A stretch of 64,000 bases of DNA, from NCBI GenBank assembly GCA_028867785.1, contig JAGWFS010000004.1:1-64000 (forward strand), read 5' to 3'. Origin of the DNA: Nitrososphaerota archaeon. Its GTDB lineage: Archaea > Thermoproteota > Nitrososphaeria > Nitrososphaerales > Nitrosopumilaceae. Both the position numbers and the translations under genes were made by a program. Below are positions 1 through 64,000 of the stretch, one piece after another (the stretch's first letter is position 1; the number at the start of each line of letters is the position of its first letter). The notes under the pieces were generated by a model, which saw only the letters and a program-made list of their open reading frames with translations, was not told where the DNA came from and searched no databases.

Positions 1-78
1 CCAGGTGAGAACCCGCATGTTGCAGAGATGTACAAGATGGCCCTGGAAGGCAAGCTGTACAGCAGATCCATCCCATAG
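1..78 (+). CDS. 3' end of an unidentified gene
   Basis: The window opens inside a reading frame that ends in TAG at 76-78. Only the last 25 residues are visible, ending in SRSIP. The composition is that of a soluble protein, with alternating acidic, basic and aliphatic residues and no membrane segment. Nothing in so short a tail identifies a family, so I give no function. It is transcribed in the same direction as the secreted protein that follows, with a 119-base gap to that gene's preferred start. Confidence 0.6.
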   Translation, partial: PGENPHVAEMYKMALEGKLYSRSIP

Positions 79-197
79 GATCACTCCTCTTTTCTTTGTT
101 CTACCATACCACTAGTTGCTATCCATGTTGCAAAATACGCAACTGGAAACATAGTTTAACGAAGTTTATTAATTCCTCAAAAACATATCAAGACAGG

Positions 198-1685
198 ATG
201 GGTGGGAAGATCAGATCTTTCTTATCAGCTGTCATGCTAGCAACAATAATCACAGGCAGTACTTTTACTGTCGCACCTAATGCGTTTGCCACTACATGGT
301 ATCCGGGGGAGGGACTCAAACAAGGCGATTATTACAAGTACAATGTGTGCTGGATTGACTGGCACAACTGCGCACCCCTTGAGATTGACTTTTGGGTAAA
401 AAACCAGACAAGTGACGGACAGGGGTGGAATTTAGAATTTTTAGCTATTGACGGTTCCATAGTCCAAAAGGGCATAGTTACAATCGGAAGCGTATCAACT
501 CCAGACCCCTCATATGCAGATCCCAACTTGACAGATTATGCCAACATTTACAAAAACACCATAGCATGGCTTGATGCATTCTCTTCAAAAAACAATGCAC
601 AGACTTTGGGCTCTCCGTCTTGGGGTAGGACAGGCTCCGTAGGAGGACAGTCAGTAGGTTCCGTCGGACAGCAATCAGTCACCGTCCAGGCAGGGGCATT
701 CCAAACATGGGTGCTTGGATGGCACAAAGGTGTAGATAACACGTTATGGATAGCACCGAATCTTTCATTTCCAGTAAAGGCAGTAGTATACACTGACGTC
801 ATAAGCGGAACTCCGCCCCCCGACTTTAATCTGGAACTATTAGCAGTTGGAAATAGTCCAACCGAGCCGTCGTTTCTAAATGTCCAGTCCACCAGCCAAT
901 ATGGAGGAAATGTAAACTGCCCTGTGCCAGACGAGCAAAATGATGCAACACCGGGTTCACAAACAACTGACTCTGGGTCAATGGTGGTATCATACAGATA
1001 CAGTCCAGCAAGTCCTCATCAAGGATGTCCCATAGAATGGAGAATATCATTTGAAAAAACATTTGATCAAAGTCAGAAATATTCCAATGTGCAGTATGAC
1101 ATATTCCAAGTAGATAACAATGGACAGCAGATAAACTCCAAGGCACAAGATCTAGGCAGATCATCTCTGAATGCGCCAGTTGGCGATGACGACATCACAG
1201 TAACAATACACGGGGCACAGCCTACAGCTCACTTTGTCATTGCAGCACTTGGCACAGGACCAGATGGCAGCACTCCAGATACAACGCTGGCTGGACTGGT
1301 CAAGATAGATATCAGCACACAACCTCCGGTAGAACTTCCATCATCCACACAAACACAGGCTAACAATTCACAAACAGGTACAGGCAGTACATCAGGAACC
1401 CAAACCATAATGATCCCATCATGGGTTAAGAACAACGCAGGCTGGTGGTCCAGCGGACAGATTGGAGACGATCAATTTGTACAGGGAATACAGTACATGA
1501 TACAGCATGGGATAATACAAATACCTACACAGCAAGGTGGCTCTCCGGCTTCAGGAACCCAGATTATCCCAGCGTGGATCAAGAACAACGCAGGCTGGTG
1601 GTCCAGCGGACAGATAACAGATGATCAATTCGTGCAAGGCCTGCAATACATGATAACTAGCGGCATAATCAAGCTCAATGCCTAA
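198..1685 (+). CDS. secreted protein with two C-terminal Trp-rich 'NNAGWW' repeats
   Basis: An exported protein of 495 residues. I start at ATG 198 rather than the first in-frame ATG at 96, because 198 puts a clean signal peptide at the N-terminus (MGGKIRSFLSA..., hydrophobic core, cleavage near NAFA-TTW). The middle is beta-rich, with many Gly, Ser and aromatic residues. It has two near-identical C-terminal repeats of about 37 residues, each beginning IPxW(V/I)KNNAGWWSSGQI and continuing DDQFVQG(I/L)QYMI. This repeat recurs at the C-terminus of many thaumarchaeal surface proteins; that is family knowledge, not shown here. The repeats are joined by a Thr/Gln/Ser-rich linker. A surface-attachment or wall-binding role for the repeats is inference. 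A broken copy of the same repeat ends the pseudogene at 23.5-24.0 kb. Confidence 0.85.
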   Translation: MGGKIRSFLSAVMLATIITGSTFTVAPNAFATTWYPGEGLKQGDYYKYNVCWIDWHNCAPLEIDFWVKNQTSDGQGWNLEFLAIDGSIVQKGIVTIGSVSTPDPSYADPNLTDYANIYKNTIAWLDAFSSKNNAQTLGSPSWGRTGSVGGQSVGSVGQQSVTVQAGAFQTWVLGWHKGVDNTLWIAPNLSFPVKAVVYTDVISGTPPPDFNLELLAVGNSPTEPSFLNVQSTSQYGGNVNCPVPDEQNDATPGSQTTDSGSMVVSYRYSPASPHQGCPIEWRISFEKTFDQSQKYSNVQYDIFQVDNNGQQINSKAQDLGRSSLNAPVGDDDITVTIHGAQPTAHFVIAALGTGPDGSTPDTTLAGLVKIDISTQPPVELPSSTQTQANNSQTGTGSTSGTQTIMIPSWVKNNAGWWSSGQIGDDQFVQGIQYMIQHGIIQIPTQQGGSPASGTQIIPAWIKNNAGWWSSGQITDDQFVQGLQYMITSGIIKLNA

Positions 1686-1725
1686 TGCTACAGGTCACTT
1701 TTCTTGCAATACGCCAGGTCCAGAA

Positions 1726-1735
1726 ATATTAAAAA
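1726..1735 (+). promoter_or_regulatory. TATA box for the ribbon-helix-helix gene
   Basis: The sequence ATATTAAAAA is centred about 31 bases upstream of TTG 1761, the spacing expected for an archaeal TATA box that produces a nearly leaderless transcript. It supports TTG 1761 as the start, rather than ATG 1704, which lies upstream of the predicted transcription start. Confidence 0.5.
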
Positions 1736-1760
1736 TCAAGGCAATGCACTAGATTGCAAG

Positions 1761-2294
1761 TTGGCTCAGCGCGTTAAAAAGACATCTACAATGACATTTC
1801 GGTTAGATGATGACATAATAAAGAAACTTCGACTGGAATCAGACAATCGCCAGATAAGCACGAATACATTGGTAAATCAAGCCCTGAGGCGATTTCTGGA
1901 ATGGAACATGTACGAGCCCGTGGCAGGCTTTGTCACGGTAAACAAACCTGTCTTTGCAGAAGTTTTTAGCAAAATGACACAAAAGGAAATAGTCGACATT
2001 GCGTCCAGAGTAGGTAAAAATGAAGTAAGAGACATTGCGCTGTTCATGAAGGGAAAAATCGACACGACCTCGTTTTTGTCATGGTTTGAGATACGAATGA
2101 TAAACTCATCCGTACAGGTAAGTCATTCAAGTAATGATGGTTTTCACACCTATGTAATGAAGCATGACATTGGAAAGAACTGGTCGGTATACCACAAGAC
2201 GATTCTGGAGCTTATATTTCGAGAGGTATTCGATAGGAAAATACAGGTTGCTGCAGACAAGAATACTATTTCGTTCCAGTTTTCTGACAAATAA
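1761..2294 (+). CDS. ribbon-helix-helix-like DNA-binding protein
   Basis: A cytosolic protein of 177 residues from TTG 1761. Residues about 10-50 (TMTFRLDDDIIKKL, then STNTLVNQALRRFLEW) have the beta-strand/helix/helix pattern of CopG/Arc-type ribbon-helix-helix proteins: a polar strand with alternating Thr, Arg and Asp, then two amphipathic helices. The remaining 125 residues form a mixed alpha/beta domain that I do not recognise; it could be a dimerisation or ligand-binding part. A role as a transcription regulator is inference from the N-terminus. The gene has its own TATA box and stands alone. No target can be read from the sequence. Confidence 0.7.
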   Translation: MAQRVKKTSTMTFRLDDDIIKKLRLESDNRQISTNTLVNQALRRFLEWNMYEPVAGFVTVNKPVFAEVFSKMTQKEIVDIASRVGKNEVRDIALFMKGKIDTTSFLSWFEIRMINSSVQVSHSSNDGFHTYVMKHDIGKNWSVYHKTILELIFREVFDRKIQVAADKNTISFQFSDK

Positions 2295-2356
2295 TTCAGA
2301 TTCTGTATTACAGTGTATACCCTACATATTTATTTCAAATCTACAAACCCTATCCC

Positions 2357-2833
2357 GTGGTAGAGATCAGCCTAAAGATACAGATCAATGCACCGCAGGA
2401 AAAAGTATGGAAGATAGTCTCGAAAATTGACAACGATCCTGCATACTGGAAAGGAATGACCCGCGTCAGGAACATATCAAAAGAGCAGAATGCCATAACT
2501 CGCGATGTGTTTCTGGGAGGAGGCAACAAAGGCCAGCAAAGAGTCATTCTCTTTCCAAAAGACGGTATTCACATAAAATGGCTCAAAGGTCCAATCACAG
2601 GAATAAAAGACATCATGCTGTCATCACGTAACGATGCAACCGTTCTTGAGGTGCAGATAAACTACATGTTGGTAGGTGTTGTGGGTTTATTTTCTAAAAA
2701 TACTGCAAAGTATTTGCAAAAGGAAGCAGAACTTGCGTTACAATCAATAAAAGAAGAGTCTGAAGGAATACAACAGGGCCCATTTCTTGAAGAGAGAAAG
2801 CAATGGGCAGATCTCATACATGACAAGAAATAG
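2357..2833 (+). CDS. SRPBCC (START-like) family protein
   Basis: A soluble protein of 158 residues from GTG 2357. The opening (VEISLKIQINAPQEKVWKIV, then DNDPAYWKGMTRVRNI) is the N-terminal strand and helix typical of the polyketide cyclase/START-like SRPBCC fold, whose helix-grip cavity holds hydrophobic ligands. The length fits a single such domain. A TATA-like stretch (ATATTTATT, about 2326-2334) sits about 27 bases upstream, so the mRNA is probably leaderless and GTG is the true start. The ligand is unknown; the fold call is stronger than any function. The C-terminus is a charged helix. Confidence 0.75.
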   Translation: MVEISLKIQINAPQEKVWKIVSKIDNDPAYWKGMTRVRNISKEQNAITRDVFLGGGNKGQQRVILFPKDGIHIKWLKGPITGIKDIMLSSRNDATVLEVQINYMLVGVVGLFSKNTAKYLQKEAELALQSIKEESEGIQQGPFLEERKQWADLIHDKK

Positions 2834-2885
2834 CAGGAATACGTTTTCTTATTACAAATCTTTTGAATGCAGTCAGTCAAGCTAG

Positions 2886-2895
2886 CCTTTAAATT
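2886..2895 (+). promoter_or_regulatory. TATA box of tRNA-Glu
   Basis: CCTTTAAATT is centred about 29 bases upstream of the mature tRNA 5' end at 2920, as expected for an archaeal tRNA promoter. Confidence 0.6.
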
Positions 2896-2919
2896 GCTAT
2901 TCCTTAGGCTTTAACATTA

Positions 2920-2995
2920 GCTCCTGTGGTGTAGTCCGGCTAAGCATACTGCCCTCTCAAGGCAGTGATCCCGGGTTCAAATCCCGGCGGGAGCA
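2920..2995 (+). tRNA. tRNA-Glu (anticodon CTC)
   Basis: A complete cloverleaf. The acceptor stem GCTCCTG pairs with CGGGAGC, with one G-T pair. The anticodon stem CTGCC/GGCAG encloses the loop CTCTCAA, giving anticodon CTC (Glu, codon GAG). The T arm is CCGGG-TTCAAAT-CCCGG. The discriminator is A and CCA is not encoded. There is no intron. The D arm (GTGTAGTCCGGC...) matches the unusual D arm of archaeal tRNA-Glu as I know it. A tyrosine recombinase begins 85 bases downstream, so this tRNA is a plausible integration site. Confidence 0.95.
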
Positions 2996-3050
2996 TATCT
3001 CTCCTAATTCGATGCCCAATGAACAAAATTGGTTCACTTTTTTGCATTTT

Positions 3051-3060
3051 TTTTAATTTT
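3051..3060 (+). promoter_or_regulatory. TATA box of the integrase gene
   Basis: TTTTAATTTT lies in a T-rich tract and is centred 25-26 bases upstream of ATG 3081, which predicts a leaderless integrase mRNA. The T-runs at 3038-3060 could also terminate the tRNA transcript. The same decamer precedes other genes of this region (11226, 12213, and 13387 on the minus strand). Confidence 0.6.
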
Positions 3061-3080
3061 TACGAGAGGGATCAGATTAC

Positions 3081-4346
3081 ATGATAGAAGACGACATACA
3101 CTATTCGAACAAACGGCTTGTGGCCATAAAAAAGAGACTTGCAGGTTTTGAGCGAAACGGCAAGATGGCAGTAAGGTTTGTTGATGCAATGACTGCTTAC
3201 GGCATCACGGCAATTAGGGTCTCCTCGCTTGGCTGGCACGCATGGAAGATAATTACCATGATAGAAGACAGCATGGATGTCAAGGACATGACCCGGCAAG
3301 ACGTCGAAAAGATTGTGTCCGAGATGACCACACTTGGCTGGAAGAACGACACCATCAAGATGTTTGTCCTGACGCTCAAGAGGCTTGTAACATATGCCAA
3401 GACCGGCAAGATACTCAACAAGAACTACGATACGGAGGACGATTATGACGAGTCGGTAAGATGGGTCAATGCCTCGCGATATATGAAAAAAGAGCAGGAT
3501 TCCGTCCTTGAGAACCGCAAGGGATACAGCGAGGAGGAGATTGAAAAAATGCTAAAGGTCCTACCCTCTGCGACCAACGATTACGACCGGGACTATCTGG
3601 TTGTAGAGCTGAGTTACGAGGCAGCGGCAAGAACCGTGGAAAGCCTCAATCTGAAGCTTGGTGATATTGACATAGATGCAAAGAACAGCACTGCATTTGT
3701 TACTCTTCGCAGCTCAAAGAGCATTCCGCGAAAGATTCCTGTCATAATCGCGTACAGAAAATTGGTCGAGTACATGGCAAGGCATCCCCTGAGGGATGAT
3801 CCAGATGCTTATCTTTTCTACTCCCCAAGAACGAAGTCGTACAGAATGTCATATGCATACGTTCTGAACCTGTTGAGAAAGTTGTGCGAGAAGGCCGGAA
3901 TAAGGTACAGATCACCTTACAAGCTGCGGCATTCACGTGCAACAAACCTGCTAATGAACAACACCCAGATTAACGTGGTCCAAAAGATGCTGGGCCACAC
4001 GAACATCAAGACTACTGCCATATACCTTTCCACAATACAGAAGGACCTTCTCAATGCAGCAAAAAAGGCTGCGGGCCTTGAGGTCACCGACGACGAGGAA
4101 GAAACTTGCAAGCTTCAAATCAAAAAGTGCCCTGGATGCGGAAGGCTTGAGGACCCCTTGTCGGTAAGATGTGGCAGTTGCGGCGCATTCCTTGACCATG
4201 CCGCCGCCATGAGATTTGAAAAGACGAGGGAAAAGAACAGTCGCAGAAAGGACAGAAAGGTCAGAAATGAGATAGAGGAGTTGCGCCACCTCGTATTACA
4301 GCAACAAAAAGAGATACAGAATTTCATCAGAAAGGGGAAAAGATGA
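3081..4346 (+). CDS. tyrosine recombinase / integrase with C-terminal zinc ribbon
   Basis: A site-specific recombinase of 421 residues. Residues 1-145 form the helical core-binding domain. The catalytic domain (about 150-330) shows the tyrosine-recombinase set: Arg184 in AAART, probable Lys213, His284-x-Arg286 in KLRHSR, His306 in LGHTN, and nucleophile Tyr315 in TAIYLS. After it comes a zinc ribbon, CPGC (350-353) and CGSC (364-367), then a charged coiled-coil tail to the end. The set is complete, so the enzyme should be active. Its position just downstream of tRNA-Glu suggests it integrates an element at that tRNA. The gene is intact, not split as in SSV-type integrases. The 3' end overlaps a small minus-strand gene by 20 bases. 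Confidence 0.92.
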   Translation: MIEDDIHYSNKRLVAIKKRLAGFERNGKMAVRFVDAMTAYGITAIRVSSLGWHAWKIITMIEDSMDVKDMTRQDVEKIVSEMTTLGWKNDTIKMFVLTLKRLVTYAKTGKILNKNYDTEDDYDESVRWVNASRYMKKEQDSVLENRKGYSEEEIEKMLKVLPSATNDYDRDYLVVELSYEAAARTVESLNLKLGDIDIDAKNSTAFVTLRSSKSIPRKIPVIIAYRKLVEYMARHPLRDDPDAYLFYSPRTKSYRMSYAYVLNLLRKLCEKAGIRYRSPYKLRHSRATNLLMNNTQINVVQKMLGHTNIKTTAIYLSTIQKDLLNAAKKAAGLEVTDDEEETCKLQIKKCPGCGRLEDPLSVRCGSCGAFLDHAAAMRFEKTREKNSRRKDRKVRNEIEELRHLVLQQQKEIQNFIRKGKR

Positions 4347-4473
4347 AAAATCCCTTTCTGTTTTTTGGTTTCAGTCTCTCAGAGAGTTTTTCCAGTCTTT
4401 CCAGGATCTGCCTGTTGTTTTCTTCAAGCCTAGTCAGGACCCCTCTTGGAACCGTTACGGTATCTTCGCTCAT
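4327..4473 (-). CDS. small coiled-coil protein next to the integrase
   Basis: A reading frame of 48 residues beginning MSEDTVTVPRGVL, followed by a heptad-like helix (TRLEENNRQILERLEKLSER) and a basic tail. It is shorter than usual gene-calling cut-offs. Support comes from a TATA-like AAAATTAAA (4495-4503, read as TTTAATTTT on the minus strand) about 26 bases upstream of the ATG, giving a leaderless gene, and from the regular leucine/isoleucine spacing. It converges on the integrase and overlaps its last 20 bases. The start 'VTVPRGVL' recalls the first strand of AbrB-like or ribbon-helix-helix proteins, but there is too little to claim this. A recombination-directionality or regulatory role is only a guess from position. 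Confidence 0.55.
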   Translation of the reverse strand: MSEDTVTVPRGVLTRLEENNRQILERLEKLSERLKPKNRKGFFIFSPF

Positions 4474-4494
4474 AATTTACTTTTTAGAGTCTGC

Positions 4495-4503
4495 AAAATT
4501 AAA
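4495..4503 (-). promoter_or_regulatory. TATA box of the small coiled-coil gene
   Basis: TTTAATTTT on the minus strand is centred about 26 bases upstream of ATG 4473. It resembles the TTTTAATTTT boxes of the integrase and actin-like genes. Confidence 0.45.
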
Positions 4504-4712
4504 CGACCTTTCATTGCATCGCTAGACTGAGTTATTATGAAACCGAAAATCCCGTTTGATACCGAGGCTAACACAGGGATTGGCACAGTAATTAAAAAAT
4601 TCGATAGCGGATTTCACAGTTACAAATCGCAAAACCTTTTCTCAGTGGTTAAAAAAATCTCGATATAATTTCGCAGTTAGTGAGATACGGGGGTGGGTTT
4701 AGCTAAATTTGT

Positions 4713-6488
4713 TTAATACCCTACATTATAAAAAGAGAGTTTTCGTTTTCTAATCACTATATTATAAAAAGCAATCAATGATGTAATACCAATTAGCAAA
4801 ACTGTGAGACTAAAGGGAAATTCCGGAATTGGCCTTGTCAGTGCCATCACATATACACCTCCTGTATTGCTTTGTCCTTCGTTTACAACAAAGGCAATAT
4901 TTCGTCCGTCAGGACTCATTACGGCATAACCTGGTGTTGCAGACTGCATACGATACAATGTCTGCTGGTATCCATTACTTGAGCCCAAATCAATCGTTCC
5001 TCCTACGGATTCATAATTACCTACTGAATAGACAAACAAATTGTCATATGGAGTAAATCTCATCCAGTTCGTACCATATGTCCCTTGTACCATAGTTACA
5101 TTTCCAGTGTCCCTATCCACTATTCGGGCATCTGAGAGCAAGATTTTCTTTCCGTCATTGCTTACATCCCAGACTAAAAAGCCTCTGGGCTCCTCGTGGA
5201 TTTTTATAAGTTTTATGCCATCTGAATTTGCAAGCCACAGGTCAGTAGGGGAAGTGTAGTCCACCGGATATTTTGAGTGAGGTTCTGAATACACTATGTT
5301 TCCATCACTAGTCCAGACTGCGGATTGGACCATATCATAGATTGTTCCATTTGTTAATTGAACAAGTTTACCATCACTTACATTATACTTGAAAAGATTT
5401 TGTACGACATGTGGAGCGCTAGTGGAATTACTACCAATAAAAATTATTGAATCTCCTGTTGGTGAGATCCTAGGCTCATATACGGTAATTGGTGATGGGA
5501 TTGCTATTTCTTGTGACTTTGTAGATTGCATGTCAACAAGCCACAACTTTTGTTCCTGGTCCACATTTGCACTAACAAGAATAAACCTCCCATCGTGACT
5601 CCAGTCAATCTGGTCAAAAGAGACGGTTCCCTTGTTGTTATAATTTGAACCATTGTAAGCGTCTTTTGTGTCAAAGATCTTGGTAACGTTTGCCACATCT
5701 GTGACAGGTTCCTGAATTTGAAAGTCAATAGTCTTGCTCTTGATTGTATGTGTGGAATTGTTTTCTATCCATTCTGCTATGGCGTAGACCGACCAGGTAC
5801 CGACATCATTACTTGAGATCTCACCTCGCGCCTGAGAATTGTAGCATTCAGCATCTCCCATGCCGTCTTGCCTGATTATCTGCGTACCATTTGGTGCAGT
5901 AAAATAATAATTTACAAGCACTCCAGTTCCAGGCACTTTTATGAGACCAGTCTTCTCGTCGCTTACCGGTTGCAACCCTGGGTCAGAATCAGGTATCGGG
6001 CAGAGCTGGGACATGATAAATACGTTGGAACCGCGTGTTACAGCTGACTGGTATGGCCATATCTGAAAGTCATAGCTTTGATTTTGCTCATTCTCTTTGA
6101 CAAGTATGTATGCCTGGCCCGCACCTGGTCCGTTTGTACTATTTGCCAAGCTATCTATCTCATATCTGTCAAGTACTGGAAGCGTTGATGCAGCAGGCAA
6201 CGTGTAGTTGAAAGTAACGCCAGGATTGTACAAGAGAACCTTTTGAAATACGACATCAGACAAGCCTCCTGTCTGGTTTATTATTGTGAGACGAAAGGGA
6301 ATATTCTGTCCACCACAGTTTGCAAACTCGCTTGCAAATGTCATCATTACGGTTTCTCCTGGCTTGTACAGGTGCTTGTCAGTTGTGACTGAATATGCAT
6401 GGTAACAATTACTGTCATCTCCATATGCAAGTCCGACTCCTGATACACCAAGCAAGCAAAGCGGGATCAAATACCAAAATCTAATCAT
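4713..6488 (-). CDS. secreted TolB/WD-like propeller protein with PEFP C-terminal signal
   Basis: An exported protein of 591 residues. It has an N-terminal signal peptide (WYLIPLCLLGVSGVGLAYG) and a beta-sandwich region with 'DKHLYKPGETVMM', the MG2-like strand pattern common in thaumarchaeal surface proteins. From about 290 to 550 come propeller-like blades with 'SHDGRFILVSA', 'SPTGDSIIFIGS', 'TSDGNIVYSE' and 'SNDGKKILLSD' (TolB/WD40-like). It ends PIPEFPFSLTVLLIGITSL... followed by a basic tail, the layout of PEFG-CTERM/thaumarchaeosortase targets, but with Pro in place of Gly. Its ATG overlaps the stop of the upstream gene by 4 bases, so the two form an operon and are translationally coupled. 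The substrate or partner is unknown. Confidence 0.85.
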   Translation of the reverse strand: MIRFWYLIPLCLLGVSGVGLAYGDDSNCYHAYSVTTDKHLYKPGETVMMTFASEFANCGGQNIPFRLTIINQTGGLSDVVFQKVLLYNPGVTFNYTLPAASTLPVLDRYEIDSLANSTNGPGAGQAYILVKENEQNQSYDFQIWPYQSAVTRGSNVFIMSQLCPIPDSDPGLQPVSDEKTGLIKVPGTGVLVNYYFTAPNGTQIIRQDGMGDAECYNSQARGEISSNDVGTWSVYAIAEWIENNSTHTIKSKTIDFQIQEPVTDVANVTKIFDTKDAYNGSNYNNKGTVSFDQIDWSHDGRFILVSANVDQEQKLWLVDMQSTKSQEIAIPSPITVYEPRISPTGDSIIFIGSNSTSAPHVVQNLFKYNVSDGKLVQLTNGTIYDMVQSAVWTSDGNIVYSEPHSKYPVDYTSPTDLWLANSDGIKLIKIHEEPRGFLVWDVSNDGKKILLSDARIVDRDTGNVTMVQGTYGTNWMRFTPYDNLFVYSVGNYESVGGTIDLGSSNGYQQTLYRMQSATPGYAVMSPDGRNIAFVVNEGQSNTGGVYVMALTRPIPEFPFSLTVLLIGITSLIAFYNIVIRKRKLSFYNVGY

Positions 6489-8206
6489 CCAAGTCTCCTT
6501 AGTTCTGTCGGCAGTAGACGATAAGTAACAATTACAGTTACAATAACCACGATAGTTAATACTATGTCAGGCATCGGAAATTCTGGAACTACACTTGTAC
6601 CGATTATCTCAACCTCAGTATGATTTGAATCTGGAAATAGAGTGATGTGAGAGTATGTCATATCGTTCTTTATCATTCCATATGTATTGTTATCATTTTC
6701 CGCCAAGACCTGCTTTCCGTTGACTAGAACAGTTAGGTGACCGTCAAGAAGATCATACGGAATTGTAATGTCAACTACTTTTGGATTTGTGGCAGTGTCA
6801 AGGTCGAGCGCAAGACTCTTACCCTTTTCATCAAATGTTGCATTTGCAGGGATGGGAGAAAACCAATTATCGACAAACACTGGAAATTTTTTCCCTTCTG
6901 CAGAAATGTCAAACTCCTTGACATTGTGCGATCTGATGTCTACAGCATTATCAAATGTCACGTTGTCATAGATTGCGTTTACACTCACCAAATATTCTCC
7001 TGCGTCTTTTTTCACATAATCTAGCGCTTGCCCAACCTCAAACCAATCTCCAATTTGTCGAACAAACTTTGTCGAGTTTTGCGACATGACATCACATATC
7101 TCCGGATTGTAGTAGCATGAAATTTTCGAGTCATATCCTATAGGGTGCATTCCGAACAGATTCTGGACCTTGACCGCATCGATTTGCATCTTTTTAACAG
7201 TGACGGTTACAGGCATAGTATTTGAAAAAGAGACGCAGCCTCTATGAATTGCATGTTCCGTTAGATCTAGTGGGTCACCTATCGCATAGTCGATCAGATG
7301 GTTGTCTTGTGGGCTCGGTGATACGTCACTGCTTTCATCGATTGCGGCATATGAATCTGGATGAAAATAGTGCGGATAAAGGTGCAACTCATTCTTTGAT
7401 GTAGTATTTCCAGTAACGGTGTATTTGAGACCATCTAGTCGTCCAAGATCAAAGCCTTTCGAGTCTCCCGCGTCAGCTGTAAGATTTAGCAAATATGTTC
7501 CAGGACTCCCATCTGGTACCTGAAGCCAGTTCCAAACCATGCCTGTCCCAAAATAATTCTGCCTTTCAGACTCTGACATCCAAAACGAACCGACATTATT
7601 TTGCAGATGTTGATCCGGATAGCAGGTAACATAGTTTGTATCCAGATTAAAATCAAAGAACGGCAATGGGTTACCAAGGCCATCTGTGATCTTGGCTCCT
7701 ACTTTTAGAATTTCTCCCTGATTTAGGGTAGGGTTGATTATCTGAGGATCTGAGATCTGAATCTTTTCTGCTCCAGGTTTTGTAAAGAAGTATTGAAATT
7801 CATATCCTCCCAGACCTGTGGGAGATAACATTATGACATAACGATACGTATTTTGTTGCCGTGGTATTGTAAAATTAACTTCTGCAACGCCATACTGATC
7901 CGATTGCACGTTGTTTTCATAGATCACGTTTTTGCCGTGTTCATAATCTTGCAGTGTAGGCGAGCCTCCGTTGAGGTCTACCATTCCATTGGCAATCACA
8001 ATTTTTGCAGTGGATACTACAGCCTGACAATAGACAGCCTTGATTGTAACTGTATCTCCCGGAGAATACACAACTTTGTCAAGCGGAGCAAGCGAGAAGC
8101 CACATTCATAGTCTCCAGAAGCATGAGCTTGATGACCTGCGTATATAAAAACTAGAATTGAGAAAACCAAAACTGTAATGACTGGGACTGTGGCAATTTT
8201 TTTCAA
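6485..8206 (-). CDS. secreted multi-Ig-like protein with PEFP C-terminal signal
   Basis: An exported protein of 573 residues starting at TTG 8206, with a signal peptide of one hydrophobic core (VPVITVLVFSILVFIYA). The N-terminal half has MG2-like beta-sandwich strands ('LDKVVYSPGDTVTIKAVY', 'LNQGEILKVGAKI'). The last 120 residues form a module (KSLALDLDTA... DITIPYDLLDG... EVEIIGTSVVPEFP) that recurs in the genes at 57093 and 58370. It ends in PEFP, a membrane segment and a basic tail. It is the first gene of a two-gene operon. Its promoter at 8233-8260 resembles those of the 33-63 kb array, linking this operon to that regulon. Confidence 0.85.
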   Translation of the reverse strand: MKKIATVPVITVLVFSILVFIYAGHQAHASGDYECGFSLAPLDKVVYSPGDTVTIKAVYCQAVVSTAKIVIANGMVDLNGGSPTLQDYEHGKNVIYENNVQSDQYGVAEVNFTIPRQQNTYRYVIMLSPTGLGGYEFQYFFTKPGAEKIQISDPQIINPTLNQGEILKVGAKITDGLGNPLPFFDFNLDTNYVTCYPDQHLQNNVGSFWMSESERQNYFGTGMVWNWLQVPDGSPGTYLLNLTADAGDSKGFDLGRLDGLKYTVTGNTTSKNELHLYPHYFHPDSYAAIDESSDVSPSPQDNHLIDYAIGDPLDLTEHAIHRGCVSFSNTMPVTVTVKKMQIDAVKVQNLFGMHPIGYDSKISCYYNPEICDVMSQNSTKFVRQIGDWFEVGQALDYVKKDAGEYLVSVNAIYDNVTFDNAVDIRSHNVKEFDISAEGKKFPVFVDNWFSPIPANATFDEKGKSLALDLDTATNPKVVDITIPYDLLDGHLTVLVNGKQVLAENDNNTYGMIKNDMTYSHITLFPDSNHTEVEIIGTSVVPEFPMPDIVLTIVVIVTVIVTYRLLPTELRRLG

Positions 8207-8232
8207 AGTTTACTTAAATCTCTAATTATGCC

Positions 8233-8260
8233 ATATTAAAAAAGTGGCGTAACTTTCTTC
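8233..8260 (-). promoter_or_regulatory. promoter of the 8206-4713 operon, array-type
   Basis: Read on the minus strand: GAAGAAAGTTACGCCAC followed by TTTTTTAATAT. The T6-AA core is centred about 33 bases upstream of TTG 8206. The ACGCCA just before the T-run matches the (A/G)CG(T/C)CAA of the six array promoters between 38 and 63 kb. Confidence 0.5.
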
Positions 8261-8297
8261 TATCTTTTAGAAGCTAATTGTATACCTTTGATGGGTT

Positions 8298-9260
8298 TTA
8301 CAATTTTAGCTCAATACCCTGGTCATCTTTGTACCTGGCCTTCTCAATTACCATCTCTGCCATGTCTTTTGAGATATAATGTTGGCTCGAGTCATCATGC
8401 TGGAAAATATAATATCCGTCGCTTCTCCTGTAAAGCGAGCCTTGTTTTTTGCATTTTGGGCACTCTGAAACATCATCGGTGCGCTTACCTGCAATTTTTT
8501 TCGAAAACCAGTTGTATCCTGATTGGATTGTTTTTTCCGGATGGTGTTTTTTCATATGGTCTGCTACCGACTGGCCTTTTTCCAGTTCTACACCGCACCT
8601 TCGGCATTTTCCGCAATACTCCCACAGGTCGTAACTGGTAAAGGCCGTGCCCTTCTTTCGCCCTCTCCTTGTTTTACCTTCCCTCTTCCAATATTTTTTC
8701 TCAAAATCCCCCATCTCCTCCTCATGTCTTGTTCTTGCTTTCTTTTTCCGATGTGAATATGGCATCCTCACGAACCGAAAGACTTGCCGCAGTATCGCAT
8801 CGACCAGTGCCTTTGGAGGATAAATTGGCCTATGCTCTACTCCAGCCCTGGCTGCGTCCTTTTCGGCATCTTCGTTGAGATCCCTGTAAATAACGCGAAT
8901 CCTTTTTTCTATCACTGAAAGTACCGTCTCGATAAACTCCTTGTCCTGAAGCGGCATCCATTTTTCTGACCTTCTCTTGGCTGTCCGTATGATATCTTCA
9001 AGCCGTGCATCAGAATAGTGAAACGGCTTCAGGCGGTCGAGATGTAGAGATTCAAGCTTCTTCTTTCCAGTTATTGTTCCAATCTCTGCTATCTTTTCGT
9101 AACCTATTCTCTTGCCATACTTGTCAAACCTGTCAGGCGGCGCCTGCTCCGGCATTAGCAGTGGAAAGACCTTGCCGCACCTTGCACATCCTCTCTCAGC
9201 ATTATCATAATCTACAATTAGTGGATGGCCGCACTCGCACTCTTCGTATTCAAGTGCCAT
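8298..9260 (-). CDS. zinc-finger protein with TFB-like N-terminal ribbon
   Basis: A cytosolic protein of 320 residues with three metal-binding clusters. Residues 8-28 (CECGHPLIVDYDNAERGC, then CG) resemble the TFIIB/TFB zinc ribbon. A C2H2-like finger lies around 216-240 (CRRCG, then HMKKHH). A CPKC pair near 270 may pair with a downstream site. The centre is strongly basic (KKKARTR, RRGRKKG), suggesting nucleic-acid binding. It lacks the cyclin repeats of a true TFB, so it cannot be a full initiation factor; it may instead modulate transcription for the element. A GGAGG stands about 14 bases before the ATG, longer than usual. The codon immediately upstream is an in-frame TAG. Confidence 0.65.
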   Translation of the reverse strand: MALEYEECECGHPLIVDYDNAERGCARCGKVFPLLMPEQAPPDRFDKYGKRIGYEKIAEIGTITGKKKLESLHLDRLKPFHYSDARLEDIIRTAKRRSEKWMPLQDKEFIETVLSVIEKRIRVIYRDLNEDAEKDAARAGVEHRPIYPPKALVDAILRQVFRFVRMPYSHRKKKARTRHEEEMGDFEKKYWKREGKTRRGRKKGTAFTSYDLWEYCGKCRRCGVELEKGQSVADHMKKHHPEKTIQSGYNWFSKKIAGKRTDDVSECPKCKKQGSLYRRSDGYYIFQHDDSSQHYISKDMAEMVIEKARYKDDQGIELKL

Positions 9261-9678
9261 CTAGACCCCATCCTCCCTGTCTGTTCTATTCCTGTCTTGG
9301 GCATGCGGGGGATGGATCTTACCTGACAGGTAGCATGTACATTCTCCTAGTCTAAAGTCAGCTGCGGGCTCGGAGGATATAGTCCCAGATTGTTTCGATG
9401 CCTGGTTCCAGATAAAAGTAAAACGTCTTAGATGACTCTCTGAAACCGTTGCTACACGCCAAATTGCTTCTGGATCTTGTCGCATTCTCGTTCATTGCTT
9501 CTATGTTCGAACACCTCTCAGGAGAGTTTGCGACTTCCTTTGGTCAGGAAATGCTCCACCATTAGAGAATGTGATTCCTTTTAAGGCGCTGAATTTTCCA
9601 GCATACTAGATGCATGTATATAAATAGGTCACCATCATATTGGTCACATTTTAATAATAGAAACGATAAACTCTGATA
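9261..9678. other. intergenic region between divergent genes
   Basis: A region of 418 bases. An in-frame minus-strand reading frame (9485-9261, 74 codons) abuts the zinc-finger gene, separated only by TAG. Its composition is low-complexity and Arg/Ser/Thr-rich, so I do not call it a gene. On the + strand there are two TATA-like boxes, TATATAAAT (about 9614-9623) and ATTTTAATAAT (9648-9658). The second is centred about 26 bases before ATG 9679. The direct repeat GGTCAC...GGTCAC (about 9625-9645) sits between them and could be an operator. Confidence 0.4.
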
Positions 9679-11154
9679 ATGCCTCGACAAGGCACGTCAT
9701 CATGGTTCAATGAAGAAGACATCCTAAGAGCACTCTACCAGTACAACCCATGGTGGCTTGGAAAATCAATCCCCGAGTCCAGACTCAAACCGTTTAGGAG
9801 ACAGGACTATTACAAGATATTTGGGAAGCTCGACGACGACAAGATCCTTGCCCTCATTGGCCCCCGCCAGGTTGGCAAGACAACTCTAGTGTACCAATTG
9901 ATTGAAAATCTTCTTTTGAAGCAAAGACCACAGGACATACTCTTTGTACTGCTTGACGACCCCTCACTTGGCATATCATCAGCACAGGACGTAACAAGAA
10001 TCCTTGAGCTGTATGCAAAGAGCATACTCAAGAAACCACTTGAAGACCTTGGCAAGAGGGTTTACATCTTCTTGGACGAGATACAATCGATTGAGAATTG
10101 GGAGCGGGTGCTGAAACGATGGTACGACCTCAGCTACAAGATCAAGTTTACAATTACCGGCTCGTCAAGCACTGGCATCATGGAAGGCGCCTCCGAGGCA
10201 CTCGTGGGACGACTCTATCCGCAGATAATGGTTCCGATGAGATTCCCAGAATACCTCCAGTTCAAGGAAAAGATCATCTCAGAACGGGTCAAGTCAAGCA
10301 ACGAAAGAATGCGTAATGCTCTCAAGGCGGCTCTTACAGAAGGCAAGAAAGAAGAGCTTGCAAAGATTATATCAGAAGAGTCAGAAGGTCTGTTGCCATA
10401 CAAAGACAGGATCCTAGTCCATCTAAACCAGTATCTTATCAGTGGAGGATACCCGGAGATTGCTAAAATTGAAAGCACGCCCGACGTTGTGCCATACCTG
10501 AGAAACTACCTCCACCTTACAATATACAAGGACATCATAAGAACAGGCAGGGTTAGGGACCCGATAGCATTAGAAAATCTTGTCGCAATCCTAGCCAAGA
10601 ACTCGTCTCAGATAGTCAACCGCGAGAGCCTGGGCAAGAGCCTTGGCCTCAAGAGGGACACGCTCAATGCCTACATCCATCTGTTAAAGACCACGTTTCT
10701 CATCTCGGAGGTAGAGTTCTACTCTGAAAGCAGGGTAAAAAGGATCAGGCGCGAGAAGAAGATCTTCATAAACGATATAGGGCTGCGAAATGTGCTTGCA
10801 TCAGCGCTTGACGAGCAGACCCTGGCTAACGAGACAGAGATGGGCAGGGTCGTCGAGACTGTAGTGGCAGACCACCTCCACGGCCTCAGGTCCAGCTTGG
10901 AATACAGTCCGTTTCCCTTCCTTTATTATTGGAGGGAGAGGCACGAGGTGGATTTTGTGCTAGAGCCATTGGGCAAGCTGCTTGCAGTCGAGGTCAAATA
11001 CAGGGAGAATATAGAAAAATCTGACCTTGAAGGAATCATGGGCTTTGCAAGAAGGTTCATGCCCGCACTTCGTCTGGTCGTTACAAAGAACAAACTTGGC
11101 ATGGAAGGCAGGATATTCTTTGTGCCGCTGTGGTTATTTTTGCTAATGTGCTAG
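9679..11154 (+). CDS. AAA+ ATPase with DUF4143-type C-terminal nuclease-like domain
   Basis: A protein of 491 residues of the archaeal 'ATPase (AAA) + DUF4143' type. Walker A is GPRQVGKTT (61-69), and Walker B with the acidic pair is VYIFLDE (128-134). A sensor-like ITGSSS follows. The C-terminal domain keeps a PD-(D/E)xK-like core, HEVDFVLE then LLAVEVKYR. Members of this group are widespread and poorly understood; proposed roles include toxin- or transposition-like mobile functions. A TATA box centred about 26 bases upstream gives a leaderless mRNA. A second, diverged member lies at 24.5-26.0 kb. The N-terminal WF..E..L...NPWW motif is shared with that paralogue (NPWWL). Confidence 0.85.
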   Translation: MPRQGTSSWFNEEDILRALYQYNPWWLGKSIPESRLKPFRRQDYYKIFGKLDDDKILALIGPRQVGKTTLVYQLIENLLLKQRPQDILFVLLDDPSLGISSAQDVTRILELYAKSILKKPLEDLGKRVYIFLDEIQSIENWERVLKRWYDLSYKIKFTITGSSSTGIMEGASEALVGRLYPQIMVPMRFPEYLQFKEKIISERVKSSNERMRNALKAALTEGKKEELAKIISEESEGLLPYKDRILVHLNQYLISGGYPEIAKIESTPDVVPYLRNYLHLTIYKDIIRTGRVRDPIALENLVAILAKNSSQIVNRESLGKSLGLKRDTLNAYIHLLKTTFLISEVEFYSESRVKRIRREKKIFINDIGLRNVLASALDEQTLANETEMGRVVETVVADHLHGLRSSLEYSPFPFLYYWRERHEVDFVLEPLGKLLAVEVKYRENIEKSDLEGIMGFARRFMPALRLVVTKNKLGMEGRIFFVPLWLFLLMC

Positions 11155-11225
11155 CCGCATTTTACGCAATGATGAAGTGGTGTCGTACATCTTCTGCGTA
11201 ATTGAGACCAAGGAGAAATTCCCTC

Positions 11226-11236
11226 TTTTAATTTTT
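11226..11236 (+). promoter_or_regulatory. TATA box TTTTAATTTTT
   Basis: The same decamer as before the integrase and actin-like genes. It is centred about 34 bases before ATG 11265 and overlaps the alternative TTG at 11235, which argues for the ATG. Confidence 0.45.
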
Positions 11237-11264
11237 GAGGCTGGATATAGATTTTAGAAAAAAG

Positions 11265-12209
11265 ATGTACTTTGTTCGGAGGATAAGAAAGACAAAGAGG
11301 CTCGCAAGGAAGAGCTCGTTTATTGTATCGCTGCCAAGAAAGCTTGAGAGAAAGGTGGCATCGTACAATACAGAGATATCAAAAAGGCTTTCAAACTTTA
11401 CACGCTTTCGATGCTTTTACAAGGACACGGAGAACCCCAAGTGCTTTCTGGTTACGGTCTGGGATGACGAGCTGCCGCCAAACTCGCCGCAAGACAAGGA
11501 TGGGACCACGACCATCCAGAGGAGCGGCAGGACATCAAGATACGTCTTGATACCAAGGAAGGTCTGCAACAAGTTTGGATGGGCTGTTGGGACCGAGCTT
11601 GTAATTGGTATTGATTTTCAGCTGGACGAGTATGTACAAGGCTCCATATACAAGGATGGCAAATGTTTTCTTCCCGCCAACACTCCAAATCAGGAGGTGC
11701 ACGTTTGTGTCATCAAGTTTCAGACATACAAGGACATGAAAGAGATCTACAAGAAAAATCTTGCCAAGAGAAAGGAGGAGCTTGCAAGAGAGGAGAGCGA
11801 GGCATACTGGAAAAATCGCGACAACCCGAGAGCATATGACTTTGCAATCAAGAGGGTGAGAGAAGAAATTAGAAACTTACACAGGCATGTATGGAACAAG
11901 CTAGAGTCTATGAACCTTGTTGCAGTACCGTATACCGACTTTGTCAAGCTCAGGGCAGACATGGAAAGGGAAAAGAAACGCAAGAAGAGAGAGTATCTCA
12001 AGAAAAGGTACGGCGACAGGTCTACATGGAACTACAGGAAGAACCAAGTCAGATACGGTATAGATTATGACGTCAAGCGAGAGGCCATGCTTGATGACCC
12101 AGACTCTTATCTTGAGGCTGCGGCCGACGACCCGGAGACCTACTCATGGCTCAAGCCACAGAAGAACCATGACTCGTGGTCTAATGACGAGGACGAGTCG
12201 GACTATTAG
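11265..12209 (+). CDS. AbrB-type (swapped-hairpin) protein with long basic C-terminus
   Basis: A protein of 314 residues from ATG 11265; TTG 11235 would add ten residues but falls in the TATA box. Two swapped-hairpin-like stretches are visible: SSFIVSLPRKL near residue 20, and SRYVLIPRKVCNKFGW followed by VGTELVIGIDF near 105-130, the AbrB/SpoVT pattern. The C-terminal half is a highly charged helix (KKRKKREYLKKR) ending in an acidic tail (NDEDESDY). A DNA-binding or structural role for the element is likely. It is followed 35 bases later by the plasmid-type actin, suggesting a partition pair of DNA-binding adaptor and filament, which is inference. Confidence 0.65.
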   Translation: MYFVRRIRKTKRLARKSSFIVSLPRKLERKVASYNTEISKRLSNFTRFRCFYKDTENPKCFLVTVWDDELPPNSPQDKDGTTTIQRSGRTSRYVLIPRKVCNKFGWAVGTELVIGIDFQLDEYVQGSIYKDGKCFLPANTPNQEVHVCVIKFQTYKDMKEIYKKNLAKRKEELAREESEAYWKNRDNPRAYDFAIKRVREEIRNLHRHVWNKLESMNLVAVPYTDFVKLRADMEREKKRKKREYLKKRYGDRSTWNYRKNQVRYGIDYDVKREAMLDDPDSYLEAAADDPETYSWLKPQKNHDSWSNDEDESDY

Positions 12210-12212
12210 GCC

Positions 12213-12223
12213 CTTTTAATTTT
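12213..12223 (+). promoter_or_regulatory. TATA box of the actin-like gene
   Basis: CTTTTAATTTT is centred about 27 bases before ATG 12245, predicting a leaderless transcript independent of the upstream gene. Confidence 0.55.
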
Positions 12224-12244
12224 GTCCGAATCATCTATAACCAA

Positions 12245-13105
12245 ATGGCATATGAAAACAGCGACCATGTCGTAGCAATAGATGCTGGAACTGGATTTGT
12301 GAAATGTGTCTGCGCCCACATGCGGGTATCGTTTCCTTCCGTGTATGGAGTTCGCAAGATGACAAGATGGGAAGACCCAAAGGAAAAGACCGTAGAGGCT
12401 GTAGGGTATGAAGCGGTAGGGATGTCGATATACCCTGATGCTGTCCTTGTAAGGGCCATACTTGAGGGTCAGGTTGCAGATGAGCGTGCCTTTGTGGCAA
12501 TTGCAAAAGAGTCGATAAAGAGGCTCGGCTGCGAGGACAGGGTCTCTTCCCTTGTACTAGTCATGGGGCTACCATACGGCGCTTCAAAGCAAAGGCATTA
12601 TCTGGAAAAGCTGGCAGAGCGAAGCCTCAGGCCTCGACGGATACTTGTCATACCCCAGTCGATTGGCACCCTGCTTTCAGAGGATGTCAAGACCGGAATA
12701 GTGATGTCAATAGGCCAGGGAACGACCGAGATTGTGGCCTTTGACGAGTTAAAGCCCATAGCTGGCGTCTCAATACCGCAGGCCTGCGACTATCTCTATG
12801 ACGACCTATCATACATCGAGCACGAAAGGAACGTGCCTGACAGGAAAAAGATAGACTTGCTGACCACAATTCTTGCAAACGGCCTTGCAGTCTTCAGGAC
12901 AAAGCTGAGAAAAGAGTATGCCCCGTACCTCTCAGGTGGCGGGGCTTTGGTTGACGGACTCTGCGAGTCGCTCCAGTCAAAGGTACCTGACACACTAAAG
13001 GTTGCAAGAGATCCGGTGTATTCCAACGCGGCAGGGCTCTACAAGCTTGGAACAATGACATCGTCTAGTACTGCAGGTCAGCAAGCGATATCCCGCCAAC
13101 AATAA
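12245..13105 (+). CDS. actin/ParM-like ATPase
   Basis: A protein of 286 residues with the actin-superfamily nucleotide motifs in order: phosphate-1 AIDAGTGFVK (11-20), phosphate-2 SIGQGTTEIVAF (155-166) and adenosine SGGGALVDG (230-238). It is shorter than most ParM proteins (about 320) and closest in layout to archaeal and plasmid ParM-like proteins. Such proteins form dynamic filaments that separate plasmid copies. It has its own TATA box and is preceded by an AbrB-type protein that could be the DNA adaptor. The tail after residue 270 is Ser/Thr/Gln-rich. The last 41 bases overlap the end of a convergent AbrB gene. Confidence 0.82.
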   Translation: MAYENSDHVVAIDAGTGFVKCVCAHMRVSFPSVYGVRKMTRWEDPKEKTVEAVGYEAVGMSIYPDAVLVRAILEGQVADERAFVAIAKESIKRLGCEDRVSSLVLVMGLPYGASKQRHYLEKLAERSLRPRRILVIPQSIGTLLSEDVKTGIVMSIGQGTTEIVAFDELKPIAGVSIPQACDYLYDDLSYIEHERNVPDRKKIDLLTTILANGLAVFRTKLRKEYAPYLSGGGALVDGLCESLQSKVPDTLKVARDPVYSNAAGLYKLGTMTSSSTAGQQAISRQQ

Positions 13106-13358
13106 TCTCCCCATCTTTTTTTGTCTTCTCTACGTGTCCTGTCTTGGTCAGAGTACCATTACTATTTTCTACTTTATCATCAATAGGTTCACAATCCTTT
13201 GAAACGATGAAGCTATTGCCTTCTAGCTTGAAGTAGAGCCTTGTCCCTTTCCCAATCCCCAATGCATTGCATATCTTTCTTGGGATTGTCACAATTAACG
13301 AACACTCAGGTTCCCTGCCTATCATCATAACCTTTCTTGTAAAGATCTTACTTGCCAT
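13065..13358 (-). CDS. AbrB/SpoVT-like DNA-binding protein
   Basis: A protein of 97 residues from ATG 13358. Residues 1-50 (FTRKVMMIGREPECSLIVT, then IPRKICNALGIGKGTRLYF) are a clear swapped-hairpin AbrB domain, as in antitoxins and small archaeal repressors. The C-terminus is a polar tail. A TATA decamer (TTTTAATTTT, minus strand, 13387-13396) sits about 33 bases upstream. The gene converges on the actin-like gene and overlaps it by 41 bases. No toxin partner is adjacent, so it is more likely a regulator of the element, perhaps acting on the shared TTTTAATTTT promoters. Confidence 0.75.
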   Translation of the reverse strand: MASKIFTRKVMMIGREPECSLIVTIPRKICNALGIGKGTRLYFKLEGNSFIVSKDCEPIDDKVENSNGTLTKTGHVEKTKKDGEIIVGGISLADLQY

Positions 13359-13386
13359 CTTGCGTCTACAATTAATGCAACCGCTC

Positions 13387-13396
13387 AAAATTAAAA
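13387..13396 (-). promoter_or_regulatory. TATA box of the small AbrB gene
   Basis: TTTTAATTTT on the minus strand, about 33 bases before ATG 13358. It is the same box as at 3051, 11226 and 12213. Confidence 0.45.
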
Positions 13397-14036
13397 CGCA
13401 AGATTTCTCATGAAAAAACTATATAGTTTTGACGTCACAAAACCATACAGTCTAGCCTGCAAGCATACTACACTACACAATCCAAGTCGCAAAAGCAGGT
13501 AAGGAAGTTGTATCCCTGCGAACGGGTTGTGTCTGAAAATTTCCTTGTTTTTGACCAAAAAACACTTTTCCGCCATATTATACGTATTTTATTTTTTTCT
13601 TCTTTTTTCTTTCTCTAGTCTCAGCATCCTGCCTTCCCACTCTTTCTTGAAAACCATATAGTTTTTCATGCTCTCATTTTTCTCACACTACACAAACAAC
13701 CATCCAATTCATACATATCATTCCGTTCTTATTTCTCACAATCTTATTACTTGTCAATCTTTCCATTCCTTACCATAATTCATCATCTATTACATTACAC
13801 TAATCTAAATAATCCAAACAGTACTGCTAGAGTTACACTCGTAATCTAATGTAAGTACACTATTGACCTTTTTCTATCAGATCTATTATCTCATAGAAAT
13901 TGATCAGTTTATTTCATCAGCTCAACGCATAAACGCTTTAGATGTGTCTAGTGTGTTCCGTTTTATGCCTTCAATATTCGAAAGTAAATATCATTATTCC
14001 ATAATAATGAGAATAGATCATGTCATGGATCTGAGA
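13397..14036. other. gene-free region with a G-depleted tract
   Basis: About 640 bases without a convincing gene. Near 13420-13450 and 13655-13670 there are repeated short motifs, AAACTATATAG, AAACCATACAG and AAACCATATAG. From about 13560 to 13850 the + strand is nearly free of G and rich in C and T: I count 2 G in 13681-13800 and roughly 17 in 13561-13860. A minus-strand frame at 13576-13391 and a + frame at 13863-14093 lack coding features. The tract could be a replication or partition locus, or an untranslated RNA. Confidence 0.45.
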
Positions 14037-14378
14037 TTACGCCACACTAGATTTATGACAAGATGTCCTTCGTTTTTCAATAAATTCTCCTAGGCTAAAA
14101 ATTTCGTCTTTGTTCATATCCCTTCGTTTCAATTCTGGATGTTTTACCAATACATCAAAGAGATGTTGCATGTTGTGGTGTTTCTTACACAGTAACACAT
14201 AGCATTGAGGATTGTCTTTGATATCCCTGTATCTTTCCGCTGATCCCCTTCCGTTTCTTCCGCTCAACTTCGTTGGCATTATATGTACGAAATCTAATTC
14301 TTGTTGATTTCCGCAGTACTCGCATTTACCACCAAATTGAGCTCGTAATTCGATCATTTTGCCTATGGATAATGTCAT
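14037..14378 (-). CDS. HNH endonuclease
   Basis: A protein of 113 residues with a compact HNH domain. CEYCG (about 19-23) and CKKHH (about 64-68) form the zinc-binding knuckle. The catalytic strand is LDFVHIMP with His in place. It is the size of free-standing HNH enzymes found in mobile elements and restriction systems. The genes downstream of it include TIR and HEPN proteins, so an anti-invader role is plausible. The last residues (TSCHKSSVA) are not part of the domain. No strong TATA box is visible. Confidence 0.82.
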   Translation of the reverse strand: MTLSIGKMIELRAQFGGKCEYCGNQQELDFVHIMPTKLSGRNGRGSAERYRDIKDNPQCYVLLCKKHHNMQHLFDVLVKHPELKRRDMNKDEIFSLGEFIEKRRTSCHKSSVA

Positions 14379-14457
14379 TTAGTTATTGTAACTAGTCAGA
14401 CTAATATCATTTTTCAGTATTTTATATTTTAGGCATGAATCAAGATATACATTTCTT

Positions 14458-15405
14458 TTATGTTTTTAATTTGATTTCTAAATCATTTAGGATTTTCTTC
14501 AAGCCATTTTTTTCCAAAAGTGCAAATCTGTCTGCCAATTCTAGATTATACTCAGCTACACGTCTGTAGGTAACATCCTTCCTCCATATTGGAACAATTA
14601 GTTTTTTTCCTGTAACACGTTCCCGAGTTCTCAAACTTATGAATTCATCTCTAGGCCATGATGAATTATTGATGAATTTTTTGCTTATTACCACAATTCC
14701 GAATTTGCTTTTTCGCAAGCCCTCATCTATTTTTTCAGTTAAACTATCGCCTGCTTTTAACACAAATTTATCATACCAGACTTTCATTTTTTTTCTTTTA
14801 AGTGCTTTCGCTAATGGTTCTACAAAATGTTTTTTATCATTTGAATCATGACAAATAAAATAATCATATTCTTTAAAATCTTCTAATAGATTAACTGTAG
14901 TAATAGATTTCTTGTAATCGCTTTTTGACTCTTCAAACAAGTCAGAAATATCTTTATAGCCTTCATCTTCAGATGGGGTGTAGATCTCTCTTATATCGAG
15001 CATGACTTTGTCATTAGGTCTGCATTTTACTAGTAGCTTCATGATGTCATACAAATTGCACAAATCGGGATGTTCTGATATTGAATATTCAATACGCCCT
15101 TCTATAGGCAACTCTTCATCATCCTTAGTTAATTTATCTATTCCAGTAAGTCTGAATTTTTTTAATGTGCGTGGTGAAACCTCTATGATCTCAGCAATCT
15201 TTTTTTCTAATTTTTCAATATTTATGCCATATTCTTTGATACGATCTATTGCTTTTTTTGCCGTAGTCTCAAAAAAGGTAATTCCATTATACTCATCAGG
15301 AGAAAAAGGCATCAGAAACGTAAATGGAATATCCCATGATGATAAGATGTGGGGAAAACCACTGATTGTTAAAACTGCATGATTTGCCACAGACTTGTTT
15401 GTCAA
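14458..15405 (-). CDS. TIR-domain protein
   Basis: A protein of 315 residues from TTG 15405. Residues about 179-300 form a TIR domain: EYDYFICHDSNDKKHF (strand A and box 1), KVWYDKFVLKAGDSL (box 2), FGIVVISKKFINNSSW, and Glu254 in PRDEF at the position of the NADase catalytic glutamate. The N-terminal 170 residues are a helical/alpha-beta sensor or partner domain that I do not recognise. TIR domains in prokaryotic defence consume NAD or make cyclic ADP-ribose-type signals. It is transcribed divergently from a HEPN gene 85 bases away, a pairing that suggests a defence module. Confidence 0.85.
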   Translation of the reverse strand: MTNKSVANHAVLTISGFPHILSSWDIPFTFLMPFSPDEYNGITFFETTAKKAIDRIKEYGINIEKLEKKIAEIIEVSPRTLKKFRLTGIDKLTKDDEELPIEGRIEYSISEHPDLCNLYDIMKLLVKCRPNDKVMLDIREIYTPSEDEGYKDISDLFEESKSDYKKSITTVNLLEDFKEYDYFICHDSNDKKHFVEPLAKALKRKKMKVWYDKFVLKAGDSLTEKIDEGLRKSKFGIVVISKKFINNSSWPRDEFISLRTRERVTGKKLIVPIWRKDVTYRRVAEYNLELADRFALLEKNGLKKILNDLEIKLKT

Positions 15406-15490
15406 ATATCAAATCTATTATCCTTTCCTTCACAACAGGACAATTAGTCCAACAGGAATTACTTAAATCGTTAATTCATCAACAGGATTT

Positions 15491-16066
15491 GTGAAAACGA
15501 AAACTAGACTAAAACGTAAATCAGTCGATTCTGGTTTTGAAGATTGGATAAGGTCGAGCAAGATATGGGAAAAAAGAAACGAATTATCTAAGAAGGATCC
15601 ATCAAATTTAGACTTTCGAGAGCATCAAATTTTAGCGCAAAAGATCTTCGAAGATGGCTATCCAATTGAGGCATTTACTGTTCTTCATGGATTGATTGAA
15701 ATTCACTTGAACAGATTATGGCAACTATTCATGGCAACTAGCGGAATGTTCGATGAAGCCAGAACTATTCCAAAACCTCGATCTTATTCCGATTTAACGG
15801 ATATTCTTTATGAAGCTGGCCTCATGGAACAAGAAACCCATCAAAATTTAACTGATTTTAATGCACATCGAAATCTTCTTTCACATAATTTATTCGGAAA
15901 TAAGAAAAAGCAAACGGCTAAACAAGTAACAGAAAAGATGTTTGAAAAGGGTCTGCTAGCATCTGGTATTCTGCCAATACTTCTAATAAAATTTCTGTAT
16001 CACGAGACAAAGAAAAATCCAAAATTAAAAAAAGTCTTGAAAAGTAAATTAAGAATAACGATCTAA
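15491..16066 (+). CDS. HEPN-like protein
   Basis: A protein of 191 residues from GTG 15491, predicted leaderless (ACTTAAAT about 27 bases upstream). It is all-helical and has the motif RNLLSH (127-132), the R-x4-H signature of HEPN RNases, following a helix DFNAH. Length and helical layout fit a single HEPN domain with an N-terminal extension. The gene is divergent from the TIR gene. HEPN proteins are typically RNase toxins or effectors; whether this one acts with the TIR protein is inference. Two bases after its stop comes the end of a convergent secreted gene. Confidence 0.65.
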   Translation: MKTKTRLKRKSVDSGFEDWIRSSKIWEKRNELSKKDPSNLDFREHQILAQKIFEDGYPIEAFTVLHGLIEIHLNRLWQLFMATSGMFDEARTIPKPRSYSDLTDILYEAGLMEQETHQNLTDFNAHRNLLSHNLFGNKKKQTAKQVTEKMFEKGLLASGILPILLIKFLYHETKKNPKLKKVLKSKLRITI

Positions 16067-16067
16067 A

Positions 16068-16520
16068 TTATATTTTTGATCGAATTTTTGCAGACAGGAG
16101 AATGGTAGAGATAACACTGACCAAGAGCACAACTGACACCAAAGTTCCAAATTCTGGCACTGTCTGGGCAAATGTCTTGGATACTGATACTGTCTGACCG
16201 TTAATCTTGGTATCGGCGTCTATTTCAAAGCTTCCAGATGTGGCAGTAGGTGGGACTTTGAATGTTAATGCAAAGTTTCCATTGCTGTCAGTTTGGACTG
16301 TTCTTATAGAGATTAGGTTTCCACTGGGGTCTTTGACCTGTATGGCAACCAGTTGATTTGAAGCACCTGATACTGTTCCGGTGATCGATACAAGATCGCC
16401 TGGACCATAGGATGTCTTGTCTGTATTGATGGTGATTGCGTTCTGAGCGTATGAACCTAATATTCCAATACATGCAACAGCCAATACAGCACCTATTATG
16501 AGAGATCTTGTCGGATTCAA
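16068..16520 (-). CDS. small PEFG-anchored Ig-like surface protein
   Basis: A protein of 150 residues from TTG 16520. It has a signal peptide, one MG2-like beta-sandwich (INTDKTSYGPGDLVSITG ... GNFALTFKVPPTATSG), and a canonical PEFG sorting signal (VPEFG, hydrophobic segment, basic end KIRSK). Its start lies one base after the stop of the cupredoxin gene, so they form an operon. The Ig-like domain is closely similar to those between the cupredoxin domains of its neighbour. Anchoring by thaumarchaeosortase is family-based inference. It may serve as the membrane-bound partner of the unanchored cupredoxin protein. Confidence 0.85.
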   Translation of the reverse strand: MNPTRSLIIGAVLAVACIGILGSYAQNAITINTDKTSYGPGDLVSITGTVSGASNQLVAIQVKDPSGNLISIRTVQTDSNGNFALTFKVPPTATSGSFEIDADTKINGQTVSVSKTFAQTVPEFGTLVSVVLLVSVISTILLSAKIRSKI

Positions 16521-16521
16521 A

Positions 16522-18267
16522 CTACTGTATACCTACCTCTGATGAGGATTCTGGAGTAAGAGGAGTTCCTCCATTTGTGGGCCAGTCTGAGTAAACATCT
16601 GCATAAATGTTGGCGGTACCAACGCTTGCCCCTGTTGGGATATAAAATGAAACTATCATTTGACTTATTCCTGTACCTAGTGAGGTATCGATAGATCCTA
16701 CTCCTAGGCTTGTTCCATCAGAGCCTACTAGGTTGACCGTAATGAGAGCAGATTGACTTGAAGTTGACGATATGACAACTTTGGCAAATCCGGTTGTCCC
16801 CTTGCCATATGAGGTAACGACATTATTTCCAAGTTGGTTTGTTGCTTGGACTGAAACTATTGATACACCAGATGATACTGGCGGCGCCGTGACACTGGCC
16901 ACAGTTACAAAGGAGGCACTTCCTTTCAAATAGTTACCATCAACAGAAGCACTTGCTGTTACCTGATAGGTTCCAGATGGTGCAGTTGGAGATAGCCCTA
17001 TTTGAAGCACGGCATACCCTTGAGAGTTAAACTGTATCGTTCTAGAAGCTACGACGTTGGATAACGGGTCGGTTACAAGAATGGCAACATTTTGTCCTGC
17101 CGATATACCTGACGAATAGGTTGTGATTGTTACAGTACTTCCTGAACTATAGGATGACTTGTCGGTTGAAACTGAAAATCCTGTTGGTGTTGTGGTAGGT
17201 GGTAAAGATTGACCACCCTGTCCCACTATGATCTCTCCGGTCATCCAGGGATGAACCTGGCAGAAATATGGATATGTACCAGGAGTATTGAATGCAGGGC
17301 TTGTATAAGACCTGCCTGATGCAATCAAACTACTATCGAAGACAGTACCGGTTTGGTTATCACTAGGATGTCCACTTGTTACAGTATGACCAACAACGTC
17401 TTCATTGGTCCAAGTCACTGAACTTCCAACATTGATGTTTATCACCTGAGGATTGTAACAGTCTGTCGGTGAGCATGTTCCTCTGGTGTTTGCTGCACCA
17501 TTGCTAATTACCACTTGATTATTCCCCTGTATCTGGTTGGATAGCGTTGTGAACGTGAACTGGGTTTGTGCTGTCGTTCCAGGACTAAGAGTATCTCCCA
17601 CCTGTACATAGAGAGTATATTGGCCACTCTGGGCCAGCGGTGCAGTGTTTAGCGTACTTGCAAAATTTCCATTGGAATCTAACGATATTTGCGAACTGTA
17701 CATTACGTTTCCTGACGGATCTTCCAGTTTCATAGCCACATCTTGGCCTGGATATGGATTAGATACATGCCCTGAAAATGAAATTATTTCTCCAGATGTG
17801 TAACTGGACCTGTCAGTTGTGACTGTTATGTATGGGGTGGTGGGAACTGGTGGGGATGGTGAACTGCCAGTACCTACAATTATCTCTCCAGTCATCCATG
17901 GGTGGACCATACAAAAGTAATCGTATGTCCCAGCTGTAGTGAAAGGAGGTGACGTATATGTGCCTCCTGCCTTGATCAAACTGCTGTCAAAGACAATACC
18001 AGTTTGATTGTCAGTTGATTTTCCACTCGTTGCTGTATGTCCTACATTGTCGTCATTTGTCCAGGTTACGGTGCCACCTACGTTGACATAGGAAACTTGT
18101 GGATTGAAACAACTGGTTTGGGTACAGGTACCCCTTGTGTTTGCCGCCCCGCTGCTAATTGTTACTTGAGCGTTTGAAGAATAAGCTGTTGCTGGGGCAC
18201 ATGTTGGTGGACAAAATGCCTGAGCAGAGTGAATTGTCAATAATAAAATCGACGAAGCAATGATCAA
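16522..18267 (-). CDS. secreted protein with two blue-copper (cupredoxin) domains
   Basis: A protein of 581 residues from TTG 18267 with a short signal peptide. Two plastocyanin-like domains (about 30-130 and 250-350) each keep all four type-1 copper ligands: His in VGHTATSG / VGHTVTSG, and Cys, His, Met in YFCMVHPWMTG / YFCQVHPWMTG. MG2-like Ig domains follow each (SYTSGEIISFSG; SYSSGSTVTIT). The C-terminus has no anchor. Its likely role is electron transfer or copper handling outside the cell, common in ammonia-oxidising thaumarchaea. It is the intact counterpart to the ligand-poor cupredoxins at 42.2 and 58.4 kb. A gene for a PEFG-anchored Ig protein follows in the same operon. Confidence 0.88.
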   Translation of the reverse strand: MIIASSILLLTIHSAQAFCPPTCAPATAYSSNAQVTISSGAANTRGTCTQTSCFNPQVSYVNVGGTVTWTNDDNVGHTATSGKSTDNQTGIVFDSSLIKAGGTYTSPPFTTAGTYDYFCMVHPWMTGEIIVGTGSSPSPPVPTTPYITVTTDRSSYTSGEIISFSGHVSNPYPGQDVAMKLEDPSGNVMYSSQISLDSNGNFASTLNTAPLAQSGQYTLYVQVGDTLSPGTTAQTQFTFTTLSNQIQGNNQVVISNGAANTRGTCSPTDCYNPQVININVGSSVTWTNEDVVGHTVTSGHPSDNQTGTVFDSSLIASGRSYTSPAFNTPGTYPYFCQVHPWMTGEIIVGQGGQSLPPTTTPTGFSVSTDKSSYSSGSTVTITTYSSGISAGQNVAILVTDPLSNVVASRTIQFNSQGYAVLQIGLSPTAPSGTYQVTASASVDGNYLKGSASFVTVASVTAPPVSSGVSIVSVQATNQLGNNVVTSYGKGTTGFAKVVISSTSSQSALITVNLVGSDGTSLGVGSIDTSLGTGISQMIVSFYIPTGASVGTANIYADVYSDWPTNGGTPLTPESSSEVGIQ

Positions 18268-18417
18268 TACAGCATATGTAATTATGAAGGATTTTTCTGG
18301 TATTTTCGTACATAGTCATTCTCCATGTAATTTAAAAGACTTTTGGAAACTGTCTTTTCCCGGACACAGATATTTTAGCTATTTTTGATTTAATACATAA
18401 ATCGTTAAGAAGATTTG

Positions 18418-19691
18418 TTACTGGCCATGAAATAAGCTCCAAATATTTTCATATTGTTGCTGAGAGATGGTCCAAGCGGTTGGGTCCCACTGCATATCGT
18501 AATTTGGCCGAGAATTCAGGTCGGTTATTATAACGTGAATATTTTGATTATTTCCTCCAAGAATACGATGTGGATTATTTATCACTAGAGATGATCCTGC
18601 TGCAACAGTACATGTATTACCATATGCTATCATGTTGTTTCTGCTGCAAGAAACATAATAGGGCGCTTTGCCATTAATTACGTCGTTTGGATTTGTGTTT
18701 GGCGGAACAACATACGTATCAAATCCGGCGTTTTGATTGTCAGTAGTTATTTGAAATGAATTTGTTCCAGCATGACAAAAATAAATCTGGAAATGATAGT
18801 TGTTTGCAAGAAAATCATATACATCACGATCATGGACGAATTGTTCCGGTGTCGTAGCATACATCACGTTGTTTGGATTAGTGCTATGGGCATAACCAAA
18901 TGAATGGCCCAGCTCGTGCCACATGATGTGTTCTACTGTCCAGCCGTTAAATGGCTCCCACGACCCACAAAAACTTGCTCCCAAGCCTACCTCGATTTGT
19001 TTTCCAAAGATTGTTTCACCGAGGGGATTCTGACCGTAATCTCTTACCCATTGGATGTTTATGTCCGCCTGGCTTGGATCGTTGACTATGTATGTTCGAA
19101 TTCCTTGCTCGGAATGCCCGTTTAATGTAGATTCAATATTGGAAACAGCACTTGCAACACTGGGATCAGCATAATATGGCAATGGTTCAATGTAGATGTT
19201 GAGATATCCTTTGATTATGCCTGTTACTAGGGCACTCGTTTGGGCCTCACTTATGTACTGGTCTTTTTCCTGTTGTAATGCGGCTTGTTGAGCGGCGGTT
19301 TGTGCCTGCTGTTGTTGTTCCTGCAACAAAGATTGCTACTGTTGAATCGTAGTTTGTTGCTGCTGAGAAGATTGCTGTGCCTGTTGTTGTACCTGTTGTA
19401 ACTGATTTTGCTGCTGTTGAATCGTAGTTTGTTGCTGCTGAGAAGATTGCTGTGCCTGTTGTTGTACCTGTTGTAATTGTTGATTCACTTGTTTATTCTG
19501 CGATTCTAATTGTTGTTCTTTTTTTTTTGTTCAGTATCTAATTTGTTTTGTAATTGTTTTTGCTGATCTTCAAAATACATATAGCCAAAAACTCCTCCTC
19601 CGGCTACAGCTATACAAATACCGATTATCACGAAAATCATTTTGTGGGAAGATAAGATTGCGGTAAATGGCGTGTTTGTTTTATCGCTCAT
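18418..19691 (-). pseudogene. membrane-anchored zinc metalloprotease, interrupted by a frameshift and a stop
   Basis: From ATG 19691 the frame encodes MSDKTNTPF..., one membrane helix (MIFVIIGICIAVAGGGVFGY) and the start of a Gln-rich coil. It runs into a stop after an A10 run (near 19525-19535). One base of slippage restores a frame encoding a Gln-rich coil with two 25-residue tandem repeats. That frame meets TAG at 19338-19336, where the repeat has CAG, then continues to 18418. The catalytic part carries HELGHSFGYAH, a complete metzincin/matrixin HExxHxxxxxH site, with a downstream Met in NVMY. Without readthrough only the stretch from ATG 19329 is translatable, and it lacks an export signal. 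I call it a pseudogene, with recoding as the alternative. Confidence 0.65.
19339..19477 (-). repeat. tandem 75-base repeat encoding Gln-rich coil
   Basis: Two near-identical copies with a 75-base period (19339-19413 and 19414-about 19477). Each encodes a 25-residue unit rich in Gln (QQVQQQAQQSSQQQQTTIQ). The unit lies between the membrane helix and the protease domain and would form an extended stalk. The TAG stop falls immediately after the last unit, where the parallel position in the other copy reads CAG. Confidence 0.8.
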
Positions 19692-19962
19692 ATTACAGTT
19701 CTAGAACATTGTTATGGTACTTCAATTTATTGTCCCTAATCGTCCTTTAATTGGATTATAAGTTATGTTTAGAAGCTCCGTCGTTGAAACCCTTTCCTAG
19801 AAAATGCGAAATAAAATCAATAATGATTGAAATAACTTTCATTTTCCATTGGTAAAATAGAAGAATTTTCATGTCAATTAATCAACTGTGTAACTCCTAT
19901 GAGGATAAATTACGCGCATGAGCTGTGCCTGATCCCTTATTACTATCATTTATCCATTATTC

Positions 19963-21828
19963 ATGTTGGTCTTTTGTACAAACTGTGGTAACAAATTAGC
20001 TGAGGAACATAGGTTCTGCAGCAAGTGTGGGACTGCTTTGGATCCATCGACTGAGCATGAAGATGTTCATAATATTCCAGATCACAACCCATCACCTAAT
20101 CTCGATGATTCAGCCATTGATGATGATTTTGAAATCCCGAACACATCATCCTCAGTAATCACGGGAAGTGACGAAACCCAAATTCAAGAAAAGTCCTATG
20201 AATATAGATCAAATGAACCGTATAGCTACGCAATAGACAGAAAAACACTTTTTTCTGATGGTCTTTTAGTACTCTCTTCTCAGGATCTTATACTGTATTC
20301 TTCTGACGAAAGAGACGAACTAAAGAGAATACCACTTTCTTCTATTGAAAGTGCTTCATTTAACATGTTATGGAAGAATCTTGAAGTAAAAAGAAGAATC
20401 AATGAGGAAGATAACTTTGTAAGATACGTAGAATCAAGAAAAAATAAACTTGCACAATTAAACGACGAATTTGCAAATCAGAATTTCAAACTAAGAAACA
20501 CGAGGGTGAGAAATGAAAGAGCCATAATTAAAAACAAGATGGCTGGTATTTATAACGAGATCCAAACGGTATCTGAAGAAGTACGTCAATTAGATACTGA
20601 CCCCACAAAGATCCACTTTCGCAAACGAAAAGAAGCTGATATCAAAAAGGAGACATTCAAACTACCAAAAGATTTTTCGTCGGATCACGACATAAAAAGT
20701 GAATATAAAATCTGGGCATATGCAATAAACAGACGAATTAGCAGAATTCCAAAGATGAAGATTGAGACGTGTCCATATAGTGCAATTGTGAAAATAAATG
20801 GGCAAGTAATTGGAACCACGCCACTTGTTACAGAACTGCCACTTTTTGATGAAGCGGTATTGAACGGAAAATATGACATCGAAGTTCTAAAAGAAGACTA
20901 CGAGAAGGAACATTTTCAAATATCAACAAAGCTTGGTAAAGATTCTTTTCTAAAACAAATTGAGCTTAAAAAATTGGATAAACACGACGTAACATTTGAT
21001 GAATATGTTCAGTCGTTACGAGGTAAATTGCCGGATAGATCGATAGACCTTACATCATACTCAACGGAACGAGAAATCGATGGAATTGGAGAGATTTTGG
21101 TACTGACCAGGGAAACGTTGCTGGTCCTGAGCAAAGACAGGCAAGAATATCTCTTTGAGATACCTTATGGTTCTGTAAATGAAGCAAAATATGATGATAG
21201 ATTCCTACGAGGAAACAAGGCGATAAGAATAAACTATAATGAGAGAGGATTTGGTGAACAATTCTTTGAGTTTTGGATTGATGATAAAAATGGTGAGGTT
21301 TCTAAATCTGAGATAAAGCACAGGTCTGAAAGTCTGGTTGAACTGTTAAACAGGAAAAGAAAAGAATGCGATCTAACAGATTATCCAAAACTTGTTCGTG
21401 CCCAGAAATACTTTGTAATAACACCTAATGATTTACAAAACAACTTTCAGAGATTTGAACCATTTGAGTTTGAAAGGCTGGTAGGCAAACTGTTTGAAAA
21501 GAAAGGTTACAAAGTAGAGGTAACCAAAAAAACTGGAGATCTTGGAGTAGATCTTCTTGCAAGAGCGGCCAACGATACTATTGCCATTCAAGTAAAACAC
21601 TGGCAAGCCTCTGTAGGAGGTCCTGATGTACATAAGACACTAGGGTCTATGTTCACCTATGGAGCAAATCGTGCCATGGTTGTCACAACATCAGACTTTA
21701 CAAAACAAGCATATGAGATTCAAAAACGGGGGGCTCCAGTTGACCTGTGGAATGGTGCGAAACTGCGTGAAGAATTTAGAAGGCACCTCCTAGACGCTAT
21801 CAATTATAGCCGAGAAAAAGGATCTTAG
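19963..21828 (+). CDS. Mrr-type restriction endonuclease with zinc ribbon and PEGA domain
   Basis: A protein of 621 residues. It has an N-terminal zinc ribbon (C5-x2-C8, C19-x2-C22, zinc-ribbon_2 type); an acidic linker; a PH-like stretch containing a coiled coil; a PEGA-like domain (CPYSAIVKINGQVIGTTPL, about 267-320); a second PH-like stretch (about 365-440); and a C-terminal Mrr_cat nuclease (about 500-605). The nuclease keeps the PD-(D/E)xK core: GDLGVDLLA, then IAIQVKHW. Mrr-type enzymes cleave modified foreign DNA. The zinc ribbon and PEGA additions are unusual and may serve in sensing or tethering. The gene stands alone inside the defence-rich stretch. Confidence 0.8.
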   Translation: MLVFCTNCGNKLAEEHRFCSKCGTALDPSTEHEDVHNIPDHNPSPNLDDSAIDDDFEIPNTSSSVITGSDETQIQEKSYEYRSNEPYSYAIDRKTLFSDGLLVLSSQDLILYSSDERDELKRIPLSSIESASFNMLWKNLEVKRRINEEDNFVRYVESRKNKLAQLNDEFANQNFKLRNTRVRNERAIIKNKMAGIYNEIQTVSEEVRQLDTDPTKIHFRKRKEADIKKETFKLPKDFSSDHDIKSEYKIWAYAINRRISRIPKMKIETCPYSAIVKINGQVIGTTPLVTELPLFDEAVLNGKYDIEVLKEDYEKEHFQISTKLGKDSFLKQIELKKLDKHDVTFDEYVQSLRGKLPDRSIDLTSYSTEREIDGIGEILVLTRETLLVLSKDRQEYLFEIPYGSVNEAKYDDRFLRGNKAIRINYNERGFGEQFFEFWIDDKNGEVSKSEIKHRSESLVELLNRKRKECDLTDYPKLVRAQKYFVITPNDLQNNFQRFEPFEFERLVGKLFEKKGYKVEVTKKTGDLGVDLLARAANDTIAIQVKHWQASVGGPDVHKTLGSMFTYGANRAMVVTTSDFTKQAYEIQKRGAPVDLWNGAKLREEFRRHLLDAINYSREKGS

Positions 21829-21832
21829 AAAA

Positions 21833-22747
21833 TTAAAAATGATCAGAATTTCTTGTTATTACAATTACTCCAGTTACTGCTATTAACACAACAACTCCAA
21901 CAACGCCATTAAACTCTGGCGTGGATGCAAAGGTCTGTTGTGATATCACGACATCGCTTTGCGGCGCATTCGGGGGCATGTTGTACGACGTAGGCCCCTT
22001 TCCATAGATCTCCATCACAGGAATCTGGTGTCCAGAAGGAGAGGCCACGGCAGTGGAATATTCAGGACAAACCTTGTAAAAATTTCCCTGTTGGCATTGG
22101 TACTCAAGGTACTGCATATAATGAACCCAAGCCACGGAAATCGTCTGTGGGGTTCCGTAATAGTTGAGGGAAAAATGTGAAAGTTCATGAGACAACACCC
22201 ATGCTCCAGTCCAACTTTCAACGTTGTTATCGCAAGCACATACTAGAATGGATTGTTTTCCCGAAATATTTGGGAAATAATACAGCCCTAGATAGTTTTT
22301 TTGGGTAAGCAACTGCGTACTTGCACTCTTATCCAAGATAACAATAGGCAATGTTGAAGATGATAGGCTAGTGAAGTCCTGCCTAAATTCATCAGACGAG
22401 ACGCACAATCCGCCAACTTGGCTATGTTGAATTTGATACAGTGAAAGGTATTCGTCCGCAATTACTTTGTAAAATTTCAAGCTCTGATAGTCAGAGTCAC
22501 TACATGCTACCTTGCTTGTAACAAAAAATACTGCATAGTCTAGTGGATGGGTCTGTCCCCAGTTCTTGTCAAGCAACTGCTGGAACTGGTTTACATATTG
22601 GGAATTGGGATTGGAAGATGTCGATGTGGATTTTAGTCCGCTAAGCTTCTGTAGGGTTTGTATGTCAATAGAGGACTGGGCATGCACCACATTAAAACAA
22701 AACACAACTGCAACTAGGCAGATTCCAGATATCAATATACGATTCAT
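21833..22747 (-). CDS. secreted HExxH protein with PEFN C-terminal anchor
   Basis: A protein of 304 residues with a signal peptide (ending VVHAQ). A central HELSHF motif follows a hydrophobic strand (AWVLSHELSHFSLNYYG), a gluzincin-like HExxH zinc site. Four or more Cys suggest disulfides. The C-terminus TPEFNGVVGVVVLIAVTGVIV plus basic residues is a PEFG-type sorting signal with Asn in place of Gly. The third zinc ligand is not obvious, so activity is uncertain. It converges on the Mrr gene, 4 bases apart. It lies 6 bases downstream of the TPR gene and is probably co-transcribed with it. Confidence 0.75.
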   Translation of the reverse strand: MNRILISGICLVAVVFCFNVVHAQSSIDIQTLQKLSGLKSTSTSSNPNSQYVNQFQQLLDKNWGQTHPLDYAVFFVTSKVACSDSDYQSLKFYKVIADEYLSLYQIQHSQVGGLCVSSDEFRQDFTSLSSSTLPIVILDKSASTQLLTQKNYLGLYYFPNISGKQSILVCACDNNVESWTGAWVLSHELSHFSLNYYGTPQTISVAWVHYMQYLEYQCQQGNFYKVCPEYSTAVASPSGHQIPVMEIYGKGPTSYNMPPNAPQSDVVISQQTFASTPEFNGVVGVVVLIAVTGVIVITRNSDHF

Positions 22748-22753
22748 TGTAAA

Positions 22754-23368
22754 TTATTCCAAATCTTTCTTCATCTGAAGATACTCTTCTCTTGTAATTT
22801 CTCCCTTGGAATATCTCAACTTTAAAATCTCAAGAGGAGTCTCATTTTCCATTTCTTTTGGAAGGTGATCTTTTATTCTGTCATTCTTGGTTGATGGGAG
22901 ATATTTTCTTAATACATCATTCATGTCATTTACATCTCTATCCTTAGGAAATCTGCTCATCAGTGTTTCCACGTACTTTTCCGCACCTCTGTAATCTTGT
23001 TTTGCAATTAGGGTTCTGGCTTTTCCGTAAATAGCCCCTGCAAATTCAGGATCTTTTTTCAAGGCTTGATCGTACATATTTAAAGCCTCTTTATACTTGC
23101 CTTTTTCAAAGAAACGATGACCATCTGCTGTTAGAATTTGTTTTTCGTATTTTTTTAACAAATCTTTTTCTTGCTCTTTTGGTATTTTGGATTCGAGAAG
23201 ACAACCATGACAAACTAGAGTAACATGCCTTTCAGTTTTGGTTGGTAAGAACGAATACACCTTTGTTTCATAGACACGGAAGGTATGTTTTTGAACGCTT
23301 TTGCATTTCCTACATTCCTCTTCAATTGTTTCCATGTTGCGACTGTATGTTTCCCATATGGCTGGCAT
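22754..23368 (-). CDS. zinc-ribbon, TPR and SHOCT protein
   Basis: A protein of 204 residues; ATG at 23335 (METIEEEC) is an alternative start. It has an N-terminal CRKC...CHGC zinc ribbon, two TPR-like repeats (GHRFFEKGKYKEALNMYDQALKK split about DP; GKARTLIAKQDYRGAEKYV), and a C-terminal SHOCT motif (LEILKLRYSKGEITREEY). TPRs bind partners; SHOCT is a short oligomerisation helix pair. It is cytosolic, since no signal peptide is present. Its role is not known. It precedes the secreted HExxH gene in the same direction. Confidence 0.75.
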   Translation of the reverse strand: MPAIWETYSRNMETIEEECRKCKSVQKHTFRVYETKVYSFLPTKTERHVTLVCHGCLLESKIPKEQEKDLLKKYEKQILTADGHRFFEKGKYKEALNMYDQALKKDPEFAGAIYGKARTLIAKQDYRGAEKYVETLMSRFPKDRDVNDMNDVLRKYLPSTKNDRIKDHLPKEMENETPLEILKLRYSKGEITREEYLQMKKDLE

Positions 23369-23514
23369 GTGCTATGTCGTTCTAGTATGCCAAGTATTTA
23401 CAAATTTCTCAAGGAATTAAAATGTAACCGGTTGTAATTACTTTAAAAGTACAAAAGGCATCTTACTATGAGAAGTGAGATGGGAACGAGTCAATTTTCA
23501 ATACCTTTCTTATA

Positions 23515-23956
23515 ATGATTTTATTAATTGTCTTATTCTTGCCAAGTAAAGTTTGGGCAGTAAAAGAATCCTATGATAAAGTTGTAATTAACCCTTTTAC
23601 ATCTCTCAGCGTATATCTCAGAAATGCGCAACTACCGACACTTGTCGGAATAGGGGGCATGTGGTTTCCATTACGATACGAAAGGAATCCTACAACCGCT
23701 TGTCATCTCTACTAGTAGAGAAGTTACGATTGCAAAAATTAACTCATTATCTGCATACAATTCCACCGTATCTGAAGGATACAAGGGCGGCGCTAATTTA
23801 CAATTCAATGCAATATCAGTAGCAAAGACCTCAAATGGTGAACAAATAATCTGGCTTCAAAACACTTCTAGATTGTGGGCAAATGGACAGATATCAGAAG
23901 ACGAATTTGTAAAGACAGTGCAGTGTATGATTAGTGGAATAATTACAATAAGTTAA
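23515..23956 (+). pseudogene. frameshifted secreted Trp-repeat protein
   Basis: The first frame, from ATG 23515, gives a signal peptide (ILLIVLFLPSKVWA) and about 50 residues, then stops at 23713-23715. The -1 frame is open from just after a G5 run (23653-23657) to TAA at 23954-23956. It ends in LQNTSRLWANGQISEDEFV..., a diverged form of the NNAGWW surface repeat seen at 198-1685. Removing one G from the run joins the two frames into one protein of about 146 residues. It is either a decayed gene or a homopolymer sequencing error. The repeat has lost the WW pair (RLW), which favours decay. Confidence 0.6.
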
Positions 23957-24004
23957 CAACAAACGATCCAGACTATTTAATTACTTTAAGACATAAAATA
24001 CTCT

Positions 24005-24385
24005 GTGCTAGATTATTATCTTTCAATTTTTGTTTCTGCTGTAGGACTTGTGATATTATGGCTTGTAACAGATAAAATTGTAAAACGTTGGCCACAATTA
24101 GATTTACCTATCAAAGCGTTGAAACAGTTAACATTATTCATGTCTCCAATCTATATTATGCCTCATTTACTTCAAAGCTGGAATTTGACATTGTTCTTGA
24201 TACTTATTCCTTTCTTTGGCGTTTCAGCATATTGGTCAGTAAAATGGTATAGATATTCCTGTAGAAATGATGTTGAAAAGAAAATTCTTAGAAGAACAGT
24301 AGTGCAGATGTCAGCAAGCATGACCATAGTTGGAACAATGTTACTAGGCTATCTTTTAACGATGAGTCAATTCGTGAAGGTCTAA
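24005..24385 (+). CDS. small integral membrane protein
   Basis: A protein of 126 residues from GTG 24005, with a TATA-like TTTAATTAC about 28 bases upstream. It has four hydrophobic segments (about 5-22, 40-55, 62-78 and 102-120) separated by basic loops (KIVKRW, KWYRYSCRNDVEKK). No family is recognised. It is small enough to be an accessory membrane protein. It stands between the broken surface gene and the second ATPase gene and shares an operon with neither. Confidence 0.6.
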   Translation: MLDYYLSIFVSAVGLVILWLVTDKIVKRWPQLDLPIKALKQLTLFMSPIYIMPHLLQSWNLTLFLILIPFFGVSAYWSVKWYRYSCRNDVEKKILRRTVVQMSASMTIVGTMLLGYLLTMSQFVKV

Positions 24386-24478
24386 GTCGGAACGAACAAC
24401 CCTAGGGTTAAATTGGGTTTTTTTGATGCCAATAAATGAAACCTACGGTCCAAGCTATTTCCAAGTCATTGGGTCTAT

Positions 24479-25993
24479 CTAGATCAACATTAGGAAAACC
24501 GACACAGGAATTACCACATACTCGCTCTTTACATCAAACTCCTTTTCCGATAAAACTATGCCGTTTTTTGTTCTTGTCTTCCTAAAGAACTGGAAGAGGG
24601 CTGGAAACTCCCTAGGATCTATTGAATTTCGATATTTTACCTCAATGGGCACCTCTATATCTTTGCCGTCATAGAAGATAAAGTCAACCTCTCTGTTATT
24701 GCCATCTTCCCAATAGAAAACATGATTGTAATAATCAAATGTCTGCTTCTTTTCACTAAGTATGAATGCCCATCTTATGAGGTGGTCTGCTACTATCTGC
24801 TCTGCCATCCTGCCCTGGTTTATCTTGTCTTCAAGGAATTTCTCACTGGTGCCAAAGTTGTCAGATGGGCTCATCCAGCCATTAAATATGTGTAAAAAGT
24901 ATGGGTCATGAAAATACAACTTGCGTTCTTTTTTGATTAATGGAATCTTTTTTTCTTCGCCATACATGTGAATGATGGTCAACAAAAAGAGGTCTTTTAG
25001 AGTTAGTGCATAATCTTGTGCAGTATTATCACTGCCAAGTTCTGCTGCCTGTGACAACTTGTTCCAAGATGTGCGGCTCCCCAGCGCCTTGATTATTGCG
25101 CCGCAAAACTGTTTGAGCAGTGTTTCTTTTTTTCCTAGCTTGTTCCAATCCCCCTTGAATGTATCCAGATAGTTTGTGTATAGATGTTCTGAGATAGTTC
25201 CGGTTTTCAATTTCTCATCAACGATTTTTGGAGTTCCGCCTGTTTGCATATACTCTTGAAATATGTTGTTCAATTCGTCAACATGCGAATTTATCACGTC
25301 AAGACGCTCGTCGATCTCTCGATTTACCAGCTTGGTGAATATTGCCTTTCTTACTTCAAATGATATCAATGAATTTTCAAAAACCATGTTTTTTATCCCC
25401 TTGTCCAACAAAGTTGCATATTCAGAAAATTTCATTGGAATGAGGACCTTGTCATAATTGTCCTCGATCTTCCCCTTCCTGCCAGGCAAGAGTTCTGTGC
25501 CCGTTTTGATATTGATTGCATGCGAACCACTTGCAAGAAGAGTGCAGTTTGGTAGCCTCCCGCCATCAATCAACCACTTGACTCCCTTCTGCCAATTTTC
25601 TACTGAAGACGCTTCGTCAAGGAATATGTAGCATCTGTCTTCTTTTCTCTGTCTTTTTGTTAACTGCAAGTATCCTTCTATTACCTCGACTATTTCTTTT
25701 GGCGACTCGGCTAAATCCAGCGCATAATAGAATATGTTCCACGGTGAGATTCCTTTTTTCAAAAAGTCTCTGATTTGTAATTTTATCAGTGTGCTCTTGC
25801 CCACCTGCCGTGGTCCCCTTAGTGTATAAACAACCGTGTTTTGCGGTTCAAAGTCATAGACTATTTTATGTCGTAGTCTTGGGTCGTATTTGATTGTAGA
25901 ATTCTCCCATTCCTTGATAAGTTCGTCTTCCTGTATTCCGTCCCTGTTTAGCCACCATGGATTTGCCCTTCTCAAATCACTGTCTTTTACCAC
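24479..25993 (-). CDS. AAA+ ATPase with DUF4143-type C-terminal domain (second paralogue)
   Basis: A protein of 504 residues from GTG 25993. Walker A is GPRQVGKST (60-68), Walker B is CYIFLDEASS, and the sensor-like stretch is LLASGSHA. The C-terminal NREVDFIFYDGK ... PIEVKYRN is a PD-(D/E)xK-like core. It is homologous to the protein at 9679-11154 but clearly diverged, with an extra region between the domains. A TATA box (CTATATAAAG, 26015-26024) centred 26 bases upstream predicts a leaderless GTG mRNA. A second copy of this promoter lies 34 bases further up. The function of this family is not settled; it is common near mobile and defence genes. Confidence 0.83.
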   Translation of the reverse strand: MVKDSDLRRANPWWLNRDGIQEDELIKEWENSTIKYDPRLRHKIVYDFEPQNTVVYTLRGPRQVGKSTLIKLQIRDFLKKGISPWNIFYYALDLAESPKEIVEVIEGYLQLTKRQRKEDRCYIFLDEASSVENWQKGVKWLIDGGRLPNCTLLASGSHAINIKTGTELLPGRKGKIEDNYDKVLIPMKFSEYATLLDKGIKNMVFENSLISFEVRKAIFTKLVNREIDERLDVINSHVDELNNIFQEYMQTGGTPKIVDEKLKTGTISEHLYTNYLDTFKGDWNKLGKKETLLKQFCGAIIKALGSRTSWNKLSQAAELGSDNTAQDYALTLKDLFLLTIIHMYGEEKKIPLIKKERKLYFHDPYFLHIFNGWMSPSDNFGTSEKFLEDKINQGRMAEQIVADHLIRWAFILSEKKQTFDYYNHVFYWEDGNNREVDFIFYDGKDIEVPIEVKYRNSIDPREFPALFQFFRKTRTKNGIVLSEKEFDVKSEYVVIPVSVFLMLI

Positions 25994-26004
25994 TTCTAAC
26001 CTCA

Positions 26005-26060
26005 GTGCGAAGTTCTTTATATAGTGCTTCTAGAGTCGGTGCGAAGTTCTTTAAATAGTA
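26005..26060 (-). repeat. duplicated promoter segment before the ATPase gene
   Basis: The 22-base segment GTGCGAAGTTCTTTATATAG and its copy with AAATAG occur at about 26005-26026 and 26039-26060, a period of 34 bases. Each contains a TATA-like core (CTATATAAAG or CTATTTAAAG on the minus strand) followed by AACTTCGCAC. The copy nearer the gene is placed for a leaderless start at GTG 25993. The repeat may be a tandem promoter or a regulator site overlapping the initiation region. Confidence 0.6.
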
Positions 26061-26355
26061 AATCAGATGTCAGTGAGAAATTTCTGAATTGATAAAATCA
26101 CTGAAAAAATCAAGCCGATATCAAGGAAGAAGTAAAGAAAAAAATGGACGAGAGTGAGGAGATCCTAAGAAAAATCCGAGATCTCTGAAGACCAGATTAA
26201 GCATGTCTATAGACTAAATGATGTATAGAATTGGGAAGAAAAAAGCAGTACTTTTGCTAAATTGAGCTGGACGAAGAGGAAATTACGCATTTGAAAAATC
26301 CAGTAATCTCAAGTAGGGCTAATCCTTTTTACACTTTACATGATCCTAGATACTT
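26061..26355. other. intergenic region with coding remnants
   Basis: About 295 bases of A-rich sequence. The stretch 26100-26190 reads in short fragments as charged helix (for example MDESEEILRKIRDL, then stop) but has no complete gene. It is probably the debris of a lost gene. A TATA-like stretch (TTTTTACACTTTACA, about 26326-26340) serves the SIR2 gene. Confidence 0.4.
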
Positions 26356-28863
26356 GTGATAATTCCAAAACCTTTACTTGAAGATATAGTGAATAAAAAA
26401 TGTCTGCCATTTATTGGTGCTGGTCTTTCATTAAATGCTGAATTACCATCAGGTAAGCATATGGTAGATTGGGACGGAATTATTACAGATCTTAGAAACG
26501 AGCTCAGAACTGAGACATCTTGCCCCTTAGAAGTTGCGCAAGAATATGAGGATACGTTTGGAAGACCGAAATTGATAGAAACCCTTGAAAAAATTCTACA
26601 CATATACATTGTAAAACCAGGAGATGTTCACAAGGAATTAGTAAGATTAGGATTGTTTGATGTGATTTATACTACTAATTTTGATAAGCTGCTTGAAGAT
26701 GCATGTAAACAAGAAAACATACAATTTAGAGCTATTTCAGCTCCTAAACAAATTTCTCTCCTAGGAGGGTCTTCAATTGTAAACATAATCAAAATGCATG
26801 GGGAACTTCCAGATTTGGAATATTTAGTTTTTACAAAGAAGGATTACTCTGATTATGAAAGCAAATACGATGTGATTGTAGCCCATCTAAAAGGCTTGTT
26901 AACTGCAAAAACAGTGCTTTTCTTAGGGTATAGCTTACAAGATCCTAATTTTCAACAAATTAAACAAATGGTAGAAAAAATGATGGGACCTTCGATGCGG
27001 AAAAGCTATATCGTGCTGTTGAATGCAGATCAAACGAAAGTTTCTGAATATGAAAAAATGAACTTATATGTAATTAATCTTCAATCTAGCACAAAATCAA
27101 AAAGCGAACTTTTGCTGGAATTCATAAAAGAGATTTCTAACTATAAAACTCCAAAATTATTGCCGACTGATATACAAGTTTCTGCTCATAAATCAGTGGT
27201 CATATATGGTGAGACTTTAGAAATACGCACTAGAGTTTCTAAGATCCCAGATAAAGCCATTGCACTTACAATCATGAATGCACAGAACGAGATTATCTAC
27301 AAAGGAAACATGGATGAGGAGATAAATGAGGAGATTAGCAGCAAGAAAATTGTTGTACGTGGATCAAAATGGCACGTTGGTGAAGATTGTACAATAGTTG
27401 CTGAATACGATGGAAAAACGGCTTGGGATAAAATTCACATATCTGAAAAACTACCAATTGTTCTTCAAACAGACAAAAGTGTGTATATCTATGGCAGTGA
27501 CATGATTGTGACAATTGTAAATCCCAATCACATAGTTGGAATACCAATTAATCTTGAGATAATAGGCCTAGACAACAAACTAGTTTACAAAAACTCGATT
27601 CCAGTGCAACAGTTTGGAAATGGAATTTATCAAGAAATTATTCTTGTTGGAGGAAAAGATTGGTCGCGTGTGCCAGGTTCACAATTTAGGGCAGTAGCTG
27701 AATTTGATGGGAAAACTGCGGAAGTCGTAATTTATACCTCAAACTTTGGAGCCACTATTCAGCTTGACCAGAAAGTGTACACCTGGACTGACAGAGTCTA
27801 CATCACAGTAGTTGCTCCTGATTTCAATCGTGATCCAAACATGCCTGACGTAATTGGAGACGATGAAATAGGGAAGATAACCGTCTCTACTAAAGGCAAT
27901 GTATTATCATCATACAAATTAGTGGAAACAGGACCGGATACTGGGATTTTTACTGGATATGTGGTTCTTACTGGGAATCCTGCACTTAAAGGATCTAACG
28001 GGGTTGACGGACAAGGAAATGTTCCGTCAGGGCAGATAGGCGGCGAAGGACCAATTGATGGAATGTTATCTGCACAAGATAGTGATAAGATCTCTGTTTC
28101 TTTCAAAATTACGGAAGATCGTATTGTGACAGCTTCTGCAATTATTCGATGGAATATTGGGCAGATTTCATGGCTTCAATCAAGCTACCCAGCTAATGGT
28201 CAAGGAGTATTGCAGATTGTAGACCCAGACATGAATCTCAATCCAAAGGCAGTCGATAAGTTCGACACCAGGGTATGGTCTGACTCAGATTCTAATGGTA
28301 TCAAAGTCACCATGATAGAAACTGGACCAGATACCGGTATTTTTCAAAGCACAGTGAATTTCGTAAATGATGAAAAATCTCCCATCAACTATCTTAAAGT
28401 TGCAGAAGGTGATTGCATAACAGCTGAATATGTGGATAGAACCCTTCCGCTCCCATATACCGCTAATGATCAACTAAGGCTCACAGCTACAGCATTCATA
28501 GGAACAATAGTTCCACCGCTTGAAAGAATCAAGATACTTAATTCAAGATTACTTGACTCTGCAGGTAATACTTTAACCTCTGCAAAAACCAATCAAGAAA
28601 TTCATATGGCATCGGATCTAGTAAATGATCAAAATAAAGATCAACCATTTGCGTATTTAGTACAGGTTCAAGATGATAAAGGCATAACAGTTTCTTTAAC
28701 ACATATCAGTGGAACAGTATCGTCTAAACAATCCAGTCCTGTAACCCAAAGGTGGATTCCAACATTGCCAGGTAATTACACAATTCAAATTTTCGTGTGG
28801 AGAAGCATTGAAAATCCAAATGCCTTATGTCCTCCAACACAGATACGAATTCGTGTGGTGTAA
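26356..28863 (+). CDS. SIR2-type protein fused to S-layer-like beta modules
   Basis: A protein of 835 residues from GTG 26356. Residues 1-260 are a SIR2_2-type Rossmann domain: PFIGAGLS (18-25), YTTNFDKLLE (105-114), KMHG with His148, and GYSLQDPNF (191-199), all the NAD-handling motifs of defence SIR2 NADases. From about 270 to the end are tandem beta-sandwiches: two MG2-like units with YIYG, then two units with the ETGPDTGIF motif typical of thaumarchaeal S-layer and surface proteins. The last part (TATAFIGTIVPPLERI ... WIPTLPGNYTIQIFVWRSIENPN) is closely related to the secreted protein at 47406-48977. There is no signal peptide. A cytosolic NADase carrying surface-protein modules as a sensor is the inferred reading. 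Confidence 0.85.
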   Translation: MIIPKPLLEDIVNKKCLPFIGAGLSLNAELPSGKHMVDWDGIITDLRNELRTETSCPLEVAQEYEDTFGRPKLIETLEKILHIYIVKPGDVHKELVRLGLFDVIYTTNFDKLLEDACKQENIQFRAISAPKQISLLGGSSIVNIIKMHGELPDLEYLVFTKKDYSDYESKYDVIVAHLKGLLTAKTVLFLGYSLQDPNFQQIKQMVEKMMGPSMRKSYIVLLNADQTKVSEYEKMNLYVINLQSSTKSKSELLLEFIKEISNYKTPKLLPTDIQVSAHKSVVIYGETLEIRTRVSKIPDKAIALTIMNAQNEIIYKGNMDEEINEEISSKKIVVRGSKWHVGEDCTIVAEYDGKTAWDKIHISEKLPIVLQTDKSVYIYGSDMIVTIVNPNHIVGIPINLEIIGLDNKLVYKNSIPVQQFGNGIYQEIILVGGKDWSRVPGSQFRAVAEFDGKTAEVVIYTSNFGATIQLDQKVYTWTDRVYITVVAPDFNRDPNMPDVIGDDEIGKITVSTKGNVLSSYKLVETGPDTGIFTGYVVLTGNPALKGSNGVDGQGNVPSGQIGGEGPIDGMLSAQDSDKISVSFKITEDRIVTASAIIRWNIGQISWLQSSYPANGQGVLQIVDPDMNLNPKAVDKFDTRVWSDSDSNGIKVTMIETGPDTGIFQSTVNFVNDEKSPINYLKVAEGDCITAEYVDRTLPLPYTANDQLRLTATAFIGTIVPPLERIKILNSRLLDSAGNTLTSAKTNQEIHMASDLVNDQNKDQPFAYLVQVQDDKGITVSLTHISGTVSSKQSSPVTQRWIPTLPGNYTIQIFVWRSIENPNALCPPTQIRIRVV

Positions 28864-28962
28864 GTATATGGTATTCAAAGTACACTACGTTGGTTTCTAT
28901 CCAATGTGGATCCGCCAATATCAAAGATCACTCTAGAGAATGGTTTCAGAGTTGCAGGGGGT

Positions 28963-29150
28963 TGATTCTAGGAGTATGAGACGTACTTGGATCTAGAAAA
29001 CTTGGAATCAAAGTTTAGGAAGATTGCACCAAGTATTTTGAAATTGAAGCCAAAAGATGTGAAGAAGGCTGGAATATCAAAGCAAACCCTGTGGAATGCT
29101 AAGAAGAAAATCGAGTTGAATCGAATTGATAGAATCGCAGTCAAAATCAG
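28963..29150 (+). pseudogene. C-terminal remnant of an unidentified gene
   Basis: A short open frame without a good start codon (first TTG at 28987) encodes a soluble helical piece (ESKFRKIAPSILKLK, then ISKQTLWNAKKKIELN) that looks like the end of a larger protein with a helix-turn-helix-like tail. It then becomes hydrophobic and AT-rich where it overlaps the convergent gene, which argues that coding ended earlier. No family is recognised. Confidence 0.3.
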
Positions 29151-29178
29151 AATTTCGTTTTTTGTCTATATTTTAAAA

Positions 29179-30630
29179 TTAATTCTTAGTTTGTTTATTA
29201 AACCATTGAAGAAATTCATCCAAATCAAAATACCATTTGAGGTCATCTTTTTTAATATTAGTATTAAATCTGTGATGTTGCTGATACATTCTCATCGGAT
29301 TAGATTCATAGAATTTTTCAATAGCCTTGCTTAAATCACTTTTTTCCTTTTCAGTGAGCATGTATTGTTTATATGATTCAAGAGGTATAATACCATCACA
29401 GCGTCTCTGAATCATTGTCATTTTATTTACTATGACATCATTTAGAAATTGTTGAAGTATTTTGATCATAATATCATAGGATTGGATGACTTCTTCTGAA
29501 TAAGGTAGTGGTAGCACGTTTGTAAAAGGATCAGAACCTACGTAAATCATAGCATATGAATCAAATTTCTTATTTGCAAATGGATCTGCTGACTTGGCTC
29601 CTAACCTTATAGGAAGACCTGCATGCTTATACCGTCGGAAAATCTGCTTATGTGTTTCCCTGAATGTTTTTATGTATTTCAAGTAGTTCTTAAAATTTTC
29701 AATATTTGAATCCATGATTTTTTGTACAATTTGTTTTTCTGATGACGACATTGAAATTGTGTCAAGATTGACATAGCTCAGAATTTTTCCAAAATCATTC
29801 GGTTTTAGATTTTCCATAATTGTAAAAAATTTTGTAATTCTTTCTCCTACATCAGGGTCTTTCCTATCCAATAATTCATAATAATTTCCACTCGATTCTA
29901 ATATGGCGCTGTTGAGAATAATTAGATCTTCTATATACATCATAATTTTTGAAATAATATCTAATTGTATTGACGCTCTAGTTCTAGCAAGATCATCTTC
30001 AGTTAGTCTTATTTTTTTATCATGAATTTCAATTTCTCCTGAATTTGCTCTCTTAAGTAATTGAAACATTAAACCTAGTAGCCAACCTCGTAGAGGAAGA
30101 CTGTTATTCAAATAATTTTCCAAAAGCAGATGGACTTTCCTTTCACCGTCATTTGAAAACCCATTAAATGAATTTGTAAAATCATTAATGTTGATTAATA
30201 GCGGCGAATTTGATTTATATCTATTATCAGATTTTTTATTTTTGCCAATATAAGAAACTGATTTTAATTTTACAAATACTTCTGAAAAACCACACGCGTC
30301 AAACAAAGTTATCTCGACAATGCTATTTGTACTTATGTTGATTTCATTTTGATCTAAATTAAGAGAATAGGTGCTACCTATTCCTTCTGCTTTTATAAAT
30401 GTCTCAGCAGAAAAAACCAGATTTTTTATATCAAAAGGCAACTGATTTTGAATTTTTAAGATCACTGGGTAAGCTTCGCCCTTTATTCGAGATATTTTTT
30501 CATCTTGTTTTATTTTTTCTACGGCTTCAGTGCTACCTTGCAGAATTAATTCTGGAGCATCTGCAATATTTGAAGAAGTGATTTTCCTACAATCAAAATC
30601 TAATTTAAGAAAATTGGAATTATTTGACAT
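29179..30630 (-). CDS. uncharacterised cytosolic protein next to a HEPN-like gene
   Basis: A protein of 483 residues without signal peptide or membrane segment. Residues 1-130 look beta-rich (VILKIQNQLPFDIKNLVFSAE, a C2/Ig-like sandwich). The rest is helical, with charged segments and no recognisable catalytic motif. It is AT-rich like its neighbour at 30739-31650, which is on the same strand 108 bases upstream. The two probably came together and may work together. I assign no function. Confidence 0.65.
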   Translation of the reverse strand: MSNNSNFLKLDFDCRKITSSNIADAPELILQGSTEAVEKIKQDEKISRIKGEAYPVILKIQNQLPFDIKNLVFSAETFIKAEGIGSTYSLNLDQNEINISTNSIVEITLFDACGFSEVFVKLKSVSYIGKNKKSDNRYKSNSPLLININDFTNSFNGFSNDGERKVHLLLENYLNNSLPLRGWLLGLMFQLLKRANSGEIEIHDKKIRLTEDDLARTRASIQLDIISKIMMYIEDLIILNSAILESSGNYYELLDRKDPDVGERITKFFTIMENLKPNDFGKILSYVNLDTISMSSSEKQIVQKIMDSNIENFKNYLKYIKTFRETHKQIFRRYKHAGLPIRLGAKSADPFANKKFDSYAMIYVGSDPFTNVLPLPYSEEVIQSYDIMIKILQQFLNDVIVNKMTMIQRRCDGIIPLESYKQYMLTEKEKSDLSKAIEKFYESNPMRMYQQHHRFNTNIKKDDLKWYFDLDEFLQWFNKQTKN

Positions 30631-30738
30631 GTATATCGACTCTTAAAGGATATTCCAAAACCATGTCAATTCAACTTATTTTTTGACTAAAAACTTTACT
30701 GTACTATGAAATATCAGGATTATTTTTTTATAAAACTA

Positions 30739-31650
30739 TTAGTTTTGAACTACAAATTTGTGTCTAAGCACACCCAATAATTGAAATGTAAATAACAAAT
30801 TGACCGCAGCTTTACAAAAAGTATCTATCTCTGCTACAAAATTGAAAAAGTCTTCACATGTGAACGTTTTGTCATAATCAAATTTCCATTGTGGATCATT
30901 ATCTGGACTTTTGAAATGAATCGTGCATGGATTTTGATTTATTCGGAAATGATGATGATCTATTAAATGACGTATTGCAGTTGCTTCCGTATAATATTTT
31001 CCAGCAATATCCTTTCTAGGTACAATTCCGCGAATACCCATAATCTTCACAGGATCAAATTTTGCAGTATAAGAAATGCTGTTATTTCTAGAATACTCGT
31101 TTATTTTATCTCTGTATTTAGTAAGTTCCTCAAGAAATGCTTTGACAACTGTTTCAACTCTAGATGAATGATTCATCAATAGTGCATTAATTCCAGTTAA
31201 ATCCGAATAATTACTCTGTTTCAATTTGGGAAGTATCTCATTAGTATACATGGTCACATCTCTCATTTTGTCTACAATGTCTGGCTTGAAATTCAAAAGC
31301 TGATGCTCAAACGCATTTTTATGCTGATCTAAAAACACTGCTATTTCATTTTCTGCCTCAAATAGGTCTTGCAAGTTCTTTTCAATATTGGGATGTATTT
31401 TTGTAAATGTTTGTAGCAACCAATCAATTACAGTATTTGCAGTTTTGTTATCGAGAAAAGGACCTGTCGAGGATTGAACGCTCGAATTTAATTCATTCAA
31501 TTTTGATGCAAGTTGACCATAGCCTTGATTCGGAATTACTTTTTCTACAGAACCCAAAAACTCGTTAATTATGCCTATGATATTTTTGACTGCATCTTTT
31601 GCTTCTTGTAAAGTGAGATCTTTTGCAAGTTTTCCTCCCATGCCACTCAT
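30739..31650 (-). CDS. helical protein with a HEPN-like RHLIDH motif
   Basis: A cytosolic protein of 303 residues, mostly helical with coiled-coil character up to about 190. Residues 222-235 (EATAIRHLIDHHHF) contain Arg227-x4-His232, the HEPN RNase-type signature, followed by further His residues. Two conserved-looking helices follow (CEDFFNFVAEIDTFCK...). The HEPN call is tentative because it rests on one motif. TATA-like ATATATTAC lies about 31 bases upstream of ATG 31650. It is paired with the unknown 483-residue gene downstream, and lies in the defence-rich stretch. Confidence 0.6.
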   Translation of the reverse strand: MSGMGGKLAKDLTLQEAKDAVKNIIGIINEFLGSVEKVIPNQGYGQLASKLNELNSSVQSSTGPFLDNKTANTVIDWLLQTFTKIHPNIEKNLQDLFEAENEIAVFLDQHKNAFEHQLLNFKPDIVDKMRDVTMYTNEILPKLKQSNYSDLTGINALLMNHSSRVETVVKAFLEELTKYRDKINEYSRNNSISYTAKFDPVKIMGIRGIVPRKDIAGKYYTEATAIRHLIDHHHFRINQNPCTIHFKSPDNDPQWKFDYDKTFTCEDFFNFVAEIDTFCKAAVNLLFTFQLLGVLRHKFVVQN

Positions 31651-31729
31651 TATGGGATCGATAGAATTTGAACTTGTAATATATGCTCGTAAAATCTACC
31701 TCCTGAAGGGGACTTTAAACTATCAAAAT

Positions 31730-31748
31730 GAATCTCTCGCAGAGATTC
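31730..31748 (-). terminator. hairpin between minus-strand genes
   Basis: A perfect 8-base inverted repeat GAATCTCT-CGC-AGAGATTC, 14 bases after the stop of the gene at 31762-32055 and about 80 bases before the start of the HEPN-like gene. On the minus strand it is followed by ATTTTG. It may end transcription of the upstream gene or act as an operator for the HEPN-like gene. Confidence 0.45.
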
Positions 31749-31761
31749 AAAACCACAGGAA

Positions 31762-32055
31762 CTAATCTCTAGCAAGAATGTAACGATTTAAGTCATATCT
31801 TTGATAGAGAAGTTGGTTGTAATTGGCCTCAAGTTTGCTTTGGCCTATTCCAATAAGGACTCTTGCACTTGGCGCAGCGTAAGGGTAGATTCTTGTCTCT
31901 AGAGAGCCATTCATGACCACACCTATCACATTTCCAAACTTTCCGTGTGACTTGGCCCAATACTGTCGGTGTCCACCATTTGTATAAAAGGTATATATAC
32001 ACCTTAGGTGTACACTATTAGTGTATGCTAGCACAAGACTGCCTAAATAAGACAA
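31762..32055 (-). CDS. small basic protein of unknown function
   Basis: An open frame of up to 97 residues. The part that looks like protein begins near TNGGHRQYWAKSHG and runs to LARD, about 70 residues, basic and aromatic (YAAPSARVLIGIGQ). The upstream part (32055 to about 31990) lies over the palindromic operator and TATA box and is probably not translated, so the true start is uncertain (GTG near 31937 is possible). Because the promoter geometry is good only if the protein is shorter, I give moderate-to-low confidence. No family is recognised. Confidence 0.4.
   Translation of the reverse strand: MSYLGSLVLAYTNSVHLRCIYTFYTNGGHRQYWAKSHGKFGNVIGVVMNGSLETRIYPYAAPSARVLIGIGQSKLEANYNQLLYQRYDLNRYILARD
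31998..32025. promoter_or_regulatory. tandem palindromic operator
   Basis: Two perfect inverted repeats overlap by two bases: TACACC-TTA-GGTGTA (31998-32012) and TACACT-ATT-AGTGTA (32011-32025). They lie next to a TATA stretch (GTATATATAC, 31991-32000) between divergent genes. The 13-base centre-to-centre spacing puts two dimeric repressors on nearly the same face. I infer autoregulation of one of the flanking genes. Confidence 0.6.
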
Positions 32056-32091
32056 CCCAGCATCTTACCGAGTATTTTGCGAGTGGAGGTC

Positions 32092-32394
32092 ATGACATCA
32101 AAAGAGCAATTTACCGATGATCTGATTAACCAGCTTGTACGGACCGCAATAGACCTGAAGCGTGAGACAACCTTTGTGGAGGGGGCTGCGGAGGTAACAT
32201 CTGAGACAGCAATACTTGGTTCGATCCTTGCAAGGTACTTAAAAAAATCTGGCAGAAAGATTGCAGAGACTGTCTATTGGGCATTTGATGCGGCAGAACT
32301 TACTGTAGAGGCGCTTGCATTTTCCGAGCTTTGGCGCAGGTCCAACCCAGAGCAGAACGACCTATGGGCAACAGAGGGTGACGACCTGAATTGA
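32092..32394 (+). CDS. small acidic helical protein upstream of the J-domain gene
   Basis: A protein of 100 residues from ATG 32092; TTG 32077 and GTG 32083 are alternatives. GGAGGT lies directly before the ATG, with unusually tight spacing. Helices DDLINQLVRTAIDLKRET and ILGSILARYLKKSG are followed by an acidic C-terminus (EGDDLN). It has no membrane segment. It is 22 bases upstream of the J-domain gene on the same strand, so the pair is probably an operon and may form a chaperone-client or adaptor pair. The tandem operator at 31998-32025 stands upstream. Confidence 0.6.
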   Translation: MTSKEQFTDDLINQLVRTAIDLKRETTFVEGAAEVTSETAILGSILARYLKKSGRKIAETVYWAFDAAELTVEALAFSELWRRSNPEQNDLWATEGDDLN

Positions 32395-32416
32395 GATCAG
32401 GAAGAGGTGTTACTGA

Positions 32417-33223
32417 TTGAGTAGACAGGAAGCTTCGTACCAGAAAAAAACGCAAGAACCAAATTATTATGAGATTCTAGGAGTTGCCCGAGATTCATCC
32501 TTTGAAGATATCAAGTCAAGATACAAATCTCTTGTCTTAAAGTTCCACCCTGACAGGGAAGGCTCGGCACTTGCAAAAGAGGCAATGGTTTCAATAAACA
32601 ATGCCTACGAGGTCCTGTCAGACCCTCAAAAGAGAACAGGTTACAATGCAAGCTTGAACAAGCAAGATGTGGAAGAGCAATCAAACGAAATTCCACAATC
32701 AAAACGGGGAGTACTTCCTGTCACAAGGATAAGCAAGAAAAGCATTGCAATAATTGCCATCACAATCTCGGCCTCTGTCCTTGCAGGATGCCAGGCCGAG
32801 GCCCTGTCCGGAGACGGTAGCCAGGTATCAAGAGCGTTTGTAATTGCCAACTCTCACTATTTTACTGCAATAGTGCAGGAGGCGCTTGCCACACTCCCAC
32901 TTTTCATACCGGGCTTTGGATTGGCATGGGGCGTGCTTGGCGGCTTTACACTTGGGGTTGCAGACAAGGCAGTACTTACTATGGCACCTGCACTGCACGC
33001 AAAGGATTCAAGCCTTTTTCTTGTATATTTTGTGCTGGTAACGGCATTAAAGCTGGTCGCATATTATACCGGGATGTGCCGGAGCCTGACCCTTCTAGTC
33101 TCAATTAGGAGAAAAAAGTTCAGCAATCTGGACAGAATGTTTACTGAAGCTGACATTTGCATCGCGGTAATCTTGTCATCCGTTGCAGGACTTGTTGAAC
33201 ATGTGATGGTTAACATATCCTAG
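32417..33223 (+). CDS. J-domain protein with SpoIIM-like membrane region
   Basis: A protein of 268 residues from TTG 32417 with GAGGTG 8 bases upstream. Residues 15-80 form a full J domain (NYYEILGVARDSSFEDIKSRYKSL split before VLKFHPD), with the HPD tripeptide needed to stimulate Hsp70. After a linker come about four or five hydrophobic segments. The part around ANSHYFTAIVQEALATLPLF and IPGFGLAWGVLGG resembles the SpoIIM/DUF95 membrane fold. The J domain would face the cytosol and recruit DnaK to the membrane. The combination is unusual. It is likely co-transcribed with the small acidic protein upstream. Confidence 0.8.
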   Translation: MSRQEASYQKKTQEPNYYEILGVARDSSFEDIKSRYKSLVLKFHPDREGSALAKEAMVSINNAYEVLSDPQKRTGYNASLNKQDVEEQSNEIPQSKRGVLPVTRISKKSIAIIAITISASVLAGCQAEALSGDGSQVSRAFVIANSHYFTAIVQEALATLPLFIPGFGLAWGVLGGFTLGVADKAVLTMAPALHAKDSSLFLVYFVLVTALKLVAYYTGMCRSLTLLVSIRRKKFSNLDRMFTEADICIAVILSSVAGLVEHVMVNIS

Positions 33224-33256
33224 AGTGCCAAAATACTCGTACTGCTTGCAGATTTC

Positions 33257-34447
33257 CTAACCATCCTTGTAGGCCGCTGCAATATTTGAAACACCAACTA
33301 CTTTATACTCTAAAAACGAGACGGGACAACGCAGTCCCGACACTGGAAAATGCAGGTCCGAGCTTGTAATTTGTGACTGGTCGGCATCTACTGCAATGGG
33401 AATGAATGCGCACGAGTCTAACTGCAGCCAATAGATTTCCGTATCGTTTTGAGATGTTATCTTGTATGTAGCTACCAGACTTTCCTTGTGCAATATAGTG
33501 CCAGGATTTGCGGTTATCTTGAGATTTTCCGTATGAATCTCCCCTCCAGTGGTTCCGTTGTAAAGCCGTGTGTTAAGTTCAGCGTCAATGTCAGGACTCA
33601 GGTTGGTATAATTGACAAGTATTTTTCCCGCGGTATTTGGTTTTATAACATAGACAATCTGGCCATTCACTGGAAGGACGGCCCATCCACGCAAGTACAG
33701 TGAGCCGATGTGGTTTGCCTCCACACATACAGGCTTGTCATTGCCATTTCTTATCACCAGTTGCAACCCTTGGTTGCATTCTACATTGTTTGGAGAAATA
33801 CCGGAATTAAGCTGCTTTAGTGGGGAGAGCATTTTGACCGCAATTTTGGAATTGAAATAGTTTGATTCCATAGTTATGCCCGTTTGATTTTTTGCAGATA
33901 CTTGATATCCCAGAGCGGGGTTCGATTGCCCGCCGTTATAGTGAAAGCACGTTATGCTATCTTTTGTTGCAAAGGTAATGTTTCCAGTAATTATTTTTGA
34001 TTGGTGAGGTTCCAGAATGGAAATCCCACTCAGGTTTCCAAGATCAAAGAACTCGTTTGCGTCCCAGTCAAGCACCGTTACGTTGTAGAGGGCATAATTT
34101 TCATTGTTTGTGACCTGTATTTGTACAGGCATTGTCTGGTTTTCTACAATTTTGGTTGGTGTGAGAAGGTCCAACTCTAGATTCTCTAGGTGTGGATAGG
34201 CAACGGAGCCCTGTCTCATGTTAAGATTGAAGAAAGGACTGCATTGTCCAGGTCCGACATAATCTTGTGATGAATTGGTACTTGAGATGGAAATCCAACC
34301 CTGATGTTCGTGCAATTGCTCCTTGACAAAATCTTGTTCCAGTGTATGACCAAAGAAAGGTGTTGTCATTGCCCGTGCGTTTTCACCGATAAAAAGACTG
34401 ATTCCTGCTACCAAAAATACAATTATTGAGAGAAGCAGGGGTTTCAA
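33257..34447 (-). CDS. secreted protein with RGW module (array gene 1)
   Basis: An exported protein of 396 residues from TTG 34447; the start overlaps the upstream stop (TTGA), so translation is coupled. It has a signal peptide (LLLSIIVFLVAGISLFIG). A beta domain (about 90-190, VPVQIQVTNNENYALYNVTV) resembles CARDB/APHP-like sandwiches. The RGW module is at 207-255 (SPLKQLNSGI ... CNQGLQLVI ... VCVEANHIGSLYLRGW). A C-terminal domain (about 270-396) is shared with the end of the 36128 gene (YKITSQ ... PVSFLEYKVVGVSNIAA). It is the last gene of the 38512-33257 operon. Function unknown. Confidence 0.82.
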   Translation of the reverse strand: MKPLLLSIIVFLVAGISLFIGENARAMTTPFFGHTLEQDFVKEQLHEHQGWISISSTNSSQDYVGPGQCSPFFNLNMRQGSVAYPHLENLELDLLTPTKIVENQTMPVQIQVTNNENYALYNVTVLDWDANEFFDLGNLSGISILEPHQSKIITGNITFATKDSITCFHYNGGQSNPALGYQVSAKNQTGITMESNYFNSKIAVKMLSPLKQLNSGISPNNVECNQGLQLVIRNGNDKPVCVEANHIGSLYLRGWAVLPVNGQIVYVIKPNTAGKILVNYTNLSPDIDAELNTRLYNGTTGGEIHTENLKITANPGTILHKESLVATYKITSQNDTEIYWLQLDSCAFIPIAVDADQSQITSSDLHFPVSGLRCPVSFLEYKVVGVSNIAAAYKDG

Positions 34448-36123
34448 TTTAGTACAGCCTCAAAGTCTTCAATCTTGAGCACCTTGGTAAGGCCGACGTC
34501 TTCAGTCACGCGGATGTTTCTTGTGCCGTTTTCGCTGTTTGCTGTAAACATCACCTCGATGCCCTTCCAGTACGAATCGCACGACTGGGCGGGATACAGG
34601 TCGTTGTAAAAGTTCGTGTATGTTACATTTCCATACTGTCTTACCTTGGATTGAAACTCGGGTGAGCTTTTCGCAAGTGCAATTGCCCTTGTTACGTTTA
34701 CAGAGCTTGTGATCTTTGCCATCTGTGTTCCAAATGTTTCTGTGCAGTTGAGTTTGATAGCATGCAGGATGGGAAACTCTGCCGATGCAAACTGCGACGA
34801 GCTTGTCCCGTTGCTCTCATATGAGAATCTCACCTGGGCATAGGCATAATCAGGACCTGTCTCATTGTATACGGTGTCTATCTTCTCGCTCTGGACGTGC
34901 GCACTTTCATGAGGCCCAAGCACATACCGTGATACGGCCAGACAGTGTATGCCGTCAGTACTGGTCTGGATGTTGTCAAACGCAACAGAGAGAGGCGAAG
35001 CACATCCTCCATAGTATGTGATTGGCGCATCTTGGTTATTTGTCACATTGGCATTAACAAAAAACGACATCCCAAGTATGACAGGTTGCAGTGATGCAGT
35101 CACATTGTTCAGCTCTACCGATGGCTTTGCCATAGCAGATACACCTACTGGACCCTTTGCCCAACCCCACTCAATCAATATCTGAGCAGTGTCAGGTCTT
35201 ACGCATGCCGGAGAACCATCTTCTGCCTTGATTATTAATTGAAAATCTTCTTTACATTTTATGGAGTAGGTTGCAATACCTGACTGGAATTGCTTTAATG
35301 GAGAATCATATATAGTTGGATTTTCAATTCTTTGTTGCGGTTCCTTCACCCCTAAAACTGTAAACGGTATTGTCATGTTATCAATCTCACTTGTTATGAC
35401 AGCTGTATAGTTGCCATTCTGAGTTGGTGTGAACCATCGTCCAGAGTTTCCGTTTGGATCCACCATTATCTCATAAGTTCGTTCTGCCTTTCCTGCGGGA
35501 TCTAAAAGTGTAAGATTTGCCAGCATGTATGGAGAAGAGTTGATTACAATGACATCATCTGTTCCATGATTTTCAATGTGTGCTTTCAGCGTACCAATCT
35601 GCGGTACCAGATCTAGCGAGTCTCCTATAGTAAGCAAGGTGACACTGCCCCCAGCGCAAAGGCCTGGAGGAAAGATTAGCCAGTATGCCCCTTGGGTTGT
35701 ATCTTGGGCAGCCGAGATTGTTATCTTGGAATATGCAGAGCTTGTTGTCGCATTTATTGTACTTGCTAGAATGTTTACTCCAGAATGAGATTCATCATTA
35801 TTATCATGGAAAAACTGGAAATTTCCTACAATGTCAGAGGGTGGTCCACCATGTTCGGCATATAGTATAGTAGCATTCTGTCCTGGCTCTAGCATGTAAT
35901 CATAAACTAAAATGTGTCCATAATACAGGTAATGGATTCCTAGAAATCCTGTACTGTTTACAATATCAAATGATTCATTTTGCCCAAAACTTTGACCCAT
36001 GCAATCTGGCAAGAATCCAGGTTTTATTGTAGGAAGAATATGAGCTGACGCTAAATGAAACGTTAGAATTAAGCATGTTTGCAACATGGCAATTGTAATT
36101 ATTGAAAGATGGAAAGTCTTCAT
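34444..36123 (-). CDS. secreted three-domain protein with RGW module (array gene 2)
   Basis: An exported protein of 559 residues with the array-type signal peptide (MKTFHLSIITIAML). Domain 1 (about 30-170, LVYDYMLEPGQNATILYA ... YWLIFPPGLCAGGSVTLL) is shared with the gene at 49402. A beta-sandwich follows, then the RGW module at 274-322, here with Trp for Arg (IEWGWAKG). A C-terminal domain (about 460-559, ALAKSSPEFQSKVRQYG ... CDSYWKGIEVMFTA) is shared with the N-terminus of the 39616 gene. It starts 4 bases after the upstream stop. The mix of modules from three other array proteins shows domain shuffling. Function unknown. Confidence 0.83.
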   Translation of the reverse strand: MKTFHLSIITIAMLQTCLILTFHLASAHILPTIKPGFLPDCMGQSFGQNESFDIVNSTGFLGIHYLYYGHILVYDYMLEPGQNATILYAEHGGPPSDIVGNFQFFHDNNDESHSGVNILASTINATTSSAYSKITISAAQDTTQGAYWLIFPPGLCAGGSVTLLTIGDSLDLVPQIGTLKAHIENHGTDDVIVINSSPYMLANLTLLDPAGKAERTYEIMVDPNGNSGRWFTPTQNGNYTAVITSEIDNMTIPFTVLGVKEPQQRIENPTIYDSPLKQFQSGIATYSIKCKEDFQLIIKAEDGSPACVRPDTAQILIEWGWAKGPVGVSAMAKPSVELNNVTASLQPVILGMSFFVNANVTNNQDAPITYYGGCASPLSVAFDNIQTSTDGIHCLAVSRYVLGPHESAHVQSEKIDTVYNETGPDYAYAQVRFSYESNGTSSSQFASAEFPILHAIKLNCTETFGTQMAKITSSVNVTRAIALAKSSPEFQSKVRQYGNVTYTNFYNDLYPAQSCDSYWKGIEVMFTANSENGTRNIRVTEDVGLTKVLKIEDFEAVLN

Positions 36124-36127
36124 TCTA

Positions 36128-38512
36128 TTACCATCGACAAATTCCTGAAGGGTTCATGTTGGAATCAAGGCCTATTGTTAGAGGATAATTTTGTGCAACG
36201 GCTGCGCCTCCCAGCCTATCCTGTGGAATTTTTGAGTCTGTTGATTCCGAATATATCACAGGGTTTAGCCTATAAATCCCGGTGCCAAGTCCTTTTGCAA
36301 TAATTGAGAATGCGTATGTGCCGTTAGAATAAGGAGGAATAGTTACAGGGTTGTCGTTTACAACAGCATTTCCTATAAACTGGAATTCTTGTGCATTGTC
36401 AAGGGAGTAAGGATTTGTAATGTCCCAGGTGCACGGATTGGATTCTTCTTTGAGTCCTGGGTCTCCAAAATATTTTGACAGGGTGCTGTCTTTGTAGTCA
36501 TACCACAGATGTGCCCCAGAGTTGTAGGTGCGAACGTTGAATGAAAAAGTGACAGTCTGGCTAGTTGAAGTCGGATGTACTGAGGAAACCGACACGCCTG
36601 TGATGTTGTATCCTATATCTTCACGAGTGGTTTTTGTAATGTAATAAACGCCGATGTTGCTCAAACCAGTAATCTCAAAGTTGTATCTTAAGGCAGGACA
36701 GCTAAAGGCCCTACCATACCAAGGAAAGTCGTCAAGAACAATTCTTGAATTATTGTCATAGCCTATTGCAAGTCCTTGTCCTCCACAAAAGAGGGATACG
36801 CCGTAAAAGCCTACCTTGTTGCCAGAGTTGATTGTATAAACCACAGTGCTGTTTCCTGTCGGAATGATATCCTTGGAAGCAGACGCTGTCACAGTATCCG
36901 AGTCTTTTCCGAGATTATCTGCCTCAAAGATTCTAATGCCGACATGAGCGGGCTGGTTTCCGTTTGAATATTGGACGCATATCTTTCCAGTGCTGTTCAT
37001 AGGCATGAAAAAGATTGGAGTGTATTCCGTTATTGTGTGCGTGCCATTTGGCGAAAGTGGTGTGATCACATTTTCTTTTGGATTGTAAGGTGTGTCACAG
37101 AGTGTAGGTGGACTAGTAACTGTTGGGATTGAAACAAATGCGCTTTGACCTTCTGTGCTTACTAGTAGCCTTATCTTGTCATGATAAATTGTCATTCCAG
37201 CCTGCGGTCGTCCGTGGTTACTGAGTATCGTAGTAGAGTTTACTGCAGTATGAGGCCCGTAAGGCGTGGGAACAAGTATCCCCGAGCCACCGTTTGCAGT
37301 GTGGTTTCCATAGGCCTCTGCGTAACCGTCTGGAAACCTGATGTCAAGCATTATGATTGCACCTCCGGGCGTGAGAAAGGTTCCTGCCGGAAATGTAAAA
37401 GTGACGTTATGGAATTGTATCGGTGTTGCAGTCGGCAGCTTGTATGCAGAATAGTTGAGCGTTGTCTGATAGTATGTCTGGTTGTTGATTGATACCGTCG
37501 TGTTGGAATCTTGGTCTATCCCTGGATAATTGTAATCGTTTAGTGTTATCTCTGGCTGGACGTGTATGTCGCGATAATAGGTCCCCTGCCTAGCCCATCC
37601 TCGCTCTACCAGTTTTTTGGCAGTGCTTGGACCGACACATGCAGGACTACCGTCTTCAGCCTTGATCAGCAACCAAAGGCCGTCGCTACAGTTCACGTTA
37701 TCTGGCTGCACTCCCAACCGTGTCTGCTCTAACGGAGAGGGAAATATCGAGTTAGTACTATCAGATACCGTATTAAATCCCATGGATACCTTGTATTTGT
37801 AATCTGTCACCGTTGCGACATAGTTTGATATCTGCGTTGGCACAAAGTTCCATTGTACCTTTCCCGGTCCGCTGCAAGCTGATATCTCCACGTTTTGTGT
37901 CTGGTTGAAAACTTGTTGCCCGCCGCCTTCATTTATTATTGAAAGTGTAACTGGAACCAGTCTTGGCTCCGGATAATTGTTCCAGACGTCATCATCGTGG
38001 AATACCACCGTGTGAAATGTCAGCGGACGATATGGCATATTTCCGTTGGCATCCTCAATGTAGATGTGGTTTCCAGGAACGGGTCCTTTTATCAGATGAC
38101 TTGGGACTCCATTTGATCCTAGAAAGCTGTTGATATTGCATGCGCCTCCTGCTTTGACCGAGTAGGGCGATATTGTGTTGATTCCGTCAAGATTGTTTAC
38201 GTAGAAGATTGCCTTGTCTCCTACCTCAAACTGTGGATATGACATTAATCCTGTCATGTTATCTGGCTTGTGTGCTGCTAAGGTTATGGAATCTGCAATC
38301 TGTGGATTCTTAAAGTAAGTCAGGACTTTGACTTGGTAATTATAGTAATCAGGTCCAGGCCCATTCTCTTTTGCAGTGACTTGGCCATAAATTACTATGT
38401 CGCTTTGCTTGTAAAGATCTTGCGGTGACGTGTAGGGCATGGCCTTGGCATCTTGAGCTGTGAATACTAGAATCATAATGAGAGGAAATATGGAGAAGAG
38501 TAGAATTTTCAT
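36128..38512 (-). CDS. large secreted protein with NTR-like and RGW modules (array gene 3)
   Basis: An exported protein of 794 residues. I take ATG 38512; the ATG at 38536 lies between the TATA box and the predicted transcription start. After the signal peptide comes an NTR/OB-like domain (DIVIYGQVTAKENG ... YQVKVLTYFKNPQ, about 35-125) shared with the 46156 gene, a beta-sandwich, and the RGW module (about 259-309). A long C-terminal region (about 320-650; HPQAG-type RLLVSTEGQSAFV, FYGVSLFCGGQGLAIGYDNN) is shared with 43443 and partly 54812. The last 130 residues are a CARDB-like sandwich. It is the first gene of a three-gene operon with the array-type promoter. Confidence 0.85.
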   Translation of the reverse strand: MKILLFSIFPLIMILVFTAQDAKAMPYTSPQDLYKQSDIVIYGQVTAKENGPGPDYYNYQVKVLTYFKNPQIADSITLAAHKPDNMTGLMSYPQFEVGDKAIFYVNNLDGINTISPYSVKAGGACNINSFLGSNGVPSHLIKGPVPGNHIYIEDANGNMPYRPLTFHTVVFHDDDVWNNYPEPRLVPVTLSIINEGGGQQVFNQTQNVEISACSGPGKVQWNFVPTQISNYVATVTDYKYKVSMGFNTVSDSTNSIFPSPLEQTRLGVQPDNVNCSDGLWLLIKAEDGSPACVGPSTAKKLVERGWARQGTYYRDIHVQPEITLNDYNYPGIDQDSNTTVSINNQTYYQTTLNYSAYKLPTATPIQFHNVTFTFPAGTFLTPGGAIIMLDIRFPDGYAEAYGNHTANGGSGILVPTPYGPHTAVNSTTILSNHGRPQAGMTIYHDKIRLLVSTEGQSAFVSIPTVTSPPTLCDTPYNPKENVITPLSPNGTHTITEYTPIFFMPMNSTGKICVQYSNGNQPAHVGIRIFEADNLGKDSDTVTASASKDIIPTGNSTVVYTINSGNKVGFYGVSLFCGGQGLAIGYDNNSRIVLDDFPWYGRAFSCPALRYNFEITGLSNIGVYYITKTTREDIGYNITGVSVSSVHPTSTSQTVTFSFNVRTYNSGAHLWYDYKDSTLSKYFGDPGLKEESNPCTWDITNPYSLDNAQEFQFIGNAVVNDNPVTIPPYSNGTYAFSIIAKGLGTGIYRLNPVIYSESTDSKIPQDRLGGAAVAQNYPLTIGLDSNMNPSGICRW

Positions 38513-38536
38513 CCTTGTTAGGGACGGGACAAGCAT

Positions 38537-38565
38537 GGCTTAAAAAATTGACGTATATTTCTTCT
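38537..38565 (-). promoter_or_regulatory. array-type promoter 1
   Basis: On the minus strand: GAAATATACGTC then AATTTTTTAAGCC. The T6-AA core is centred about 33 bases before ATG 38512. The sequence downstream (ATGCTTGTCCCG) is identical to that in promoter 3 at 49002. Confidence 0.65.
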
Positions 38566-38722
38566 GGATCTGGCAACATTCGCTTGCAGCCAATCTCCTA
38601 CCTTGTTACAGTTTTAGGGTTTTCCCCATGACAAGTGTTTCAGGCTTTCATATTTTCTCGCTGCCAGTTGTTAAAAACACTAGTATTCCAATCCAGATGT
38701 GTCATTTTCCGAGATTGACATG

Positions 38723-39619
38723 TTATCGGGCAGCAAAGTTCCTTGTAAGATTTCCAACATTGTACGATACCACGGACCAGCCTTGCAAACTGATGCTGGC
38801 TGAAAGCTCCTTGGTATTGTTCAAGTCGACGTTGATTGTCCTATAGGTTCCATTTCCCGTGTACAGGGTTCCGTCTGCCATGAACATGCAACTGCTGCCA
38901 TACACAATCTTTTGAATTCGGGGGTCGGAGAGAAGTATCGATTTTACCTTGTCTCTTGTTGTCAACTGGTTGGCATTGTAAGTCTGGTTGTATTCCTGTG
39001 GATCGGTACAGTGAAGGGCGTCCCTTCCTGCACCGATCACTCCGTTCTTCTCAAACTCAAAGGTTGGTTGTTTTACATAGATGTATCCTTGGTCATCTAC
39101 CCCAAGGTCCAGTTCTGGTAACGCGTTGTACTTGTTCAAGACTGCAAAGCCTGCCACTGCTATACCGTTGACCGGTTCAAAAGCATCCCCGTGGCATGGT
39201 TCTTCGAGTCTCTCATCCTCTGGTTTGTAAAATACGACGCAGCCAATGTGTATGTCATACATGCTGTAAGCTCTAAATGAAGAAATGTCATTCTTGTCTC
39301 CACCCAGCTCCTTTGGCAGTCTTATGAGGTTCCATCTATGAGAAAGATCTTGATTATCAATTGTCTTATTTCCGATGTATGGATAGGAGAACAATACCGC
39401 GGAATTGGGAGGAAAATCACTTATTTTCACAAACTTGAATGGTTCATAGTCCTTTCCGCTGGTAAGGTTAGCAGTGGCATGAACCCTGGATCGGATCTTT
39501 TCTTCCTGGTTTTGTTTTTCAAGGTTGTCTTGCAAAGTAACGTATGTCAATGTGGCCATGGCAACCGCGACTACACCCGCGATTATAATCGCTGTAACCC
39601 GTAAAGTTTTCACATTCAT
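38723..39619 (-). CDS. membrane-anchored Rieske-like protein lacking both cluster cysteines (array gene 4)
   Basis: A protein of 298 residues; ATG 39619 overlaps the upstream stop (ATGA), and GTG 39613 would give the array-type start (V)KTLRV. One N-terminal membrane helix (VTAIIIAGVVAVAMATLTYV) is not clearly cleavable. A Rieske-like fold follows. Motif 1 is DIHIGC (122-127) and motif 2 is EPCHGDAF (140-147), then VNGIAVAGFA and GYIYV as in true Rieske proteins (C-x-H-x-G-C; C-P-C-H-G). The two cluster-binding Cys are replaced by Asp122 and Glu140. His124, His143 and the disulfide pair Cys127/Cys142 remain. It therefore should not carry a 2Fe-2S cluster. It is the last gene of the 45974-38723 operon. 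Confidence 0.75.
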   Translation of the reverse strand: MNVKTLRVTAIIIAGVVAVAMATLTYVTLQDNLEKQNQEEKIRSRVHATANLTSGKDYEPFKFVKISDFPPNSAVLFSYPYIGNKTIDNQDLSHRWNLIRLPKELGGDKNDISSFRAYSMYDIHIGCVVFYKPEDERLEEPCHGDAFEPVNGIAVAGFAVLNKYNALPELDLGVDDQGYIYVKQPTFEFEKNGVIGAGRDALHCTDPQEYNQTYNANQLTTRDKVKSILLSDPRIQKIVYGSSCMFMADGTLYTGNGTYRTINVDLNNTKELSASISLQGWSVVSYNVGNLTRNFAAR

Positions 39620-41109
39620 GGCACAATGGTCGAATTTCCAATATCCAGTACCGTTACCGTTCTGTTGTCAGGTAGGGAGGAGACCATGAGCTTCAAGTGG
39701 ACGGAGTCCCCGTCATGCCATTTGAGTTCCTGCGGCAGCCACACCTGCGCATATTCTGGTTTTAGTGGAGAATTGAGAGGCAAAGGAACTGAGAGCGTGT
39801 CGTTTCTAACGCATGAATTTCCATTACAGATATCGTATCCAAATAGGTATGCGGACGAGTTTGAGTTTATCTTGAGGTAAAAGTTGTTTGGAGGACAATA
39901 AGGTGCAAGACATCCTAGAAATGGATGATAGATGACAAGAGCTGTTATGCCAAGTGGGTTGGCAGATTCGGCGTTAGTCACATTTTTTGATTGTGAAACC
40001 TCGGTCTTGCAAGAAGAAAATCCCTGGTCTGTGCTGAAACTTGACATGATCTCCAAGTCCTCCAAGTTTATCTCGGACTGGACATACCGCCCGCAGTTTG
40101 CCGTGCCGTTGTTGACAAAGAGCTGCACATCGGAGAACCACTGGTTCCCACTTGCAAAGACAAGGAACCTGTCCAAACTCCACCTTGAGTCATTATTAAT
40201 GCCAGAGGCTACAAGGGTCATGTTTTCCACCATTTCTTTTTGCTTTTCGGAAAGAAGGTCTGGCGGTACTGTTTCCTCATACCAGAATATGTGGCGGCAT
40301 CCATAGATGCCAGGACAGTGTTTCATCATGTATGTCGGATGGGGCAGGTTAAAGCTTCCCGCCGGTCCGTTGCATGCAAGAAGCACCTTGTTGTCAGCTA
40401 TGTATGAGGTATAGTTCTGGCACCATGGAAAACTGTGTCCCGTGTCATAGGTCTTGATGTCTTCCCAGCCGTTTAGAACAAGTCTTTGGATGCTTGACTG
40501 CCTGACACAGTACCCGTGGTGACCCTTTGTCAAAAGATGAAGCCCGTCTCTGCACTCCACGTTGGATGGGTATATTCCTGCCTCTGTCTGCTTTAATGGC
40601 GTGGCATCTACCAGTGGGGGATAATCTGCTCCAAAAGTTGTGTTGTGGCTGTTCCTGATGAACTCGTCGAGTGTTAGTGCTCCTGTAAATGAATCGTTGA
40701 ATTTTGCCGCAGGTCCATCATCAAAGTTTGCAACGGTTACATCTCCAGAAAGCTGCGGATCCTCGATTGCTATGAGGTAATGTGTGATACCTTTGAGATT
40801 GCCGTCTGAAAAGACCACGTCCGTTTCAGACCAGTAAAAGTTGTTGCAGTGAGTGTCATCGTATTGACCCTTTCCGTATATAGTATAGAATGTAAAGTTG
40901 TCATTTTTTGCAGCATAGGCAAAATCGGGACTTTGCCTTGCAGTCTCTACTGCCTTTTGGATGTAGGATGGATTGTGGAGTCTGGTAGTAATATGGACCG
41001 GGCATTTTATTTTTGTATAATCCGTGCTCGTCTGACTGAAAGCAGGATGTGCGATTGCCATTACAAGAAATGCGGCTCCAACAATTATTGCAAGATGCTG
41101 AGTTTTCAT
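39616..41109 (-). CDS. secreted multi-module protein with RGW module (array gene 5)
   Basis: An exported protein of 497 residues with signal peptide MKTQHLAIIVGAAFL. Its N-terminal domain (about 35-125, ETARQSPDFAYAAKN ... CNNFYWSETDVVFS) is shared with the C-terminus of the 34444 gene. The RGW module is at 170-215, shortened and with Asn for Arg (LVLNGW). A Cys-rich middle part follows (SFPWCQNYTSY ... HCPGIYGCRHIFWYEE). The C-terminal domain (about 380-497, ALVIYHPFLGCLAPYCPP ... LKINSNSSAYLFGYDIC) is shared with the 57803 gene. It starts 5 bases after the upstream stop. Function unknown. Confidence 0.83.
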   Translation of the reverse strand: MKTQHLAIIVGAAFLVMAIAHPAFSQTSTDYTKIKCPVHITTRLHNPSYIQKAVETARQSPDFAYAAKNDNFTFYTIYGKGQYDDTHCNNFYWSETDVVFSDGNLKGITHYLIAIEDPQLSGDVTVANFDDGPAAKFNDSFTGALTLDEFIRNSHNTTFGADYPPLVDATPLKQTEAGIYPSNVECRDGLHLLTKGHHGYCVRQSSIQRLVLNGWEDIKTYDTGHSFPWCQNYTSYIADNKVLLACNGPAGSFNLPHPTYMMKHCPGIYGCRHIFWYEETVPPDLLSEKQKEMVENMTLVASGINNDSRWSLDRFLVFASGNQWFSDVQLFVNNGTANCGRYVQSEINLEDLEIMSSFSTDQGFSSCKTEVSQSKNVTNAESANPLGITALVIYHPFLGCLAPYCPPNNFYLKINSNSSAYLFGYDICNGNSCVRNDTLSVPLPLNSPLKPEYAQVWLPQELKWHDGDSVHLKLMVSSLPDNRTVTVLDIGNSTIVP

Positions 41110-41114
41110 TTCTT

Positions 41115-42248
41115 CTAGCTAAAGCCTCCTTGAAATGCAGTACCATTGTACAAATTGTCTCCAATTGTTACAAGAATTCCACTACGAAACCAGAATCCAA
41201 TATAGTACGATTTGCCTAATGTTGCATTTGGATCTGTAACTAATTTATAACTCACTCTGACCACGTGGTCGTTCATTTCTTGAACACCTGACAAGAAAAT
41301 CTTGACATTGCTCTTGTCTTTTTGGTATGGTACATCTGTACGTATCTTTGTCTGGTTAACCTCATTGGCATAAGGCGAGCCAAGCAATTCTGAAATTGGT
41401 GTTGATTTGTTTCCGTTAAATGAAGAAATTGCATCTTCTGTTGTGACCCTGCAGTTGCTTCCCGGGTAATGATTAAAATCATAAGTGAAATGAATGTACG
41501 CAGTTGAATTTGGTTGCAACGCAAATTGAATCACATTTCCTACGAGATTCTTTGTAAGATTTGTGCCGGGATAGATTACGCCATTATTTGGTAGATCATC
41601 CTTGGCAAATCCACTGCTGCCAATTATAGAGTATGCAGGTTGAGGTATGGCACAGTCTTTCCCGCCAAAGGGTAGTTTGTCAGGGGTGTTTACTATCGTG
41701 TCTCCAACCTTATCATACCATGCATACCACCCCTGCCTTAGCATTCTTGCCATGCTAGATTCATGGATGCATGCTGGAGAGCCGTCTTCTGCTTTTAGTA
41801 CAAGATTCAGACCTTTCTTACAAGCAACGTCCATGGGTTCAATTCCTGTTGTGAGTTGTTGTATAGGAGGTGGGAAGTATGGGTGTTCATCGTTTAGCCC
41901 ACTTACCGAACTTCGAAAGAATGGTGCTTGGTCGTTTAGATAATAATAACGCCAGGAATTGTAATGCGCCTGGTCGTAATTTACCCAATCTTCCAATGTG
42001 CCGTTTCTCATTGCGTTGATCAACTGTACCTTCATCATCTCCATCCAAGCTGCCCCCTTGTATTGGTAATATGGTGACCAGTCCTCTTGCTGCTTTTCCT
42101 TGCTTGGATGGTATGAAGGATCCCCGTAGCATGGGGCTTGAGGCCAATCGGGATTTGGCACGCATATTGCTTTTACTTGATTGTTCATTACAACAGGAAC
42201 TATCAATAAGATCGTAACCGTAATTATTGCAAGGTTTAGGGTCTTCAA
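41115..42248 (-). CDS. secreted protein with RGW module (array gene 6)
   Basis: An exported protein of 377 residues. I start at TTG 42248, which overlaps the upstream stop (TTGA) and gives the array-type signal peptide (L)KTLNLAIITVTIL. The long open frame further upstream is a shadow of the neighbouring gene. The N-terminal half is Trp/Tyr-rich (DWPQAPCYGDPSYHP; EDWSPYYQYKGAAW), of no known family. The RGW module (about 135-185) has Gln between Arg and Gly (LRQGW). A beta-sandwich follows to the end (QFALQPNSTAYIHFTYDF). Function unknown. Confidence 0.82.
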   Translation of the reverse strand: MKTLNLAIITVTILLIVPVVMNNQVKAICVPNPDWPQAPCYGDPSYHPSKEKQQEDWSPYYQYKGAAWMEMMKVQLINAMRNGTLEDWVNYDQAHYNSWRYYYLNDQAPFFRSSVSGLNDEHPYFPPPIQQLTTGIEPMDVACKKGLNLVLKAEDGSPACIHESSMARMLRQGWYAWYDKVGDTIVNTPDKLPFGGKDCAIPQPAYSIIGSSGFAKDDLPNNGVIYPGTNLTKNLVGNVIQFALQPNSTAYIHFTYDFNHYPGSNCRVTTEDAISSFNGNKSTPISELLGSPYANEVNQTKIRTDVPYQKDKSNVKIFLSGVQEMNDHVVRVSYKLVTDPNATLGKSYYIGFWFRSGILVTIGDNLYNGTAFQGGFS

Positions 42249-43435
42249 TTCACTTTGGTCCTCAACACATACATCGAGATTGCGGTTGCTGCAATTCCCG
42301 CCATGCCACCAAAAACCATCATGCCAAGCCAGGGGTTGGCAGCATTGCCTGTTGCAGGGTCTGAACTCTGCGGGATTCCTGTTCGTCCAAGTTTCTCCAT
42401 CTCTGACTGGTTCATGCACGGGGTGGATTGCCATCCGGAATCTTGGGTCCAGTGGTAACAACCAATTGCAGCAGGTGGTGGCGGTGCAACATGTCTTGGA
42501 AGATGCAAGAATTGAGGCGGTGCATCTGATACGATTATTTCGCCTGTTATCCACGGTCGCACCTCGTCAAAGTAGCTAAAGTTTCCATCCCTTGAAAAAG
42601 TCTGGTTAAACGAGTCTCCTGGCGGTATCACCCCGCTGTCAAAGTCGGTGCCAACCACAGTATCATTTGGCCTGCCGCTTGTTATTGTGTGGCCGTACAT
42701 GTCGTGATTGTACCATATTACCATGGTGTCGGGCTTTGCATACACCCTGGCAGGACTGATGCAACCCCTTTCCTCACACTGGGCTGGAAGCGTCCCGTTT
42801 TCAATCTCAACTACCATGGTCTGGTTTGGAAGAACCCTGGGTCTTGGCAATTGCGGAGGCTCATATTTTTCAGGCAGGACTGAGACTTCAAGGGGGGACG
42901 ACCAGAGACGTAACAGCGGACTAGAACCCGTATAATGATCGAAATACTGTGAGCTTGGATAAAGCGATATATTTGCCTCCGATAGAATTTCATACCTTCC
43001 CGGAACATTGATGTGTATTACGGGTTCCCCTGCCTTTGGCCATGACCCCCAAGTCCCGTTGTCGCTTTCTGTCATTCCAGGACTGAGCGTAAAACCCCAT
43101 CCGACTATCAACATGCCAGAATATCCGGAATCAAAAACCTTGGTGCCGTTCTCAGAGCGTACCTCGACGTGGAAGAGTGGCAGCCCGTTTGCTACAAATA
43201 CGGTACTTTTTCCAACATTTGACATTTCAGGATGGACTATAATCGGTTCTCCCATCTTGTATTGCAGTTTTTCTACCGTCTGGTTGACAACCAGCACAAC
43301 CCCCTTTTCTGAGATCTTGGTAACTGGGGCATTGTCACTTTGTGCCACATCATGCGAAGTTTGAGCAAATGCGGTTTGTGAAAAGGTCAGCACTGCAAAC
43401 ATCGAGAACAGTATTGCAAGGTTGAGAAATTTCAT
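42245..43435 (-). CDS. membrane-anchored cupredoxin-like protein with lost copper ligands (array gene 7)
   Basis: A protein of 396 residues from ATG 43435, with GAGGG 5 bases upstream. It has a signal peptide ending SQTAFAQ. Residues about 35-180 form an Ig-like domain (MGEPIIVHPEMSNVG). The cupredoxin domain (about 195-300) keeps the first His in YGHTITSG, but the ligand loop reads YFDEVRPWITG where functional domains have YFCxVHPWMTG. Cys, His and Met are thus replaced by Asp, Arg and Ile. It ends in a membrane helix (WLGMMVFGGMAGIAATAISM) and a basic tail. Copper binding in the type-1 mode is not possible; a structural or other metal role is inferred. Confidence 0.83.
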   Translation of the reverse strand: MKFLNLAILFSMFAVLTFSQTAFAQTSHDVAQSDNAPVTKISEKGVVLVVNQTVEKLQYKMGEPIIVHPEMSNVGKSTVFVANGLPLFHVEVRSENGTKVFDSGYSGMLIVGWGFTLSPGMTESDNGTWGSWPKAGEPVIHINVPGRYEILSEANISLYPSSQYFDHYTGSSPLLRLWSSPLEVSVLPEKYEPPQLPRPRVLPNQTMVVEIENGTLPAQCEERGCISPARVYAKPDTMVIWYNHDMYGHTITSGRPNDTVVGTDFDSGVIPPGDSFNQTFSRDGNFSYFDEVRPWITGEIIVSDAPPQFLHLPRHVAPPPPAAIGCYHWTQDSGWQSTPCMNQSEMEKLGRTGIPQSSDPATGNAANPWLGMMVFGGMAGIAATAISMYVLRTKVN

Positions 43436-43442
43436 TTTTCCC

Positions 43443-44999
43443 TCATTTGTATGGAATGAATTTAACTCCAATTCCACTAGTTCCTGTTATTTGAAAATCA
43501 TGACCTATTCCACAGAAGAACCCTTGATCAAGCCATGGAAAGTCTCCTCGGACAAAATTAGAACCGTTGTCATATCCTATTGCAAGCTGCATTCCAGGAC
43601 AAGAGATTAACATTCTGTAAAATCCAGCCTTTGGTCCAGAGTTTATCGTATACACAACAGTGTTGTTTCCATGTGGGACTGTATATGGCACAGGAGTGAC
43701 TATTGTCCCTTCTGCCTTCTTACTGTAATCCCTGGCTTCAAGAATATCAAATCCCGCCTGGAAGGGGTCGTTTGGATTTGAATATTTGACGCAAAGTTTT
43801 CCCGTGTAATTTGCAGGCATGTAAAAAACTGGAATTCCCGTATTTGACTGTGGAAAAGGAGTATCACATGGTGTTGTTAGCATAACAAATGAACTTTGAC
43901 CCTCAGTGCTTACAAGCAGCCTTGTCTTTCCGTGATAGACCTCAAGGCCTGCTTGTGGGTGAGTGTGATTTGAGAGGTCTATCTGCGTATAGTTTTCTGC
44001 ACATGGTGACCCTGGAATCTGCACACGAAGCGATTCATATTTTCCATCTGGGAACTTGACTTCAGAGCCAATGCTCGTTACACCGCAAGAGCCAGGAGGC
44101 CCGCCTGAAAACACTCCGGGAAATATGGTAAACTCTAGACCATGAAATTTTATTGGTATTGCCCCAGTACCATGATAAGTTACTGTCGAATCATTCAATG
44201 TAGTATAATAGAAGGTCTGGTTTCCAATTACCGTTGCCTCCAAGTCGCTTGAAAATGATGGAGTGACGATGCGAAAAGCCCTCTTCGAGGGGACTATCCC
44301 AGGATCTGCCCATCCTCTCTCAACAAGCTTCTGGGCCGTATCAGTTTTTACACATGCAGCCGACTTGTCTTCTATTCTTATCACATGTACAAAGCCTTCC
44401 CTGCACTCCACATCCAGCGTGTAGATCCCAAGCTTGAGCTGGTCCAAAGGCGCAGGCAGGATTCCATAGTACAAAATGTCAGCAGTATATTGGTCTGTTG
44501 AATTGGCAGGACTTGCCACGAGTTCATAAGAGCCAGAGGTTTGAAATGTGTCGGGCATCTTAAAAGAATAGTAAAATGTCCCCTGCTGCCCTGCCTGAAA
44601 GTCATCGCAACACCAGTGTTGCCCAGTACGTGGGTTGTCAATTGAAAGGACGAGGCGTTCTCCAAACTTTTGCATCAGGTACTCGTCCTCGGTTCCCGAG
44701 ATTGCTATCCAGTCTCCTTGTTGGTATATCTTGGAGCTTGGCGTGATCTGCATATCCATTACAGGCGGCGGACCGGTGGGCATTATTTTTCCAGTGACAT
44801 TGACTCCCTTCTCATAATGAATGGTGAGTTTGGTCCCGTTTTCAGTTGTCTGCAAGGGTGTCACCCACCCGCCATCTGTGGTCCGGATTGCATTTTGGGG
44901 AATTGAATTTGTTGATTCGGTCTGGTTTTGTCCTGATACAAAATTAAGCGGCAAGAGAACTATCAGAATTGCAAGGATTGCAAGGTAGATGCTTTTCAT
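43443..44999 (-). CDS. secreted multi-module protein with RGW module (array gene 8)
   Basis: An exported protein of 518 residues from ATG 44999, giving the signal peptide MKSIYLAILAILIVLL. An MG2-like sandwich (ITPSSKIYQQGDWIAISG) is followed by the RGW module (about 190-240, APLDQLKLGI ... CREGF ... KLVERGW). The C-terminal region (about 260-518) is shared with the 36128 gene: NQTFYYTTL, RLLVSTEGQSSFV, CVKYSN, YTINSGPKAGFYRMLISC, GYDNGS. It is second in the operon headed by the CDC48 N-domain gene, starting 9 bases after that gene's stop. Function unknown. Confidence 0.84.
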   Translation of the reverse strand: MKSIYLAILAILIVLLPLNFVSGQNQTESTNSIPQNAIRTTDGGWVTPLQTTENGTKLTIHYEKGVNVTGKIMPTGPPPVMDMQITPSSKIYQQGDWIAISGTEDEYLMQKFGERLVLSIDNPRTGQHWCCDDFQAGQQGTFYYSFKMPDTFQTSGSYELVASPANSTDQYTADILYYGILPAPLDQLKLGIYTLDVECREGFVHVIRIEDKSAACVKTDTAQKLVERGWADPGIVPSKRAFRIVTPSFSSDLEATVIGNQTFYYTTLNDSTVTYHGTGAIPIKFHGLEFTIFPGVFSGGPPGSCGVTSIGSEVKFPDGKYESLRVQIPGSPCAENYTQIDLSNHTHPQAGLEVYHGKTRLLVSTEGQSSFVMLTTPCDTPFPQSNTGIPVFYMPANYTGKLCVKYSNPNDPFQAGFDILEARDYSKKAEGTIVTPVPYTVPHGNNTVVYTINSGPKAGFYRMLISCPGMQLAIGYDNGSNFVRGDFPWLDQGFFCGIGHDFQITGTSGIGVKFIPYK

Positions 45000-45008
45000 A
45001 TCCAAAAA

Positions 45009-45974
45009 TTACGTCATCCTTCTCCACTTCTCGAGCACTTCAAATTCCAAGTTGTTTATCAGGTCGGCAGAGTTTATCCCTGCAGATTCTGCAAGCTTCC
45101 TGTTTGCCTCCTTGACTATCTCTTCTGCCCCTTTTTTGTATCGTGATACAAGGTCCTGTATAGAAGAGTCCCTGCCAAGTCTTGCCTGGAATTGCCCCAC
45201 TCTTAAGAACCCGCCGTGGTGCAGGTGGATCTTGAGCATGAGGTACGTGTCTTCGCGGTCTTCCTTTCTTACTGCATGTTCCAGTACGAAGGAAATCTCT
45301 TTTCCATTGGAATAATACTTGAAGTCGCCTACGGCCCTCAAGGTTGTACCCTGGGTAGTTATGGAAAATACTGTATTTTGTGTCACAACTGAAACGGTGC
45401 CAGGTGAGATCTCTGTCACATTAAAAGTCAGCCTTCCTCCAAAGTATGGGACCATGATGTTGTCCCCTTTTGTCACAGGAATGTTTTCAAGCGCGTCTGA
45501 CAGGTACCTTTCATCAATTGGAGGGATGTTCTCAAGAGGCACAACGGTCACCTTTTCGGCCTGCTGCGCAACTATCCTTCTTACCGATACCGCATTCCCG
45601 ATTGCAATACCCGCATTATTTCGTATCAACCCGTCGATTCGTATTGTCCTGCCAGACGGGATGGATTTCATTTCATGCACAGGGATCCCCCTGCCTTCAT
45701 ATCTGAATGCCGTGTTGTGAATCTCTTTTTCCGTAATGCCTGTTCTGTGCCGCCCTTGCACGCCAAAACCAGGCTGTACCGGCTCTGCCTCCAGATCTTC
45801 TGGTGTAAGGCCCGGTACGCACCTTGCCGCAGTCGCTCTCCTCCCCTTGATCTCTATGATGTCCCCCTTTGACAGTCCAAGATCTTCCATCGCCTGCCTC
45901 TCAATTCGCGCAATACCGTGGCCGACGTCTCTTGTGTATGCCTCAAGCACCACAAGCATGTTATTTTCGCTCAT
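45009..45974 (-). CDS. orphan CDC48/VCP N-domain protein without ATPase domains (array gene 9)
   Basis: A cytosolic protein of 321 residues, the only array gene without a signal peptide. Residues 5-60 (VVLEAYTRDVGHGIARI ... LSKGDIIEIKGRR) and 107-215 (GRTIRIDGLIRNNAGIAIG ... PVTKGDNIMVPYFGGRL) match the two subdomains of the CDC48 N-terminal domain, with a 40-residue insertion between them. The D1 and D2 AAA modules are absent, and the C-terminal 100 residues form a new helical domain (KGAEEIVKEANRKLAES). It may act as an adaptor or competitor for the substrates of the cell's real CDC48. It is the first gene of a six-gene operon and is predicted leaderless. Confidence 0.85.
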   Translation of the reverse strand: MSENNMLVVLEAYTRDVGHGIARIERQAMEDLGLSKGDIIEIKGRRATAARCVPGLTPEDLEAEPVQPGFGVQGRHRTGITEKEIHNTAFRYEGRGIPVHEMKSIPSGRTIRIDGLIRNNAGIAIGNAVSVRRIVAQQAEKVTVVPLENIPPIDERYLSDALENIPVTKGDNIMVPYFGGRLTFNVTEISPGTVSVVTQNTVFSITTQGTTLRAVGDFKYYSNGKEISFVLEHAVRKEDREDTYLMLKIHLHHGGFLRVGQFQARLGRDSSIQDLVSRYKKGAEEIVKEANRKLAESAGINSADLINNLEFEVLEKWRRMT

Positions 45975-45999
45975 TTTTGATACGTACTGGACGGGTATG

Positions 46000-46030
46000 G
46001 TTTAAAAAAATTAGGCATATTTTCACAGTA
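46000..46030 (-). promoter_or_regulatory. array-type promoter 2
   Basis: On the minus strand: ACTGTGAAAATATGCC then TAATTTTTTTAAACC, centred about 29-31 bases before ATG 45974. The ACTGTGAAAATAT stretch is also in promoters 4 and 5. Confidence 0.65.
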
Positions 46031-46069
46031 TCATTCTTCGAAATCTAATACTATCCATGCCTCAGCGTA

Positions 46070-46107
46070 CAATGTTTTCTAGTCGACTGCAATACGGTGA
46101 TCTAAAT
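46070..46107 (-). promoter_or_regulatory. distal upstream block, copy A
   Basis: On the minus strand it begins ATTTAGATCACCGTATTGCA and continues GTCGACTAGAAAACATTG. It matches copies B (57060-57098) and C (57738-57776) at most positions, and lies about 57 bases upstream of the TATA box. It is a candidate activator site. Confidence 0.6.
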
Positions 46108-46155
46108 GCTAACGTGATTAGGTTATTCATATAGAAGCAAGTGATTTTTCATTTT

Positions 46156-47397
46156 CTAATGCCATCCCCTCTGCCTTAACACATGCAAAGTGTCAATCTT
46201 CACGCATGCCCCCGTTGAAAAGTCAGGTTTTATGGCAAGCATGTTATGTGGGAATGGCGTCCTGCACTGCCCGTTGAACTTCATTGCCTTGCTGAAGTTT
46301 TCCACAACGACAAAGCCTTGGTCTCTTGCTGTACGAAAACTGCCCGAATTTGTCATTATGCCGTTGGAGATTCCAAAACTTCCCGTCTTGTCAGGCGTGT
46401 AGGGAAACGAGAAAGTTTTCGGACTCTCTTTTCCTGTAAAGTTTTCTGATTTTGTGGTAGCGTTATTTCCCTCAATAATCGTATAAAACACACGTCCGTC
46501 AAAACCTGCGTCGCCAGTGCTTGCTGTAAAGTTGATGTTCACTCTGTCATGCAATCGTAGTACGGCCATGCCTGTTCTATTTTCAGAATAAAACGTGGGG
46601 TTGCTAACGTCAGAGGTGTTGACAGCTGGTTGACTTGGCGTGCCATTCCTGTTCGATACGGTTATGCAGCAAAACGAGCCGCCGCCAACCTGCTTTCCGT
46701 TTGCATCGTATGAATCAACGCTTATGCCATACCTTCCCGACATGGTGGGAACAAAGACAAAGCTTGACTGTGCAAAACCCCTGCACTGGTCTATGTGTAC
46801 CTGCCTATTTTTGGCAAGCGTGATATTTTGATTTGGGGTATGGATGGTAAAACTCATTTCAGCATCGAGAGGCTTTAGGTCAGGGGTATTGTGGACATAG
46901 CCCGTTATGTTGATTGGCCGGCCTGTAACCATGTCATCCCTTGTATTGTTTCCCTGCGTAATGGTAAAATCTCCGGGGGAATTGTTCAGGACAAGCAACT
47001 GTTCCCCGTTGCAGTCAGATCTTGTCCAGATTGAGTACGGCATGATGACAAGACTGACGTTTTTCTCCTCCAGGAAGAAGAGTGCCCTGTCTCCCACGTG
47101 ATAAATTCTTGAATATGGGTTGAAGTTCTTGCTTCCTGCCCCATATGCAATGATGGGCTGTGTTGTATCAGTGGAATTTGGTTTGAGGTACTCTTGTGGC
47201 TGTATGGTATATTCTGTTCTCGTGCCGTTTTGGATGTCAGTTGCCGAGGTTACATGCCCTACCACGATTATCACGCTTTCATTGAAGAGCTGTTCAGGTG
47301 GAGGGACTATCATAGGTGCGTATACCTGGGATTGGAAGATTGGCAATACCAGAAAGATGACCAGGATTGAAATAATTATAAAATTCAGGGTTTTCAT
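46156..47397 (-). CDS. secreted NTR-like protein ending in an RGW module (array gene 10)
   Basis: An exported protein of 413 residues from ATG 47397 (signal peptide MKTLNFIIISILVIF); ATG 47406 is an alternative that overlaps the upstream stop. The N-terminal NTR/OB-like domain (VIIVVGHVTSATDI ... YTIQPQEYLKPNS) is shared with the 36128 gene. One or two beta-sandwiches follow. The protein ends with a diverged half of the RGW module (FSTGACVKIDTLHVLRQRGWH). Here the module is terminal, showing it is a self-contained unit. It is the second gene of the two-gene 48977-46156 operon. Confidence 0.82.
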   Translation of the reverse strand: MKTLNFIIISILVIFLVLPIFQSQVYAPMIVPPPEQLFNESVIIVVGHVTSATDIQNGTRTEYTIQPQEYLKPNSTDTTQPIIAYGAGSKNFNPYSRIYHVGDRALFFLEEKNVSLVIMPYSIWTRSDCNGEQLLVLNNSPGDFTITQGNNTRDDMVTGRPINITGYVHNTPDLKPLDAEMSFTIHTPNQNITLAKNRQVHIDQCRGFAQSSFVFVPTMSGRYGISVDSYDANGKQVGGGSFCCITVSNRNGTPSQPAVNTSDVSNPTFYSENRTGMAVLRLHDRVNINFTASTGDAGFDGRVFYTIIEGNNATTKSENFTGKESPKTFSFPYTPDKTGSFGISNGIMTNSGSFRTARDQGFVVVENFSKAMKFNGQCRTPFPHNMLAIKPDFSTGACVKIDTLHVLRQRGWH

Positions 47398-47405
47398 TTT
47401 CGTCA

Positions 47406-48977
47406 TCAATGCAGTTTAACCTCAGCGTAGCTCATCCCCGATATCTCGACACCACTAAGCTGGTACAGTCCTGCTGGACAAGGCAGAGCTACGGAATTTA
47501 TGTACGTAAAGTCCGAAGCATTTACCTCATCGGCAGAATATCCCACTGCCAGCGGATAGCTGTTGCAGATGCCTTTTAGTACAGATGAATCATAAAAACC
47601 TGTAGCGTTTGACAGTGCTCTTATGATGTATGTTACCGTGAACTTTGAGCCAAGAGGCTGATTTGCAAGATCGACGGTTTCAGGTACGACTTTGATCTTA
47701 AATGAATGCGTATAGTCTTTTGCAGGAGTAACACTGGTTCCATAATTATTTTTTTCTTGGCGTACATTTCCTATATTTAGAGTAGAATTGAATCTAACCA
47801 AGCTTGAACAGTGCATTCCGTTACAGTCCTTGAAATTGGAAACGACTGTAAAAGTGAGTCTGGCGCAGGCAGTAGAGTTTGATTTCATCAGAAGGACTGG
47901 TGTGACTCTAAGGCTAGGTTGGTCATCTGGAGCCGGAGAGAACCGCCTGCAGCTATTTTCTAAACTCATCGCGGATGGGCCGATGGATGCAGTAAGATGC
48001 CCCCATCCCCTATCAGCCAAAATTTGTGCAGTTTCAGGTGTTACACATGCTGTTGCATTATTGTCTGACTTGGCCACAAGTTCATATCCTGCTTGGCATC
48101 TGCGGTTTTCAAAACCTGCTGTAGAATTAGGAACAGAAACATTTGGCAGTACAGTAAGCTCAGACAAGAGTGGTGGAGAAAGAGAGTTTGGGTTGTTGAT
48201 GCTCTGCCAGACAAAAATCTGTACGGTATAATCTCCTGCACTTGGTGGAGTCCATGAAACGCTTGGGCTAAATGTTTTAGAGGGAAGAAGCAACCCCGAT
48301 ACGGATGAAAGAGATACCACATTCTGGTGCTCGTCTGATATTTGAACAATATATGCAAATGTTTGGTTTCTGATAGTAATGTTGTCAAGCTTCGATCCAA
48401 TCTGAATCTGTCTATTGACGAGGATGGTTCTCTGCGGATTTCCTTCGTTGTCAGTTATATTGATTCCCGAGGCTGGAACTCTTTCAAGTGGGGGACAAAG
48501 CATACCAATGAAGGCGGTTGTTGTGACACCTTGGTTTTGTGTGCCAATTGACCAAGGATTTGAGCCTGCATATTTTGCAGTTATTGTGTCTCCGTCTCTC
48601 ACATGAATGAGATTTTGTGTCGACCACCCTTCAGTTATTGTGACAGTTCCTTTGAATATTCCAGAATTGACTTCTGTCTCGTAGGCGGTAATCTGGATTC
48701 CTTTCCTGTCTGAATCAGACCATACAAATACCGTCACCCTGTCTATTGAGGCGCTGTATTTGTTTGCGGCCGGGTCTGTGACAGTAATTGTCGCTATTTT
48801 TTGCTCTTCTCCCATGGTCTTGCCAGTCTCGTAAGAATAGCAGCTCATTTCCCTTGTTGCATAGCTTGCATGATCAAACCATATTGTGGGCGTGGTTTCA
48901 TTTTGGGCATATGCTTGATTTGACTGTAAAATGATTGCTAACAAAATTGTAATTGGTAAAATCCAAAAGAATTTCAT
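47406..48977 (-). CDS. secreted protein related to the SIR2 fusion's beta modules (array gene 11)
   Basis: An exported protein of 523 residues. I take ATG 48977; ATG 49001 lies inside the promoter region. Signal peptide FWILPITILLAIILQS. Residues about 30-285 (VDRVTVFVWSDSDRKGIQIT ... ETEVNSGIFKGTV ... TTAFIGMLCPPLERVPA ... WTPPSAGDYTVQIFVWQSINNPN) are homologous to the last part of the SIR2 fusion at 26356. The RGW module follows (about 300-345, CQAGYELVAKSDNNATACV). The C-terminal domain (YIIRALSNATGFYDSS) is related to the ends of 33257 and 36128. It heads a two-gene operon. Confidence 0.84.
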   Translation of the reverse strand: MKFFWILPITILLAIILQSNQAYAQNETTPTIWFDHASYATREMSCYSYETGKTMGEEQKIATITVTDPAANKYSASIDRVTVFVWSDSDRKGIQITAYETEVNSGIFKGTVTITEGWSTQNLIHVRDGDTITAKYAGSNPWSIGTQNQGVTTTAFIGMLCPPLERVPASGINITDNEGNPQRTILVNRQIQIGSKLDNITIRNQTFAYIVQISDEHQNVVSLSSVSGLLLPSKTFSPSVSWTPPSAGDYTVQIFVWQSINNPNSLSPPLLSELTVLPNVSVPNSTAGFENRRCQAGYELVAKSDNNATACVTPETAQILADRGWGHLTASIGPSAMSLENSCRRFSPAPDDQPSLRVTPVLLMKSNSTACARLTFTVVSNFKDCNGMHCSSLVRFNSTLNIGNVRQEKNNYGTSVTPAKDYTHSFKIKVVPETVDLANQPLGSKFTVTYIIRALSNATGFYDSSVLKGICNSYPLAVGYSADEVNASDFTYINSVALPCPAGLYQLSGVEISGMSYAEVKLH

Positions 48978-49001
48978 GTATACTAGGTGCGGGACAAGCA
49001 T

Positions 49002-49028
49002 GGCTTAAAAAATTGACGCATATTTTCC
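49002..49028 (-). promoter_or_regulatory. array-type promoter 3
   Basis: On the minus strand: GAAAATATGCGTC then AATTTTTTAAGCC, centred about 32 bases before ATG 48977. It is nearly identical to promoter 1. Confidence 0.65.
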
Positions 49029-49074
49029 AAGCAGTATTAATATCATAGAACAATATTACAATGACTTTATCAAG

Positions 49075-49329
49075 ATGCGATCTTTTTTTGCAAATGATAG
49101 GCAAATTCTAAATTCCTTGAAAACAAAGGAACGATGGATGAATCTTGCCATGCTGCAGCCAGTTTGGGAGATACTAACATGTAACACGTGTCCTCCTCCA
49201 CAACAGCCGATTTATGGAATGACATTCCCTGCACAGAATTGGCTGGAAGTTCATCCCTATGTTGGATGGGCGATTGTTGCAATAGTATCTGTAATGATTC
49301 CAATAATTGTGAAACGACTCAAAGAGTAA
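49075..49329 (+). CDS. small membrane protein opposite the array
   Basis: A protein of 84 residues from ATG 49075, with a TATA-like TATTAATAT (49035-49043) placed for a short leader. It has a polar N-terminus, a Cys-x-x-Cys pair followed by three Pro (CNTCPPP), and a C-terminal membrane helix (YVGWAIVAIVSVMIPIIVKR). It is the only + strand gene inside the 30 kb minus-strand array and uses the gap between two units. The translation reads naturally, with membrane helix and basic stop-transfer, so I take it as real. Function unknown. Confidence 0.55.
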   Translation: MRSFFANDRQILNSLKTKERWMNLAMLQPVWEILTCNTCPPPQQPIYGMTFPAQNWLEVHPYVGWAIVAIVSVMIPIIVKRLKE

Positions 49330-49401
49330 ATGAATCGAGTGTGAAAAGTGATAAAAATTCAAATGAAAAGATGATCGCAATTTTTGAAGGATGTAATGTT
49401 T

Positions 49402-50058
49402 TCATTTCTTGGAAGAGTTTTCAACTGTCAGAATAAACGCCTGTCCACCGTTGCATACGCCGGGTGCAAGCACCAACCAATGACTGTCAGCCTTTGCATC
49501 TGAATTTGTATAGATGGTTGCAGTTACAAGGGTCGAGCTCCAAGGCCAGAGCATCTCATACTTTGGTTCATAATGTACTCCCACACCGGGAAGTGTATTG
49601 GTATATGTCCACGTCTCTCTGCCGCCATTAGATGTCATATAATGTGAAAATGATGCATAGTTTGTCATGTTTGTGTGAGGAAATTTTATTGCATCAGACA
49701 AGGATAAGTCTGGATAGATTGTATATGTAATAGACCCGTTCTCTCCTGCCCTGAGCAGATAATTGTCTGCTTCATACCGCTTGTCAAAGCAAACGTCCTC
49801 AAACCCACTATTGTTACCCATTTTGGTATACGTATGAAAGAAAATAATTGGACACAAAAATCCTGACATTGGTCCGGGATCAGAGTTCTCGGTCTGTTCC
49901 TGTGTACAGGTGTGAGAGCTATTTTCCATTGACTTGTCCACTTCATATTCCTCTAATCCGACTGGCGAGCTATGAAAAAAAGTGTTAATGATTATCATCG
50001 TCACGGTTCCAACTACAACAATCACGCCGGTTATTATTACAAGATTCAACGTTTTCAA
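49402..50058 (-). CDS. secreted or anchored single-domain protein (array gene 12)
   Basis: A protein of 218 residues. I start at TTG 50058, which gives the array N-terminus (L)KTLNLVIITGVIVV, lies 2 bases after the upstream stop and has GGGAG just before it. The upstream in-frame ATG at 50154 would put 32 residues of shadow sequence in front. The single domain (RYEADNYLLRAGENGSITYTI split ... SHWLVLAPGVCNGGQAFIL) is homologous to domain 1 of the 34444 gene. It is the last gene of the 56966-49402 operon. It has four Cys, probably in disulfides. No RGW module. Confidence 0.78.
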   Translation of the reverse strand: MKTLNLVIITGVIVVVGTVTMIIINTFFHSSPVGLEEYEVDKSMENSSHTCTQEQTENSDPGPMSGFLCPIIFFHTYTKMGNNSGFEDVCFDKRYEADNYLLRAGENGSITYTIYPDLSLSDAIKFPHTNMTNYASFSHYMTSNGGRETWTYTNTLPGVGVHYEPKYEMLWPWSSTLVTATIYTNSDAKADSHWLVLAPGVCNGGQAFILTVENSSKK

Positions 50059-50060
50059 TT

Positions 50061-52394
50061 TTAATCTCCCTTGAAACGTCGGAACAGGAAAAACCCAGAT
50101 CCAATGACTGCAGAAACTACAACTCCTGTCAGCAGCCATCCGTTGTAAAACCAAGGCTGTACTGCCACAATTTCTAGGTGCGGTGCTATTCCGTCACTGT
50201 GTATAGGGTTTTGCCATTTGTCTATTTCTGAAATAAATTTGCCAGAAGAATCAATCTTTTCAATTCGGTTGTTGTCCGAATCTGCGACAAGGATGTGCCC
50301 AGAAGGATCAATTGCAATAGCACCCGGATGGTTGAACTGGCCCTTGCCTGAACCAAAGGAGCCAAACTCGGACACAAAATTTCCGAGCGGGTCAAACTTT
50401 TGTATCCTTGCCTGGTTGTTGCCTGCGACAAAGATGCCGCCCTTGTTGTCCAATGCAATCCCAGATGCATCGGGTGCATTATTTCCGCTCAACGTGGCCT
50501 TGAGTGGGATATTTGACACATAATCTCCCTTTGAATCAAATATTTCTATTCCCTGCAAGACATCCGTGACGTACACATGTCCGGATTTGTCCACTGCAAT
50601 ACGCCCGAGATCATCGAACTGCCCATGTCCTCTGCCCCTTGAGCCAAACTCTAGTATGAAATTGCCGTCAGAATCAAATTTTTGCACTCTGGCATTGCCG
50701 ACGTCCCCAACGTAAACATTTCCTGACTTGTCCACAGCTATGTCATATGGCCCGTGGAACTCACCCTTGCCAGTCCCATCCGAACCGAACTTGAGCAGGA
50801 ACTTTCCTGATGGATCAAATTTTTCTATACGGTTGTTTGTGGTGTCAGCAACGTAGATGTCGCCTGAGCCGTCGACTGCAACGCCTCTTGGTTCCATGAA
50901 CTGGCCATCTCCTTTACCTGAGGTACCAAACTGCATCATGTAGTTTCCCGAGGGGCCAAACTTTACTATCCTGTCGTCACTCGAGTCCGCAACGTAGATG
51001 TTTCCCTGGCTATCTGTCGTGACATCAAATGGAAATTGTAGGTATGTTCTTGCTTGTTTTTCTTGTGGTGTAGGCTGTGGACCGCACATGCCTGGTCCAC
51101 CAATACATATGGGTTTCATTATCTGCAGCTGAAGATTTGACACAAAGGTCTTGTCCCCTACATTTTCTTTGATTGCAATTTGGTGCAAACCAACCGGGGC
51201 ATTAGTTGTAATTGCCTTGATTGTAAAGTAATATGGCATGGAATCATTGAGAACAAATGAAGATTTTGGTATCTTCACTTCTATCCAAGGTGGCAGAGCG
51301 CTTGCGTTAGAATCATGAAGTCCGAGTACCGACAGGTTTACCGGCAGTGATTTTTCTGAGCTGTTCTCAGCGTCATATACGACTCCAAACGTGTTGAAGT
51401 TAGTGCCGTTTATGTTGTTGATTATCTGGCCATCAAGATCAATTGGTCCTGAAGAGTTTAGTACCGAGAGGCTATGCCCCTTTATCAGCGGAACATAGCT
51501 TAGGACTACGCTTTTGCCACCTGATAAAGCTTGGACCTTCATTGCCCTTGTGTCAGGCGGAGGGCCGCCGTATGGCTGTACAACACCGGCCACTATCATC
51601 TTTGCAGAAGAGCCGCTTGGACCTACTGCAAGTCGTGGTGGTGAAAACTTTACCCACCCTCCATATGGAATATCAAATGCATGCAAGGTGACGTTTGTTG
51701 CTTTTTGTGATGAGATTGTAATTGGAAATTCTGTATACGTTCCAAATCCTCCGCACGATCTGCCTCCATTGCCCATATCCATGCAAAAGGTGCCTGAATG
51801 CACATCCGGACTGCCGATATCCATTGAAACGGGAGTTGACACTGGCAATACTGTCAGATTAGACACTCCAAGTACTTGGCTTGAAGATATGATATGTTTC
51901 CATGAATCCTCGATGCTGTTTCCCTGAGGCACCTGTGCTGCGGTAAAATTCATCACTTGTATTGCCTGACCAGTTTTCAAGTCAACAATAAGACCACTTG
52001 CAATTATTTTGACAGTATACTTTCCTAGCGGTGCATTTGAATCTGCGTAAAGATACATTGTTACATTGAAAAGTTGCTGGTCTTTTGTTCTGTTTGAGAG
52101 CGAGTTGGTATCAAACCATGCGTGTATGTGATGAGGAATCTCATTCATCATGAAGTTAACAAGTGATGTCATCTCGTAACCCTTGTCAAGTTTTACTGTG
52201 ACTGGAACCTGCAGTGATTCGCCTTGTTTTATTTCAAGATCCAAGGGTCCTCCATTGGCTGAAAGAATTTGTATTGGAGGAACCGGTATTTGATCATAGT
52301 ATCTGGTGTCCGCATATGCGATTATGGAATTTGAATGAAAGATAACAAGGCATACTGCAGAGATTACAATTATTGCAAGATGTAGCGTTTTCAT
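50061..52394 (-). CDS. secreted NHL-repeat propeller protein with C-terminal anchor (array gene 13)
   Basis: An exported protein of 777 residues (MKTLHLAIIVISAVCLV). Residues about 45-440 form a beta-rich module shared with 52398 and 61214: LEIKQGESLQVPV, FCMDMGNGGRSC, GGWVKFSPPRLAVG, PPWIEVKIPKSSFVLN. From about 455 to 740 come six NHL repeats (GxIYVADSxxxRIxKFxPxG type), forming a six-blade propeller. It ends in a membrane helix (GWLLTGVVVSAVIGSGFFLF) and a basic tail, so the propeller is displayed on the outer face. NHL propellers bind proteins or ligands; the partner is unknown. It starts 3 bases after the upstream stop. Confidence 0.87.
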   Translation of the reverse strand: MKTLHLAIIVISAVCLVIFHSNSIIAYADTRYYDQIPVPPIQILSANGGPLDLEIKQGESLQVPVTVKLDKGYEMTSLVNFMMNEIPHHIHAWFDTNSLSNRTKDQQLFNVTMYLYADSNAPLGKYTVKIIASGLIVDLKTGQAIQVMNFTAAQVPQGNSIEDSWKHIISSSQVLGVSNLTVLPVSTPVSMDIGSPDVHSGTFCMDMGNGGRSCGGFGTYTEFPITISSQKATNVTLHAFDIPYGGWVKFSPPRLAVGPSGSSAKMIVAGVVQPYGGPPPDTRAMKVQALSGGKSVVLSYVPLIKGHSLSVLNSSGPIDLDGQIINNINGTNFNTFGVVYDAENSSEKSLPVNLSVLGLHDSNASALPPWIEVKIPKSSFVLNDSMPYYFTIKAITTNAPVGLHQIAIKENVGDKTFVSNLQLQIMKPICIGGPGMCGPQPTPQEKQARTYLQFPFDVTTDSQGNIYVADSSDDRIVKFGPSGNYMMQFGTSGKGDGQFMEPRGVAVDGSGDIYVADTTNNRIEKFDPSGKFLLKFGSDGTGKGEFHGPYDIAVDKSGNVYVGDVGNARVQKFDSDGNFILEFGSRGRGHGQFDDLGRIAVDKSGHVYVTDVLQGIEIFDSKGDYVSNIPLKATLSGNNAPDASGIALDNKGGIFVAGNNQARIQKFDPLGNFVSEFGSFGSGKGQFNHPGAIAIDPSGHILVADSDNNRIEKIDSSGKFISEIDKWQNPIHSDGIAPHLEIVAVQPWFYNGWLLTGVVVSAVIGSGFFLFRRFKGD

Positions 52395-52397
52395 TTC

Positions 52398-54809
52398 CTA
52401 ATGCATCACATTCTCGAGTGTAATCTTCTCTGGCTGGACAAAGTCCTGTCCTCCTACCTTCTCGTCTATTGCTATGGTATAGGTACCGGATAGCGGGGCG
52501 TCATTTATTGTTATTGCAGTCATAAAGTAATACGGGATTGTGGAATTGAGTGTAAATGACGGGTCTGGAATGCTCACAGAGAGCCATGACGGCAGGGGTG
52601 CTGAACTGTTTCCCCGGTATATTCCCAGTACGGATAGTTTTACGGGCATTGTCGCACTCGAGTTAGCTGCAGGATCATACACTACGCCGGATATTGCAAA
52701 TTCAGCACCGTTGCTGCTTGTAAGAATCGTGGCAAGCTTGATTGGCGATGGGGCTTGCAAGACCGAGATTCGGCCCTCTCTTACTGGGATGATTGTGGTG
52801 GCATTGTCAGTCTTGGACGATGCTTGGATTACAAGTGGTTTGTCGGCGTAGGGGTTTCTCAGGGCTCCGATCTCGCCTCCTGCTATCCTCATGGTCGAGG
52901 TGGAGTCTTTGGGGCCGGCATCAAGTGTGTCAGGTAGGAACTTTATCCACTCCCCCTGCTCTGCATTCAAGGCGCTGAGTTTGACTTGTTCTGTACTGTC
53001 TGAGGTCACAGTAATTGGTACCTCCTGGTAGATAGGACCCGACGAGCAGAAATTACCACCATGCAAGTTATTCACGCAGAACTTTTGCATTGTGTCCTGA
53101 ACCTGTCCAACCTTGATTGTTATACCTGAAAGGCGTGGCATTACGTTGACCTTTATGGTGGCAAGGGTCTTGTTGTCAAGCTGCGTCATCCAGCCAGTCT
53201 TTTGATTTACCGTATCGCCCGTGCTTGATACCTTGACGGTATAGTTTCCGTATTGGGTGCCAAGAGCTGGTCTGATCGTGATCATCTTCTGGCCTGGCGG
53301 AATTCCGTTTATCATAGTGAAAGGAAAGAGCGGCTCAATCCAGGATTCTATCCCAGCATCAGAAGTGGTTGACATTTGCAGGTTCATGGCAGTATAGTCT
53401 TTATCAAGTTCGAGATTCCATGGGATCTGGACTGTATGGCCGGGGGTGACGGTCGCATCAAACTCTGATTTGCCGTTTGGGAAGGTGATTGCAAGGTGCA
53501 GCGTACCATTGTTGTAACTTGTGGTCTCATTTCCCGCAGGACGATATTCTATTGGCTGGAGAGGCACCCCGTACAGCGAGACATAATTTCCGCCATTTCT
53601 GAACTGCGTTCCGGATGCAAGATACCTGGAATCGTTTGACAGTGATATTTGTGATCCGCCGTAGCCACTAACAGGGTAACTTGAGAGAACACTGCCATTC
53701 CTGTCAAGGAGCATAATCCTTGCACCTGACGGCGAGTAACTGATTGCAGGAATAAAAGAGCAATCCGACGACATGGACACGCCTGAGGGGATATTCTCCT
53801 GGCCAAGCTTGTCTCCTTTTGAATCAAAGATGAAGACCTGCCAGTTTGTTGACAGTGCAACGCAAGAGCCGTCCTCTGACATGCCGACAGAAAGGGACGG
53901 CCCACCGACTGCCTGCTTCCATAGGAGATGCCCACTTGATGCATCAATGAGGTATGCATTTCCTTCCGATCCACTTGCCGCGTCACTTGCAAAGACATAC
54001 TTTCCATTCTTTGAAATTAGCGCCCATCCGCCGTAAATATACTGGGTTGGGTATCTCCACAATATCTTTCCCTCGCTGTTGAGCAGGAATACGTCCTGGC
54101 CCGTGCGTACTGCCAAAAGCGAGCCGTTCGGAGTCATAGAGACCATGAATATCTGCGAGCCAGATCCTTCGTTGGGCTGCCCAATCTGCTTGTAAGGGAT
54201 CTGCCATAACACATTTCCGTCCCTGTCAAGATACAGGACGTTGTCAGGAGTCGACGCAGAGATTACAGAGCCATCGTATGATATGTTTGCACGCCATGCT
54301 ATCTGTCCTGAAATCTCTTTTTGCCAAAGGAGTGTGCCGTTCTTGTCAAAAAGGTAGATTGCGGGATTTTCATATATCCCTGCAGGGCCTGGCGCTATCT
54401 GATACCCTGTTGCGATGACATACTGGCTATTGCCTGAGAATGATACCGATGCCATCTTCCTGTTTGACTGGTACTGCCAGAGGAGGTTCCCGTCCTTGTC
54501 AAAGAGGTACACCGACCCTTGGTGTGCGCTGTCTTCAGCATGCCCCTCTGCGATCCTTGTTGCAGCTGCCACATAGGAACCGTCTTGTGAGACTGCAATG
54601 TTCTGAACCTGCCCGTCAACGTGGTAATTCCAAAGTTGTTGTATTGTGTTGCTTTTGTTAGTACTAGGACTAATCTGGTCTATTCCTTGGCTTTCAATAT
54701 CTGGTTCTACTAATTTTGAAGATGAGGGTTGTGAAAGGACGTACAATCCAGATATCACTGGTATCGCAATACTAATGCCAATAATTATTGCAAGATGAAT
54801 GGTTTTCAT
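52398..54809 (-). CDS. secreted PQQ-like propeller protein (array gene 14)
   Basis: An exported protein of 803 residues (MKTIHLAIIIGISIAIPVIS). Residues about 55-420 are PQQ-dehydrogenase-like/WD-type blades with repeated 'YLFDKDGNLLWQYQ', 'YLFDKNGTLLWQKE', 'YLDRDGNVLWQIP' and 'LLNSEGKILWRYP', the Trp-docking strand of PQQ-like propellers. No obvious cofactor site is seen, so it is likely a non-enzymatic binder. Residues about 440-800 are the same beta-rich module as in 50061 and 61214 (FCVNNLHGGNFC; LPSWLSVSIPDPSFTLN). The order is reversed relative to 50061, with the propeller first. There is no C-terminal anchor. It starts 2 bases after the 54812 gene's end. Confidence 0.87.
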   Translation of the reverse strand: MKTIHLAIIIGISIAIPVISGLYVLSQPSSSKLVEPDIESQGIDQISPSTNKSNTIQQLWNYHVDGQVQNIAVSQDGSYVAAATRIAEGHAEDSAHQGSVYLFDKDGNLLWQYQSNRKMASVSFSGNSQYVIATGYQIAPGPAGIYENPAIYLFDKNGTLLWQKEISGQIAWRANISYDGSVISASTPDNVLYLDRDGNVLWQIPYKQIGQPNEGSGSQIFMVSMTPNGSLLAVRTGQDVFLLNSEGKILWRYPTQYIYGGWALISKNGKYVFASDAASGSEGNAYLIDASSGHLLWKQAVGGPSLSVGMSEDGSCVALSTNWQVFIFDSKGDKLGQENIPSGVSMSSDCSFIPAISYSPSGARIMLLDRNGSVLSSYPVSGYGGSQISLSNDSRYLASGTQFRNGGNYVSLYGVPLQPIEYRPAGNETTSYNNGTLHLAITFPNGKSEFDATVTPGHTVQIPWNLELDKDYTAMNLQMSTTSDAGIESWIEPLFPFTMINGIPPGQKMITIRPALGTQYGNYTVKVSSTGDTVNQKTGWMTQLDNKTLATIKVNVMPRLSGITIKVGQVQDTMQKFCVNNLHGGNFCSSGPIYQEVPITVTSDSTEQVKLSALNAEQGEWIKFLPDTLDAGPKDSTSTMRIAGGEIGALRNPYADKPLVIQASSKTDNATTIIPVREGRISVLQAPSPIKLATILTSSNGAEFAISGVVYDPAANSSATMPVKLSVLGIYRGNSSAPLPSWLSVSIPDPSFTLNSTIPYYFMTAITINDAPLSGTYTIAIDEKVGGQDFVQPEKITLENVMH

Positions 54810-54811
54810 TT

Positions 54812-56512
54812 CTATGGAGATTGCGGGTGAAGCGCCGGCGGAACCTCTGGTTCAACTATCTCAGTGCCTGCACAGTGAAAATTCACATTGGAGGTATTTG
54901 AGCCGTTGACTACATTGAAGATTATTGAATAACTTCCATCAGAATCCGAAGTTGATGCAGAGAAATAGATTTGCTTGAGCGTGCTGTTCAATGATACCGG
55001 TATTAAATTATGAACCACACCGTTAGGATCAGTTACCATGCCCGAGAATTTCACAGCGTTTGAAATCTCGGCAGTTATTTGCATGTCATATCCAGCATAC
55101 TTGTAGCAAACAAATTTTTGATCCCAGTTTGGTACTTTTGCATATAATCCTGCAGTATAATTGAAATGGTGAATTCCTAGAGGAAGAACTCCTGGCGTGG
55201 TGTGAAGTATTTGTGTATTAGTTGTATCTGTGTCTATGCTTACTAGAAGTTTCATTTTTCCATCATAGAATATCAAACCTGCTTGTGGATTAGTATGATT
55301 ACTGAACATGGATGGAATGGGGTTTGTAGCACATGGTGGAGATGTTACTTGTATATGTAATAACTCATGAGAACCATCTGCAAACTTTACATCAGTCCAA
55401 TAGTATTGATATGTTCCTTGCAGGTGACAAGGAATAGGTAATCCACCTCTAAATCCACTTGGAAACAGGGTAAAGGTCACACCATGGAATGAGATTTGTG
55501 ATGAATTAAAATTGGAATTATGAATATAGGTTGGTGTCTCAAAATAGTATGTTCGATTGCCTAAAGTGATTGTACCTTTATCGTTCACTAAATCCGCTGT
55601 TTGGTTTGTTTGTCTTGTGTTTGATTGTATAACATCAAAAGTTGCTTTTGCTGTATTTACATCAACTGAACTAACCATTGTGTAAGTGCCCGATTCATTT
55701 ATGACAGGATATTTGTTGAAGCATTCCACATTGTAGATACCTGTTCCGATGCTCCCACCTCCTGCCTGTTCTGTGTGTGAGTAAAGGCAATTAGACCAGA
55801 CTTCACTTCCATTATTTGCATTCAGGATCTTCACATCAGGATAGAGTCCACCATTCATCCATCCAGTGTAACTTATTGTAGCATTAATTGGCTGACCAAC
55901 CATATAATTTGGATTTAATCCAATTATGTCAATAGGAGATTCTGGTCTGGTCCAGCCTCGTTTGACAAGCGTCTGTGCTGTTTGTTGTTTAACACATGCA
56001 GGGAAATCATTTTTTGATTTGAATATTAACTGTAGACTCGATCTGCATTCGATCTTGTCTGTTGATATTCCTAGTTTTGATTGTTGTAAAGGTGAAAGCA
56101 GGTTATTGTCTCCTACTTCAAAAGAAAATATTGCGTTGTCGCTGTATCCTTGGATTTTTCCATAAGAAGCGTTTACTGTATAGGTATCGCTTGTTTTCCA
56201 ACTAGAATTTGTAGTTGGTACGTTAACACCAAAGTTTCCATTGATTGATGGATATGTTACTAGAGTAGCAACTTGTTTTTGAAAAGTATCACTAGTAATT
56301 CTAATGGTTACAGGAATATTTTGAGAAACAGTCATTCCGTTTGCACTGTGTATCTCGCCAGAAATTCTGATAGTTTCTCCTTTACCGTATGAATCCTTAT
56401 CGGTATAAACACTGACTCCCATCACTTCCATAATATCACCATGTACAAATGATATGGGAATTAGTACAATGGATGCAAACAAAATAGGTATGATCAGATA
56501 GAAAGTTTTCAT
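54812..56512 (-). CDS. secreted multi-module protein with RGW module (array gene 15)
   Basis: An exported protein of 566 residues. I take ATG 56512 (signal peptide MKTFYLIIPILFASIVLI); ATG 56530 overlaps the end of the upstream gene. An MG2-like sandwich comes first (VYTDKDSYGKGETIRISGEI). The RGW module (about 150-200) is SPLQQSKLGI ... CRSSLQLIFKS ... ACVKQQTAQTLVKRGW. A second sandwich follows, then a region shared with 36128 and 43443 (LGNRTYYFETP, HPQAG-like NPQAGLIFYDGKMKLLVS). A carboxypeptidase-regulatory-like sandwich ends the protein. It is second in its operon. Function unknown. Confidence 0.83.
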   Translation of the reverse strand: MKTFYLIIPILFASIVLIPISFVHGDIMEVMGVSVYTDKDSYGKGETIRISGEIHSANGMTVSQNIPVTIRITSDTFQKQVATLVTYPSINGNFGVNVPTTNSSWKTSDTYTVNASYGKIQGYSDNAIFSFEVGDNNLLSPLQQSKLGISTDKIECRSSLQLIFKSKNDFPACVKQQTAQTLVKRGWTRPESPIDIIGLNPNYMVGQPINATISYTGWMNGGLYPDVKILNANNGSEVWSNCLYSHTEQAGGGSIGTGIYNVECFNKYPVINESGTYTMVSSVDVNTAKATFDVIQSNTRQTNQTADLVNDKGTITLGNRTYYFETPTYIHNSNFNSSQISFHGVTFTLFPSGFRGGLPIPCHLQGTYQYYWTDVKFADGSHELLHIQVTSPPCATNPIPSMFSNHTNPQAGLIFYDGKMKLLVSIDTDTTNTQILHTTPGVLPLGIHHFNYTAGLYAKVPNWDQKFVCYKYAGYDMQITAEISNAVKFSGMVTDPNGVVHNLIPVSLNSTLKQIYFSASTSDSDGSYSIIFNVVNGSNTSNVNFHCAGTEIVEPEVPPALHPQSP

Positions 56513-56519
56513 TTTTCCA

Positions 56520-56966
56520 TTATTTGACATTTTTTGCTGGCTGTCCTATAACATTCCCATGACATTGATGGTCAATTAATGTTGGATACCAAGCATTTTC
56601 TACTTGTTTTGTATCTAAATTAATTTGAACTTGTGCAATCCATCCAGTATCACATGGATATGGAGACTTTGCATCTGGCGGTAGTTTTAGCATGACAATA
56701 GCATTCCAATGTGTTGAACCATTTTCATTTTTTCCTGAAAAGCCCATGCCTACAAACTGCCATTGGTTTGACCATTCTTGTATTCCCGTAACGTTTAATG
56801 CCTCATTTATCAATTCTTGTTTTTCATCATTAGACAAGACAAGCCCATTTGGAGGCTGTATTTTGTAGATCCTTGTTCTTGTGTTAAGAAAAGATGGTAG
56901 AAGTATTGCAGTTGTTATTGCACATATACCAATTCCCACAATTATTGCAAGATAGAGAAGGTTCAT
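56520..56966 (-). CDS. small membrane-anchored protein (array gene 16)
   Basis: A protein of 148 residues from ATG 56966 (MNLLYLAIIVGIGICAITTAIL); TTG 56975 is upstream of or at the predicted transcription start. The N-terminal helix lacks a clear cleavage site and probably anchors it. The domain behind it (LVLSNDEKQELINEALN ... HWNAIVMLKLPPDAKSPYPCD ... VQINLDTKQVENAWYP) is a small alpha/beta fold with PepSY/cystatin-like features: a helix followed by strands carrying VxVxLDTxxV. It is the first gene of the five-gene operon with promoter 4. No RGW module. Function unknown. Confidence 0.75.
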   Translation of the reverse strand: MNLLYLAIIVGIGICAITTAILLPSFLNTRTRIYKIQPPNGLVLSNDEKQELINEALNVTGIQEWSNQWQFVGMGFSGKNENGSTHWNAIVMLKLPPDAKSPYPCDTGWIAQVQINLDTKQVENAWYPTLIDHQCHGNVIGQPAKNVK

Positions 56967-56990
56967 AGTATTCAATTTCTCGATCTTCAG

Positions 56991-57023
56991 ACTTTAAAAA
57001 AATTGGGTATATTTTCACAGTAT
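56991..57023 (-). promoter_or_regulatory. array-type promoter 4
   Basis: On the minus strand: ACTGTGAAAATATACCC then AATTTTTTTAAAGTC, centred about 33 bases before ATG 56966. Confidence 0.65.
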
Positions 57024-57059
57024 AGTCTTCCCAGATTAGAGTCTAATCGCGTTCTCGAA

Positions 57060-57098
57060 CAAATGTTTTTTAGTCAACTGCAATATGGTGGTCTAAAT
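57060..57098 (-). promoter_or_regulatory. distal upstream block, copy B
   Basis: On the minus strand it begins ATTTAGACCACCATATTGCA and continues GTTGACTAAAAAACATTTG. It lies about 55 bases upstream of the TATA box of promoter 4. Its far end overlaps the last codons and stop of the 57093 gene. Confidence 0.6.
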
Positions 57099-57656
57099 AC
57101 GAATTTTCATCTTATAAAAGACGATTAATGAGATAATACCTATCAATAAAACCGGAATTGCTAGTGGAAATTCTGGAACTACATGAGAACCCACCAAGTC
57201 TATCACTCTATTTCCTGCTCCAAAATAGATTGTGATTGTTCTATCAATTGGTGTGCTTTTTTTGTCCGTTACAAGGGCTGTAATATCGCCACCAACTTCA
57301 TGATAAGTGAATGTAGTGTCTGTTCCGTTTATTTTGGCGTCTATCAATTCTCTTGGTAGAGTTATTGTAAAATTACCATCACTATGTGCATTCATAAATA
57401 TAACGAGTTCTTCTCCAGCGGTATCAAGATTTATCTTTGCAATTTTGTTGTCATTTCCTGTTATTGTATAGTTTAGCGTAAAATTTGTACCATTTACAGT
57501 TACGGTTTTTTCATTTTCTACTTGTGCTAATGCTTGTTGTAATGCATCCGAGTGTGTAGCTTGTTCAGAAGGTGGTAACCCATATTGTGCATGTGCTGTT
57601 TCGAATAGGCCAAACGTCAAAGATACAAAAATGACTAAGATATGCAGAGTTTTCAA
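57093..57656 (-). CDS. small PEFP-anchored surface protein (array gene 17)
   Basis: A protein of 187 residues from TTG 57656 ((L)KTLHILVIFVSLTFGLF). The single domain (FTLNYTITGNDNKIAKINLD ... ITLPRELIDAKINGTDTTF ... IDLVGSHVVPEFP) is the module also seen at the end of the 6485 gene and inside the 58370 gene. It ends PEFP, a membrane segment (LAIPVLLIGIISLIVFY) and KMKIRI. It is monocistronic: promoter 5 lies upstream and promoter 4 begins just after its stop. It is the smallest free-standing form of the module and a good reference for it. Confidence 0.82.
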   Translation of the reverse strand: MKTLHILVIFVSLTFGLFETAHAQYGLPPSEQATHSDALQQALAQVENEKTVTVNGTNFTLNYTITGNDNKIAKINLDTAGEELVIFMNAHSDGNFTITLPRELIDAKINGTDTTFTYHEVGGDITALVTDKKSTPIDRTITIYFGAGNRVIDLVGSHVVPEFPLAIPVLLIGIISLIVFYKMKIRI

Positions 57657-57680
57657 AATATGTTCTCGTTTAATCTTCAG

Positions 57681-57713
57681 GCTTTAAAAAACCGCCGTAA
57701 ATTTTTACAGTAT
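57681..57713 (-). promoter_or_regulatory. array-type promoter 5
   Basis: On the minus strand: ATACTGTAAAAATTTACGG then CGGTTTTTTAAAGCC, centred about 31 bases before TTG 57656. Confidence 0.6.
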
Positions 57714-57737
57714 CCAAGCCTGAATCTAGCCTTTTAA

Positions 57738-57776
57738 CAAATGTTTTTTAGTCAACTGCGACACGGTGGTCTAAAA
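57738..57776 (-). promoter_or_regulatory. distal upstream block, copy C
   Basis: On the minus strand it begins TTTTAGACCACCGTGTCGCA and continues GTTGACTAAAAAACATTTG. It lies about 46 bases upstream of promoter 5, about 10 bases closer than in copies A and B. Confidence 0.6.
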
Positions 57777-57802
57777 CACCAATCCAGATATTCACAAAGA
57801 TT

Positions 57803-58354
57803 TCATCCCGTTTTTGATTTGCCAAGATCAATAAACAATGCTTTATTATAATCAGAGGTTGAGCCAGCCTTCACCCATATGTGCACAGTGTCATTAACAT
57901 TCCAAGGCATTCCATCACCCATTGTTTGCCCACCCCACATATCTGAGTCATGCACAAGGTCTGGGCGAGCATTTAAGGATGATGCAAAATATCCCCTTTC
58001 TATGCAAGTTGCATTATTCCTGCAGACAATATAATCAAACAAATACCCACTTTCATTGCTGTTAACTTTAAACAACCAAACTTTGTCAGGCCCACAGGGA
58101 CTAGACGGACACGAGGGTGGATGAAAGTTAGGATCGTAGACAATTCTGGCACGAATACCCAATGGATTTTCATCAGTTGCACCTGTAAAATTTATCCATG
58201 ATATTGGTTTAGGTGTTGATTGAAATTGAAAATTATTTTTGTATTCTTTGTGCTCCAGTGACGGAAATAATGGGTTTGTAGTAACATAAATTCCAAACGT
58301 CAATACTGATGCAAATGCTACTCCAATTATGATTGCAAGGTACAGAGGTTTCAT
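57803..58354 (-). CDS. small membrane-anchored protein (array gene 18)
   Basis: A protein of 183 residues with array-type N-terminus MKPLYLAIIIGVAFASVLTF. The domain (IRARIVYDPNFHPPSCPSSPC ... WLFKVNSNESGYLFDYIVC ... CIERGYFASSL ... VHIWVKAG) is homologous to the C-terminal domain of the 39616 gene, including the paired Cys. Here it stands alone. It is the last gene of the 63367-57803 operon, 15 bases after the 58370 gene's stop. Function unknown. Confidence 0.78.
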   Translation of the reverse strand: MKPLYLAIIIGVAFASVLTFGIYVTTNPLFPSLEHKEYKNNFQFQSTPKPISWINFTGATDENPLGIRARIVYDPNFHPPSCPSSPCGPDKVWLFKVNSNESGYLFDYIVCRNNATCIERGYFASSLNARPDLVHDSDMWGGQTMGDGMPWNVNDTVHIWVKAGSTSDYNKALFIDLGKSKTG

Positions 58355-58369
58355 TTTTCTAAACCAAAC

Positions 58370-59767
58370 CTATCCTGCATTCACATGAGGTGGTGCGATT
58401 GGCGACATGTACGAGTCATCATGTGGCAATACAATCACTTCACCCCTCATCCAAGGATGAGGCACACTGTGATATCGGTATATTCCAGGCCTGTCAAAGA
58501 CGTACGTCCATGAATTTCCGGGCATGATAAGTTTTGAATCAAACTTGTTCCAGTCACTTGTGACGCTGGATGAAGAATCGTCTTTGTTCTGCCATTGTAC
58601 GGTGCTGTTTTCTCCAAGAACGACGACAATCTTGTCTGGTTCATAGTTGTGTTCAGCAGAGTCATAATTTGATGACCCCGACGGTATTGTGATTCTAGTA
58701 ATATTTTGCGAGTTTTTTACATAACACGAATAAGTTCCTGTATTATATCCCGTATTGCACTGATAACCTGCTTTTTCTAACACTTTGGTACAGTTCTGGT
58801 TGCATAAAACATTTGACGGCAGATCGTTTACAGAAGTCCACCCACGCATGACAAGATCCCATGCTGTATAAGGCTTTACACATGCAGGAGTACCTGTATC
58901 CGATTTTACAACAAGTTGCATTCCGTCAACGCAGTCAATCTCATTTACTGGAATTCCCGACATTTGTTGTGCAAGCGGTGATGGAATATGGTACGGAATA
59001 AGATTCTGGTTCACGGTAGGTGCAAGTGCTGTCCCGGTTATCTTGACTTCTGCATTTTCCCGTAAAAGTATGTTGTATCCTTGTTTTATTGGTGGAATGA
59101 TTATTTTCAGGACTCTTACACTATCATTGGAGCCTGCTTCTTCAAAAGAGGTCTTTGTATAATTTGTCACAACCATAAAGGGCGCATCATTGCCTGACTC
59201 GTCCTTAGAGTCAAGCAGATCTCTTGACAGTTTGATTGTCATAAAGCGTACGTTGTTGGTGTAAACTGCAAGGGATCTCTCGTGCGGATTTACAGATATT
59301 GAGTTTATCTTGCCATAATCCAATGCGTATTGTATGGAAAATGTTTTGTTTCCAATTGTAAGACGGTATGGACTAGACTCGTACATCATTCCAATTCCTA
59401 CCTCTTCTGTAGGTATGGGGTGAACCTTTACGTTATACCAGCCTGATATTCCAAGTGGACCTGAAATTTTAAATGAATACAGGTATGTACCGTTTTTGTC
59501 TATATTGATTTGGTCTGATTTGTAGAGCGAATTGTTTGGGTTGTACACTGCAATCTGCATGGTACGGTTATCTTGCCCCAAGAGAACCTGGTCCACATGA
59601 CCCAGAATTGTAATAGTATCATTTGCAGCATATCCGTGCTCATCTAAAGATATGGTCATGTGTGAATCTGGCGGAGGTCCAGTTGAGAGATATGCAGAAG
59701 ACATGTCAATACACGACAGCATGGTTATGGGTACTACCCCAATCATTGCAAGATATTGAAATTTCAT
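58370..59767 (-). CDS. secreted protein with RGW module and ligand-poor cupredoxin domain (array gene 19)
   Basis: An exported protein of 465 residues. After an MG2-like sandwich (ISLDEHGYAANDTITILGHV) comes the 57093-type module (about 140-255), the RGW module (about 265-320), and a C-terminal cupredoxin-like domain (about 355-455). In that domain the first-ligand position reads DDSSSSVTSD where functional ones read GHTxTSG, and the loop reads YHSVPHPWMRG instead of YFCxVHPWMTG. The first His and the Cys are lost, while His and Met of HPWM remain. Type-1 copper chemistry is not expected. Its ATG overlaps the upstream stop by 4 bases. Confidence 0.83.
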   Translation of the reverse strand: MKFQYLAMIGVVPITMLSCIDMSSAYLSTGPPPDSHMTISLDEHGYAANDTITILGHVDQVLLGQDNRTMQIAVYNPNNSLYKSDQINIDKNGTYLYSFKISGPLGISGWYNVKVHPIPTEEVGIGMMYESSPYRLTIGNKTFSIQYALDYGKINSISVNPHERSLAVYTNNVRFMTIKLSRDLLDSKDESGNDAPFMVVTNYTKTSFEEAGSNDSVRVLKIIIPPIKQGYNILLRENAEVKITGTALAPTVNQNLIPYHIPSPLAQQMSGIPVNEIDCVDGMQLVVKSDTGTPACVKPYTAWDLVMRGWTSVNDLPSNVLCNQNCTKVLEKAGYQCNTGYNTGTYSCYVKNSQNITRITIPSGSSNYDSAEHNYEPDKIVVVLGENSTVQWQNKDDSSSSVTSDWNKFDSKLIMPGNSWTYVFDRPGIYRYHSVPHPWMRGEVIVLPHDDSYMSPIAPPHVNAG

Positions 59768-61212
59768 TTTTTAATCACTATCCTATGAAAGACAATCAGT
59801 GATGTAATGCCAGTTAGTAAAACAGGAACTGCAAACGGAAATTCTGGAACTGTTTGAGATGCACTTGCCAAATCCGTTACATTGGCAAATGTGACTCCCT
59901 TGTCATTACTCGATCCCACTACCAGATAGTCTCCTGGAAAATATGTTCCCCATGCTACATAGATGTTATCTCCTGATGTCGCCATCTTGGGATTCATGGA
60001 ATCTTCGTTTACTTCCGTGCTGAGGTTAATTGGATTGCCAAAAGTTGTTCCATTGTCAGAACTTTTCTCAAATATCATGTCTGTCTTTTCAGACTTTTGT
60101 TGGTAGGTTGACCATGCAACATATACGGAACTGTCGTATGTCCTGAGGTCAAATGTGCCATAGCCATGACTTCCAGTAAGATTCATTGGCTGTCCAAAAC
60201 TATTTCCCCCATCTTGACTTCTTACAAGAAAGAGAGTTGGAGGGTTGTTGTAGCTAATGTGACCCCATGTAAGATACAGGTTTGGTCCATTTGTAGCAAG
60301 ATCAAAACCCGGATAGAGAAACTTGCCAACATCCTCTTTGGCAAACATAATTGGCTGACTAAACACCATTCCATTGTCACTTTTCATATAATACGCATGA
60401 TTCAATCCCTCACCCCATACAAGGTACACGCTGTCCCCCGAGGATGCTGCATGTATGCCCTCGATGTACTGGTTTGTAGTGTGGATAATTTTTGGCGAGC
60501 TAAAGGTAGAGCCAAAATCGGTACTTTTTTCAAAAAATATCTGGTTTTGACACCCGTAAGATATCGCAGGACAGTCTGGAGCGTTCTCACCTATCACGTT
60601 TATGGTCTTGCCGTCATCGCTTACCATGATCAATACCGGGGGCGGAAAACCCGCGTTATGCGTCGGATTGGGTAGCATGTCTATCGGACTGCCAAATGTC
60701 GCACCGTAATCAGAGCTTGCCATAAATGAGACATTTTCTTTGGATAGCCCACTTGAGATGTCTTCCGTTGTCATTGTGACATAGACGTGGCTGCTTGACG
60801 AAATCAACTGCGATAACTGGGCGTTCGTATGGTTGCCACTGAGCACCAGTGGCGACGTAAAAGTACTTCCGTTATCCATGCTCGTCCTAAGGGATACTTG
60901 TTCATTTAGTGACCCGGCAGCCCGTTCGGCCCAGGATATGTAGAGGTGTTTGCCTGATGTCGCAACCTGTGGAGACCAGAGGTCAGTCGTGTTTACATCA
61001 TTTATCAGAAATGGTTTTCCGAAATGGTGGCCGCCGTCGGCACTCCTTACAAAATAAAGGCCGTTGTGTCTGTACACGAGAAAGACATTGTTTCCATGCG
61101 CTGTAATGTCAGTTGGCTGAAAGTGGGGAGTCATGTCTGGGATTCCAAAACTTGTTCCGATTGGAAATGCAGACAAGACTGCGACCATTATTGCAAGGTG
61201 TAGCGTTTTCAT
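59764..61212 (-). CDS. secreted Asp-box (BNR) propeller with PEFP anchor (array gene 20)
   Basis: An exported protein of 482 residues (MKTLHLAIMVAVLSAFPIG). It has repeated S-x-D-x-G-x-x-F/W Asp-box motifs: SADGGHHFGKP, SMDNGSTFTSP, SSDYGATFGSP, STDFGSTFSSP, SQDGGNSFGQP, SSDNGTTFGNP, SNDKGVTFAN, as in sialidase-like propellers. The sialidase catalytic Arg triad and Tyr/Glu are not evident, so it is probably a binding propeller. It ends PEFPFAVPVLLTGITSL and a basic tail, a PEFP anchor. It is second in the operon. No RGW module. Confidence 0.87.
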   Translation of the reverse strand: MKTLHLAIMVAVLSAFPIGTSFGIPDMTPHFQPTDITAHGNNVFLVYRHNGLYFVRSADGGHHFGKPFLINDVNTTDLWSPQVATSGKHLYISWAERAAGSLNEQVSLRTSMDNGSTFTSPLVLSGNHTNAQLSQLISSSSHVYVTMTTEDISSGLSKENVSFMASSDYGATFGSPIDMLPNPTHNAGFPPPVLIMVSDDGKTINVIGENAPDCPAISYGCQNQIFFEKSTDFGSTFSSPKIIHTTNQYIEGIHAASSGDSVYLVWGEGLNHAYYMKSDNGMVFSQPIMFAKEDVGKFLYPGFDLATNGPNLYLTWGHISYNNPPTLFLVRSQDGGNSFGQPMNLTGSHGYGTFDLRTYDSSVYVAWSTYQQKSEKTDMIFEKSSDNGTTFGNPINLSTEVNEDSMNPKMATSGDNIYVAWGTYFPGDYLVVGSSNDKGVTFANVTDLASASQTVPEFPFAVPVLLTGITSLIVFHRIVIKK

Positions 61213-61213
61213 T

Positions 61214-63367
61214 TCAATACTGGATAGATTGCGCCACTGCAGTTAGGTCCGGCAAAGGAATGCCTCCGGTAATCTGCACTTCCACACCATTTGCATCATA
61301 CTCTATTACTGATGGTCTCTGCATGGGCAACCCTTGGCTGTTGCCGGTATGATTGCTCCCTGCCCATCCACTGTAGCCGTTGACGGTTACCTCATGCGCA
61401 TCTTGGTATCCACCTGCTTTCTCGCCGTTGATGTAAGACGTCCAGTTGCCATATATCGGATCATGCGTCCAGTATGGGTTGTAATCGTATCTTATCATTA
61501 TACCCTTGTCATCCCAGAAATCTTGTACTCGCATTGTTTTAGAAATTGGGAATTTGGAGTAGAAGAGATAGACATACCGGTGTGTTGGCAAAAGGGGTTT
61601 CATGACTGCAAGCTGCAGGGCGTAGCTGCTTGGCAGCCTTGTGGGAAACCTGACCTCATAGCCTGCAAGCACAGATGCATCCGCATCATTGCGGACTTTG
61701 GTACTGTTGCCCCAAATGCTGTAAATCGATCTCGCCTTTGCGAGTGGATTGGATGCGGTGTCTGATGCTGGCTGTATCGTAATTTTCTTTGCCCAGCCTC
61801 TCTCAATCAATATCTGGGCAGTATCTGGTTTTACACATGCAGGGGAGTCATTCTCTGCTTTTGTTACAAGCTCAAGGCCTGGCTTGCACGTCACATCCTT
61901 TGATATAATGCCTGACCTGAGCTGCGCAAGAGGCGGTGAACCGATTAATACAGCATGGGGATGCGGAACGGCAGGGACCATGGGCCCCATGACTGGCGGG
62001 TTGTATATCGTTATTCCAACATCCTGGACAAAGGTGGAGCCTCCAACATCTTCCCCTATTGCCACAGGATACGTACCCAGGCTTGCGTTTACGGACGTAA
62101 AATTGATTGTAAAAAAATACGGGATTGTAGGTGCCAGATCAAATGAAGGGTCAGGTATAGAGACTGAGAGCCAAGATGGCATCGGAAGAACCTTGGTCCC
62201 GTTCTGCATGCCAAGCACGGACAGTTTCACTGGAAGCGGGTTGGTTGTATAGTCCGGCGGGTTGTATATCACCCCAAAGATTCCGCTTCCGGTGTGTCCA
62301 TTGCCCCCAAACCTTCCATCAAATTCTATCTTTTGGGATGAACTGATTATGCTCATATTCTGGCCCTTTGCAATAGGGATATAGCTTGATGCGCTAGTGC
62401 CATCCGGAGACTTGGCAACCAGCGTGACGACGGGTGTAAAAATTGCATTTGGAACTCCCGGCGTGACAATTCCAGAGGTTACCATCCTTACTTTTGATCC
62501 TGTTTGGGTTGCAATTGTCTGGTTTGGAATGAACCGCAGATACTTGCCTGCAGGCAGGTCTTGTGCTGAGAGTGTGACCTTCTGGTCATTCCCGTATACA
62601 GTTATTGGATATTCCTCGTAAGCTACAAAGCTTGTGCATCCGCCGCCGTGGCCATACTGCTGGCAGACATTTGCCCGATGGATCTCAGGCAGCCCCGCAT
62701 CAAGCCAGATAGTTGCATTGCCTGATACCGTAAGATGCAGTATTCCTATAGGGGTCCGGTTTAGGTCGGTCTCATTTCCGGAAGGGCCCTTGAGAGAGCC
62801 AGTTGCATCGATTAGAATGTCATAGGTTCCAGAAATTGCTGCAGAATCCACGTATACATGGATGGTGCCGTTTGATGTATTCTGGTTTGCCGGATCATGC
62901 TTGAAAAAATCCGAGACCGACGGGTCTATCCATGCATTGACATGCGGCGGGATATCTACGGTTGAGAGCCTTGCATAATTCAGATGGTATCCGTTTGTAA
63001 CGTTAATCTTGACCGGAATTTGCATAGACTGTCCCCTGCTTACATCTGCCCCAATGGGACCTCCAGAATACGACAGGATTTGGAGCGGCGATTGTATGTT
63101 TTTTGGGACCTCCTGCCCTTGGCCCGCTGTTGCAGTGCCATTTGGGACATAGTCTTGGTATATGGCAGGGCCTGCCTTGGTTGCGCATTGCATGACATAG
63201 CCCTTGGGGTACAGCTGGGCATGCGGGGGAACCATGATTATCTTGTTAAGATATGCTTGGCTTAGGCACTGCGTCTTGGTAGAATTTTGTGAATAAGCAT
63301 CTGACATGACAGGCAGAAACGCCAGGGCTGCAAGCCCAATTGCAATCAAGATGTATGTGGAGTTCAC
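61214..63367 (-). CDS. secreted multi-module protein with RGW module (array gene 21)
   Basis: An exported protein of 717 residues from GTG 63367. Residues about 90-455 are the large beta-rich module shared with 50061 and 52398 (VSRGQSMQIPVKI, VCQQYGHGGGCTSF, LPAGKYLRFIPNQTI, MPSWLSVSIPDPSFDL), here without any propeller. The RGW module (about 475-530) is PPLAQLRSGI ... CKPGLELVTKA ... ACVKPDTAQILIERGW. A C-terminal alpha/beta domain follows (ARSIYSIWGNSTKVRND ... YEVRFPTRLPSSYALQLAVM), similar in pattern to DUF4367-like domains. It is the first gene of the four-gene operon with promoter 6. Confidence 0.84.
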   Translation of the reverse strand: MNSTYILIAIGLAALAFLPVMSDAYSQNSTKTQCLSQAYLNKIIMVPPHAQLYPKGYVMQCATKAGPAIYQDYVPNGTATAGQGQEVPKNIQSPLQILSYSGGPIGADVSRGQSMQIPVKINVTNGYHLNYARLSTVDIPPHVNAWIDPSVSDFFKHDPANQNTSNGTIHVYVDSAAISGTYDILIDATGSLKGPSGNETDLNRTPIGILHLTVSGNATIWLDAGLPEIHRANVCQQYGHGGGCTSFVAYEEYPITVYGNDQKVTLSAQDLPAGKYLRFIPNQTIATQTGSKVRMVTSGIVTPGVPNAIFTPVVTLVAKSPDGTSASSYIPIAKGQNMSIISSSQKIEFDGRFGGNGHTGSGIFGVIYNPPDYTTNPLPVKLSVLGMQNGTKVLPMPSWLSVSIPDPSFDLAPTIPYFFTINFTSVNASLGTYPVAIGEDVGGSTFVQDVGITIYNPPVMGPMVPAVPHPHAVLIGSPPLAQLRSGIISKDVTCKPGLELVTKAENDSPACVKPDTAQILIERGWAKKITIQPASDTASNPLAKARSIYSIWGNSTKVRNDADASVLAGYEVRFPTRLPSSYALQLAVMKPLLPTHRYVYLFYSKFPISKTMRVQDFWDDKGIMIRYDYNPYWTHDPIYGNWTSYINGEKAGGYQDAHEVTVNGYSGWAGSNHTGNSQGLPMQRPSVIEYDANGVEVQITGGIPLPDLTAVAQSIQY

Positions 63368-63392
63368 TTTTGATTCGTACTAGACTTGTGTA

Positions 63393-63418
63393 GTTTAAAA
63401 AATTGGCGCAGATTTTCT
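63393..63418 (-). promoter_or_regulatory. array-type promoter 6
   Basis: On the minus strand: GAAAATCTGCGCC then AATTTTTTAAAC, centred about 31 bases before GTG 63367. Confidence 0.65.
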
Positions 63419-63553
63419 AATCTATATTGATATACTAGAACAATCTGACAACTTCCGTTAACTCATCGAGGTTTTCATAACTGAAATTCTTCGTGTTAAC
63501 TTTCGAGGTTTGGGATCATTTTAAATCCAAATCCAAGCTTTCCAAACTGAGAA

Positions 63554-64000
63554 ATGAACCGAATAACACCACGAGAAATCATACTGACCATAATTTCAGT
63601 CATTCTGGCAGGGATTACGGGGTACATCGTAAATTGGAACGTTAGCACATTGATCGCAAATCAAACTGTTATTGCTTATTTTCTCTTAGGTGGAATCATA
63701 GCATCATTAGTTTATGGATGGAAGCCCCGACTAGAAAGATTCTTTGAGAAACATGAAAATCACGAAAAAAAGGAACTTTACAAGAAAATCCATGAGGAGT
63801 TGAAGGACGCCATAGAATCTCTTGATAATACCCTAGAGAGGGATACTTACAAAGTTGAGGTTCAAGGTAAGGAGATATACTGGAAACATATCTTCATGAA
63901 TCATGCAGTTTATGATAGTTCGATTTATTCAGGAGATTTTAACCAGATAGATCACAAATTACAACAACCTATACAAGACATCTATGGAAAAATCAACCTT
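63554..64000 (+). CDS. 5' part of a membrane protein gene
   Basis: An open frame from ATG 63554 to the window's end (149 codons, no stop). Two membrane helices come first (ILTIISVILAGITGYIV, then VIAYFLLGGIIASLVYG), followed by a basic/acidic coiled-coil stretch (KHENHEKKELYKKIHEEL) and a cytosolic domain. A TATA-like TTTTAAATCC lies about 30 bases upstream, so it is probably leaderless. It diverges from the array. The family cannot be determined from the visible half. Confidence 0.7.
   Translation, partial: MNRITPREIILTIISVILAGITGYIVNWNVSTLIANQTVIAYFLLGGIIASLVYGWKPRLERFFEKHENHEKKELYKKIHEELKDAIESLDNTLERDTYKVEVQGKEIYWKHIFMNHAVYDSSIYSGDFNQIDHKLQQPIQDIYGKINL

Follow-up and report, generated by a model that had tools for sequence, protein, structure and literature searches.

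The question raised by this locus is why an ammonia-oxidizing archaeon (AOA) should join a SIR2 domain to pieces of its own S-layer protein within a single gene. AOA are key players of the nitrogen cycle. The gene was studied in a DNA stretch of 64,000 nucleotides, referred to here as the window, starting from an earlier note made from the DNA sequence.

Organization of the fusion gene

The open reading frame described in the earlier note is present with the expected boundaries (Table 1). An in-frame TAG codon at 26347–26349 lies 9 bases upstream of the start codon, and no further in-frame coding sequence was found upstream of the start. The frame is intact over its whole length and lies inside a 212-kb contig.

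Table 1. Positions of the fusion gene, its parts, and other genes discussed in the text. Positions without a prefix refer to the window.
Feature	Position	Strand	Remarks
SIR2–Ig–Ig–S-layer D8–D10 fusion gene	26356–28863	+	835 aa, GTG start
SIR2 domain (predicted NADase type), residues 1–264	26356–27147	+	N108 codon 26677–26679, H148 codon 26797–26799
Two Ig-like modules, residues 268–461	27157–27738	+	relatives in signal-less AOA proteins L057–L062; all-beta in AF2 model
S-layer C-terminal domains D8–D10, residues 462–834, own-genus type	27739–28857	+	PDB 8c8k, diagnostic columns, Foldseek
Casposon polB 3′-end remnant	28958–29112	+	starts 95 bp after the fusion gene
Two low-G+C (0.31) genes beside the fusion	29179–31650	-	weak matches below cut-off only
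Exported protein with S-layer C-terminal modules	47406–49001	-	comparison protein of the earlier note
Ntn fusions	L057:478–3273, L061:1–2793		genomes G286 (Nitrosarchaeum MAG) and G087 (another genus)
Viral S-layer genes	L220:3933–8843, L221:4233–9125, L222:4347–9137, L223:4470–9128		

The SIR2 domain

The N-terminal part of the fusion protein belongs to SIR2_2 (E 2.7e-24), which is the only Pfam family above cut-off in the protein. It also matches the PADLOC profiles of ThsA (E 3.6e-32) and DSR2 (E 3e-20), the latter match being confined to residues 19–246. The closest solved SIR2 by sequence is KomC (E 2.6e-17), and the residues N108 and H148 of the fusion align with N107 and H146 of KomC, respectively. 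The NAD motifs that had been read from the sequence, GAGLS (21–25), TTNFD (106–110), H148 and GYSLQDPN, were all found. Both N108 and H148 are kept in the two orthologues L039 and L040, which share 41 and 39% identity with the fusion. No further relatives of the SIR2 part were detected in the scans of the genome contigs and viral contigs. The domain is predicted to be an NADase of the ThsA/KomC/DSR2 type.

Identity and origin of the S-layer tail

The residues following the SIR2 domain had been regarded as surface-type beta-sandwiches, and this holds for both parts of the region. The two Ig-like modules are all-beta in the AF2 model, and the remainder corresponds to the S-layer domains D8–D10. 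Residues 432–833 of the fusion match residues 1337–1732 of Nmar_1547, the S-layer protein of Nitrosopumilus maritimus (PDB 8c8k), with an E value of 8e-129. The AF2 model of the fusion protein, in which the SIR2 part is poor, gave 8c8m and 8c8k as top matches in Foldseek, and the tail is a beta-sandwich in both analyses. According to the domain limits in PMC11153153, D8–D10 are the last three Ig domains and form the membrane-proximal base of the lattice. The membrane-proximal end is proposed there to be the lattice anchor, and the glycans of the S-layer are found mostly on D1, D2 and D4 (PMC11153153).

The tail had earlier been compared with an exported protein encoded elsewhere in the window. 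The homology is real (window 48159–48788, 40% identity over residues 619–831, E 3e-41), however this protein is not the closest match, as the S-layer protein itself is closer. The reading frame of the exported protein is present but longer than described: position 48977, the upper limit given there, corresponds to an ATG inside the frame, from which a good signal peptide can be read.

The tail shares 64.4% identity with the S-layer proteins of its own genus and 52.8% with those of other genera. Of 25 diagnostic columns, 17 show the own-genus state in the tail and not one shows that of the other type. The same columns in two fusions with a proteasome-like (Ntn) domain, described below, give ratios of 2:6 and 2:9 (own-genus:other). 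In the maximum likelihood tree the tail is nested inside the own-genus S-layer clade with a support of 100/100, on a long branch. An arrangement of the three fusions as one clade was not rejected by the AU test (p 0.15), and capture of the tail independently of the Ntn fusions is thus unproven by phylogeny. For such an independent capture, the diagnostic columns are better evidence than the tree.

The S-layer gene of the same genome (G000) is apparently split across two contig ends (L005 and L008 on contigs C44 and C11), and the split falls inside the region homologous to the tail. An exported paralogue of 400–440 aa that corresponds to the S-layer C-terminal domains (L002:1495–2754) occurs in most own-genus genomes.

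Predicted cellular location

In agreement with the earlier note, no signal peptide was found before the SIR2 domain, nor was a transmembrane segment. The best 17-residue hydropathy within the first 60 aa is 0.94, versus 2.4 in the exported relatives. An export signal missed upstream of the start was also considered; none was found, an in-frame stop lies just upstream, and the start is shared by the two orthologues. The Lys+Arg content was compared in 64 S-layer-type C-terminal sequences. Four of these belong to fusions and contain 13.0, 10.2, 9.9 and 7.5%, while the other 60 do not exceed 7.0%. The top values of the fusions are expected if these copies are cytoplasmic and the rest are exported. 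Judging from these sequence properties, the fusion protein should stay inside the cell.

Relatives with exchanged domains

A search for SIR2 fusions with inspection of their neighbors, proposed in the earlier note, yielded SIR2 fusions of any kind in three of the 250 genomes of the family, the genome of the window included. The exact SIR2–S-layer architecture was detected in a single genome. The frames of the orthologues L039 and L040 have 706–720 aa and end with a cupredoxin; besides SIR2, they contain one Ig module, a helical stretch without family assignment, and a module that belongs to a common exported family.

S-layer domains D8–D10 also occur in the signal-less proteins L057 and L061, together with the Ntn domain, Ig modules and a cupredoxin. 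The relation of the Ntn domain to the proteasome was detected by hhalign with an E value of 0.0012 at low probability. Foldseek gave proteasome subunits or Anbu among the top matches listed for a low-confidence model (pLDDT 40), and Thr2 and Asp18 are conserved. The junction of the second Ig module (Ig-B) to the S-layer part is likewise present in a Nitrosarchaeum MAG (L057/L146) that was deposited independently. Two further signal-less proteins, L058 and L059, combine HEPN_Swt1 (E 8e-9 and 1.5e-10, respectively) with Ig modules and are recognized by PADLOC as PDC-M34B. L062 contains two transmembrane helices, a coil, and Ig and S-layer-like modules, and the module protein L060 is encoded immediately after an Mrr nuclease and a cyclase-like gene. 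Ig arrays as such are ubiquitous in these archaea. Viral scans with the Ig modules, the Ntn domain and the cupredoxin were empty, and no report of such fusions was found in the literature searched. L123 was rejected as a further fusion, as it apparently starts with an export signal (judged by eye).

Casposon genes and gene neighborhood

All three SIR2 fusions lie next to casposon genes. Over 156 bp, the DNA of the remnant downstream of the window fusion matches the casposon polB of L217 at its 3′ end with 80% identity (E 3e-34); L218, L219 and L154 are matched as well. By its sequence, the element in the window is a decayed casposon. In L154, Cas1 (E 2.1e-54) and polB lie beside the SIR2 orthologue together with an HTH-like and an HNH-like gene; in L153 a Cas1-like fragment is found 0.3 kb away. 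Assignment of window positions 28987–29100 to the tail of Cas1 was rejected. The segment is the casposon polB 3′ end, and the C-terminus of polB shares the ISKxTLW motif with Cas1. With its low G+C content, the neighborhood of the fusion is foreign-looking. Sir2-like proteins have been described in three casposons (Krupovic et al. 2014, PMC4046053) and were first discussed there as possible deacetylases. They probably belong to the same gene group as the SIR2 of the fusion.

Defense-type genes are found near module proteins in other genomes as well. DrmD/BrxH-like SNF2 helicases adjoin a module protein in L151 and L152, and a TIR-like effector is encoded near one in L150. No TIR gene (ThsB) was present among the neighboring proteins scanned with Pfam, which are a subset of the window ORFs.

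Two other genes were noticed in these regions. A zinc ribbon–PEGA–Mrr_cat protein, a candidate defense nuclease, is encoded at window positions 19963–21828, approximately 4.5 kb upstream of the fusion. In a genome of the same genus, a TIR-WYL protein (L218:10566–11303) directly follows the casposon polB.

S-layer genes in virus contigs

Four AOA virus contigs from IMG/VR encode full-length S-layer proteins of 1552–1636 aa with signal peptides. Three of these contigs are syntenic, and tail/baseplate-type proteins were recognized from them (L225). The Pfam terminase search of the virus contigs gave no match, but PHROGs identified a terminase large subunit on the L222 contig (L226:15298–16740, E 1e-16). 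The last 380 residues of the viral S-layer proteins are 78–88% identical to host S-layers, and the whole viral proteins are 56–65% identical to each other. With the C-terminal part near that of the host and the remainder diverged, the viral proteins stay host-like in the stretch that the fusions have copied.

Proposed function

We propose, at somewhat short of even confidence, that the protein is a casposon-borne cytosolic abortive-infection NADase whose sensor bait is an envelope module. In the resting cell the SIR2 NADase would be held inactive. The sensor would be the C-terminal tail, which copies the membrane-proximal S-layer part and is placed behind two Ig-like spacers. It would bind a protein that, during infection, touches or resembles this part of the envelope, such as S-layer protein made by the virus or a viral protein that acts on the S-layer. 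Binding of the ligand would cluster the SIR2 domains, and the clustered domains would then deplete NAD+.

The NADase activity, the defense function, the bait role and the ligand are all what we infer. The role in immunity is deduced from similar tails with exchanged effector-type domains, the linkage to a mobile element and the neighboring defense genes, and the bait role from the lineage-matched tail. That the same modules are joined to other effector domains suggests that the coat piece serves as bait for sensing a virus. The idea of a cytosolic defense-type NADase carrying the surface modules of its own cell, put forward in the earlier note, fits the SIR2 motifs, the lack of an export signal, the module swapping and the casposon and defense neighbors. 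A simple decoy for receptor-binding proteins, suggested there, is less likely, since D8–D10 form the membrane-proximal lattice base and not the exposed face. The sensed ligand may be S-layer precursors or a virus-encoded S-layer protein. The rarity of the SIR2 fusions and the single genome with the S-layer form speak against the proposal, and the Ig modules could merely be spacers. The fusions lacking D8–D10 (L058, L059 and the SIR2–cupredoxin proteins) would need another bait.

The tail may instead guard secretion or the envelope by binding the cell's own S-layer precursors, which would accumulate in the cytosol once secretion is blocked by a virus or by stress; the homotypic contact would then activate the NADase. 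The copied part is membrane-proximal, is the proposed lattice anchor (PMC11153153) and is of the own-genus type, and the S-layer protein is reported to be the main surface protein. Such a guard is nevertheless unlikely: the cupredoxin-tailed SIR2 orthologues would need a different precursor, and an abundant ligand that is always made would require very tight coupling to secretion.

SIR2 effectors generally need multimerization, and a tail built from the most abundant, ubiquitous Ig modules might be no more than an oligomerization or spacer scaffold, with sensing taking place elsewhere. We consider this distinctly unlikely, as the 64% identity and the 17 of 25 diagnostic residues exceed what a plain scaffold needs, however a recent origin could also explain them. 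A recent accidental fusion, a decaying gene or an assembly chimera is very unlikely. Occurrence in a single genome, the long branch and the position beside a decayed casposon would fit such an event, but the frame is intact within its large contig, the SIR2 motif residues are kept and the separate Nitrosarchaeum MAG has the Ig-B to S-layer junction as well. Repeat-driven misassembly is excluded, as the S-layer part is only approximately 63% identical to the S-layer fragments of its own genome.

A surface or exported NADase toxin directed against neighboring cells, with the tail as its anchor in the S-layer, is highly improbable: the tail does belong to an envelope protein, but the missing signal peptide, the upstream in-frame stop, the conserved N-terminus of the orthologues and the cytosol-like Lys/Arg content speak against export. 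To the same slight degree we credit a sirtuin-like deacylase with envelope or chromatin proteins as substrates, which would agree with the role first discussed for the casposon Sir2-like proteins (PMC4046053), but the best profiles are those of the NADases ThsA, DSR2 and KomC and not of deacetylases.

Comparison with known systems

Among the PADLOC profiles, that of ThsA, the SIR2 NADase of Thoeris, matches the SIR2 part best, and the motif residues are kept. The C-terminal SLOG domain of ThsA was not detected by Pfam in the fusion, which carries the S-layer tail instead. KomC, the SIR2 NADase of the Kongming system, has 264 aa and no such tail. In DSR2, a phage structural protein switches on the SIR2 NADase. 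Like the fusion, DSR2 is a single-chain SIR2 effector with a large C-terminal sensor region, a likeness of working and not of the region itself: the helical C-terminal region of DSR2 is not present in the fusion, where S-layer Ig domains take its place. Known single-chain SIR2 defense proteins sense phage proteins or signals through dedicated domains. Here the putative sensor region is recognizably copied from the host coat protein, and modules of a similar kind are also joined to unrelated effector-type domains. In this candidate role, an envelope module as sensor would be a novel sensor principle.

In plant NLR receptors with integrated decoys, a host protein touched by pathogens is present as a copy. 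The fusion resembles them in carrying a host-protein copy within a putative receptor, there is no homology, and the bait role in the fusion is a predicted one. If the proposal is true, the fusion would represent a prokaryotic equivalent of the integrated decoys and would give a first idea of virus resistance in AOA, and the carriage of S-layer genes by viruses would be an attack answered by host immunity. Compared with Nmar_1547, the fusion lacks the signal peptide and D1–D7, carries SIR2 and is more basic. The casposon Sir2-like proteins resemble it in the position of a Sir2-like gene beside casposon genes; envelope-type tails and NADase activity are not mentioned for them in the parts of PMC4046053 drawn on here.

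Possible class of receptors and further gene arrangements

It is possible, though doubtful, that AOA possess a class of cytosolic receptors in which swappable envelope baits (S-layer D8–D10, Ig arrays and blue-copper domains) are combined with interchangeable effectors (SIR2, proteasome-like protease, HEPN and 2TM). Such receptors would be spread by casposons and refreshed from the S-layer of the current host, and S-layer-carrying viruses would be one target.

Two gene arrangements were additionally observed. In L151:8255–11231, an Mrr-type nuclease, a class III cyclase-like protein and an Ig/S-layer/cupredoxin protein are encoded in a three-gene run with overlaps of a few bases. In L149:5761–12037, a second SIR2-like gene and a family B polymerase of viral type lie close to a HEPN_Swt1–Ig fusion.
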